In this document: in pieces, positions 1-34,385 of the stretch | Layout of the letters: every line of letters starts with the position of its first letter | Numbering within the stretch: the first letter of the stretch is position 1 | Assembly: GCA_003136095.1 (NCBI GenBank) | Contig: PNBO01000148.1 | Location: 2,832-37,216, forward strand | Direction of reading: 5' to 3' | DNA length: 34,385 bases | Source: Myxococcales bacterium | GTDB lineage: Bacteria > Myxococcota_A > Polyangia > Fen-1088 | Notes under the pieces: model-generated | Seen by the model: the letters and a program-made list of their open reading frames with translations, nothing else | The model's database searches: none | Told to the model about the DNA's origin: nothing | Translations under genes and position numbers: made by a program

Positions 1-738
1 CAGCAGAGCACCGACGAGGTCGGCGTGACCAACGGCCTGGCCGTGACCTCCCACGGCGGCGACCTTCTCACCACCGAGGTTTCCATCGTGGCTGGCAAAG
101 GCAAGCTGGTGCTCACCGGCCAGCTCGGGGAAGTCATGCAGGAGTCCGCGCAGGCGGCCATCAGCTACATCCGCGCGCGCGCGCCGTCGCTGGGCATCGA
201 TCGCGATTTCTACTCGCGGGCCGACATCCACGTGCACCTGCCCGAGGGCGCGATCCCCAAGGATGGCCCCTCGGCGGGCATCACCATCTGTACGGGGATG
301 GTGTCGGCCCTGCTGCGCACCAAGGTCCGTCGCGACGTGGCCATGACCGGCGAGATCACCCTGCGCGGCCGGGTGCTGCCCATCGGCGGCCTCAAGGAAA
401 AGATCCTGGCCGCCCACCGCGGCGGCATCTCGACGGTGATCTTCCCCAAGGAGAACGCCAAGGATCTGCGCGACATCCCCAAGCGCGTGCTCAAGGTCAT
501 GCGCCTCGTGCCGGTGGGGCACATGGACGAGGTTTTGCGCAATGCGCTAGCAGTCGAGGATCCGACCGAATTCCTCAAGGAGCCCTCGGTCCCGGTCGAC
601 TGGCGGATCCCCGTGGATCGCCGCGGCAGCGAACGCCGGGGCATCGACGGGCGCCTGCCGGTCGCCAGCGCGAACCCGCCGGCACCCGGACCGTCCGATG
701 CAGTGGTGTCCACCGCCGGCCGGCGGCCGCGTGGATGA
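1..738 (+). CDS. lon: Lon ATP-dependent protease, C-terminal part (5' end outside window)
   Basis: This is the proteolytic domain of Lon, the cytoplasmic AAA+ protease that degrades misfolded and regulatory proteins. The frame is open from base 1, so the N-terminal and ATPase domains lie upstream of the window. The catalytic serine sits in the motif KDGPSAG (codon 271-273). The catalytic lysine is the second Lys of GGLKEK (codon 400-402). Their spacing of 43 residues equals that of E. coli Ser679/Lys722. The motif MTGEITLRG lies between them, as expected. After the domain there is a basic and proline-rich tail of about 50 residues (with RRGSERR), longer than in E. coli Lon. The stop is TGA at 736-738. 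The family assignment is secure; the role of the tail is unknown. Confidence 0.96.
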
Positions 739-788
739 GTGCCTGGGCAGCGTGCCGCCCACAAATGTTGTAAAAACAACCCCCGCAC

Positions 789-871
789 GGAGGAGTGGCC
801 GAGTGGTCGAAGGCGACGGTCTTGAAAACCGTAGCGCGCAAGCGCCGGGGGTTCGAATCCCCCCTCCTCCT
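789..871 (+). tRNA. tRNA-Ser (anticodon TGA)
   Basis: A class II tRNA cloverleaf can be drawn by hand. The acceptor arms are GGAGGAG (789-795) and CTCCTCC (864-870). The anticodon stem ACGGT/ACCGT encloses the loop CTTGAAA, giving anticodon TGA at 823-825. The long variable arm has a GCGC/GCGC stem (834-845), typical of tRNA-Ser. The T arm is GGGGG-TTCGAAT-CCCCC (847-863). The discriminator base would be T (871), which is unusual for Ser, and CCA is not encoded. It reads UCN serine codons. Confidence 0.93.
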
Positions 872-878
872 CACTTCT

Positions 879-994
879 CGCCTCGCCCCGCGGAGCGGGG
901 AGAGGCAGCCGAGCGGAGCTCGGCGGTGAGGGGCCTCCCGCCTCGCCCCGTGGAGCGCGGAGAGGCCGCCACGCGGAGTGTGGCGGGTGAGGGG
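879..994 (+). repeat. Two tandem copies of a GC-rich palindromic repeat
   Basis: Two imperfect copies of about 56 bases lie head to tail (about 879-935 and 939-994) with a 60-base period. Each begins CGCCTCGCCCCG and ends GTGAGGGG. Each copy folds on itself, for example GCCTC/GAGGC around a CGGAG-type turn in the first half and a second small hairpin (GCCGAG-CGGAG-CTCGGC in copy 1) in the second half. In copy 2 the changes are partly compensatory (CACGC/GTGTG). It looks like a dispersed REP-type intergenic element. No gene is seen in it. Confidence 0.75.
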
Positions 995-1062
995 CTCACG
1001 CGCCTCGCCCTGAGATCCGGGCTTGAGATCCGGCCCGATCTCAAGTAGTACCTAGCACCTCT

Positions 1063-1153
1063 GGAGAGGTGGCCGAGAGGCCGAAGGCGGCGGTTTGCTA
1101 AACCGTTATACGGGCTAAAACCTGTATCGGGAGTTCGAATCTCCCCCTCTCCG
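1063..1153 (+). tRNA. tRNA-Ser (anticodon GCT)
   Basis: The acceptor arms GGAGAGG (1063-1069) and CCTCTCC (1146-1152) pair fully, with discriminator G at 1153 and no encoded CCA. The anticodon loop TTGCTAA gives GCT at 1097-1099, which reads AGC/AGU serine codons. A long variable arm lies between the anticodon stem and the T arm, which is GGGAG-TTCGAAT-CTCCC (1129-1145). It is the second serine tRNA within 300 bases and differs from the first in the anticodon, acceptor and variable arms, so it is not a simple recent duplicate. Confidence 0.95.
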
Positions 1154-1162
1154 CTAGATACC

Positions 1163-1187
1163 TTGAGATGGAAACCCTAAAGGGGGA
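1163..1187 (+). other. Degenerate copy of the GGGAACCC hairpin, just after tRNA-Ser(GCT)
   Basis: TTGAGATGGAAACCCTAAA followed by GGGGG closely matches the segment that ends the 80-residue gene at 17535-17556 (TTTGAGATGGGAACCCTAAA and then AGGG). Here the 3' arm has decayed, so only AACCC/GGG-type pairing remains. Its purine-rich end (AAAGGGGGA, 1178-1186) sits about 9 bases before the ATG at 1196 and probably serves as the ribosome binding site of the lipoprotein gene. It may also be the remnant of a tRNA terminator. Confidence 0.4.
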
Positions 1188-1195
1188 CCAACCGC

Positions 1196-1714
1196 ATGGG
1201 TAAGAAGAATTTCGCGCTACTAGCTTTCGCCACGGCGATTTTCGCGGGGGCGTGCGGCCGGGATCCCTTGCTGGTTCCGTCGGGCCCGGGCGGGCCGCCT
1301 GGTTCGGGCGGGCAGGGGGTCTCAGGCGGCGGCAGCGGCGGAGCTGGAGGCGGCACCGTGATCCTGCGTTTGCCGGATGGCGGCATTTCGGCGCTCATCG
1401 GCGACAGCGGCATCCTGGGGGGCATTCTCGACGCCCCGCGCGATAGTCTGATCGGCCAGGTCATCTGCGGTCCGGAAGCGCAGATCGGCGCCAAGTGCTC
1501 GACCGATTCACTGGGGTGCCTGCTGCCGAGCCTGGGCGGGGCCTGCGCCTGTGTCAGCGGGACGTATCTCTGTCCGCTCAATACCTCTGCCGGCCCCCAG
1601 ACCTGTCCGCAAAACGCGGCCACGGGCAAGTCCTGCATCTCGCCGCTTTCGGTGTGCGTCGGCGGCGGCGCCAATGCCTGCATTTGCGGGCTTGGCAGCT
1701 ACACCTGCTTTTAA
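1196..1714 (+). CDS. Small Cys-rich secreted protein, probable lipoprotein, with two Cys modules
   Basis: The 172-residue product starts at an ATG preceded by a strong AAAGGGGGA ribosome binding site. The N-terminus is a signal peptide ending AGAC, with Cys20 as the probable lipidation site; the lipobox is weak because Ala is at -3. A Gly/Ser-rich linker follows (about residues 28-54). The C-terminal half holds two Cys modules that share a spacing: Cys, about 8-10 residues with a Gly, Cys, 6 residues, Cys, then Cys-X-Cys, then Tyr-X-Cys. One copy begins near ICGPEA and the other near TCPQNA, ending GSYTCF. Similar modules are common in myxobacterial secreted proteins and are probably disulphide-bonded. 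No enzymatic motif is visible. The gene faces the 1736-2164 gene, which carries a related module. The function is unknown. Confidence 0.8.
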   Translation: MGKKNFALLAFATAIFAGACGRDPLLVPSGPGGPPGSGGQGVSGGGSGGAGGGTVILRLPDGGISALIGDSGILGGILDAPRDSLIGQVICGPEAQIGAKCSTDSLGCLLPSLGGACACVSGTYLCPLNTSAGPQTCPQNAATGKSCISPLSVCVGGGANACICGLGSYTCF

Positions 1715-1735
1715 CTCAGGGCGCAGTCCGCCACG

Positions 1736-2164
1736 CTACTGGATGGCCGGACACTGGTTGTTCGGAGCGCACACGGAGGGGAAGCAGGCGCTCACCGTGA
1801 CCGATGTTGTGGGGGTCAGCGGGATGGTGTAGGTGCAGCAAGGGGCGTTGGTGCCGCAATTCGAGCAGCTGCTGCCGGCGGCCACGTTGGTGCAGAAGCA
1901 CGGCATGCTGGCCGGCATGGTGTAGCCAAACCAGCTCTTGCACGAGCATTGGAGAGTGCCAGTGCACTCGGTTCCCGTCGCGGTGCAGGGCTTCCCGATG
2001 CCGTTCTCGTTGCCCGCAGCCGGTGGACAGCCGGGCGGCACCTCGGGGAGCGAGAAGGTTCCTTGGGTGTCGGCAGTCATCCCGGCGTCCTTGCCACTGC
2101 TGGAGTTGCTGCCTAGGCCGCATCCGAGCGCGATCAGCGGAATTGCGAACATCAACCAGCGCAT
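1736..2164 (-). CDS. Small Cys-rich lipoprotein
   Basis: The 142-residue product has a short signal peptide ending IALGC, so Cys15 is the probable lipidated residue. A Ser/Gly/Asp-rich spacer follows (about residues 18-40). The remainder contains many cysteines in the order Cys-Pro, GKPC, ECTG, then CSC, then PCFC, CSNC and PCC. The segment from GCPP to the Tyr after CSC has the same layout as the modules of the protein encoded at 1196-1714. The two genes converge and are separated by 21 bases. The start at 2164 is chosen because it gives the signal peptide at the exact N-terminus. The function is unknown; an envelope or surface role is inferred from the lipobox only. Confidence 0.75.
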   Translation of the reverse strand: MRWLMFAIPLIALGCGLGSNSSSGKDAGMTADTQGTFSLPEVPPGCPPAAGNENGIGKPCTATGTECTGTLQCSCKSWFGYTMPASMPCFCTNVAAGSSCSNCGTNAPCCTYTIPLTPTTSVTVSACFPSVCAPNNQCPAIQ

Positions 2165-2192
2165 CCCTCAATGTATAGCAGGGGTTCCTCGA

Positions 2193-3224
2193 TCAAAACA
2201 GGTAGGAAAGGCGGGCGAGGAAGGCGTGGGTGCCCGAGAAGGTGAAGACGCCGAAGTCTCGTGTGCTGTTGCCGGGCAGACCGAGCCGTGCGGCGAGGGC
2301 AAGGCGATAGCGGCCGAGGTCGAGGGTGGCTCCGGGGTTGAAGAAGACCGCTCGCGTGGTGAAAACCCGCGTCTGATCCGGCCCTGGTGGCGCCATGGCG
2401 TTGGTCATTTCAACGTGGTTGAGCTGAACGGCGCTCAGGACCTCTAGCGTGAAGGCCAGCCAGTTCGTCGCGGCGAGCCCGGCGGTCACGTGCGATTCCC
2501 AGAAGTACATGTTCGGAATCTTCGCCAGGACGCCCCCCAGGTCGATATCCTTCGCCAGCATGGCGAGGACGCCCTGGTTCACGACCAGGAAGACCGGGCC
2601 GTAGCTCGTCGACAGAATCGCGGCGGGCGACAGGTGTAGGTAGTACGGGAAGCCAAACTCGATGGTGCCCCCGTTCACGAGGCCGAATTGGTAACGGGTG
2701 GTGTGCGTCGGCCAGCGCACGCGCAGGCCCAGTCCCACGTGCGTTGGCATGGCATCGCTCGGCAGGTCCGAGTAATAGGCGGCATCGGTGATGACGTCAC
2801 CGAGGGACAACGCCGCCTTGATGCGGTCGGCATCGGTAGGTGCGTTGCCCATGAGCGAGTCAATGGCGAGTTGCGTGTACTGCAGCGGCACCTCGGCGTG
2901 GACGCGAAGACTCCCGAACGCGTACAAGCCGCCCAGGGCAACGCGGTAATTGTTCCCACGGCCCTGCACCCACCAGAAAGTGGAGAGATCGTTGGCGTAC
3001 TCGTAGGTGTGGTCGATATACAGCGACATCCGCGGCCCCAGATCGACGATGCCGGGATAGTCGACACCCGGGGGAATGAACGGCTGGACCGGCCCAGCCG
3101 CAGGTTCGGTCGTCACCGCGTTCGGCTCGGCGCTAGCTTCCACCGGAGTGGATTCCTCGTCGGCCAGCGCGGGTGCGGAGAAGCCAAGCACAAGGACGAG
3201 GATTCGCGACTGGAGCCTTCTCAT
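2193..3224 (-). CDS. Outer-membrane beta-barrel-like protein
   Basis: The 343-residue product has a signal peptide (MRRLQSRILVLVLG to about ALA, cleavage near residue 22). A short low-complexity Glu/Pro/Ala segment follows. The rest is rich in alternating aromatic and aliphatic residues, as in beta strands, with repeated segments such as LRVHAEVPLQY, VGLGLRVRWP and YRLALAARLGL. The last residues are RLSYLF, a terminal aromatic strand of the kind recognised by the BAM machinery. I do not recognise the family; it may be a transporter of hydrophobic compounds or a structural barrel. It is the likely first gene of a minus-strand unit with the Cys-rich lipoprotein gene, whose ATG at 2164 lies 28 bases past its stop. 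Confidence 0.75.
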   Translation of the reverse strand: MRRLQSRILVLVLGFSAPALADEESTPVEASAEPNAVTTEPAAGPVQPFIPPGVDYPGIVDLGPRMSLYIDHTYEYANDLSTFWWVQGRGNNYRVALGGLYAFGSLRVHAEVPLQYTQLAIDSLMGNAPTDADRIKAALSLGDVITDAAYYSDLPSDAMPTHVGLGLRVRWPTHTTRYQFGLVNGGTIEFGFPYYLHLSPAAILSTSYGPVFLVVNQGVLAMLAKDIDLGGVLAKIPNMYFWESHVTAGLAATNWLAFTLEVLSAVQLNHVEMTNAMAPPGPDQTRVFTTRAVFFNPGATLDLGRYRLALAARLGLPGNSTRDFGVFTFSGTHAFLARLSYLF

Positions 3225-3381
3225 GTCGTCACGCGCCGGGCTGCCTTTCTAGCACAGGTGTGCAGGGGAGCAGGGCGCTGTGTGAAGGGTCACGCGTCGG
3301 GGCAATCCGTCATTCTTTTTTCTGTCCCCCCGTGGAATCGTGAGGGATCATTGTCGGGTACCACCTGCGGAGGGACAGCCG

Positions 3382-3996
3382 ATGCGCGAACACGAGATGC
3401 GGATGCGCGTTTTTCGTTTTCTCAAGGCGCGAATGCGCAACATGATCATGCCCGCGACCGTCGGCATTGGGCTTGCCGTGGGAGGGTGCGCGAAGGAAGA
3501 CGTCAAGGCCGTTCCCATGTATGGGGTGGCGTTCCGGGACAGCGGGCCGCCGGCCCAGCCCGACGGCCTCGGCCCGGACAGTCCGCCCCCCGGCCCCGAT
3601 CTGGCGGCGCCTGACACGCGTGAGGTCCAGGTCGCGGCCGACCTTGCGCCGGACAATGGCAACGATGGGCTAGGGCGGGATACGCCAATCTACGGGGTGG
3701 ACATGACGCCGCCCAAGGATGCGAATACCACCGACTTGCCGGCCGACCTGAAAGTTGCGCTCGACGGCGGCGCCATCGACAGCGGAGCCGATCTCGGCGG
3801 TATCATCACCAAGTATATCGCCCCCATTCCGGACGCCGCCGCCGACACGGGCGGCATTGTTCCCGTGTACACGGCTGTCATGCCGGACGCGGCTGTTGGC
3901 AACGATGGGTTGCCGATGCGCTACGCGGCCCAGATGCCCGACGCGGGCGCCGACCTCGGGCTCGCCACGCTCTACCAGGCACCCGTGCAGGCATAG
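3382..3996 (+). CDS. Repeat-bearing lipoprotein (Tyr...Pro-Asp-Ala repeats)
   Basis: The product has 204 residues. The ATG at 3382 is preceded by GGAGG (3369-3373) at 8 bases; an in-frame GTG at 3340 has no such site. The signal peptide ends AVGGC, with Cys36 the lipidation site. The mature part contains degenerate repeats of about 15-17 residues: VPMYGVAFRDSG, TPIYGVDMTPPKDA, TKYIAPIPDAAADTGG, VPVYTAVMPDAAVGND, LPMRYAAQMPDAGADLG and a truncated LATLYQAPVQA at the end. The common pattern is a Pro and Tyr pair, a short hydrophobic stretch, Pro-Asp-Ala, then Asp-Gly. Between the early repeats lie Pro/Asp/Leu-rich spacers. The protein is acidic and probably unstructured. No enzymatic motif is seen and the function is unknown. 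It is divergent from the barrel gene that starts at 3224. Confidence 0.72.
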   Translation: MREHEMRMRVFRFLKARMRNMIMPATVGIGLAVGGCAKEDVKAVPMYGVAFRDSGPPAQPDGLGPDSPPPGPDLAAPDTREVQVAADLAPDNGNDGLGRDTPIYGVDMTPPKDANTTDLPADLKVALDGGAIDSGADLGGIITKYIAPIPDAAADTGGIVPVYTAVMPDAAVGNDGLPMRYAAQMPDAGADLGLATLYQAPVQA

Positions 3997-4014
3997 CCAC
4001 CAGGAGCAAAAGAG

Positions 4015-4049
4015 AGCACCGCCGGTGGCAGGAGGCCACCGGCAGTGCT
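4015..4049 (+). terminator. Strong hairpin after the repeat lipoprotein gene
   Basis: A perfect 9-base stem GCCGGTGGC/GCCACCGGC (4021-4029 and 4035-4043) with loop AGGAG is extended, after one mismatch, by AGCAC/GTGCT (4015-4019 and 4045-4049). It begins 18 bases after the stop at 3996. There is only a short T pair after it, so termination may be Rho-assisted or the hairpin may stabilise the mRNA end. Confidence 0.6.
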
Positions 4050-4160
4050 TGGAAGGCGAGCTGAACGCGAGGAGCTCACCAAGCCCGCTCCTTTCTCGCT
4101 CCTCGCTTCGCCGCGGAGGGCGGCTGCGCCCTGCAGACGGCGGCTCGCCGTGGGACCTAT

Positions 4161-4337
4161 CTACTGCAACTCCACCGGCGCGCGCTTTTCATCCTGGGAC
4201 GCGCCCCGGTGGTCATCGGACAGTGTGCGCAGGTGACTTATTTCTTCCGGCGTCAGTCGCTCGATCCCTTGATCGATCTCCTCTGTCTTCGCATCTTGCC
4301 ATTCAAGCGACCCCGGACGGATGTGACGTAGCTGCAT
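4161..4337 (-). CDS. Small hypothetical protein, 58 residues
   Basis: This reading frame begins with ATG at 4337, preceded on the minus strand by a textbook AGGAGG (4348-4343) five bases upstream, and ends with TAG at 4161. The product starts MQLRHIRPGSLEWQDAK and contains the acidic segment RLTPEEISHLRTLSDDH, which resembles the helical TPEEL/TPEEI openings of small helix-turn-helix or spacer proteins. It ends APVELQ. There is no signal peptide, membrane segment or Cys. No family is recognised. The good ribosome binding site and charged, non-repetitive composition argue that it is real. It stands alone between the lipoprotein gene and proS, on the opposite strand to both. Confidence 0.5.
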   Translation of the reverse strand: MQLRHIRPGSLEWQDAKTEEIDQGIERLTPEEISHLRTLSDDHRGASQDEKRAPVELQ

Positions 4338-4649
4338 CGTTACCTCCTGCCGTTTCGGTATCGGGGAGACTTGGTGCCTCGCCTCGCTCCTTCAAAGAAA
4401 GAACCCTGGGGCGTTCTTTCCAACTCCCGCGTTGGGTGCCGCCGAGCGAAGCCCGCCGCCACCCAAGCGTCTCTCATTTGCAAGAACCGACTGGAATGAG
4501 AGCCCATTCCCACAAAAGCTATTCTCCCCGATCCCGGGCCGGCCGGCGCAACAAAATCGACCAACGCTAGGCGTTGGCGCGGCGGGTGGCATCGTGCCGG
4601 GCGCTGTTCCCCGCTATGGGTCCGAGGTTCATGCTAGAAGCCTTCCGCG
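4338..4649. other. Intergenic region upstream of proS with several inverted repeats
   Basis: No convincing gene is seen in these 312 bases. They hold four inverted repeats in a row. AAAGAAC/GTTCTTT is at 4398-4404 and 4413-4419. TTGGGTG/CACCCAA is at 4432-4438 and 4460-4466, enclosing a GC-rich GCGAAGC turn. CTCTCATT/AATGAGAG is at 4471-4478 and 4495-4502 with a 16-base loop. CCAACGC/GCGTTGG is at 4561-4567 and 4571-4577 with a 3-base loop. They could be terminators, operators or folds in a proS leader. No T-box consensus or clear sigma-70 promoter is seen. Confidence 0.5.
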
Positions 4650-6367
<1,718 letters not shown>

Positions 6368-6371
<4 letters not shown>

Positions 6372-7087
6372 ACAGCCGCCAGGCCATTGCCGCCCGCGAG
6401 CGGGTGATCGTCGCGCTCGACGTGCCTGACCTGGCCAGCCTTGGCAATTTCCTGGACCGCCTGGAAGGGCAACCGCGCTTCTGCAAGGTCGGCCTCGAGC
6501 TCTTCGTGGCCGCGGGCGCGCGCGCGGTCGAAGCCGTGCAGAAACGCGGGGCCAAGGTGTTTCTCGATCTCAAGCTGCACGACATCCCCGAGACCGTGGC
6601 GCGCGCCGTGGCGTCGGCGTCCAGCTTGGGGGCGGAGTTGCTGACGGTGCACACCGCTGGCGGCATCGAGATGATGCGCAAGGCAGTCGAGGTGGCCAGG
6701 GAGAAGCCGGGCATTCTTGGCGTGACCGTGCTGACCAGCTTGTCCGAGGAGGATCTGCGCGCGGACGGCATCGCCGGCACCATGCGCGAGGCGGTCGTGC
6801 GCCGGGCGAAGCTCGCCGAGAAGGCCGGCGTGGCCGGCATCGTGTGCTCGCCACAGGAAGTGGCCGACGTGCGCGCGGCCAGCGCGACCCTGGCGCTGGT
6901 GGTGCCCGGCGTGCGTCCGGCCGGCGTCGCGCTCGGCGACCAGAAGCGCGTGGCCACCCCGGCGAGCGCCATCGCGGCGGGCGCCGACTACCTAGTCGTG
7001 GGCCGCCCCATCCGCGACGCGCAAGAACCGGCCGCAGCCTTCACCGCCATTGTCGGCGAGGTCGAGGCCGCCTTGGCCGCAACCTAG
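6368..7087 (+). CDS. pyrF: Orotidine 5'-phosphate decarboxylase
   Basis: PyrF converts OMP to UMP, the last step of de novo pyrimidine synthesis. The 239-residue product has the family's usual length. Lys40 (FCKVGLEL) and the catalytic set Asp67, Lys69 and Asp72 in FLDLKLHDIPETV are all present. The phosphate-binding residues lie in VPGVRP and YLVVGRPI. The start is taken as the GTG at 6368, whose TGA-containing overlap (GTGA) with the proS stop indicates translational coupling; an upstream extension of this frame through proS is a shadow. The rlmB gene follows after 17 bases. Confidence 0.95.
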
Positions 7088-7104
7088 GCGGGCGGGAACG
7101 AGCC

Positions 7105-7851
7105 ATGTCGCGCGTGGTGTTCGGCGTTCGTCCCGTCGAGGAGCTGTGCCGGGCTCGGCCCCGCGAGGTGGTCATCGTGTACGTCGCCGACGGCTACCGA
7201 TCCAAGGAGATCGAAAGCGCGGTCGCCGCGGCCAAGGATCGCGGCATCACGGTCGAGTTCCGGCCGCGGGCGCTGGTCGCGGATCTCGCAGCCTCGCCCA
7301 ACCATCAGGGGATGGCCGCCGTGGCGGGCGAGTTCCAGTACGTGCGCGCCGACGAGATGCTGGCCGCGGCCAGTGCCGCCGGTGAAGCGGCCCTGCTGCT
7401 CATTCTCGACAGCATCACCGATCCGCAGAATTTCGGCGCCCTGGTCCGTAGCGCCGAGGTGCTGGGCGCCCACGGCGTGATCGTGCCCGACAAGCGCGCG
7501 GCGCCGGTGACCGGGGCCGTGGTCAAGGCCTCGGCCGGCGCCAGCGAGCGCATGCGCATCGCCCGCGTGCACAATCTGCTCGGTACCATCGACTGGCTTC
7601 GCGAGCAAGGCCTCGCGGTGTGGGGCGGCGCCGCCGACGAGGGCGCGACTCCGCTCGCCCAGGCCGATCTGCGCGGTCCCCTCGCCGTGGTCATCGGTGG
7701 CGAGGGCCGCGGCCTGCGTACGGCGGTCGCGCGCCGCTGCTCGGCGCTCGCGCGGATCCCTCAGCGCGGCCACGTGGCTTCGCTCAACGCCTCGGTCGCC
7801 GGCGCCATCCTGCTCTACGAAGCGGTCCGCCAACGGGCGACGCACGTCTAG
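7105..7851 (+). CDS. rlmB: 23S rRNA 2'-O-ribose methyltransferase RlmB-like (SpoU/TrmH family)
   Basis: Members of this family methylate a ribose 2'-OH in RNA using S-adenosylmethionine bound in a trefoil knot. RlmB modifies G2251 of 23S rRNA. The 248-residue product has the N-terminal substrate-binding domain (residues 1 to about 85, opening VVFGVRPVEELCR and including NHQGMAAV) and the SPOUT domain. Motif 1 is LDSITDPQNFGALVRSAE with Asn109 and Arg115. Motif 2 is IGGEGRGL (197-204). Motif 3 is SLNASVAGAI (226-235). The ATG at 7105 gives the conserved N-terminus; longer upstream frames overlap pyrF and are spurious. The assignment to RlmB rather than another SpoU member rests on the N-terminal domain and length. 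Confidence 0.9.
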   Translation: MSRVVFGVRPVEELCRARPREVVIVYVADGYRSKEIESAVAAAKDRGITVEFRPRALVADLAASPNHQGMAAVAGEFQYVRADEMLAAASAAGEAALLLILDSITDPQNFGALVRSAEVLGAHGVIVPDKRAAPVTGAVVKASAGASERMRIARVHNLLGTIDWLREQGLAVWGGAADEGATPLAQADLRGPLAVVIGGEGRGLRTAVARRCSALARIPQRGHVASLNASVAGAILLYEAVRQRATHV

Positions 7852-7919
7852 AGCGCCGAACAATTTGATCTTCCCGTGTACCCGGCGCGCAGGAGAGAGT
7901 CGAGGTCCGGAAAGGAATA

Positions 7920-8029
7920 ACCACAGAGGACACAGGGGACACAGAGGCCGGAGGGAAAGGGTTTCCGGAACCGGATCCGAGCTCTTTCCCCCTCCGGTCC
8001 GTCTCTGTGTCCTCTGGGTCCTCTGTGGT
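7920..8029. repeat. 110-base palindromic element, copy 1 (ACCACAGAG...CTCTGTGGT ends)
   Basis: The element begins ACCACAGAGGACACAGG and ends in its near complement CCTCTGTGGT. The inner arms (GACACAGAGGCCGGAGGGAAAG against CTTTCCCCCTCCGGTCCGTCTCTGTGTC) continue the palindrome to a central TTCCGGAACCGG. TCCGGAAA-like sequences also flank both sides. It fills most of the gap between rlmB and the convergent membrane-protein gene. A second copy lies at 12996-13097. It resembles a MITE or REP-type repeat; no transposase is present. Confidence 0.8.
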
Positions 8030-8089
8030 GAAAGATCCGGAAACTACCGAGTTTTCAAACCATTCGGTGCTCTAGTTGGCGGTCCGGCG

Positions 8090-10039
8090 TTAGGGTGGTG
8101 TGGTCGCTTCGGGCGCGAGCAGCGGCGGGCCGGGTTCACAGACCAGGCTGTCGCCACCTTCCCGTGGCTCGACCCGGTGGAACAAGTACCCGTCCGCCAC
8201 CGCGCCCAGGCAGGTACGGTCGCCGTGCGAAGGCGCGCCATTGCCGTCCATGTCGTAGAGAATGCGCACCCAGGTATTGCCGCAAGGACTGCCCGCGATC
8301 CGCACGGTCCGCGCTGGCTCACCGGCGGGAATCACGTCGGCGAATGTCGCTCGTCGACTCGGCGCCCAGCCGGCGCTCACGAGGGCGCTTACCGGACCCG
8401 TGGCAAGGGCAGGCACGGTTACGGAGAACGCGCAGCCACGGAAGCGGGCGACCATGAAGTCCCCTTGCAGAAAATCGATGACGAAGCCGCGTTGCCGGAG
8501 CACATCGGCATCGCGCGCGCGCAGGTGCAGGATGACGTCCTCGTACGGGGCGGCATAGGAGAGGTAGTGATTGAGTCCCGCCGCACGCAGTTGGGGATCG
8601 GCCTCGACGGCGGGTTCCCACAGTTGCCATTCGAAGCCGCGCGCGGGTCGGGGCGGCATCCACGTTTCCGGAGGTTCGCGCCACCGCTGCAATTGCCCCG
8701 TGAGGCCCGCGAACGACACCGCGGGCACCCCGCCCTGCTCGATGGCGAAGAGCGCGCCCATGTGGCCATCGGTCGTGACGTAGGGAATGTCACGCCGCCA
8801 CTCGTCGGGATCTTCGCCCGGCGGGGGTTCGAGAGGCAGGGGCAAGCGCAGTCCGTGCCGCTCGAGCGGCGCGGAGAAAGCCGCGACGAGATCGGCGCTG
8901 GCGGCGCGAATCCTTCGATGATGGTGCCACGACCAGAGGAGCGCGCTGGTCGAATAGACGGCGATCGCCGCCACCACCAGCAGCCGCGCCGGACGAGACG
9001 CCACAACCGGCGCGACCAGCATCGACAGGAACACCACGCCGAACGGGGTGAAACGGACGCAGAAGAATTCCCAGTTATGGGTGTGCAAGGGCAGCAACAC
9101 CGCGCAGGCGGTCAGCCCGAGCCCCGCGATCGCGAGCGAGCGTTCACGCGCGTCTAGGCCGTGCCCCCGCCCCCGCAGGCACCTCGACATGCCCCAGGCC
9201 GCGAGGGCCACGAGTGGCCAGGCTCGCCACCAGGGACCAGAAACGAATCCGCGTCCGAGCAGAACGAGTCTCTGCCAGAGTGGTATTGGTGGATAGTTGA
9301 CGCGGGCCGCGCCCGCGTTGGCCAGATGTTGCAAGAGCGTCAGGAGCGCGATGCTCGCCGCCGGCAGCCCACTGGCGACCAGCCCGCCCAGGACGCGCAC
9401 CCGCTGCTTCGGTGGAGCGGCGAGCACGCCATGGATGAGCAAGACACAACCCGTGAGGATCGCGGTGAAGGCGTGGACCATGGCCTGCAAGAGGAGCAAG
9501 GCCGCCAAACCGACGCGATCGATTCTCGACCGCGCCGGGCGCCGGAATGCCCACGCCAAGACTAGGAACCCCAGCGCTGTCCCCATCTCCGACGAGTACT
9601 GGCCCATGTAGAAGGACCACTGCAGGGCGCTGCCGAAGCCCAGCAATCCCCACCAGCGCCGTTGCGGGCCAAAACACGCGGCCAGCGCCACGACCCCCCA
9701 AGCCCACAGCAAGGCGAGAAGACACAGCACCACTTGGTAGGCGGTTCGCCAACCCCACCACGGCTCGAACCTGGCGAACGCGAATTCAAAACCCAGATCC
9801 GTCAGGGTTGGATTCGCGGTCAGGAAGCGGTCGTAGCCGCGGCCGGTGTCATGCAGATGGTTGAGCATGGTACCGGCGAAGACCCGCTCGGGGCCATCGC
9901 TGGTCGCCAGGTAGTCCACGGAGGTGATGGCGAAAACCGTCAGCAACGAGAGTGCCACCGCCAGCGCGAGGAACGCCGTTGTCGCGTGGCGGCTCGACTG
10001 ACCTGGCGACGCAGGGACGGGAGCGCGAGTGCCTATCAT
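8090..10039 (-). CDS. Polytopic membrane protein with C-terminal soluble domain, unknown function
   Basis: The 649-residue product starts MIGTRAPVPASPGQ. About nine to ten hydrophobic segments lie in the first 390 residues, for example FLALAVALSLLTVFAITSV, VVLCLLALLWAWGVVALAA, AALLLLQAMVHAFTAIL and LLVVAAIAVYSTSALLW. This layout resembles integral-membrane glycosyltransferases or polymer-handling proteins, but no diagnostic motif is seen. The C-terminal 260 residues are soluble and carry an EF-hand-like loop, DMDGNGAPSHGD (8219-8254), with Asp/Asn at positions 1, 3, 5 and 12 and Gly at 6. The start is uncertain: in-frame starts at 10060 and 10084 also exist and none has a clear ribosome binding site. 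10039 is chosen because it leaves a normal divergent gap to the gene at 10192. Confidence 0.72.
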   Translation of the reverse strand: MIGTRAPVPASPGQSSRHATTAFLALAVALSLLTVFAITSVDYLATSDGPERVFAGTMLNHLHDTGRGYDRFLTANPTLTDLGFEFAFARFEPWWGWRTAYQVVLCLLALLWAWGVVALAACFGPQRRWWGLLGFGSALQWSFYMGQYSSEMGTALGFLVLAWAFRRPARSRIDRVGLAALLLLQAMVHAFTAILTGCVLLIHGVLAAPPKQRVRVLGGLVASGLPAASIALLTLLQHLANAGAARVNYPPIPLWQRLVLLGRGFVSGPWWRAWPLVALAAWGMSRCLRGRGHGLDARERSLAIAGLGLTACAVLLPLHTHNWEFFCVRFTPFGVVFLSMLVAPVVASRPARLLVVAAIAVYSTSALLWSWHHHRRIRAASADLVAAFSAPLERHGLRLPLPLEPPPGEDPDEWRRDIPYVTTDGHMGALFAIEQGGVPAVSFAGLTGQLQRWREPPETWMPPRPARGFEWQLWEPAVEADPQLRAAGLNHYLSYAAPYEDVILHLRARDADVLRQRGFVIDFLQGDFMVARFRGCAFSVTVPALATGPVSALVSAGWAPSRRATFADVIPAGEPARTVRIAGSPCGNTWVRILYDMDGNGAPSHGDRTCLGAVADGYLFHRVEPREGGDSLVCEPGPPLLAPEATTPP

Positions 10040-10191
10040 GCGTCGATGAGCGTATCCCATCCGAGGGGGACGTGGCCCACCCAACTGGATCGGCCGGCGG
10101 GATCGCTCCCCGTCCCGCGCTCACCGCTAGGGCTGCGAGGGCGGCCGGGTCCTGCCGCGCGAAGTGGCGAGAATTCTGGAACCGGGGCATC

Positions 10192-11310
10192 ATGCGGGCC
10201 TGGAGGACAGCGAGGCTTCTCTTGGCCACTTCGACCGGTGAGGAAAACGGAAGGACAGCGCACAGAAGCGCCTCCAGTGCCGAGGCGGAGGCGGTTCTGC
10301 GGTTCGTCCGCCAGTTCGCCGTCAAGCTCAAGGCCGGTCTCTCGACCGACAAGTGCCTGGCCGCGCTCGCCCACGAGACCCGAAATCGACGGCTCCGCTG
10401 CGCCTGCCAGGACATGCACGCAGCGACGGCCAGGGGGATTCCGCTCGCCCAGGCCATGCGCGGCCACGCGAGCCTGTTCGACGACTGCGTGGCCGGCCTG
10501 GTCGAGCGCGGGGAACAGACACGGAAACTACGCGTCGCGCTGGCCAGCGTCTCCGACTACCTCGAGCACCGGTTTCGCCTCGAGCGCGCCCTGCGTGGTG
10601 CGGTGGCGCGACCGCTCGACGCGCTCTCCTACGTTCTCTTGGCCACCTTTATCGCCGCCGTCGTCTTGTCGTTTCTCGTGAAAGAGGCATTGCCGGCGGC
10701 GAGCGCCGGCCAGCACGCGGCGATGTCCGCTGTGGATAGTATCGCGTTTGCCGTTTCCGAGGCCGTGCGTGTCGCCTGGCCGTTCGTTGGCGTTCTTGGG
10801 TTGCTGTGCTTCGTGGCCCTACGCCTCTTGCCTCGCCATCCGAGGACGCGCGCCTGGTTGGACGCGCTGGCCTTGCAACTGCCTCTGGTCGGCCCAGCCG
10901 TTCGTTCGACGTCCGTTGCCATCTTCGCCCGGACCGTCGGTACCCGCATGCAGGCGGGCAACACGTTGGCCGAGGCCATGCACGTCGCCGCCATCACCGC
11001 GCCCAATCTGTCGGTGCGCCAGCACATCGCCGCGACCATGCAGAAGATCGAAGAGGGCAGGCCCTACATCGATGCCTTGGTCGAGGCCGGCCTTTTGCGC
11101 CTTGGCGACGTGACCGCGGTGCAGGCGTCCGAGCGGCGAGGAGAGCTCGGAGCCCTCATGCTGACCCTGGCCGGCGACCGCGAGCCAGAGGCCGCGACCG
11201 ACGTGAAGACGTTGCGTGCCGTCACCCACACGCTGGTCGTGGTCCTGCTCGGGTTGGCCATCCTGGGGGTCATGTTGACCCTCTACGTTCCGGTGTTCGT
11301 CGTCCACTGA
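10192..11310 (+). CDS. GspF/PilC-type inner-membrane protein (type II secretion F domain), orphan
   Basis: The 372-residue product has the duplicated GspF fold of platform proteins in type II secretion and type IV pilus machines. Domain 1 spans about residues 36-130 (FVRQFAVKLKAGLSTDKCLAAL, then GIPLAQAM). It is followed by membrane segments at about 145-163 and 195-212. Domain 2 is at about 241-330 (FARTVGTRMQAGNTLAEAM, then ERRGELGALM). The last membrane segment is at about 346-370. The ATG at 10192 is chosen because the upstream part of the frame is basic low-complexity sequence overlapping the divergent gene. No GspE/PilB ATPase or pseudopilin gene is adjacent. It ends one base from the stop of the convergent gene at 11312. 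Confidence 0.82.
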   Translation: MRAWRTARLLLATSTGEENGRTAHRSASSAEAEAVLRFVRQFAVKLKAGLSTDKCLAALAHETRNRRLRCACQDMHAATARGIPLAQAMRGHASLFDDCVAGLVERGEQTRKLRVALASVSDYLEHRFRLERALRGAVARPLDALSYVLLATFIAAVVLSFLVKEALPAASAGQHAAMSAVDSIAFAVSEAVRVAWPFVGVLGLLCFVALRLLPRHPRTRAWLDALALQLPLVGPAVRSTSVAIFARTVGTRMQAGNTLAEAMHVAAITAPNLSVRQHIAATMQKIEEGRPYIDALVEAGLLRLGDVTAVQASERRGELGALMLTLAGDREPEAATDVKTLRAVTHTLVVVLLGLAILGVMLTLYVPVFVVH

Positions 11311-11311
11311 C

Positions 11312-13105
11312 CTACCAGGTAAGGCGATAGCCGATGTCGGCCACGGCGCCGGCCGCATTGCCGGTGATGCGGTCGCCGCTCGTAAGCTGGTCGAGATAGA
11401 CGGCGAGGTAGCGCAGCGACAGCACCAGGTGCGTGTTGCCAAGCAGGAATCCGGATTCGACGATCCCTTCCACGGCGGCACCGAAGCCGTGCCCCGTCAC
11501 GGTGGTTTCATAGGTACGCAGGCGGCCGAAAGCGAGCGCGAACCCCGCGCCCGCGCCGAATCCGAAGAAGGCACGGGCCCGGCGGGCGAAGAACCTCTGG
11601 TGGACCTCGAACAGCACCGGCAAGGTCGTGAGCGAGGCGCGGGTGATGCCGCCGGCGCTCGCGGCGTCGAACCACGACTGGACCATTCCCAGCGACAGAC
11701 CTATGCCGAAATCGGGATGGCGGGTGCTGCGATAGGCGGCGGCCTCGACGAAGAGCGTGGCGCCGGCTTCGGTGCCGAGATTCCACAGGATGCCCAGGCG
11801 TGGGGTCAAGGTGTAGCGCGGAGAAAGCCCGGCATCGGGACGAGCGATCGATTTGGCACGGCGGACGCCGATGGGAATTCGCCGGATGGCGTGGCCGTCG
11901 TCCAGCACGCCTTCCACGACGACCTCGCGGCGGCCACCGCCCACCGGGGCCGACACGATGACCATGGGCTCGCCCTGGTCGCTGGATTTCACTGTCGCCG
12001 CCTGGCCGTCGACCAGGACATCGGCACGGCCCGCATCGACGGGATTGCCATAGACGTCCTCGGCATTGAGGAAGACGCGCAGGGCGGTCCGCCCGTTGCG
12101 CGCCAGGTGCGAGGCCTCCGGTTCGAGCGAAAGTCCGGCCGCCTTGGCGGGGACCAACGGGACACGGGTTGCAATGCGCGTGGTGCTCTGGCCCCTGATC
12201 TGGGCTTCGAGGCGCAGGTGCTTTTCCTTGAGGATGGTCGGCGCGGTGACGAGGAAGCGGGCCTCGCCCGCGACGCGGCTGCCGAGCGGTTGCACCCTCG
12301 CGCCCTGGGCGCGCATGACCAGCGCGGCCGCGTTCGCGGGACGGCCGGATGACTCGACGGCGTAGACCGCGACCTCGGCGACGGTGCCGGCGGGCAGGGA
12401 CTCCGGGGGCACGAAGAGCAGCCGCTGTGAATAGGGCACGCGCAGGTCCAGTACCTGTTCCGTCGTCTTGCCGTGCTGGTTGATGGAACGGGCGGTGGCG
12501 AATTCCACGCCGGGCGGGACCACCACCGGGATGGACACCATACCGTCGGCGGGCGCGGTCTGCGGGCCGAAATCGCGATCATCCACGTGTAGGGTGACTT
12601 GTGCGCCCGGATCCGTGCGGAGCGATGGCGTGGCGGCGGCGCGCAGCCGGACCGGGGTCCATCCGCGCAGCGGGCCCCGGTCACCAGCAAATTCCGCGAC
12701 GAGAATGGCGGGTTGGGGGAAACGGCCGGCGGGCAGGATGTAGCGCGCGGTGAAGGTCGCGGGGCCTTCGCGGCCGAGATCCTCGACCTGGCCGGTGCTG
12801 CACAGGACGCGCGGCAAGGGCATGGGCGATGCGGGGGGATCGGTGACCTCGATGCGCAGCTCGGTTTCGCCCGTGACACCGATGACGGGTGAGGGATCCC
12901 CCAGGCTCAACGTCACCGACGGGTGGGGGACGGGTGGCGTTTCGGCCGCCGCAGATTGTGCCTGCACCACGGTATCGGCCAGCAAGAAGGAGGAAACCAC
13001 AGAGAGCACTGAGGCAGATAGGGTTCGGATTCCGGATCGGGAAATGCCGGCGGCGTTCGTTCTCCGTGCTCTCCCCATCCTCCGTGCCCTCTGTGGTTGC
13101 ATCAT
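11312..13105 (-). CDS. Ig-like repeat plus outer-membrane beta-barrel protein
   Basis: The 597-residue product begins at ATG 13105, which overlaps the FecR gene stop as ATGA; the frame is open further upstream but only as a shadow of that gene. Residues 28-49 (hydrophobic core LSASVLSVVSSFLLAD) form a signal peptide after an unusually long Arg-rich n-region. Residues about 60-425 are extracellular-type beta domains, including a clear invasin/Ig-like unit with SLEPEASHLARNGRTALRV and AEDVYGNPVDAGRADV. Residues about 431-597 look like a small outer-membrane barrel (TPRLGILWNLGTEAG, then FFGFGAGAGFALAFG, ending IGYRLTW). The protein would therefore sit in the outer membrane with its Ig part on one side. 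Residues 3-37 are encoded by a palindromic repeat. It is the last gene of the coupled four-gene operon. Confidence 0.78.
   Translation of the reverse strand: MMQPQRARRMGRARRTNAAGISRSGIRTLSASVLSVVSSFLLADTVVQAQSAAAETPPVPHPSVTLSLGDPSPVIGVTGETELRIEVTDPPASPMPLPRVLCSTGQVEDLGREGPATFTARYILPAGRFPQPAILVAEFAGDRGPLRGWTPVRLRAAATPSLRTDPGAQVTLHVDDRDFGPQTAPADGMVSIPVVVPPGVEFATARSINQHGKTTEQVLDLRVPYSQRLLFVPPESLPAGTVAEVAVYAVESSGRPANAAALVMRAQGARVQPLGSRVAGEARFLVTAPTILKEKHLRLEAQIRGQSTTRIATRVPLVPAKAAGLSLEPEASHLARNGRTALRVFLNAEDVYGNPVDAGRADVLVDGQAATVKSSDQGEPMVIVSAPVGGGRREVVVEGVLDDGHAIRRIPIGVRRAKSIARPDAGLSPRYTLTPRLGILWNLGTEAGATLFVEAAAYRSTRHPDFGIGLSLGMVQSWFDAASAGGITRASLTTLPVLFEVHQRFFARRARAFFGFGAGAGFALAFGRLRTYETTVTGHGFGAAVEGIVESGFLLGNTHLVLSLRYLAVYLDQLTSGDRITGNAAGAVADIGYRLTW
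12996..13097. repeat. 102-base palindromic element, copy 2, inside a coding sequence
   Basis: The plus strand begins ACCACAGAGAGCAC and ends CTCTGTGGT. Inner arms include GAGCACTGAGG against CCTCCGTGCCCTC, and the centre is GGATTCCGGATCGGG. The termini and the TTCCGGA-type centre match the copy at 7920-8029. The whole element lies within codons 3-37 of the gene that starts at 13105 on the minus strand. Confidence 0.75.
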
Positions 13106-14043
13106 GGATTCCACAGTTCCTTGTCGGACGGCACCAGCGATGGGGGGGGCGCGGCGCGTGTGACGACCTTGTCGACGGATTTGCTGCGCCCGGTGACGTC
13201 CTCGGCGTCGACCTGCACGCGGTTCTTCCCGATCTTGAGCGGCACGGTCGCGTGGAAGGCGCCGTCCGCCTCCACCTCGGTCTCGACGCCGTTCACGCTT
13301 ATCCGCGACGAGGCTTGCGCCTTGCCTCTGATCCGGCCTTGGCCGCCCAGCCGATCGTCCTCGGGCCACACCACCGAGAGCAGGATCTCCTGCGGCATGG
13401 GCTCGGGGTCGCCGGGGGCCTGGTCGGGCATGGCCGTGCTCACGCTACCCCCGGGGACGAGGACCTCCTTGCCCTTGGCCGAGAACTTCGCCGCGCCTTC
13501 CGAGGCGGCCACGTTGACCTTGCCCGACGCCGACATCGAGACCACGAAGCGGGCCGCGCCGACGTTCGCGGTCTTGGTGTGGCGGGCGGTAATCTCGACG
13601 TGCTCGCCGCCGTCCGTGACGCTGGCCGACACCCGGCCGCCGCGGAGCAGACCCACGCGGGCGGTCTCCTTTTCCAGATCGTCGAGGCGAAGATCCATGT
13701 TGTCGCGCAGCTCGAGCTCGACACTGCCTCGTCGGAGCATGGCGCGCGCGCCGGACTTGGTGCGAATGACGTCCTTGGTAGACAGCAGGTGGCCGGCGCG
13801 CACGACGTACCACTGGCCATTCTGCAGGGCCTCGACCTCGCCCTGCAGGGCGGTCACGCGAAAGAGCTTGGCGTCGCTCTCGGGCGTCACCGGCGCGACG
13901 GGCGACAAGCCGGCCGGCATCTCGGGCCGGCGCTGCTCGAAGAATCGGCGAGACATGACGGTTGCGAGCGCGAGCACGGCGGCGACCAGCACCAGAACCA
14001 TGATCTGGAAGCGGTGGGTGTGCTGGCGGCGCTCGTCGCTCAT
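13102..14043 (-). CDS. FecR-domain protein with C-terminal Ig-like domain
   Basis: The 313-residue product is anchored by one membrane segment (residues 13-29, MVLVLVAAVLALATV after a short charged N-terminus), placing the rest in the periplasm. Residues about 60-200 are a FecR-type domain: FRVTALQGEVEALQNG, then GHLLSTKDVIRTKSGARAML and LRDNMDLRLDDLE. Residues about 220-297 resemble a glucodextranase-B or Ig-like beta domain with GQGRIRGKAQASSRISVNG and LKIGKNRVQVDAEDVTG. FecR domains usually relay outer-membrane signals to an ECF sigma factor, but no sigma gene is adjacent; a histidine kinase precedes it instead. Its ATG overlaps the kinase stop (ATGA), and its own TGA overlaps the next gene's ATG. 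Confidence 0.85.
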   Translation of the reverse strand: MSDERRQHTHRFQIMVLVLVAAVLALATVMSRRFFEQRRPEMPAGLSPVAPVTPESDAKLFRVTALQGEVEALQNGQWYVVRAGHLLSTKDVIRTKSGARAMLRRGSVELELRDNMDLRLDDLEKETARVGLLRGGRVSASVTDGGEHVEITARHTKTANVGAARFVVSMSASGKVNVAASEGAAKFSAKGKEVLVPGGSVSTAMPDQAPGDPEPMPQEILLSVVWPEDDRLGGQGRIRGKAQASSRISVNGVETEVEADGAFHATVPLKIGKNRVQVDAEDVTGRSKSVDKVVTRAAPPPSLVPSDKELWNP

Positions 14044-15947
14044 GCCAGGGGGCTCGCCTCCACGTCGATGGGCAGCGTGATCCAGAACGTGGTGCCGCGG
14101 CCCACGGTGCTCTCGACCCGGACGGCGCCGTTGTGGTCCTCGATGATCTTGTGCACCACCGAGAGGCCGATGCCGGTGTCGGTCCGCTGTGCCTTGGTGG
14201 TGAAGAAGGGATCGAAGATACGCGACAGGTGCTCGGGCTTGATGCCGCGGCCGGTGTCGGAGACCCGCACGCGCAGCAGGTTCTCGCCGGGCAGCGTGGT
14301 CTCGAGCGTCAGCACGCCGCCGTCCTCCATCGCCGCGACCGCGTTCTGGATGAGCTGGATGAAGGCGGCCTGCAGTTGCAGGGCGTTCCCGCGCACGGGC
14401 GGGCTCGACTCGGCCACGCGCTTGCAGACCTCGATCTTGGCGCCCGCGAGATTCTGGGTTCCGCACAGCTCGAGCGCATCGTCGAGGATGGTCGCGATGT
14501 TCAGGATACGCAGGCCCTCGCCACCCTGGCGCTGCGACAAGCGCAGCAGATTGGACACGATACCCTGGATGCGCAAGGCCTCCTTCTCGATGTCCTCGAC
14601 CATGGCGTGCGCGGGGTGGTCCTTGGACAGATCGGCGAGCGCAAGCTGGGCGAGTCCGAGCACGCCGGTGAGCGGGTTGTTGATTTCGTGGGCGACGCCG
14701 GCGCCGAGCGAGCCGATGGCCGCCAGCGCGCGCGAACGCAGCAGGAGGTCCTGGGCCTCGCGCAACTCGCGGGTCTTCTCCTCGACCCGCTGCTCGAGGT
14801 TCTCGTTCCACTCCATGATCTGCGTGGTGTGTTGCGTGATTTCGCCGCGAGCGGCGGAAAGCGAGCTCGCCATGGCGTTGAACGACTTGGCCAGCTCGCC
14901 GAGCTCGTCGTCGGAGGACACCTCGAGGCGCGTGTCCAGCTTGCCGGCGGCGATGTCGTGCGACCCGCGCAGGAGCGAGCCGACGCGACCGGAAAGCGAG
15001 CGCGCCAGGGCGGCCCCGACCAGGGCGGCGACGAACGCGGCGACGCCGACCCAGTAGGCGGTGGTCCAGCCCAGCCGCCGCGCCGGGCGCAACGCCGATT
15101 CGACCCAGCGCTCGACGACCACGCCGAGCATGAAAACGGGGGCCGGCACGTAGGCGCCGATGACGGGATGGCCGCCGCTTTCGTACTCGGCGACGAACCA
15201 GTTGTCGGGCAGGCGAGGCTCGGCCACGCCGGCGAAGCGCTTGGGCAGCAAGGATGGGGGACCGACCGAGCGGCCGGACACGATCACGCGCGCTTCACGG
15301 TCGAGGAGGATCACGTCGCGGTCGTTGGTCGACAGCGAGGCCAGGTGGTCAGCCGTACGGCGCAGAGACACGGCCGCGGCGATGATGCGGGTACCGTCCT
15401 CGCCTGGACCGTCGTAGCGGATCGCAAGGATGACGTGCGGCGTGCGCTCGCCGCCCGCGACCAGGATGGGTCCCACCGCCGAGCCCTCGCGCAGGGTCTG
15501 CTCGATCGGAACCAGCCCCGGCAGCTTCGCCGCGTCCTCGGGGGAGATGAGATCGTGCGCGCCATAGGAATCGTTGCGCGGAGCCACGGACTGGAAGGCG
15601 GAGGGCACCACCTCTTTGCCGTCCCGGTCGAGCAGGGCGACGATGCTGAAGTCGTCGCTCTGGTGGAAGACCAGTTGCAGGAATTTGCGCAGAGCCTCGT
15701 CCGCCGGCAGGCTGCCGCCCACGTGGGTCAGATCGAGGATGCGCGTTTCGACCGCCATCGTGGCGCGCAGGTTGCCGAGCTGGCTCGACACGTACTCCGA
15801 GATCTGCCTGGCTAGCAGTACCTCGTGGCCCTCGATGGCTTCGCGCAAGGCGGCCTGGCTGACCCGGATCGAGGAATAGCCGGCGATGGCGAGTGGGACC
15901 GCGGCGACGCCGATGGAGAGCAAGGCGAACTTGGGCAGGAGCTTCAC
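14040..15947 (-). CDS. Sensor histidine kinase with periplasmic sensor and HAMP domain
   Basis: The 635-residue product has membrane segments at about 8-24 and 296-316 enclosing a 270-residue periplasmic sensor, probably Cache-like (MAVETRILDLTHVGG, then SIVALLDRDGKEVV). A HAMP domain follows (about 317-368), then a coiled coil (370-408). The HisKA phosphoacceptor is His420 in GVAHEINNPLTG. The ATPase domain shows the N box IQLIQNAVAAM, the G1 box DTGRGIKP, the F box FDPFFTTK and the G2 box GIGLSVV. It should autophosphorylate on sensing an envelope or extracytoplasmic signal. The GTG at 15947 is chosen because GGAGG (15957-15953) lies 5 bases upstream and it overlaps the previous stop as GTGA. 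There is no receiver domain, and no response regulator gene is adjacent, so the partner is elsewhere. Confidence 0.93.
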   Translation of the reverse strand: MKLLPKFALLSIGVAAVPLAIAGYSSIRVSQAALREAIEGHEVLLARQISEYVSSQLGNLRATMAVETRILDLTHVGGSLPADEALRKFLQLVFHQSDDFSIVALLDRDGKEVVPSAFQSVAPRNDSYGAHDLISPEDAAKLPGLVPIEQTLREGSAVGPILVAGGERTPHVILAIRYDGPGEDGTRIIAAAVSLRRTADHLASLSTNDRDVILLDREARVIVSGRSVGPPSLLPKRFAGVAEPRLPDNWFVAEYESGGHPVIGAYVPAPVFMLGVVVERWVESALRPARRLGWTTAYWVGVAAFVAALVGAALARSLSGRVGSLLRGSHDIAAGKLDTRLEVSSDDELGELAKSFNAMASSLSAARGEITQHTTQIMEWNENLEQRVEEKTRELREAQDLLLRSRALAAIGSLGAGVAHEINNPLTGVLGLAQLALADLSKDHPAHAMVEDIEKEALRIQGIVSNLLRLSQRQGGEGLRILNIATILDDALELCGTQNLAGAKIEVCKRVAESSPPVRGNALQLQAAFIQLIQNAVAAMEDGGVLTLETTLPGENLLRVRVSDTGRGIKPEHLSRIFDPFFTTKAQRTDTGIGLSVVHKIIEDHNGAVRVESTVGRGTTFWITLPIDVEASPLA

Positions 15948-17209
15948 GGCGTCCTCCAGGTGAAACCACCCACGAGCTTGGTGAAACCTAGCGTGGCGTC
16001 GAACGCCCACACCGTGGTTGGCCCGCTGCCCGAGGGCGTGCGCCCGACGATGGACGTGTCGCCTTGGACAAACTGCTCCGCGAGGGGCACGGCGCTGTCG
16101 AGGGTCGGGCCGAAGTAGATGCGCGTGCTGGCGCCGAAGTTGGCGCCGGTGATGGCGACCGCGGTGCCGCCCGCGGCGGTACCGGTCTCGGGTGTGATGG
16201 CGGCGATGAGGGGTGGGGGCAGGTAGATGAACTCCCTGCTCCCAATGGCGTCGCCCAGGGGCGTGTGCACGGCGATCATGCTTCTTCCCGCGTCGTGCGC
16301 CGGGGTGTAGCCGCTGATGGTGTGTTCGTCGGCGACGATGCCCCCGCCGGGAAACAGCAGCTCGCCGTCGATCGTGGCCTGGCTGCCGGCCAGGAAACCG
16401 TTGCCCAGGATGAGGAGGTCGGTGCCACCCGCCGTGCCGCCGCTGGCGGGCGAGAGCGAGAGAATGCTAGGTTTCGCACGCAGGCTGATGACGAGGCTCG
16501 CCGCGGCCTGATTCGCGCTCGCGGAGGCGTCCGTGGCGTCGGCCACGACCCGCACGCCATCGCCCTCGCCGAGTGTCTGGCTGATGGTGAACTGGAAGGC
16601 GCAGTCGACCTCGGCGGCGCTCGGCGCGACGAAGCAAGGCACTCTGGGGCGCGGGTTGCCGTTTTCGTAGGCGGTCCAGCCCGCAGTCGCGATGGCTCCG
16701 GGCGGGGTCTTGGCGGCGTGGAAACTCCCGCGCAGGAGCATGCCTGGGGCGAAAGGCGCGTCGGGAGAGGGGCTGGTGAACGCGAGGTTCGGCCGCGTCA
16801 AGTCGGGACCGAGCTCGAGAAACCCGGCGGTCAGGGTGGCCAACTGGCCACGGGGATCGGTGATCTCGACATCGAGGGGTGCGGCCGGCAAGCGCTGGGC
16901 CATGGCACTCGGCAACGAAACCGCCAGGGCTCCCGTCGACAGCCAGTCCAGGTCACTCAACTCCGTCCACTGGCCAGCGGCGCCGATGCGCGCGGCGAAC
17001 CCATCGCTCGTGGCGATGCGGCGGCCCGACAGCGGATCGAGAATGGTGGCGGGCACGAAGTCGCGACCGAGGAGAGTCAGGCGCGTGTCGCCGTCGCTGT
17101 AGGCCTGGGGCGGCTGCACGGCCAGGAGGGTAGGGCGCGGGTTCGCGCAGCCCAGCGCGAGGCCGAGCAGGAGCGGAAGAAAAGCCCAGCGGAACCGCAT
17201 CGGGTGCAT
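15944..17209 (-). CDS. TIG/IPT-domain lipoprotein
   Basis: The 421-residue product has a signal peptide ending LALGC, so it is probably lipidated at Cys21. Three regions match the TIG/IPT pattern: an N-terminal unit beginning TLLAVQPPQAYSDGDTRL, and two well-formed C-terminal units, ILSLSPASGGTAGGTDLLI and IAAITPETGTAAGGTAVAI, each followed by G-NG/ANF-type turns. Between them lies a beta-rich domain with two cysteines (VPCFVAPSAAEVDCAF). TIG domains are binding or adhesion modules of surface proteins. It is the first gene of the operon; its TGA overlaps the kinase GTG. ATG at 17200 is an alternative start that keeps the same lipobox. Confidence 0.82.
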   Translation of the reverse strand: MHPMRFRWAFLPLLLGLALGCANPRPTLLAVQPPQAYSDGDTRLTLLGRDFVPATILDPLSGRRIATSDGFAARIGAAGQWTELSDLDWLSTGALAVSLPSAMAQRLPAAPLDVEITDPRGQLATLTAGFLELGPDLTRPNLAFTSPSPDAPFAPGMLLRGSFHAAKTPPGAIATAGWTAYENGNPRPRVPCFVAPSAAEVDCAFQFTISQTLGEGDGVRVVADATDASASANQAAASLVISLRAKPSILSLSPASGGTAGGTDLLILGNGFLAGSQATIDGELLFPGGGIVADEHTISGYTPAHDAGRSMIAVHTPLGDAIGSREFIYLPPPLIAAITPETGTAAGGTAVAITGANFGASTRIYFGPTLDSAVPLAEQFVQGDTSIVGRTPSGSGPTTVWAFDATLGFTKLVGGFTWRTP

Positions 17210-17294
17210 TCTAACCCGACGGCAGCAAGGGGCGCGATCCATCGCGTCCCAGACGCTATTGACTCCCGGGTTCGCACCTGGAAGATTTCAGGCG

Positions 17295-17537
17295 ATGCCA
17301 GACTACGCAAGCATTCGCGACATGGTCAGCCATCGCGTGACCTTCGAGTTCGATTCGGGGGCCAAGATCGTCGGCTACCTCGCCGCCTGCGCCCCCACCG
17401 AGGGTCCCGTCGAATACGCCGTGCTTTCCAAGGCGCAGATCCTCGACTCCAAGGACCGGGTGGTGGCCCGCTTCGACGAGCTGCCGGTCGTGCCCAACAG
17501 CCTGGTCAGCTTCGCCATCACTGAAGGGGCTCTTTGA
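17295..17537 (+). CDS. Conserved-looking hypothetical protein, 80 residues
   Basis: The product starts MPDYASIRDMVSHRV and is dominated by beta-type segments: TFEFDSGAKIVGYLAAC, VEYAVLSKAQILD, RVVARFDELPVVPNSLV. This spacing is compatible with a small beta-barrel (Sm/OB-like) protein, but no family is recognised. It is cytoplasmic, with no signal or membrane segment. An in-frame ATG at 17259 lies upstream but adds residues that look non-coding; 17295 is preferred. It is divergent from the four-gene operon (86 bases between starts) and is followed directly by a hairpin. Confidence 0.65.
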   Translation: MPDYASIRDMVSHRVTFEFDSGAKIVGYLAACAPTEGPVEYAVLSKAQILDSKDRVVARFDELPVVPNSLVSFAITEGAL

Positions 17538-17539
17538 GA

Positions 17540-17562
17540 TGGGAACCCTAAAAGGGTTCCCA
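17540..17562 (+). terminator. Hairpin TGGGAACCC-TAAAA-GGGTTCCCA
   Basis: A perfect 9-base stem with a 5-base loop lies 3 bases after the stop at 17537. No T-run follows, so it could act with Rho or as an mRNA 3'-end stabiliser. The same arms occur at 17632-17650 and 18689-18713. Confidence 0.65.
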
Positions 17563-17631
17563 AACCCTCCCGCGCTCTGGCTCCAGGCCACCAGGCCGTG
17601 GGCGAAGCCCGCCTCCGCCTACGCGATGATG

Positions 17632-17650
17632 GGAACCCCACCCGGGTTCC
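17632..17650. repeat. Second copy of the GGAACCC/GGGTTCC hairpin
   Basis: GGAACCC (17632-17638), loop CACCC, GGGTTCC (17644-17650). It sits in the 170-base gap between the 80-residue gene and acylphosphatase. The gap also contains a GGGC-GAA-GCCC mini-hairpin (17600-17610) and no gene. Confidence 0.5.
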
Positions 17651-17708
17651 AATTCCCCGTGATGTTCTGCCACGCGCGAGCGTGGGCTTCCCACGCGCCT
17701 AGTAGGCT

Positions 17709-18011
17709 GTGAACGCCGGCGAATCCTCGCGCGAACGCCGCCTGCACGCCGTGGTGCACGGGCGCGTGCAAGGCGTGGGCTATCGCGCGACCACCCTCGA
17801 TGAGGCGAGGCGTCTGGGGCTGGCGGGGTGGGTGCGCAACCGCCACGACGGAACCGTCGAGGTGCTGGCGGAGGGCAACGAGGCCAGGCTCCAGATTCTC
17901 CTGGCCTACCTGCATCGCGGTCCTTGGGGCGCGGTCGTGACCTCGGTCGTGGAGGACTGGACCGAGGCGGCCGGCGCGCCCTTGCCGTTCCAGTTCAAGC
18001 GCACCGAATAG
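17709..18011 (+). CDS. acyP: Acylphosphatase
   Basis: AcyP hydrolyses carboxyl-phosphate bonds in small acyl phosphates in the cytoplasm. The 100-residue product carries both catalytic residues: Arg26 in HGRVQGVGYR (17-26) and Asn44 in GWVRNR (40-45). The typical HDGTVEVLAEG follows. The start is a GTG at 17709; the family domain begins at residue 11, so a few N-terminal residues are extra. The length is usual (about 90-100). No operon partner is obvious. Confidence 0.93.
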   Translation: MNAGESSRERRLHAVVHGRVQGVGYRATTLDEARRLGLAGWVRNRHDGTVEVLAEGNEARLQILLAYLHRGPWGAVVTSVVEDWTEAAGAPLPFQFKRTE

Positions 18012-18058
18012 GCAGCGCAGGCCGAGCCACGCGCGCGCGGCCGGGGACCGGTGTATAA

Positions 18059-18238
18059 ATGACTATGCCCTTGGATCCAAAGCTCTTGCAGATCATCGCT
18101 TGCCCGAAATGCCGGGGCCGGCTCGAAAGCAAGCCCGACGGCAGCGCGCTATTGTGTCCCGCATGCCGCCTTGCGTATCCCATCGTGGACGAGATTCCCG
18201 ACCTCATCACCGAGGACGCGCAACCCCTCACTGACTGA
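18059..18238 (+). CDS. Trm112/YcaR-like zinc-ribbon protein (UPF0434 type)
   Basis: The 59-residue product begins MTMPLDPKLLQIIACPKCRG and matches the YcaR/Trm112 pattern: LLQIIACPKC, then LLCPACRLAYPIVDEIPDL. Two Cys-X-X-Cys pairs (Cys15/Cys18 and Cys33/Cys36) can form a zinc site. Members act as small partners or stabilisers of methyltransferases or have unknown roles. An ATG two codons later (18065) is an equally good start. No strong ribosome binding site is visible. The gene lies between acylphosphatase and the PilZ gene, all on the plus strand. Confidence 0.85.
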   Translation: MTMPLDPKLLQIIACPKCRGRLESKPDGSALLCPACRLAYPIVDEIPDLITEDAQPLTD

Positions 18239-18286
18239 AATACGCGGAAATTTGCGGTCCGGTGCGCCTTTGCCTACCATGAGCGC

Positions 18287-18631
18287 ATGCAGGTCGAGCG
18301 CCGCTGTTCGGAACGAGATCGCCGGGAGAGCTGGCGAGTCCCCGTCGTGTGCGCGGTTCGCAACACGGTCGCGGGACGGCTCTACTTGGGGCAAGCCGAG
18401 GACATCGGGCCGGGCGGCATCACCCTGCGCCGGCCGCGCGACGTGCCCGTCGTACCGCAGACCCCCATCACGCTGACTTTCGACCTGCCCGGCACGCGGA
18501 CCACCATCGACGTCGATGGCCTGGTCGTGTCGGATCGGCGCACCGGCTCCTTCCGGCGTACCGGCATTCGCTTCGTCGCCCCGTCGGCGGAGCAGGTCGC
18601 CTTGCTCGGCGAATACTGCGGCCACAGCTAG
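18287..18631 (+). CDS. PilZ-domain protein
   Basis: The 114-residue product is a stand-alone PilZ domain, a family known to bind cyclic di-GMP and control motility or exopolysaccharide. The arginine motif RESWR is at residues 13-17. The second motif is DIGPGG (39-44) where the consensus is (D/N)-X-S-X-X-G, so the Ser is replaced by Gly. Beta strands PITLTFDLPGTRTTIDVDG and GIRFVAPSAEQVALL complete the barrel. The loss of Ser may weaken ligand binding; whether it binds c-di-GMP cannot be told from sequence alone. Confidence 0.85.
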   Translation: MQVERRCSERDRRESWRVPVVCAVRNTVAGRLYLGQAEDIGPGGITLRRPRDVPVVPQTPITLTFDLPGTRTTIDVDGLVVSDRRTGSFRRTGIRFVAPSAEQVALLGEYCGHS

Positions 18632-18650
18632 CTCCAGCCGCGTGGGGAGC

Positions 18651-18669
18651 CGGCCGGCTTCGCCGGCCG
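18651..18669 (+). other. GC-rich triloop hairpin after the PilZ gene
   Basis: CGGCCGGC-TTC-GCCGGCCG (18651-18669) is a perfect 8-base stem 20 bases after the PilZ stop. It may help to end transcription together with the hairpin that follows at 18689. Confidence 0.4.
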
Positions 18670-18688
18670 CGCACCATCGCGGGAGGGC

Positions 18689-18713
18689 ATGGGAACCCTT
18701 TGAGGGTTCCCAT
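18689..18713. terminator. Bidirectional hairpin ATGGGAACCC-TTTGA-GGGTTCCCAT
   Basis: A perfect 10-base stem with a 5-base loop lies between two convergent genes, PilZ (stop 18631) and the oxidoreductase (stop codon 18717-18715). Its position suggests a shared terminator. It is the best-preserved copy of the recurrent GGGAACCC hairpin. Confidence 0.7.
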
Positions 18714-18714
18714 C

Positions 18715-20238
18715 TTAGATCTCCTCGATCAGGATCTCGCGCTTGCGGCTGGACTTGGGGTGGGCCGGTTCGGCGATCTGGCGCGCCACGCCCCAGGCCG
18801 AGACGAAGTGACCCTCGCGGCCGAGCCCCGGCAGGTTCTCGCCACTCGCCAGGTACACGTTCTTGAGCCCGGTGCTGTGCGAGGCGCCGCCCAGACCCAG
18901 CATGCGCTCCGCGTCGCAGCTCAGGGCGGGCGTCATCGCGGTTGGGGGAATGCCGGGCAGGCGGCCGCGCTGGGTGGCCTCGCCGCGCGCCGCCGGCCCT
19001 AGCTCGGGCGGCAGGCCGTCGTGGGGCGAGGCGATGACGTGCAGGTGCCGATCGTGGAAGGGCATGATACGCGCGAGCTCCTCGCGGAGCCGGGCTCGCA
19101 CGACCGCGAGGTAGCCCAGGCTTTCGCTGGCCGACGCGGACACCAGGCATTCGACCCACACCGGAATCTGGCTCGGTTGCCGGGGCGGCGGCAGGCCGAC
19201 GGTGATGCTGAAGGCGTTCTCCTCCAGGTTGGGCTTCGCCGGATCCTTCACCGCCACAACCCGCGGGCCCATGCCCTCGGGCAGGCCCTCGGGGCGCAAG
19301 AGCAGACACAGGGTGTAGCGGAAACAAGCCGGCCGGATCGACGAGGCTATTTCGCGTAGCCGCCGGGGCGCGTCGCCGCTAGCCAGGGCGAGCAACGACG
19401 CCGCCGAGCTGGCCCAGATCAAGCGGCCGAACCCGATGGTTTCGTTGCGCGGCCTGACGCGCAGGCCGCTGAGGTTGCCACGCCGCCAGACCAGCTCGGT
19501 GGGCACGACCTGCTCGCGGATTTCGCCCGAGAAGGTGCCGAGCTTGTCGAGAAAGAGCGCGCGCAAGTCGGCCTCGGAAGCCAGACGGTGGAATCCGCGG
19601 CGCGCGACATCGTAGGCGCGCGCTTGCACCAGGCTGCCCAGGTCGGCCGGGGAGAAACCGCTGGCCAGCGCGCCCAGCGCCGCGATGCCGGCGCGTATCG
19701 GGTGGTACGGCGAAAGCGGCGCCATGAGGTCGGTGTCGGCAGGGGGAAGCTGGGCCTGCACGCGGCTGACGTCCCGGCGCTCCCAGAAACCCTGCGGCGG
19801 CAGCGTCATGTCCGAGCCGAGCAGGGGATCGAGGATCGCGCTGGTAGCCCGCAATCGACCAAGGAGGGGCTCGATGGTGGCATGATCGTCGGGAAACTCA
19901 CGCGTCAGCTCGGCCACCACGGCCTCCAGGGTGGGGGAGAACTCGACCCGGTGCTGGGGAAACACGAATTGCAGCGAGGGCTGCGCCTGCTGCGCGCGGC
20001 GGCGAATGATCTGCGCGTGGCCTAGCTCGCGCAGCACGCGCGCCACCGGCTCCGAGTCCGGCGGTGGCAGGGTGCCGGGTTCTCGCGCCAGGGTGTAGGG
20101 CCCCGCCGGGAAGGTCGCGGCCACGCTGTCGTGTCCGCACAGAAGCACGCGCAGGCCACGCCGGCCGAGGAGACTGGCCGCGATGAGCCCGGCCAGCTCG
20201 GAGCCGTAGACCACGACGTCGAAGTAGTTGGTGTCCAC
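18715..20238 (-). CDS. FAD/NAD(P)-binding oxidoreductase, phytoene-desaturase-like fold, substrate unknown
   Basis: The product has 507 residues from GTG 20238. The N-terminus FDVVVYGSELAGLIAASLL is a Rossmann dinucleotide-binding beta-alpha-beta unit, but the usual G-X-G-X-X-G is G-S-E-L-A-G, with Glu at the second glycine. The C-terminal motif NVYLASGENLPGLGREGHFVS resembles the FAD-binding end of amine-oxidase and phytoene-desaturase families. The middle part (RVEFSPTLEAVVAELTREF) is compatible with such a fold. There is no signal or membrane segment. A TTG at 20286 in frame would add 16 residues, but the shorter form gives the normal N-terminus of these enzymes. The gene is divergent from accD. 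The substrate is unknown. Confidence 0.78.
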   Translation of the reverse strand: MDTNYFDVVVYGSELAGLIAASLLGRRGLRVLLCGHDSVAATFPAGPYTLAREPGTLPPPDSEPVARVLRELGHAQIIRRRAQQAQPSLQFVFPQHRVEFSPTLEAVVAELTREFPDDHATIEPLLGRLRATSAILDPLLGSDMTLPPQGFWERRDVSRVQAQLPPADTDLMAPLSPYHPIRAGIAALGALASGFSPADLGSLVQARAYDVARRGFHRLASEADLRALFLDKLGTFSGEIREQVVPTELVWRRGNLSGLRVRPRNETIGFGRLIWASSAASLLALASGDAPRRLREIASSIRPACFRYTLCLLLRPEGLPEGMGPRVVAVKDPAKPNLEENAFSITVGLPPPRQPSQIPVWVECLVSASASESLGYLAVVRARLREELARIMPFHDRHLHVIASPHDGLPPELGPAARGEATQRGRLPGIPPTAMTPALSCDAERMLGLGGASHSTGLKNVYLASGENLPGLGREGHFVSAWGVARQIAEPAHPKSSRKREILIEEI

Positions 20239-20363
20239 CGAAGGCCCCGAGTCTCCCGGAGCAGGGTGGAACGAGTCAACAGACAAGTCGCAGCATTCGC
20301 CCGGCCAGGCGCGCCACCTTGTGGGTTGACAGGGCGGTTGTCGCAGTCGAAATTGAGAAATCC

Positions 20364-21230
20364 ATGGCCTGGTACAAGCGCAAGAAGAGGAACGACGAAG
20401 AACCGCAGACGGAAAAACGCAGCATCCCCGCCGGCGTGTTCACCAAGTGCCCTGGCTGCCAGCAGGCCCTGCTAACCGCGGATCTGCACAAGAACCTCGA
20501 CGTCTGCCCGTCGTGCGATCACCACTTCGCCATGGCCACGCGCGATCGCATCGCCGCCATGATGGACGAGGGCAGCAGCGTGGAATTCGATCACAGCGTC
20601 GAGAGCATCGACCCGCTCGGCTTCCGCGATTCCAAGCGATACAGCGACCGGCTCAAGTCGTCGCGCAAGTCGAGTGGCGAGGTCGAGGCCTTGATCGCGC
20701 TGGCCGGCCGCATCGACGGCATCGAGGTCGAGACCGGATTCTTCGTCTTCGAATTCATGGGCGGCTCGATGGGCTCGGTGGTGGGCGAGAAGGTGACCCG
20801 TGTCTTTGAGCGCGCCCTCGATCGCCGCGTGCCCGCACTCATCTTCGCGGCTTCGGGCGGGGCGCGCATGCAGGAGGGCATCCTCTCGCTCATGCAGATG
20901 GCGAAAACCAGCGCGGCCATCGCGCGCCTGCGCGAGGCGGGCATTCCCTACCTGTCGATCCTGCTCCACCCAACCACGGGGGGCGTGGCGGCCAGCTTCT
21001 CCATGCTCGGCGACCTGCACATCGCGGAGCCCAAGGCGCTCATTGGCTTCGCTGGGCCGCGGGTCATCCAGAACACCATCCGCCAGAGCCTGCCGCCGGG
21101 ATTCCAGCGCTCCGAGTTTCTCCAGACCCACGGCTTCGTCGACATCATCGTGCCGCGCAAGGAGCTGAAGTCGACCATCGGGTTCGCCCTGCGCTGGTTC
21201 GGCGTGGGGCCACGCGCGGGCGAGAACTGA
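20364..21230 (+). CDS. accD: Acetyl-CoA carboxylase carboxyltransferase subunit beta
   Basis: AccD, with AccA, transfers the carboxyl group from biotin to acetyl-CoA to give malonyl-CoA, the first step of fatty-acid synthesis. The 288-residue product has the N-terminal zinc ribbon Cys29-X2-Cys32 and Cys48-X2-Cys51. The crotonase-type core includes FVFEFMGGSMGSVVGEK, FAASGGARMQEG, HPTTGGVAASFSMLGD and AGPRVIQNTI. The start at ATG 20364 gives the usual MAWYKRKKR; the frame is open upstream without a better site. It is followed by folC after 7 bases, the common accD-folC order. accA is not in the window. Confidence 0.96.
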   Translation: MAWYKRKKRNDEEPQTEKRSIPAGVFTKCPGCQQALLTADLHKNLDVCPSCDHHFAMATRDRIAAMMDEGSSVEFDHSVESIDPLGFRDSKRYSDRLKSSRKSSGEVEALIALAGRIDGIEVETGFFVFEFMGGSMGSVVGEKVTRVFERALDRRVPALIFAASGGARMQEGILSLMQMAKTSAAIARLREAGIPYLSILLHPTTGGVAASFSMLGDLHIAEPKALIGFAGPRVIQNTIRQSLPPGFQRSEFLQTHGFVDIIVPRKELKSTIGFALRWFGVGPRAGEN

Positions 21231-21237
21231 CCCCGCC

Positions 21238-22515
21238 ATGCCGGATGCGAACACCGGCTCCGGGTCCGGTGAGCCCTACCGTCGTTTCCTAGCGCGCTTG
21301 CGCGAGGTGCGCGCGCAAGGTGTCCTGCTCGGGCTCGATCGCGTGTGCCTCGCTCTCGCGCGGCTCGGCGCTCCCGAGCAGAGGGTGCCGGCCGTGCACA
21401 TCGCCGGCACGAATGGCAAGGGCTCGACCGCGGCCATCGCGGATTCGATCCTGCGGCGGGCGGGCCTGCGCACCGGACTTTTCACCTCGCCCCATCTGGT
21501 CCGCTTCACCGAGCGCATCCGCATCGGTGGCGTGGAGATCGACGGTGATCGCCTGGCGCGGCTCGACGAGGCGGTGGCCAAAACCAGCGTACCCCTGACC
21601 TTCTTCGAGGTCGCGACCGTGCTGGGTTTTCTTGCCTTCGCGGAGGCGGGGGTCGAGGTGGCGATTCTGGAAACCGGGCTCGGCGGAAGGCTGGACGCGA
21701 CGAACGTCTGCCACCCGCTCGCCTGCGCCATCACGAGCATCGCCTTCGACCACGAAGCCATCTTGGGCCACACTCTGGCGCAAATCGCCGTCGAGAAGGC
21801 GGGCATCGCGAAGCCGGGGATCCCCCTTTTCCTGGGCCCGCTGCCATCCGAGGCCGAGGAACGGGTGAACCAAGTCGCGGCCGATGTGGGCGCGCCCATC
21901 CGCCGCGCCGGCATCGACTATCCGCCGGCGCCCGCGCCGCCGGCCCTGCCGGGCCCGCACCAGCTCGCCAACGCGGCGCTGGCCGTGGCTCTTGCGCGTG
22001 AGGTGGCAAGAGTCCTGGGGCGGCCACTCGCCGAGGCCGATGTGCGGGCGGGCCTGGCCGAGGTGCGCTGGCCCGGACGGCTCGAGCGCATCGCCCTCGA
22101 CGTGCTGCTCGACTGCGCCCACAACGTCGAGGGCGCGCGGGCGCTCGCCCTGGCCCTGCCCGAGGCACCCTGCCGGGTGCTGGTCACGTCCATCGTGCGC
22201 GACAAGGATGCGGCCAGCATGCTCGCGGTGCTGGCGCCGTGCTTCGACCGCGTGATCATCACCCGGTCGTCGAGCGAGCGCGCGGCCGACCCCCACGCGT
22301 TGGCGGCGCTGGTCGGGCGGACCCGGGGGACGGATCGCCAGGTCGCTTGCGTGGAGGATCCGGTCGCCGCGCTCGCCGAGGGGCGCCGAACCGCGGCCGG
22401 CGCGCCCGGAGGTCTGGTCGTGGTGGCCGGCTCGATCTTCCTTGTTGGCGCCTTGCGCGGGCGCGTCCTGGGCGGTTCCCAGGGAGCAGCCGATGCGTCG
22501 GATCCACTGCCGTAG
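21238..22515 (+). CDS. folC: Folylpolyglutamate synthase / dihydrofolate synthase
   Basis: FolC adds glutamate to dihydropteroate and to folates in an ATP-dependent reaction in the cytoplasm. The 425-residue product shows the P-loop HIAGTNGKGST (54-64), the SPHL motif (FTSPHLVRFTERIRI), ETGLGGRLDATN, the TSIAFDHEAILG segment and, in the C-terminal domain, LLDCAHNVEGARAL. The length is typical. It is co-transcribed with accD, with 7 bases between the stop and the ATG. Whether it has both activities cannot be judged here. Confidence 0.95.
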   Translation: MPDANTGSGSGEPYRRFLARLREVRAQGVLLGLDRVCLALARLGAPEQRVPAVHIAGTNGKGSTAAIADSILRRAGLRTGLFTSPHLVRFTERIRIGGVEIDGDRLARLDEAVAKTSVPLTFFEVATVLGFLAFAEAGVEVAILETGLGGRLDATNVCHPLACAITSIAFDHEAILGHTLAQIAVEKAGIAKPGIPLFLGPLPSEAEERVNQVAADVGAPIRRAGIDYPPAPAPPALPGPHQLANAALAVALAREVARVLGRPLAEADVRAGLAEVRWPGRLERIALDVLLDCAHNVEGARALALALPEAPCRVLVTSIVRDKDAASMLAVLAPCFDRVIITRSSSERAADPHALAALVGRTRGTDRQVACVEDPVAALAEGRRTAAGAPGGLVVVAGSIFLVGALRGRVLGGSQGAADASDPLP

Positions 22516-22540
22516 CCTCTCTCATGATTCACTGCTTCAT

Positions 22541-22570
22541 TTGCGCCAACCCGGAAACGGGGCTTATGAT
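22541..22570 (+). promoter_or_regulatory. Possible sigma-70-type promoter before the AMIN-like gene
   Basis: TTGCGC (22541-22546) and TATGAT (22565-22570) are separated by 18 bases, and the -10 is extended as TATGATAAT. The ATG of the next gene lies 28 bases after the -10. The match is fair at -10 and weak at -35. Confidence 0.35.
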
Positions 22571-22597
22571 AATGGTCGGGGTAAAGGCAAAGTGCGT

Positions 22598-23293
22598 ATG
22601 ACGACTCGTTTCCTGGGCACTGCTTTCTTCGTTCTCCTCGGCGCCGCCAGCGCCCTCGTCAGACCGGCCGCCGGCCAGACCATCATGGCGCCGTCGCCGC
22701 TGGAACGGAGCATGGAGGCCACGCCCGCGCCGGCCGGGCAGCAGAAGTACGACGGCGTGGTTCCTGGGCTCACGGGGAAGAATCCGCTTCCCGCCGCGCC
22801 CAAGGCCGGCCCGCACCTGGTCTGGACGGGATTCCAGATGACGCCGACCGGGTCGCGCGTGTTCCTGCAGACCACCCAGACCGTCCAGTTTGCACTCGAC
22901 GAGGGCCGGGCTGGGAAATCAGGCAAGTCCATCCTCTCGGTGCGGCTCGAGGGCTGTCGCATTCATATGGCCAACAACCGCCGCCGAATCGACACGCGTT
23001 ACTTCGCGACCCCGGTGTCGGGCGTGTCGGCTCGACAGAAAGGCCACGACGTCGAGGTGCGCATCGCCCTCCGCGTGCTCGCCAGCGCCGTTCCGCATAG
23101 CGAGCCGGGGCCCGACGGCACGCAGTTCGTGGTTTTGGATTTCCCGCCGGGCAAGGCCACGCCCGAGCCGACCGCGCTGGAGGACATGGCCAAGGCGTCA
23201 GGGCTTGCGGACAGCGCCGAGGCGCCAGCGGCGGACAACCCCGAGTCATCTTCGTCCCGTCCCGGGAAGAAAGCGCCGAAATCCAAGCGGTAG
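22598..23293 (+). CDS. AMIN-like domain exported protein
   Basis: The 231-residue product starts MTTRFLGTAFFVLLGAAS, a signal peptide ending near the Ala-Gly-Gln of PAAGQ. A Pro/Ala-rich spacer follows. Residues about 72-185 (VWTGFQMTPTGSRVFLQT, then ILSVRLEGCRIHMANNRR, then VSARQKGHDVEVRIALRV) have the beta-strand spacing of AMIN domains, which localise periplasmic proteins to peptidoglycan or to secretin complexes. The C-terminus is Ala/Glu/Ser/Pro-rich and ends PKSKR. There is no catalytic domain behind the AMIN part, so it would be a binding protein only. An in-frame GTG at 22592 is also possible. It precedes the large lipoprotein gene by 30 bases. Confidence 0.72.
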   Translation: MTTRFLGTAFFVLLGAASALVRPAAGQTIMAPSPLERSMEATPAPAGQQKYDGVVPGLTGKNPLPAAPKAGPHLVWTGFQMTPTGSRVFLQTTQTVQFALDEGRAGKSGKSILSVRLEGCRIHMANNRRRIDTRYFATPVSGVSARQKGHDVEVRIALRVLASAVPHSEPGPDGTQFVVLDFPPGKATPEPTALEDMAKASGLADSAEAPAADNPESSSSRPGKKAPKSKR

Positions 23294-23323
23294 GGATCTC
23301 CGTTGCGACAAGGAGAGAGCATC

Positions 23324-25933
23324 ATGAAGCGAGCATTCGTGTCGTGTGCAGCATTCGCGATCCTGGGGGTGGCTGCTTGTGGCGGTTCGAATCCGACGCT
23401 TCCTCCCGGCGTGGCGCCCGTGGACAGCGGCGCGAGCGAGCGTGGGGCGACCATGCCGCCCGATCTGCGACCGCCCGCCGTCGAGGTCGGCGGCTCCGAA
23501 ACGGACGTCAACAGCGGGCGCAAGGACGCGGCGGACGCGCCCCTGATCGGCGATGCCGTGACCAGCGGGATCGACGTGGCTCCGCCCGCGATCGTGACGG
23601 TCAGCATTCTGGCGCCCGTGGCCGGTGTGAGCCCCGACGGCGGCGGCGCGACGCCACCCGTGATTGCCACGAGCGCGCGTCTGGCCCCCAGTGTTCGCGT
23701 CGAGGTTCAGTCGCAAGGCGGGGACCCCACGGCCGACGTTGTCACGGCAGTTGCAGCCTCTTTGCTGCTAGAGGGCTCCACGGCTTCCGCGGCCGTTGTC
23801 ACCTTGAACCAGACCCAAATGGAGGTCGTCCCGGAATCGAACACCAAGATCTACCTCTACGGCGACACGCCGCTTGGCCTGGGCAAGCTGGCCACTGGTT
23901 CCTACACGCTTGTCGTCACGGCCACCACCGCCGGCGGGACCACGGCGACCGCCTCGATGTCCCTCTTCCTGGATGGCGGCCCGGTCATCAACTTCCTGCA
24001 ACCTGACGACGGGATTTTCGTCAAGGGGTCGGTGGTGGTCACCGCCATCGTCCTCGACGACCACGCGGGCGTGGCCTCGGTCGAGTTCTCGGTTGGCCAG
24101 GTCCAGATCGCCCCTGCCGCGATCTCAAGCAATGGCGCGCAATACTCCGTCACGCTCGATTTCGGCAGCTTCAACCCGCCACTCGACGGCCCCCAGGTCG
24201 TCACCGTCACCGCCACCAACGGCAACGGCGTCGTGTCGCTCGCCACGCGCAAGTTCACCATCGACAACCAGGGGCCGGACATCAGCGGCACCCTGCCCGC
24301 GACGGGAGACCTCATCGGCAAGCTCATCACTATCTCGGCGCAGGTGACCGATCCGGCGGGCGTCATGGAAGGTTCGGTCGTCGCGGTCATCGCGCATGGC
24401 GACGTGCACTTCGAGGTCCGCCTGGACGAGGGATCGAGCGGCGCATACTCGAAACTCTTCGACACCACCCAGCTCCCGGTCTACGCCATCTTCCCGAGCA
24501 TCTCGTTCCGTGCCCAGGACACCCTCGGGAACCAATCCTCGGTCGGGTACCTGGTGTCGCTCGACAACACGCCGCCGATCATGGATCTCGATCCGCCCGA
24601 CCACGTCCGCTTGATCAAGTCGAACGGAATCTGTAGCTGGCCGTTCGATCCGGTGGGTCCCGACGCCATCGACGACGGTTCGGTGGTCGCCCAGCTCTTC
24701 GACATCCGCGCTCGCGTGGAGGACAGGGGCAACACGCCCCTTACCGGCATCCCGGATTTCATACCTATCGCCGCCGTGGATCCCGCCACGGTGAAGATCC
24801 TGATACTCGACGATACCTCGCTGCCCTTGGTGGTGGACACCTCCGATCCGCCCGACGGCATCTGCGACGACATCAACCCCGAGCTGGTGCCCTCGGTGGC
24901 GCCGCAATCCTCGAAGGATGCGCAACTCATCGACATGGTGCCCTTGCCCATAGGCGGCGCGGGCGACTTCTCGCACCAGCCCGGGGTCGCCTGCTCGGGC
25001 ACCGACGACCCGCCATCCGCGCTTTGCGACACCACCTACAGCCTCGCGAAGAACCGCGTCATGACCTACTCGATGTGGTACGCGGGGTCGCTGAACTCGA
25101 TCTGGACCATCCCGCCCATCGTCGGCGATAAGCTGCAGTGCGCGGGACGGCAGTTCGACGCCTCGAACAACCTGCACGACGGCTGGGCCTGCGTGGCGGT
25201 GGAAGCGAGCGACACCCTCGGCAACAAGCAGGTATCGCGCCCGATTCGCATCTGCGTGGCCGCGAAGCCGGACAGCACGGCCTGCACCGCGGCCGGATCC
25301 GGCGGCGCGGACTTGGCCAGCGTGTCGTTGCCCTCATCCGCCTCGGGCTCGGTTCTCATCACGACCAAGGCGGCGGTGGTAGGCGTCGGGGGCTCACCCG
25401 TCGCGAAGGGTGACACCCTGGTCTTCACGAACGTTGCTCCTCCCGCCGTTTCCTTCCTGGGTGGGGATCACACGGTCGAACCTCAGGGCGGCACGGGCAC
25501 CCAGTTCCTCCTTACCGATCTGAAACCCGCGCCGTACGACCTTTGGTTGGACCTCAATGACGGGACGGCCCCCCAGCTCAAAGGCCCCGTGGGCATCATC
25601 ATTGCCGATGGGGTCGACATTCAGGTCATCACCGATGTCGCCGGCACCTCGCTCGCTCCGGGCTTCGCCGGCGCGGTCATCCTCATCGCCAAGGGATCCA
25701 CGGTGTCGAACACCGATCAGGGGTGGAGCGTCAGCAACATCCAGTCGACCGGGTTCAGCCTCAAGAGCTCGGCGGGCTCCCTCACGGGGTTCGCCACCCC
25801 CGCGGCGAAGTTGCCCAATTGCACGGGGACCGTCGTCAAGAGCACGGCGGGGGCGCAGGCCAAGGTGGACGGCACCATCCCGTGCAAGCCGTGGGCGGCG
25901 TTCCCGGACTACGAAGCCATCGGAATAGACTAG
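23324..25933 (+). CDS. Large Ig-like-repeat lipoprotein
   Basis: The 869-residue product starts at an ATG with a strong AGGAGAG site (23311-23317). The signal peptide ends GVAAC, with lipidated Cys19. A Pro/Asp/Gly-rich spacer follows. From about residue 90 there are consecutive Ig-like or cadherin-like beta units, recognised by PVINFLQPDDGIFVKGSV, VTATNGNGVVSLATRKFTI, DNQGPDISGTLPATGDLIG and SLDNTPPIMDLDPP. A region with paired cysteines (ICSWPF, GICDDI, VACSGT, ALCDTTY, LQCAGR, WACVAV, RICVAA) follows and is probably disulphide-bonded. It should sit on the cell surface. No enzyme motif is seen. The preceding AMIN-like gene is a likely operon partner. Confidence 0.78.
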   Translation: MKRAFVSCAAFAILGVAACGGSNPTLPPGVAPVDSGASERGATMPPDLRPPAVEVGGSETDVNSGRKDAADAPLIGDAVTSGIDVAPPAIVTVSILAPVAGVSPDGGGATPPVIATSARLAPSVRVEVQSQGGDPTADVVTAVAASLLLEGSTASAAVVTLNQTQMEVVPESNTKIYLYGDTPLGLGKLATGSYTLVVTATTAGGTTATASMSLFLDGGPVINFLQPDDGIFVKGSVVVTAIVLDDHAGVASVEFSVGQVQIAPAAISSNGAQYSVTLDFGSFNPPLDGPQVVTVTATNGNGVVSLATRKFTIDNQGPDISGTLPATGDLIGKLITISAQVTDPAGVMEGSVVAVIAHGDVHFEVRLDEGSSGAYSKLFDTTQLPVYAIFPSISFRAQDTLGNQSSVGYLVSLDNTPPIMDLDPPDHVRLIKSNGICSWPFDPVGPDAIDDGSVVAQLFDIRARVEDRGNTPLTGIPDFIPIAAVDPATVKILILDDTSLPLVVDTSDPPDGICDDINPELVPSVAPQSSKDAQLIDMVPLPIGGAGDFSHQPGVACSGTDDPPSALCDTTYSLAKNRVMTYSMWYAGSLNSIWTIPPIVGDKLQCAGRQFDASNNLHDGWACVAVEASDTLGNKQVSRPIRICVAAKPDSTACTAAGSGGADLASVSLPSSASGSVLITTKAAVVGVGGSPVAKGDTLVFTNVAPPAVSFLGGDHTVEPQGGTGTQFLLTDLKPAPYDLWLDLNDGTAPQLKGPVGIIIADGVDIQVITDVAGTSLAPGFAGAVILIAKGSTVSNTDQGWSVSNIQSTGFSLKSSAGSLTGFATPAAKLPNCTGTVVKSTAGAQAKVDGTIPCKPWAAFPDYEAIGID

Positions 25934-26143
25934 CCCACGGCTTGGCTGGACCGGGCCACTCCGGGCGCCAGAAGCGGCACTGAGCTGGTTGACTGAAACC
26001 GGCTTATCGGCGAAAAGTAGGCCAGGCGCGATGGACAAGAGCGGGTTCACGACTCATGGAGGCCCAGCGTTGGTTGCGTTCGCGCCGGCGGCCGCTTCGT
26101 CCAGGTCCGCCCCGCCGGGCCCCTGGCCGCGCGGGAGACTGGG

Positions 26144-26575
26144 ATGAAAGTCGAACAGATCACCGTGTTTCTCGAGAACCGCTCGGGCCGCCTGGCGGAG
26201 GTCGCGGCGCTCCTGGCCGAGGCTGGGGTGAACATCCGCGCCACCGCGCTGGCCGACGCGGCCGACTTCGGCATTCTACGTTTGATCGTCAATGACACGG
26301 AAAAGGCGAACCAGGTCCTCAAAGCCCATGGGTTCACGGTCAGCAAGACCCACGTCGTCGCCGTGGCCGTGCCCGACCAGCCCGGCGGACTGGCGCAGAT
26401 CCTGGCCGCCATCAAGAGCGCCCGCCTCAACGTCGAGTACATGTACGCCTTCGTGCATCGCCGAGCCGTCGACGCCACCATCCTCTTTCGCTTTGACGAC
26501 ATGGACCATGCGGTCGCCTCGCTGCAAGCGGCGGGGGTTCGTTTGCTTTCGGGCGAGGAAATCTACTCCATCTAG
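26144..26575 (+). CDS. Tandem ACT-domain protein
   Basis: The 143-residue product consists of two ACT domains, small ligand-binding units for amino acids: MKVEQITVFLENRSGRLAEV opens the first (residues 1 to about 66) and VVAVAVPDQPGGLAQIL the second (about 70-140). GGGAG (26133-26137) lies 6 bases before the ATG. There is no catalytic or DNA-binding domain. This gene type is often found beside livKHMGF and PaaK-type ligase genes, which is exactly the case here, 29 bases upstream of livK. It may sense a branched-chain or aromatic amino acid or regulate the ligase; this is inferred from context. Confidence 0.88.
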   Translation: MKVEQITVFLENRSGRLAEVAALLAEAGVNIRATALADAADFGILRLIVNDTEKANQVLKAHGFTVSKTHVVAVAVPDQPGGLAQILAAIKSARLNVEYMYAFVHRRAVDATILFRFDDMDHAVASLQAAGVRLLSGEEIYSI

Positions 26576-26604
26576 CCCAACCAACCACCACGGGGAGAAA
26601 TGCC

Positions 26605-27798
26605 ATGAATCGATTGTCGAAGTGGGTCGTGCTCTTGGGAGCGTTCTTCTTCGCCGGCTCGGCCGTTGCCAAGGAACCCATCAAGGTTGGGGCCATCCTC
26701 AGCGTCACGGGCCCGGCCGCCAACCTGGGCGGCCCCGAGGCGCGCACGCTGCAAATGCTCGCCGATGAAGCCAACAAGAAGGGAGGGTTCGCCGGCCATC
26801 CCATCGAAATCCTGCTCAAGGACTCGGGCGGCAGCCCCGAAAAGGCCATCTCGCTGGCCAAGAAGCTCATCGAGGAGGACAAGGTCTTCGCCATCATCGG
26901 CCCCTCGACCAGTGGCGAGTCGCTCAAGATCAAGGGCCTTGCCGAGGAGGGCAAGACCCTGCTGCTCTCGTGCGCGGCGGCCGAGTCCATCGTGAAACCG
27001 GTGGGCAAGTGGGTGTTCAAGACGCCGCAGAACGATGCCCACGCCGCGCGCAAGATCCTCGATCACATCAAGAAGGCCGGCCTCGCCAAGATCGGACTCG
27101 TGTCCTCCAACACTGGCTTCGGCAAGGCGGGCAAGGAGCAGGTCGAGAAGGTGGCCAAGGAGATGGGGATCGAGATCGTGGCCAACGAGGTCTACGACAA
27201 GGAGGCGACGGATCTGACGGCGGTGGCCACCAAGCTCAAGGCCGCGGGCGTGCAAGCATTCATCAACTGGTCGATCGAGCCGGCCCAGGCCATCGTGCTG
27301 AAGAACGCCCGCCAGATTGGCCTGAATGTCCCCATCTACCAGAGCCACGGCTTCGGCAATATCCAGTACGTCAAGGCCGCCGGCCCGGCCGCCGAGGGCG
27401 TCATCTTTCCCGCCGGCCGCCTTATCGTCGCCGAGAGCCTGCCCGCCGGTCATCCGCAGAAGGCCCTGCTCATGAAGTACAAGAAGGACTACGAGGCCCA
27501 GTTCAAGGAGGACGTCAGCACCTTCGGCGGCCACGCCTACGATGCGTTCACCATGCTGGGCAAGATCATCGAGAAGGCAGGCGCGGATCGGGAGAAGGCC
27601 CGCGACGCGCTGGAGGGATTGCAGGGCTTCGTCGGCACTGCCGGCATCTTCAATTTCTCCGCGCAAGATCACAACGGCCTGCAAGCGGACGCCTTCGAAA
27701 TGCTGACCGTGAAGCAGGGCAAGTTCGTCGTTTTGCAGGAGGACGCGGTGAAGCAGGAAGCCCCGGCGAAGAAGGAAGCCTCGGCGAAGAAGAAGTAG
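26605..27798 (+). CDS. livK: ABC transporter substrate-binding protein, branched-chain amino acid (Leu/Ile/Val) family
   Basis: The 397-residue product is a periplasmic type I binding protein. A signal peptide (MNRLSKWVVLLGAFFFAGS) ends AVA before KEPIKVGA. Family motifs are GAILSVTGPAANLGGPEA, KDSGGSPEKAISLAKKLI, IIGPSTSGESL, VSSNTGFGKAGKEQVEKVA and FGGHAYDAFTML. The C-terminus is a Lys/Ala-rich tail (PAKKEASAKKK), unusual for the family and probably unstructured. GGGGAGAA upstream of the ATG is a strong ribosome binding site, consistent with high expression of the binding protein. It leads the livHMGF transporter operon. Confidence 0.93.
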   Translation: MNRLSKWVVLLGAFFFAGSAVAKEPIKVGAILSVTGPAANLGGPEARTLQMLADEANKKGGFAGHPIEILLKDSGGSPEKAISLAKKLIEEDKVFAIIGPSTSGESLKIKGLAEEGKTLLLSCAAAESIVKPVGKWVFKTPQNDAHAARKILDHIKKAGLAKIGLVSSNTGFGKAGKEQVEKVAKEMGIEIVANEVYDKEATDLTAVATKLKAAGVQAFINWSIEPAQAIVLKNARQIGLNVPIYQSHGFGNIQYVKAAGPAAEGVIFPAGRLIVAESLPAGHPQKALLMKYKKDYEAQFKEDVSTFGGHAYDAFTMLGKIIEKAGADREKARDALEGLQGFVGTAGIFNFSAQDHNGLQADAFEMLTVKQGKFVVLQEDAVKQEAPAKKEASAKKK

Positions 27799-27818
27799 CG
27801 GAAGCGACGGATGCCGGG

Positions 27819-27840
27819 GTGGCGGGCGACCGCCCGCCGC
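27819..27840 (+). other. Intercistronic hairpin between livK and livH
   Basis: GGCGGGC-GACC-GCCCGCC (27821-27838) forms a 7-base stem, extended by a T-G and a G-C pair at 27819-27820 and 27839-27840. It lies in the 59-base gap after livK. Such a structure may protect livK mRNA or reduce read-through to livH, giving more binding protein than permease; this role is inferred. Confidence 0.45.
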
Positions 27841-27857
27841 TTCACCGCCCGCGGTTC

Positions 27858-28751
27858 ATGACAATCGATCTTTTTCTCCAGTACCTGGTTGCCGGGGTGA
27901 CCTATGGCGCGATCTACGCCATCGTCGCCATCGGGTTTGGCATTGTCTACAATGCCACCGGCATCATCAACTTCGCCCAGGGCGAGTTCGTGATGCTGGG
28001 GGGAATGATCGCGGTGACCTTGCAGGGCCTCTTGCCCCTGCCCGTGGCCGTCGTCCTCGCCGTGCTCATTACGATGGGCGTGGGGGCGCTGGTCGAGATT
28101 CTCTTCATTCGCTGGCTCGACCACCCGACCGTGTTGCGGATGATCGTCATCACCATGGGCCTGTCCATCGGCATCCGCGAGATCGCGCTCGTCGTGTGGG
28201 GCGAGGGCGTGCGTTCGCTGCCCTATTTCACCGGCGACGCGGTCAGCGCGCTCTCCGTGGGCGACGTGCACGTGTCGCCGCAAGTGTTGTGGGTGCTGGG
28301 CGCCGTGGCGCTGATTGCCCTGTTCCTGATGTTCTTCTTCGGACGCACGCGCCTGGGCCGGCAGATGCGCGCCTGCGCGGCCAACCGGGACGCGGCTCGC
28401 CTGTGCGGCATCGACGCCAAGGGCATGGTCACGCTCTCGTTCGTGCTGGCCGCCGGCATCGGTGCGCTCGCCGGGTGCGTGGTCTCGCCCATCACCTACG
28501 TGCAGTACGACAGCGGCACCAACCTGGCCCTCAAGGGCTTCACCGTGGCCGTGCTCGGCGGTCTGGGCAACAGCGTGGCCGCGCTGGGCGGCGGGCTGAT
28601 CCTCGGCATACTCGAGTCCTTGTCCATCTTGGTGCTGCCCGCGGCCTACAAGGACGTCGTGGCCATCGCCATCCTGCTCCTCATTCTGGTATTCCGGCCC
28701 GCTGGCGTATTCGGCAACGCGGCCACGGCGCGGTTGCAGGAGCACGCATGA
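27858..28751 (+). CDS. livH: LivH-type ABC transporter permease
   Basis: The 297-residue product starts MTIDLFLQYLVAGVTYGAIYA and is a polytopic inner-membrane protein with about eight hydrophobic segments. Typical LivH features are the GIVYNATGIINFAQGEF segment and the coupling region RTRLGRQMRACAANRDAARLCGID, followed by GFTVAVLGGLGNSVAALGGG. It is one of the two permease subunits that import a branched-chain or related amino acid. The ATG at 27858 is the first that gives this N-terminus. The stop overlaps livM by ATGA. Confidence 0.95.
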   Translation: MTIDLFLQYLVAGVTYGAIYAIVAIGFGIVYNATGIINFAQGEFVMLGGMIAVTLQGLLPLPVAVVLAVLITMGVGALVEILFIRWLDHPTVLRMIVITMGLSIGIREIALVVWGEGVRSLPYFTGDAVSALSVGDVHVSPQVLWVLGAVALIALFLMFFFGRTRLGRQMRACAANRDAARLCGIDAKGMVTLSFVLAAGIGALAGCVVSPITYVQYDSGTNLALKGFTVAVLGGLGNSVAALGGGLILGILESLSILVLPAAYKDVVAIAILLLILVFRPAGVFGNAATARLQEHA

Positions 28752-29824
28752 CCCGCTCGCGCTTCCTGCCGCTGGCGCTACTCGCCGCCGCCGTCGTGCT
28801 CGTCCAGCTCATCGCCAGTGCTGCGGACAAGAGCCAGTACCTTACCCAGCTCACCATGGCCGGCTACTACTCGCTGCCCATCCTGGGGCTCACCCTGCTC
28901 ATGGGCTACGCGGGCCAGATCTCCATTGGTCACGCCGGGTTCTTCGCCATCGGCGGCTACGTGTCCGGTTTCCTCACCACCTACAACCTGGCCGAATGCT
29001 CCGGCCACGGCTGGGTGCGGGCCGCGGCCGGGTTCGGCCTGCTCTCCGCCGGCCAGGACGCCTATGGCAGCCCCTCGCTAGTGGTGGGCGCCTGGCCAGC
29101 CTGCAGTGCCGCCTTGCTGGTGGCGGCAGGGGTGGCCTACGTGATTGGCAAGCCCGTACTGCGTCTCAAGGGTCACTTTCTCGCTATGGCCACCCTGGGG
29201 TTCGGCACCATCGTGTATCGCTGGGTGCTGGGCTCCAGTCTGCTCGGTGCCGCCGACGGCATCTCGGACATCCCCGCCTTTCGCTTGGCACCCGGTCTCG
29301 TCGTCAGCGGCAAGGCCGCGGTGCGGGTCTCGAACTACTACCTGGCCTGGGGCCTGGTGCTGGTGACGCTGCTTCTCCTCGGCAACCTGGTGCGCTCACG
29401 CGTGGGCCGCGCCCTGCGCGCCATCCACGGTGCCGAGGAGGCGGCTACAGCCAGTGGCGTCGACACCCAGGACACCAAGCTCAAGATGTTCGTCTTGTCG
29501 GCCGTCCTGGCGGCCCTGGGTGGCGTGTTCCTTACCCACTACAACGGTGGCATCGGGCCGTCGGAGGCGTCGATCATGAAGTCGGTGCGCATGGTGGCCA
29601 TCGTGGCCATCGGCGGCATGGCCAACCTATGGGGCGCCCTGATCATGGGCGTGCTTCTCAATTTCCTGTCGCTGCGCGGCTCGTTTGGTTCGTACGACGA
29701 CGCGGTATTTGGCGGGATTCTCTTGCTCATCATGCTTTTCTCGCCGCAGGGCTTGTTGCGGGCGGACCTGGCGGAGCGGCTCGTGCGCCTGATCCCCCGC
29801 CGCGAAAAAGGACAGCCGACGTGA
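28748..29824 (+). CDS. livM: LivM-type ABC transporter permease
   Basis: The 358-residue product is the second permease. Motifs include LTLLMGYAGQISIGHAGFFAIGG, the long loop with LKGHFLAMATLGFGTI, and the coupling segment SRVGRALRAIHGAEEAATASGVD. The end FGGILLLIMLFSPQGLL is typical. It contains about nine hydrophobic segments. It overlaps livH by ATGA at the start and livG by GTGA at the end, so the operon is translationally coupled. Confidence 0.95.
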   Translation: MTRSRFLPLALLAAAVVLVQLIASAADKSQYLTQLTMAGYYSLPILGLTLLMGYAGQISIGHAGFFAIGGYVSGFLTTYNLAECSGHGWVRAAAGFGLLSAGQDAYGSPSLVVGAWPACSAALLVAAGVAYVIGKPVLRLKGHFLAMATLGFGTIVYRWVLGSSLLGAADGISDIPAFRLAPGLVVSGKAAVRVSNYYLAWGLVLVTLLLLGNLVRSRVGRALRAIHGAEEAATASGVDTQDTKLKMFVLSAVLAALGGVFLTHYNGGIGPSEASIMKSVRMVAIVAIGGMANLWGALIMGVLLNFLSLRGSFGSYDDAVFGGILLLIMLFSPQGLLRADLAERLVRLIPRREKGQPT

Positions 29825-30585
29825 GCCTGCTGTCGGTCCAGGGTCTGTGCAAGAGCTTCGGCGGCCTGCGTGCCGTCGACGATGTCGGCTTCGAAGTGGC
29901 GGGTGGGGCCATCAAGGCGGTCATCGGGCCCAACGGCGCGGGCAAGACAACGCTCTTCAATCTGATCTTCGGCTCGAGCGTGCCCGACGGCGGCAGCGTG
30001 ACCTTCGCCGGCGCGCACCTGTCCACTGGGCGCCCGCAAAGGCAAGTGGCCGCGGGCATGGGGCGCACCTTCCAGCAGATTCGCTTGTTTCCGCAGATGA
30101 CCGCGATCGAGAACGTCATGGTCGGCGCGCACACCCGCGGGCGGGCCGGATTCCTGGCCAGTCTGCTGCCGCTGCCGCGTACCCGGCGGGAGGAGCGCTT
30201 CCTGCGCGACGAGGCGCTAGCGGCCCTGCGCTTCCTGGGCATCGATGGACTGGCCGGCAGCGAGGCGACCCAACTCGCCTACGGCGAGCAGCGCGCGGTC
30301 GAACTGGCCCGCGCCCTGGCCAGCAAGCCCAGGCTCCTGCTGCTCGACGAGCCCGCCGCCGGCCTCAACATGCGCGAGACGGTGGAGCTCGGCAAGCTTA
30401 TCCGGCGCATCCGGGAAAGCGGCGTGACCGTATTGCTGGTCGAGCACGACATGGGCCTGGTCATGGGGATCTCGGACGAGATCGTGGTGCTGTGCCAGGG
30501 GCAGAAGATCGCGGAGGGCGAGCCCCTGGCGATCCAGAAAAATGCCGAAGTGGTGCGCGCCTACCTTGGAGACGAGGATGCCTAA
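29821..30585 (+). CDS. livG: LivG-type ABC transporter ATP-binding protein
   Basis: The 254-residue ATPase starts at GTG 29821 overlapping the livM stop. Walker A is GPNGAGKTT, the signature is LAYGEQRAVELARAL (YGEQ in place of SGGQ is normal for LivG), and Walker B is LLLLDEPAAGLN. The switch His is in VEHDMG. The long insertion between Walker A and the signature (TFQQIRLFPQMTAIENVM) is typical. It energises the LivHM import pair together with LivF. Confidence 0.95.
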   Translation: MSLLSVQGLCKSFGGLRAVDDVGFEVAGGAIKAVIGPNGAGKTTLFNLIFGSSVPDGGSVTFAGAHLSTGRPQRQVAAGMGRTFQQIRLFPQMTAIENVMVGAHTRGRAGFLASLLPLPRTRREERFLRDEALAALRFLGIDGLAGSEATQLAYGEQRAVELARALASKPRLLLLDEPAAGLNMRETVELGKLIRRIRESGVTVLLVEHDMGLVMGISDEIVVLCQGQKIAEGEPLAIQKNAEVVRAYLGDEDA

Positions 30586-31351
30586 CGAGGATCCAGGTTG
30601 TGTTCTTCGCCTGCGCAACGTGGAGTCCGGGTACGGCCGCCTCAAGGTCCTGCGCCACGTCTCCTTGCACGTCAGTCGTGGAGAGATCGTGTGCATCATC
30701 GGCGCCAATGGCGCCGGCAAGACGACCCTGCTGCGCACCATCGTGGGCCTCCTGCGCGCGCAGTCGGGTGAGATCCGCTTCGAGGATCGCGAGATCACAG
30801 CGGCGCGCACCGAGACCATCGCCCGCGGCGGCTGTTCGCTGGTGCCCGAGGGGCGGCAGGTGTTCGCTCCCTTGACCGTGCGCGAGAATCTGCTCCTCGG
30901 GGCCACGGCGCGCCTGCGGCGCCCGGACGGTGGGCGTGTGGAGGACGATCTAGAACGGGTCTTTGCGCTGTTTCCGCGCCTGCGGGAGCGAGGCAAGCAG
31001 CTGGCCGGAACCCTGTCGGGGGGCGAGCAACAGATGCTGGCGCTCGGCCGCGCGCTCATGGCCCGGCCCACGCTCATCCTGCTCGACGAACCATCGATGG
31101 GACTGGCCCCCTTGGTCGTGAAGGAGATCTTCGCGACCATTCGCCAGCTGCGCGACGCAGGCAATACCGTGCTGCTCGTCGAGCAGAACGCGCGGTCGGC
31201 GCTCAAAATCGCCAACCGCGGCTACGTGCTGGAAACCGGCCGCATCATTTTGGAGGAAGCGGCCGAGTCATTGCTGGCCAATCGTGACGTCGAGCGGGCC
31301 TACCTGGGTCGCGATCTCGACGCCGAGGCGGCCATGGACACGGGAAGGTGA
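30578..31351 (+). CDS. livF: LivF-type ABC transporter ATP-binding protein
   Basis: The 257-residue ATPase starts at ATG 30578, 8 bases before the end of livG, giving MPNEDPGCVLRLRNVESGYG. Walker A is GANGAGKTT, the Q-loop region is LVPEGRQVFAPLTVRENL, the signature is LSGGEQQ, and Walker B is LILLDEPSMGLAP. The switch region is VEQNARSAL. An in-frame start at 30542 would lie inside livG and lacks family residues. It ends in the short extension DAEAAMDTGR. Confidence 0.95.
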   Translation: MPNEDPGCVLRLRNVESGYGRLKVLRHVSLHVSRGEIVCIIGANGAGKTTLLRTIVGLLRAQSGEIRFEDREITAARTETIARGGCSLVPEGRQVFAPLTVRENLLLGATARLRRPDGGRVEDDLERVFALFPRLRERGKQLAGTLSGGEQQMLALGRALMARPTLILLDEPSMGLAPLVVKEIFATIRQLRDAGNTVLLVEQNARSALKIANRGYVLETGRIILEEAAESLLANRDVERAYLGRDLDAEAAMDTGR

Positions 31352-31356
31352 CGACC

Positions 31357-32631
31357 ATGATCCACGAACCAGAACGAGAGTGCATGGCGAAGGACACGCT
31401 GGCCGCGCTCCAGTTGGAGGCGCTGCAGGCGGTCATGGTGCGCACGTACCTGCACGTGCCGTTCTACCGCAAGCGTTTCGACGGCAGCCGCATCGATCCC
31501 GACGACGTGCGCGCGCTCGATGACTTGCGGCGCCTGCCTTTCACGACCCGCGAGGATCTGCAGGCCAACTACCCCTATGGCCTGTTCGCCGTGCCCTTGC
31601 GCGAGGTCGTGCGCATTCACGCCTCGACGTGCATGTCGGTCGTCGTGGGGTACACGCGCAACGACATCAAGACCTGGTCCGATCTCATGGCGCGCGTGCT
31701 GGTGGCCGGCGGTGTGAGCAAGGACGATGTGGTTCAGATTGCGCTCGGTTACAACCTGTCCACCGGCGGATTCGGCGTCCACTACGGGGCCGAGCGCATT
31801 GGCGCCTCGGTCATCCCGACATCAACGGGAAACACCCGCCGGCAGATCAAGATCATGCGCGATTTCAAGACCACGGCCCTGGTGGCCACGCCCGGCTACG
31901 CTGCCCTGCTGGGACGCACCCTGCAAGAACAGGGGGCGCCGCGGGGCGCTCTGTCGCTGCGCGTGGCCCTGCTGGGCGGGGAGCCCCTGTCCGACATCCT
32001 TCGGCAGGAGATCCAGGATTGCCTGGGCGTGGTGGCGACCGACAACTACGGGTTGTCCGAGGTCATGGGGCCGGGCGTCGCGGGAGAGTGCCAGGAGCGC
32101 AACGGGCTGCACGTCAACGAAGACCATTTCCTGGTCGAGATCGTCGATCCGTCAAGCCTGGCGCCTGTGGCCCCGGGCGAGCCCGGCGAGTTGGTGATCA
32201 CCACGCTCTCCAAGGAGGCATTTCCCGTGATCCGGTTCCGCACGCGCGACGTGACTCGCCTGTTGCCGGGGACATGTCCGTGCGGTCGCACCACCCGGCG
32301 CATGGCGCGGGTCGAGCGGCGCAGCGACGACATTTTCATCGTGCGTGGAGTGAAGGTGGACCCGCGCCGGGTAGCCGAGCTGTTCGTCGAGATCGAAGGG
32401 CATGCCTCGGCGCACCGGATCCAGATCGAGCGGGAAGGGGGCATGGACAGCCTCACCCTCCTGGTGGGCGTGGAGGATTCAAGCGACTTCGACGAGGTGA
32501 GAAAACAACAAACCCGTCTGGAGCGTTTGCGCCGCGGGCTTTCTTCGGAGCTGGGGCTCAGCGTGACGCTGCGCCTCGTGGAGCGCGGTTCTCTCGATCC
32601 TTCCCCGTCGAAGACCCCGGGCCCTGGCTAG
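31357..32631 (+). CDS. paaK: Phenylacetate-CoA ligase-like protein with deleted P-loop
   Basis: The 424-residue product starts MIHEPERECMAKDTLAALQ, matching the usual opening of PaaK-type acyl-CoA ligases. Other family motifs are intact: VPFYRKRF, LPFTTREDLQANYPYGLF, VTRLLPGTCPCGR, DNYGLSEVMGPGVAGEC and RSDDIFIVRGVKVDPRRV. The ATP-binding P-loop is not. Where the family has ASSGTTGKP before the VVGYTRNDI stretch, this protein reads ASTCMSV (residues 89-95), three residues shorter, in frame. Adenylation would be hard without it, so the enzyme may be inactive or changed in role. An in-frame GTG at 31348 overlaps the livF stop and is an alternative start. In intact form it would activate an aromatic acid from amino-acid breakdown. 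Confidence 0.9.
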   Translation: MIHEPERECMAKDTLAALQLEALQAVMVRTYLHVPFYRKRFDGSRIDPDDVRALDDLRRLPFTTREDLQANYPYGLFAVPLREVVRIHASTCMSVVVGYTRNDIKTWSDLMARVLVAGGVSKDDVVQIALGYNLSTGGFGVHYGAERIGASVIPTSTGNTRRQIKIMRDFKTTALVATPGYAALLGRTLQEQGAPRGALSLRVALLGGEPLSDILRQEIQDCLGVVATDNYGLSEVMGPGVAGECQERNGLHVNEDHFLVEIVDPSSLAPVAPGEPGELVITTLSKEAFPVIRFRTRDVTRLLPGTCPCGRTTRRMARVERRSDDIFIVRGVKVDPRRVAELFVEIEGHASAHRIQIEREGGMDSLTLLVGVEDSSDFDEVRKQQTRLERLRRGLSSELGLSVTLRLVERGSLDPSPSKTPGPG

Positions 32632-32702
32632 CAGCCCCTGGGTTTCCAAGTCAGATCGCCTACCACACCTTACTGCGGCGCCGTTACTCCTACACCGACG
32701 CA

Positions 32703-32727
32703 CGACGATGGTTCATCGTCGGTTTCT
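32703..32727 (+). terminator. Rho-independent-like terminator after the ligase gene
   Basis: CGACGATG (32703-32710), loop GTT, CATCGTCG (32714-32721) is a perfect 8-base stem followed by GTTTCTT. It lies about 70 bases after the ligase stop and before the GH16 gene, and probably ends the ACT-liv-paaK transcript. Confidence 0.6.
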
Positions 32728-32836
32728 TGGCCAGTTTTGTTGCCGCGCCAATCATCAGTAGTGTCATGATGAATCCTGCGGCGCCGTTGTCTCCTGCAAA
32801 TGGGCAGCAGCGAGCGCCAAGTCCTGTGGACTTGCA

Positions 32837-34180
32837 ATGAAGAGATCAACGCTGGTTCTGCTCGCGCTGGGACTGGGGGCCTTCGCCGGCTGCACCGTGA
32901 ATGGTACCGGGCTGGGGGGGGCGTCCGGCAACACGGGTGGCGCCGCTGGCGACACGGGGTCGGGTGGGCAGGGCGGCTCGGCAACCGCGACCAGCGGAAC
33001 TGGCGGCCTAGGCACGGGTGGCGGTCAAGGCGGCGACGCTGCGACATCATCCAGCGACGCTCGCAGAGCCGACGCCGTGCCGAACAGCGGGGGCGCGACG
33101 GGCACGGGCGGAGTCGTGGGGACGGGGGGAACCGTGGCTTCCGGCGGCGTGACCAGCGGCGGTGGGGCGTTGGGATCCGGTGGGAGCATGGGGGTGGATG
33201 GTGGGGTGGCGACGGGAGGCATGTCGGGCACCGGCGGCCAGACGGGTTCGGGGGGCGGGATCGGCGGCTCGCCCAATCCAGATGGCGCTCGCGATACTGT
33301 CGATGCTCGCCGCGATGGTTCGCGGGACGGCACCATGGATCGCGGAGCCGACACTCCGCTGGGCTCCGACGCTGCCCCCGTACTGGACACGCCTCCGGAT
33401 GTGCCTTACGTCGAGAGCGATGGCAGCTATTCTGGGGAAGCCCCGCTCAGCGAAGCCGGGTCGCCGCTCGTCATGGTCTGGTCCGACGAGTTCAATGGCG
33501 AAGCCAACACCGGCATCGACCTGGCCAAGTGGAGCTACGTGACCTGGGCACCCGGTCAGGTGAACAACGAGGCCCAGCAGTACACGAGCAGTCTCGCCAA
33601 CGTATTCCAGGACGGGAATGGCCACCTCGTCATCCGCGGTCTGTACACCGCGGCCGCGACCAATCCCTATACCTCGGGACGCATCGACACCAAGGGCAAG
33701 GTCGCGTTCGGCCCAGGCCATCGAATCGAGGTCCGCGCCAGACTGCCCGCCGGACTAGGCTCCTTCCCCGCCCTTATCATGCTGGGGACCAGCGGGACCT
33801 GGCCGGGCAACGGGGAACTGGCGCTCATGGAACAATACGGACAGGACAAGAGCTGGTTCTACGCGACCGCCTCCGCCGGCAGTGGCGCGGGGTCGGGCAC
33901 CACCAGTGCCACCAAGTACTCGTTCCCGGATGCGATCACCGCGAGCGCCGACTTCCATGTCTATGCGCTCGACTGGTACTTCGATCACCTTGTATTCCAG
34001 GTGGACGGCAACCCGATCGTAAGCAGCAACTACGCCACGTCGTCGCCGTTCTACAACATCACGGAATACATCGTTCTGGACGTGGCGCTTGGCGGGGACA
34101 TGGGCGGCGCCATTGACAACAACGCATTCCCCATGGACATGGTCATGGTCGTCGACTACGTCCGCGTCTACCAATTCTAG
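32837..34180 (+). CDS. GH16-family glycoside hydrolase-like lipoprotein with altered catalytic motif
   Basis: The 447-residue product has a signal peptide ending AFAGC, lipidated at Cys19. Residues about 20-205 are a long Gly/Thr/Ser-rich linker with GTGG repeats and then an Asp/Pro-rich part. The GH16 jelly-roll fold follows: VWSDEFNGEANTGIDLAKW, NNEAQQYTSSLANVF, GRIDTKGKVAFGPG, HVYALDWYFDHLVFQVDG and, at the end, MVVDYVRVYQF. GH16 enzymes cut beta-1,3 or related glucans with E-X-D-X-X-E. Here the motif is ELALME (Glu327 to Glu332): both Glu are kept but Asp is replaced by Ala329. Activity is therefore in doubt; it may bind glucan instead. No good ribosome binding site is visible. Confidence 0.85.
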   Translation: MKRSTLVLLALGLGAFAGCTVNGTGLGGASGNTGGAAGDTGSGGQGGSATATSGTGGLGTGGGQGGDAATSSSDARRADAVPNSGGATGTGGVVGTGGTVASGGVTSGGGALGSGGSMGVDGGVATGGMSGTGGQTGSGGGIGGSPNPDGARDTVDARRDGSRDGTMDRGADTPLGSDAAPVLDTPPDVPYVESDGSYSGEAPLSEAGSPLVMVWSDEFNGEANTGIDLAKWSYVTWAPGQVNNEAQQYTSSLANVFQDGNGHLVIRGLYTAAATNPYTSGRIDTKGKVAFGPGHRIEVRARLPAGLGSFPALIMLGTSGTWPGNGELALMEQYGQDKSWFYATASAGSGAGSGTTSATKYSFPDAITASADFHVYALDWYFDHLVFQVDGNPIVSSNYATSSPFYNITEYIVLDVALGGDMGGAIDNNAFPMDMVMVVDYVRVYQF

Positions 34181-34193
34181 TTGTGACCTAGAG

Positions 34194-34385
34194 TTACCAT
34201 GACCGGATGTCGAGGCCGCGGGCCACGCGCTCGTGGTGCCGGGACGGCGGCTTGCCGTACCAGGCGGTCTTGGCGGCGGGCGCGGCCTCGAGCTCGAAGG
34301 GGATGAAAAGCAGCTTCAAGAAGCGGTTGCGGCCGATGCGCTCCCAGCCCACCACGCCCAGCAAGGCTTCCCACATGTAGTCGCC
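34194..34385 (-). CDS. C-terminus of an unknown protein (5' end outside window)
   Basis: A minus-strand frame is open from the right edge to a TAA at 34196-34194. It encodes the last 63 residues, starting GDYMWEALLGVVGWERIG and ending GLDIRSW, with FLKLLFIPFELEAAPAAK between. The composition is protein-like, with clustered aromatic residues, while the competing frame over the same bases is Arg/Pro-rich and shadow-like. It converges on the GH16 gene with a 13-base gap. No family is recognised from this piece. Confidence 0.5.
   Translation of the reverse strand, partial: GDYMWEALLGVVGWERIGRNRFLKLLFIPFELEAAPAAKTAWYGKPPSRHHERVARGLDIRSW

Follow-up and report, generated by a model that had tools for sequence, protein, structure and literature searches.

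A predicted lipoprotein with six tyrosine sites as a likely substrate of a splicease-related radical SAM enzyme

The window, the whole stretch of 34,385 nucleotides analysed here, belongs to a soil or peat, myxobacterium-like genome and contains a gene (3382–3996, plus strand) for a predicted lipoprotein of 204 residues. Our preferred reading, to which we give a probability of roughly 0.6, is that this protein is a lipid-anchored, multi-site substrate of a splicease-type radical SAM enzyme (rSAM), modified in trans ahead of export. Its status as an rSAM substrate is well supported, and since most of its relatives are encoded directly beside an rSAM enzyme, it is probably a surface protein modified at several sites and not an ordinary repeat protein. 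The chemistry is proposed conditionally, because four of the six sites lack the glycine of the canonical XYG motif. If the reading is correct, backbone splicing would extend beyond small secreted peptides and occur many times along membrane-anchored proteins of these Myxococcota.

The gene and its leader

The open reading frame is real: a Shine-Dalgarno-like GGAGGG (3369–3374, plus strand), recognised by sequence reading, lies 7 nt ahead of the ATG at 3382, the GC content is 0.79 at the third codon position against 0.50 at the second, and the sister species G001 has an ortholog (locus L038) with 89% identity (alignment A3) and the same two neighbours. Between the two, the leader has a dN/dS of 0.03 and the mature part one of 0.33, against 0.25 for the whole gene. 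The next gene on the 3' side, in the same order in the sister locus, is presumably a prolyl-tRNA synthetase-like gene (4650–6371, plus strand); it is no maturase, and an rSAM gene is absent throughout the 34-kb window. Two tRNA-Ser genes, with anticodons TGA and GCT, are also located close together in the window (789–872 and 1063–1154, plus strand).

Residues preceding the lipobox form a conserved leader, MREHEMRMRVFRFLKARMRNMIMPATVGIGLAVGG (3382–3486, plus strand), that doubles as a predicted lipoprotein signal peptide and was delineated from alignment A2, a leader HMM and its low dN/dS. The family consensus is MKExDxRxRIExFLxxTARxVVVPASxGLGLALxGC. The hydrophobic signal segment is followed by the lipobox AVGGC, from which lipidation of Cys36 (3487–3489, plus strand) is predicted; this Cys is invariant among the 15 leaders of alignment A2, as it is in alignment A3, and the window protein contains no Cys beyond it. 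The earlier note had placed the feature at 3511–3993, which covers the repeat part but leaves out the leader and the Cys, and the surface anchor it considered stands only in the form of a predicted lipoprotein. In the AlphaFold model (pLDDT 45.8) the sole ordered element is a helix of residues 3–21, the rest being disordered. The strong constraint on the leader fits a double role, as recognition element and signal peptide, without proving one.

Protein and leader searches find paralogs on contigs C59, C146, C179 and C442 of the window genome, in which the leader HMM detects five copies, and, outside the genus, homologues in a single further genus of its family; the leader is common to all of them. 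The leader of the window protein is 59–62% identical to that of the 116-residue C59 paralog and 37–45% identical to those of the other three. In two further proteins the family leader looks as if it were a mobile module: in L047 (1285–1944, plus strand) it is joined to unrelated Cys-rich antistasin-like repeats, and in L013 (8017–8697, plus strand) to an unrelated protein with a single IYSAYV site. A 27-nt DNA match on contig C58 is probably a chance match to a GC-rich linker, with no family lipoprotein among the open reading frames there.

The tyrosine sites

The mature part of 169 residues contains exactly six Tyr residues (codons 3520, 3691, 3814, 3868, 3922 and 3973), all of them retained in the G001 ortholog. 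Site 1, VPMYGVAFRDSG (3511–3546), has a canonical-looking MYG, and site 2, TPIYGVDM (3682–3705), an IYG. Sites 3, KYIAPIPDAAADTGG (3811–3855), 4, VYTAVMPDAAVGND (3865–3906), and 5, RYAAQMPDAGADLG (3919–3960), are closely spaced, 18 residues apart; the counterpart of site 5 in the sister species is YMAQMPDAG. The C-terminal unit, site 6, LYQAPVQA (3970–3993), is truncated, as the earlier note had seen, and is conserved as LYQAPVQT in the sister species; all six sites are on the plus strand. In order, the Tyr contexts read VPMYGVAF, TPIYGVDM, ITKYIAPIPDAA, VPVYTAVMPDAA, PMRYAAQMPDAG and ATLYQAPVQA, so that the tripeptides at sites 3 to 6 are KYI, VYT, RYA and LYQ and Gly follows Tyr in only two of six sites. 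At position +2, Val or Ala is present in all six (p = 0.0013 against composition shuffles), and similarity over positions +1 to +5, anchored at Tyr, exceeds composition shuffles in a permutation test on the window protein (p = 0.0009). Repeats with one conserved Tyr per unit, as first described, are therefore real, and the greater regularity reported towards the end holds for units 3 to 5. What is conserved is a short Tyr core, X-Tyr-(G/M/A/S)-(A/V/G)-P; the Pro-Asp-Ala that had been included in the repeat is a degenerate linker present in some units only, and the Asp-Ala stretches are ordinary linker.

Among homologues, the C-terminal parts differ in length, spacing and linker composition while the Tyr sites are kept; many retain neither the spacing nor the Pro-Asp-Ala linker. 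The earlier note would have counted homologues without periodicity against its reading, and this applies in part, to spacing and linker, but not to the Tyr sites. Pfam and NCBIfam searches of the window protein were empty (DUF7182, at E 0.18, is noise), in line with the earlier statement that no named domain is present; the Tyr motif itself is not new, resembling the XYG of spliceotides (PMC10533398). Unit 1 (VPMYGVAF) resembles a PlpA core, the comparison sequence being the PlpA-derived tag GAVAAGYGVVFPG (PMC10533398).

A series of short repeats ending in a truncated unit is a typical feature of multi-core precursors, and the enzyme next to the homologues is of RiPP type, so the repeats might be cleaved out as several small peptides, to be released as signals or toxins. 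We regard this as very improbable: the lipobox and the disordered linkers are in keeping with a protein that stays anchored, a conserved protease site (GG or GA) ahead of the units is missing, we saw no gene for a peptidase or an exporter next to the rSAM in the inspected loci, and evidence for unit cleavage, which the earlier note had suggested, was not found.

Neighbouring radical SAM/SPASM enzymes

For most homologues the next gene, 7–60 bp downstream on the same strand, codes for an rSAM/SPASM enzyme of about 380 residues with the N-terminus M(I/L)EVLRRVGFFPRACVWELTLACNLRCKHCGS. The proposal to inspect the neighbours of homologues for modifying enzymes was thus fruitful, and the modified peptide precursor that had been suggested is borne out to the extent that Tyr-site homologues with the same leader are usually located directly upstream of an rSAM/SPASM enzyme from the neighbourhood of the spliceases. 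Substrate–rSAM pairs are present on contigs C59, C146 and C179 of the window genome and, elsewhere, in L040, L041 (two), L042 (two), L048, L050, L053 and L056. Pfam confirms the Radical_SAM and SPASM domains, and the alignment reveals a CX3CX2C cluster; this and what we take to be a seven-Cys SPASM pattern were read from the alignment with the help of general knowledge. The C59 enzyme has a C-terminal TPR domain (Pfam), while in L041, L042 and L056 a separate open reading frame after the rSAM is TPR-like by sequence resemblance. An AlphaFold model of the rSAM (pTM 0.77) confirms a SPASM-maturase-like fold, and nothing more.

The association extends to the residues around Tyr. In 30 adjacent lipoproteins, chosen by rSAM adjacency and a lipobox without regard to Tyr, position +1 is G, A, M or S in 139/176 cases (79%) against 406/1519 (27%) in background genes, position +2 is A, V, G, I or P in 147/174 (84%) against 551/1517 (36%), and position +3 is Pro in 88/174 (51%) against 113/1517 (7%). 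Fisher's test gives p < 1e-34 for each contrast, values that overstate independence because the lipoproteins are related to each other. Family-wide, Tyr is followed by Met in 39%, Gly in 18%, Ala in 16% and Ser in 7% of cases.

When GTDB genomes were scanned with the enzyme alignment, 79 loci were obtained, the best mostly from Myxococcota metagenome-assembled genomes. A related enzyme (E <= 1e-60) is present in 210 of 318 genomes of the class, a set that includes enzymes without a Tyr-site partner. In a tree of 94 enzymes, the three rSAMs of the window genome fall into a 14-member clade with full SH-aLRT support, inside a larger Myxococcota group.

Kinship to the splicease and GDL families

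The best NCBIfam models for the homologues' rSAMs are TIGR04103 (nif11-class peptide radical SAM maturase 3) and TIGR03913 (GDL motif), with 237–265 bits; the next best reach 127–147. These scores are far under the curated cut-offs of 725 and 592, respectively; for TIGR03913 the range is 239.7–257.7 bits against 591.75, which places the enzymes outside the family as curated. They may therefore form a separate subfamily, and their reaction could differ. The rSAMs of the window genome share 35–37% identity with the TIGR04103 enzyme of Nostoc and the TIGR03913 enzyme of Azospirillum, annotated family members taken from plasmid records.

The substrates of both families are alike in their Tyr sites. 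The Nostoc enzyme adjoins a Nif11 precursor whose end carries the site LYGLPP (..IALYGLPPELF; ..GRGSIALYGLPPELF), and is followed by a small open reading frame. Beside the Azospirillum enzyme are three GDL peptides with ..RMLYGGAM, ..KPYGVAISDA and ..RPMYMATMTDA, which points to Tyr as the residue modified in the GDL system. On the Azospirillum lipoferum plasmid (L209, 2546–3246, plus strand) the three DUF1843 GDL peptides are encoded in a row, with YGGAM, YGVAI and YMATM near the N-terminus. An Agathobacter open reading frame, in a record annotated with the TIGR04103 or TIGR03913 family, ends in ..VMYGTGVRM. More distant loci combine a related rSAM with a small precursor, as in Methanosarcina (..VPLYGVVRPLYGVPLK; ..RPVPLYGVVRPLYGVPLK); a precursor-like open reading frame of Chlorobium ends in ..LLYGTPPVPLYQAPSK, and an Arcobacter precursor in ..VVLYMAQPK.

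A 2022 survey by Scott et al. reportedly covered 939 spliceases, and we take IPR026482 to be the same family as TIGR04103. The splicease comparison was made with the NCBIfam family TIGR04103 as a stand-in for PlpX. PlpX belongs to IPR026482 (PMC11002830). PlpXY excises tyramine at MYG and LYG without requiring a leader (PMC10533398), and several splicing events per precursor are on record (PMC10373908). Each excision changes the mass by −135.07 Da and yields an alpha-keto-beta-amino acid.

A different modification of the Tyr sites by the rSAM, such as a crosslink (Tyr to backbone or side chain, for example), a cyclophane, an oxidation or a decarboxylation, would agree with the prevalence of Y-M-A and Y-A-A over Y-G among family sites, with an enzyme subfamily distinct from, and under the cut-offs of, the characterised family, and with the nearest solved folds, SkfB, PqqE and SuiB, which are SPASM maturases of diverse chemistry. 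We consider it rather unlikely, as the two nearest enzyme families share the X-Y-G/X-Y-M-A substrate motif, YG and YMA peptides are mixed in one Azospirillum operon, and the residue preceding Tyr is freely variable, which would be expected of a homologised X.

Comparison with named systems

Spliceotides (Pleurocapsa PlpA/PlpXY) share with the present family a related SPASM rSAM and, at some sites, X-Tyr-Gly with a hydrophobic X, followed by V/L-x-P/F. They carry a Nif11/NHLP leader, whereas the window family consists of lipoproteins with a signal-peptide leader and its sites are mostly Y-M/A/S-A-P instead of XYG. The spliceotide enzyme is of TIGR04103 type, but the enzymes here score below that cut-off, and inspection of neighbouring open reading frames by eye revealed no PlpY-like RRE partner in the Myxococcota loci. 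For these reasons, and with the chemistry proposed conditionally, membership of the spliceotides is not claimed; from the sequences, the system would best be filed as one that works like a splicease substrate.

Enzyme similarity is as high to the GDL peptide (DUF1843)/TIGR03913 systems as to TIGR04103, and the Azospirillum YMATMTDA is nearly equal to the YMATMPDAG of relatives of the window protein. GDL peptides, in contrast to the window family, are about 60 residues long and cytoplasmic-looking, with one site near the N-terminus and no lipobox; Pfam finds no DUF1843 match in the window protein, and the literature searched contains no description of a GDL-system product. In Bacteroidales, the TIGR04133 rSAM and its 'radical SAM-associated putative lipoprotein' have the same arrangement, with the lipoprotein directly upstream of a SPASM rSAM and a YG site just past the lipidated Cys (CEYGSPHANF). 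These lipoproteins have one site each, then folded-looking domains, and no leader in common with the window family, and their enzyme is only 27–29% identical to the rSAMs of the window genome.

RiPP–lipoprotein hybrids are a recognised idea, represented by the DAG-RiPPs (DybA/DybH; PMC12636315), which likewise have a ribosomal precursor, an SPII signal peptide and modification in the cytoplasm followed by lipidation. Their enzyme is a multinuclear non-heme iron oxidase (MNIO) acting on a C-terminal CPACGMG (PMC12636315), while here the homologues neighbour an rSAM/SPASM enzyme, the sites are repeated Tyr sites and the C-terminal Cys motif is missing from the window protein. If our reading is correct, an X-Tyr-(G/M/A/S) motif would link the spliceotide, GDL-peptide and Bacteroidales rSAM–lipoprotein families, the site rule is predicted to be broader than XYG, and TIGR03913 and TIGR04133 products would be open to the same mass-shift test.

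Proposed maturation and function

In the proposed sequence of events, the conserved leader would act first as a recognition helix, bringing the protein to the maturase in the cytoplasm, and afterwards as signal peptide. Modification must come before export, as the rSAM has no signal peptide and its cluster depends on the cytoplasmic environment. As there is no maturase gene beside the window copy, action of the enzyme in trans is the most likely case. The leading candidate would be the rSAM–TPR fusion on contig C59, because its own adjacent substrate has the leader most similar to that of the window protein, because the window-type and C59-type copies are both present in G000 and G001 and missing from the third genus member, G002 (a comparison of three genomes, two of them incomplete), and because the window genome has five leader copies against three close enzymes, each with its own substrate. 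Substrate copies exceed close rSAMs in the relatives as well.

Without an adjacent maturase, the window gene could also be a relic whose product is not modified, or encode a substrate that serves another purpose. An unmodified, low-complexity lipoprotein, encoded by an orphan paralog left without its enzyme and serving only as a surface linker or anchor, would account for the lack of an rSAM in the window and of Gly at four sites, and genomes of this kind commonly encode disordered lipoproteins rich in Asp, Ala and Pro. It is distinctly unlikely, given the strong purifying selection on the leader, the retention of six Tyr in the sister species, the cognate-looking rSAM–substrate pair that accompanies this copy in the window and sister genomes, absent with it from G002, and the general excess of orphan substrates over enzymes.

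On the preferred reading, that of a substrate modified in trans, the enzyme would modify the Tyr of as many as six X-Tyr-Z-(A/V) sites, and splicing would turn the residue that precedes the Tyr at each site (M, I, K, V, R and L) into a ketoamide residue. After export and lipidation of Cys36, the modified chain would be exposed on the membrane surface, and its ketoamides could there serve as electrophiles that target, for example, proteases. Spliceotide products have been described as protease inhibitors (PMC10373908, PMC11117315). Protease inhibition by the window protein is speculative, and so is the thought that the spread of X residues suits proteases of different P1 preference. The full scheme, in which the signal peptide is the rSAM recognition leader, one trans-acting enzyme serves several paralogs and an outer-membrane lipoprotein with six spliced alpha-keto-beta-amino acids is a broad-spectrum protease inhibitor or nucleophile-capturing device, is doubtful.

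Other arrangements in the wider enzyme family

Pairing of rSAM and Tyr-site lipoprotein is not universal in the wider family, as some distant rSAMs have no such neighbour (L062–L067, Smithella and Eremiobacterota); the same is seen in a clade made up of L058, L089, L094, L105, L108, L109 and L111. The L062–L067 enzymes adjoin NGL-repeat or unrelated proteins. One of these, a secreted protein in L062 (8766–9998, minus strand), contains SSINGLSAFNGLSAFNGL repeats, and its NGL repeat may represent another type of rSAM target.

In a number of other clades the rSAM and a substrate part behind it form one fusion protein (L059, L110, L118, L127, L132, L138, L141, L143, L145 and L148). In L059 (7306–9309, minus strand), L110 (1414–3132, plus strand), L132, L138, L141, L143 and L148 the rSAM/SPASM part leads into a hydrophobic segment and then a repeat-site tail; the tails have repeated C-D/E-Y-G-x-x-P or Y-G-P sites, combining enzyme and apparent substrate in one protein. 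A lipoprotein of G018 beside an rSAM (L057, 6716–7948, minus strand) has CDDGIDNDGDG repeats alternating regularly with Y-G/A/M-x-P sites.

A second rSAM–lipoprotein system, with two tandem rSAMs, is found in the same family of organisms (L070 and L071). Its lipoproteins, of about 300 residues, end in KPIIIYAGVRFV and have a single C-terminal Y-A/M-G-V-R-F-V site. An rSAM pair related to that of L070 and L071 is located on contig C329 of the window genome (L069).
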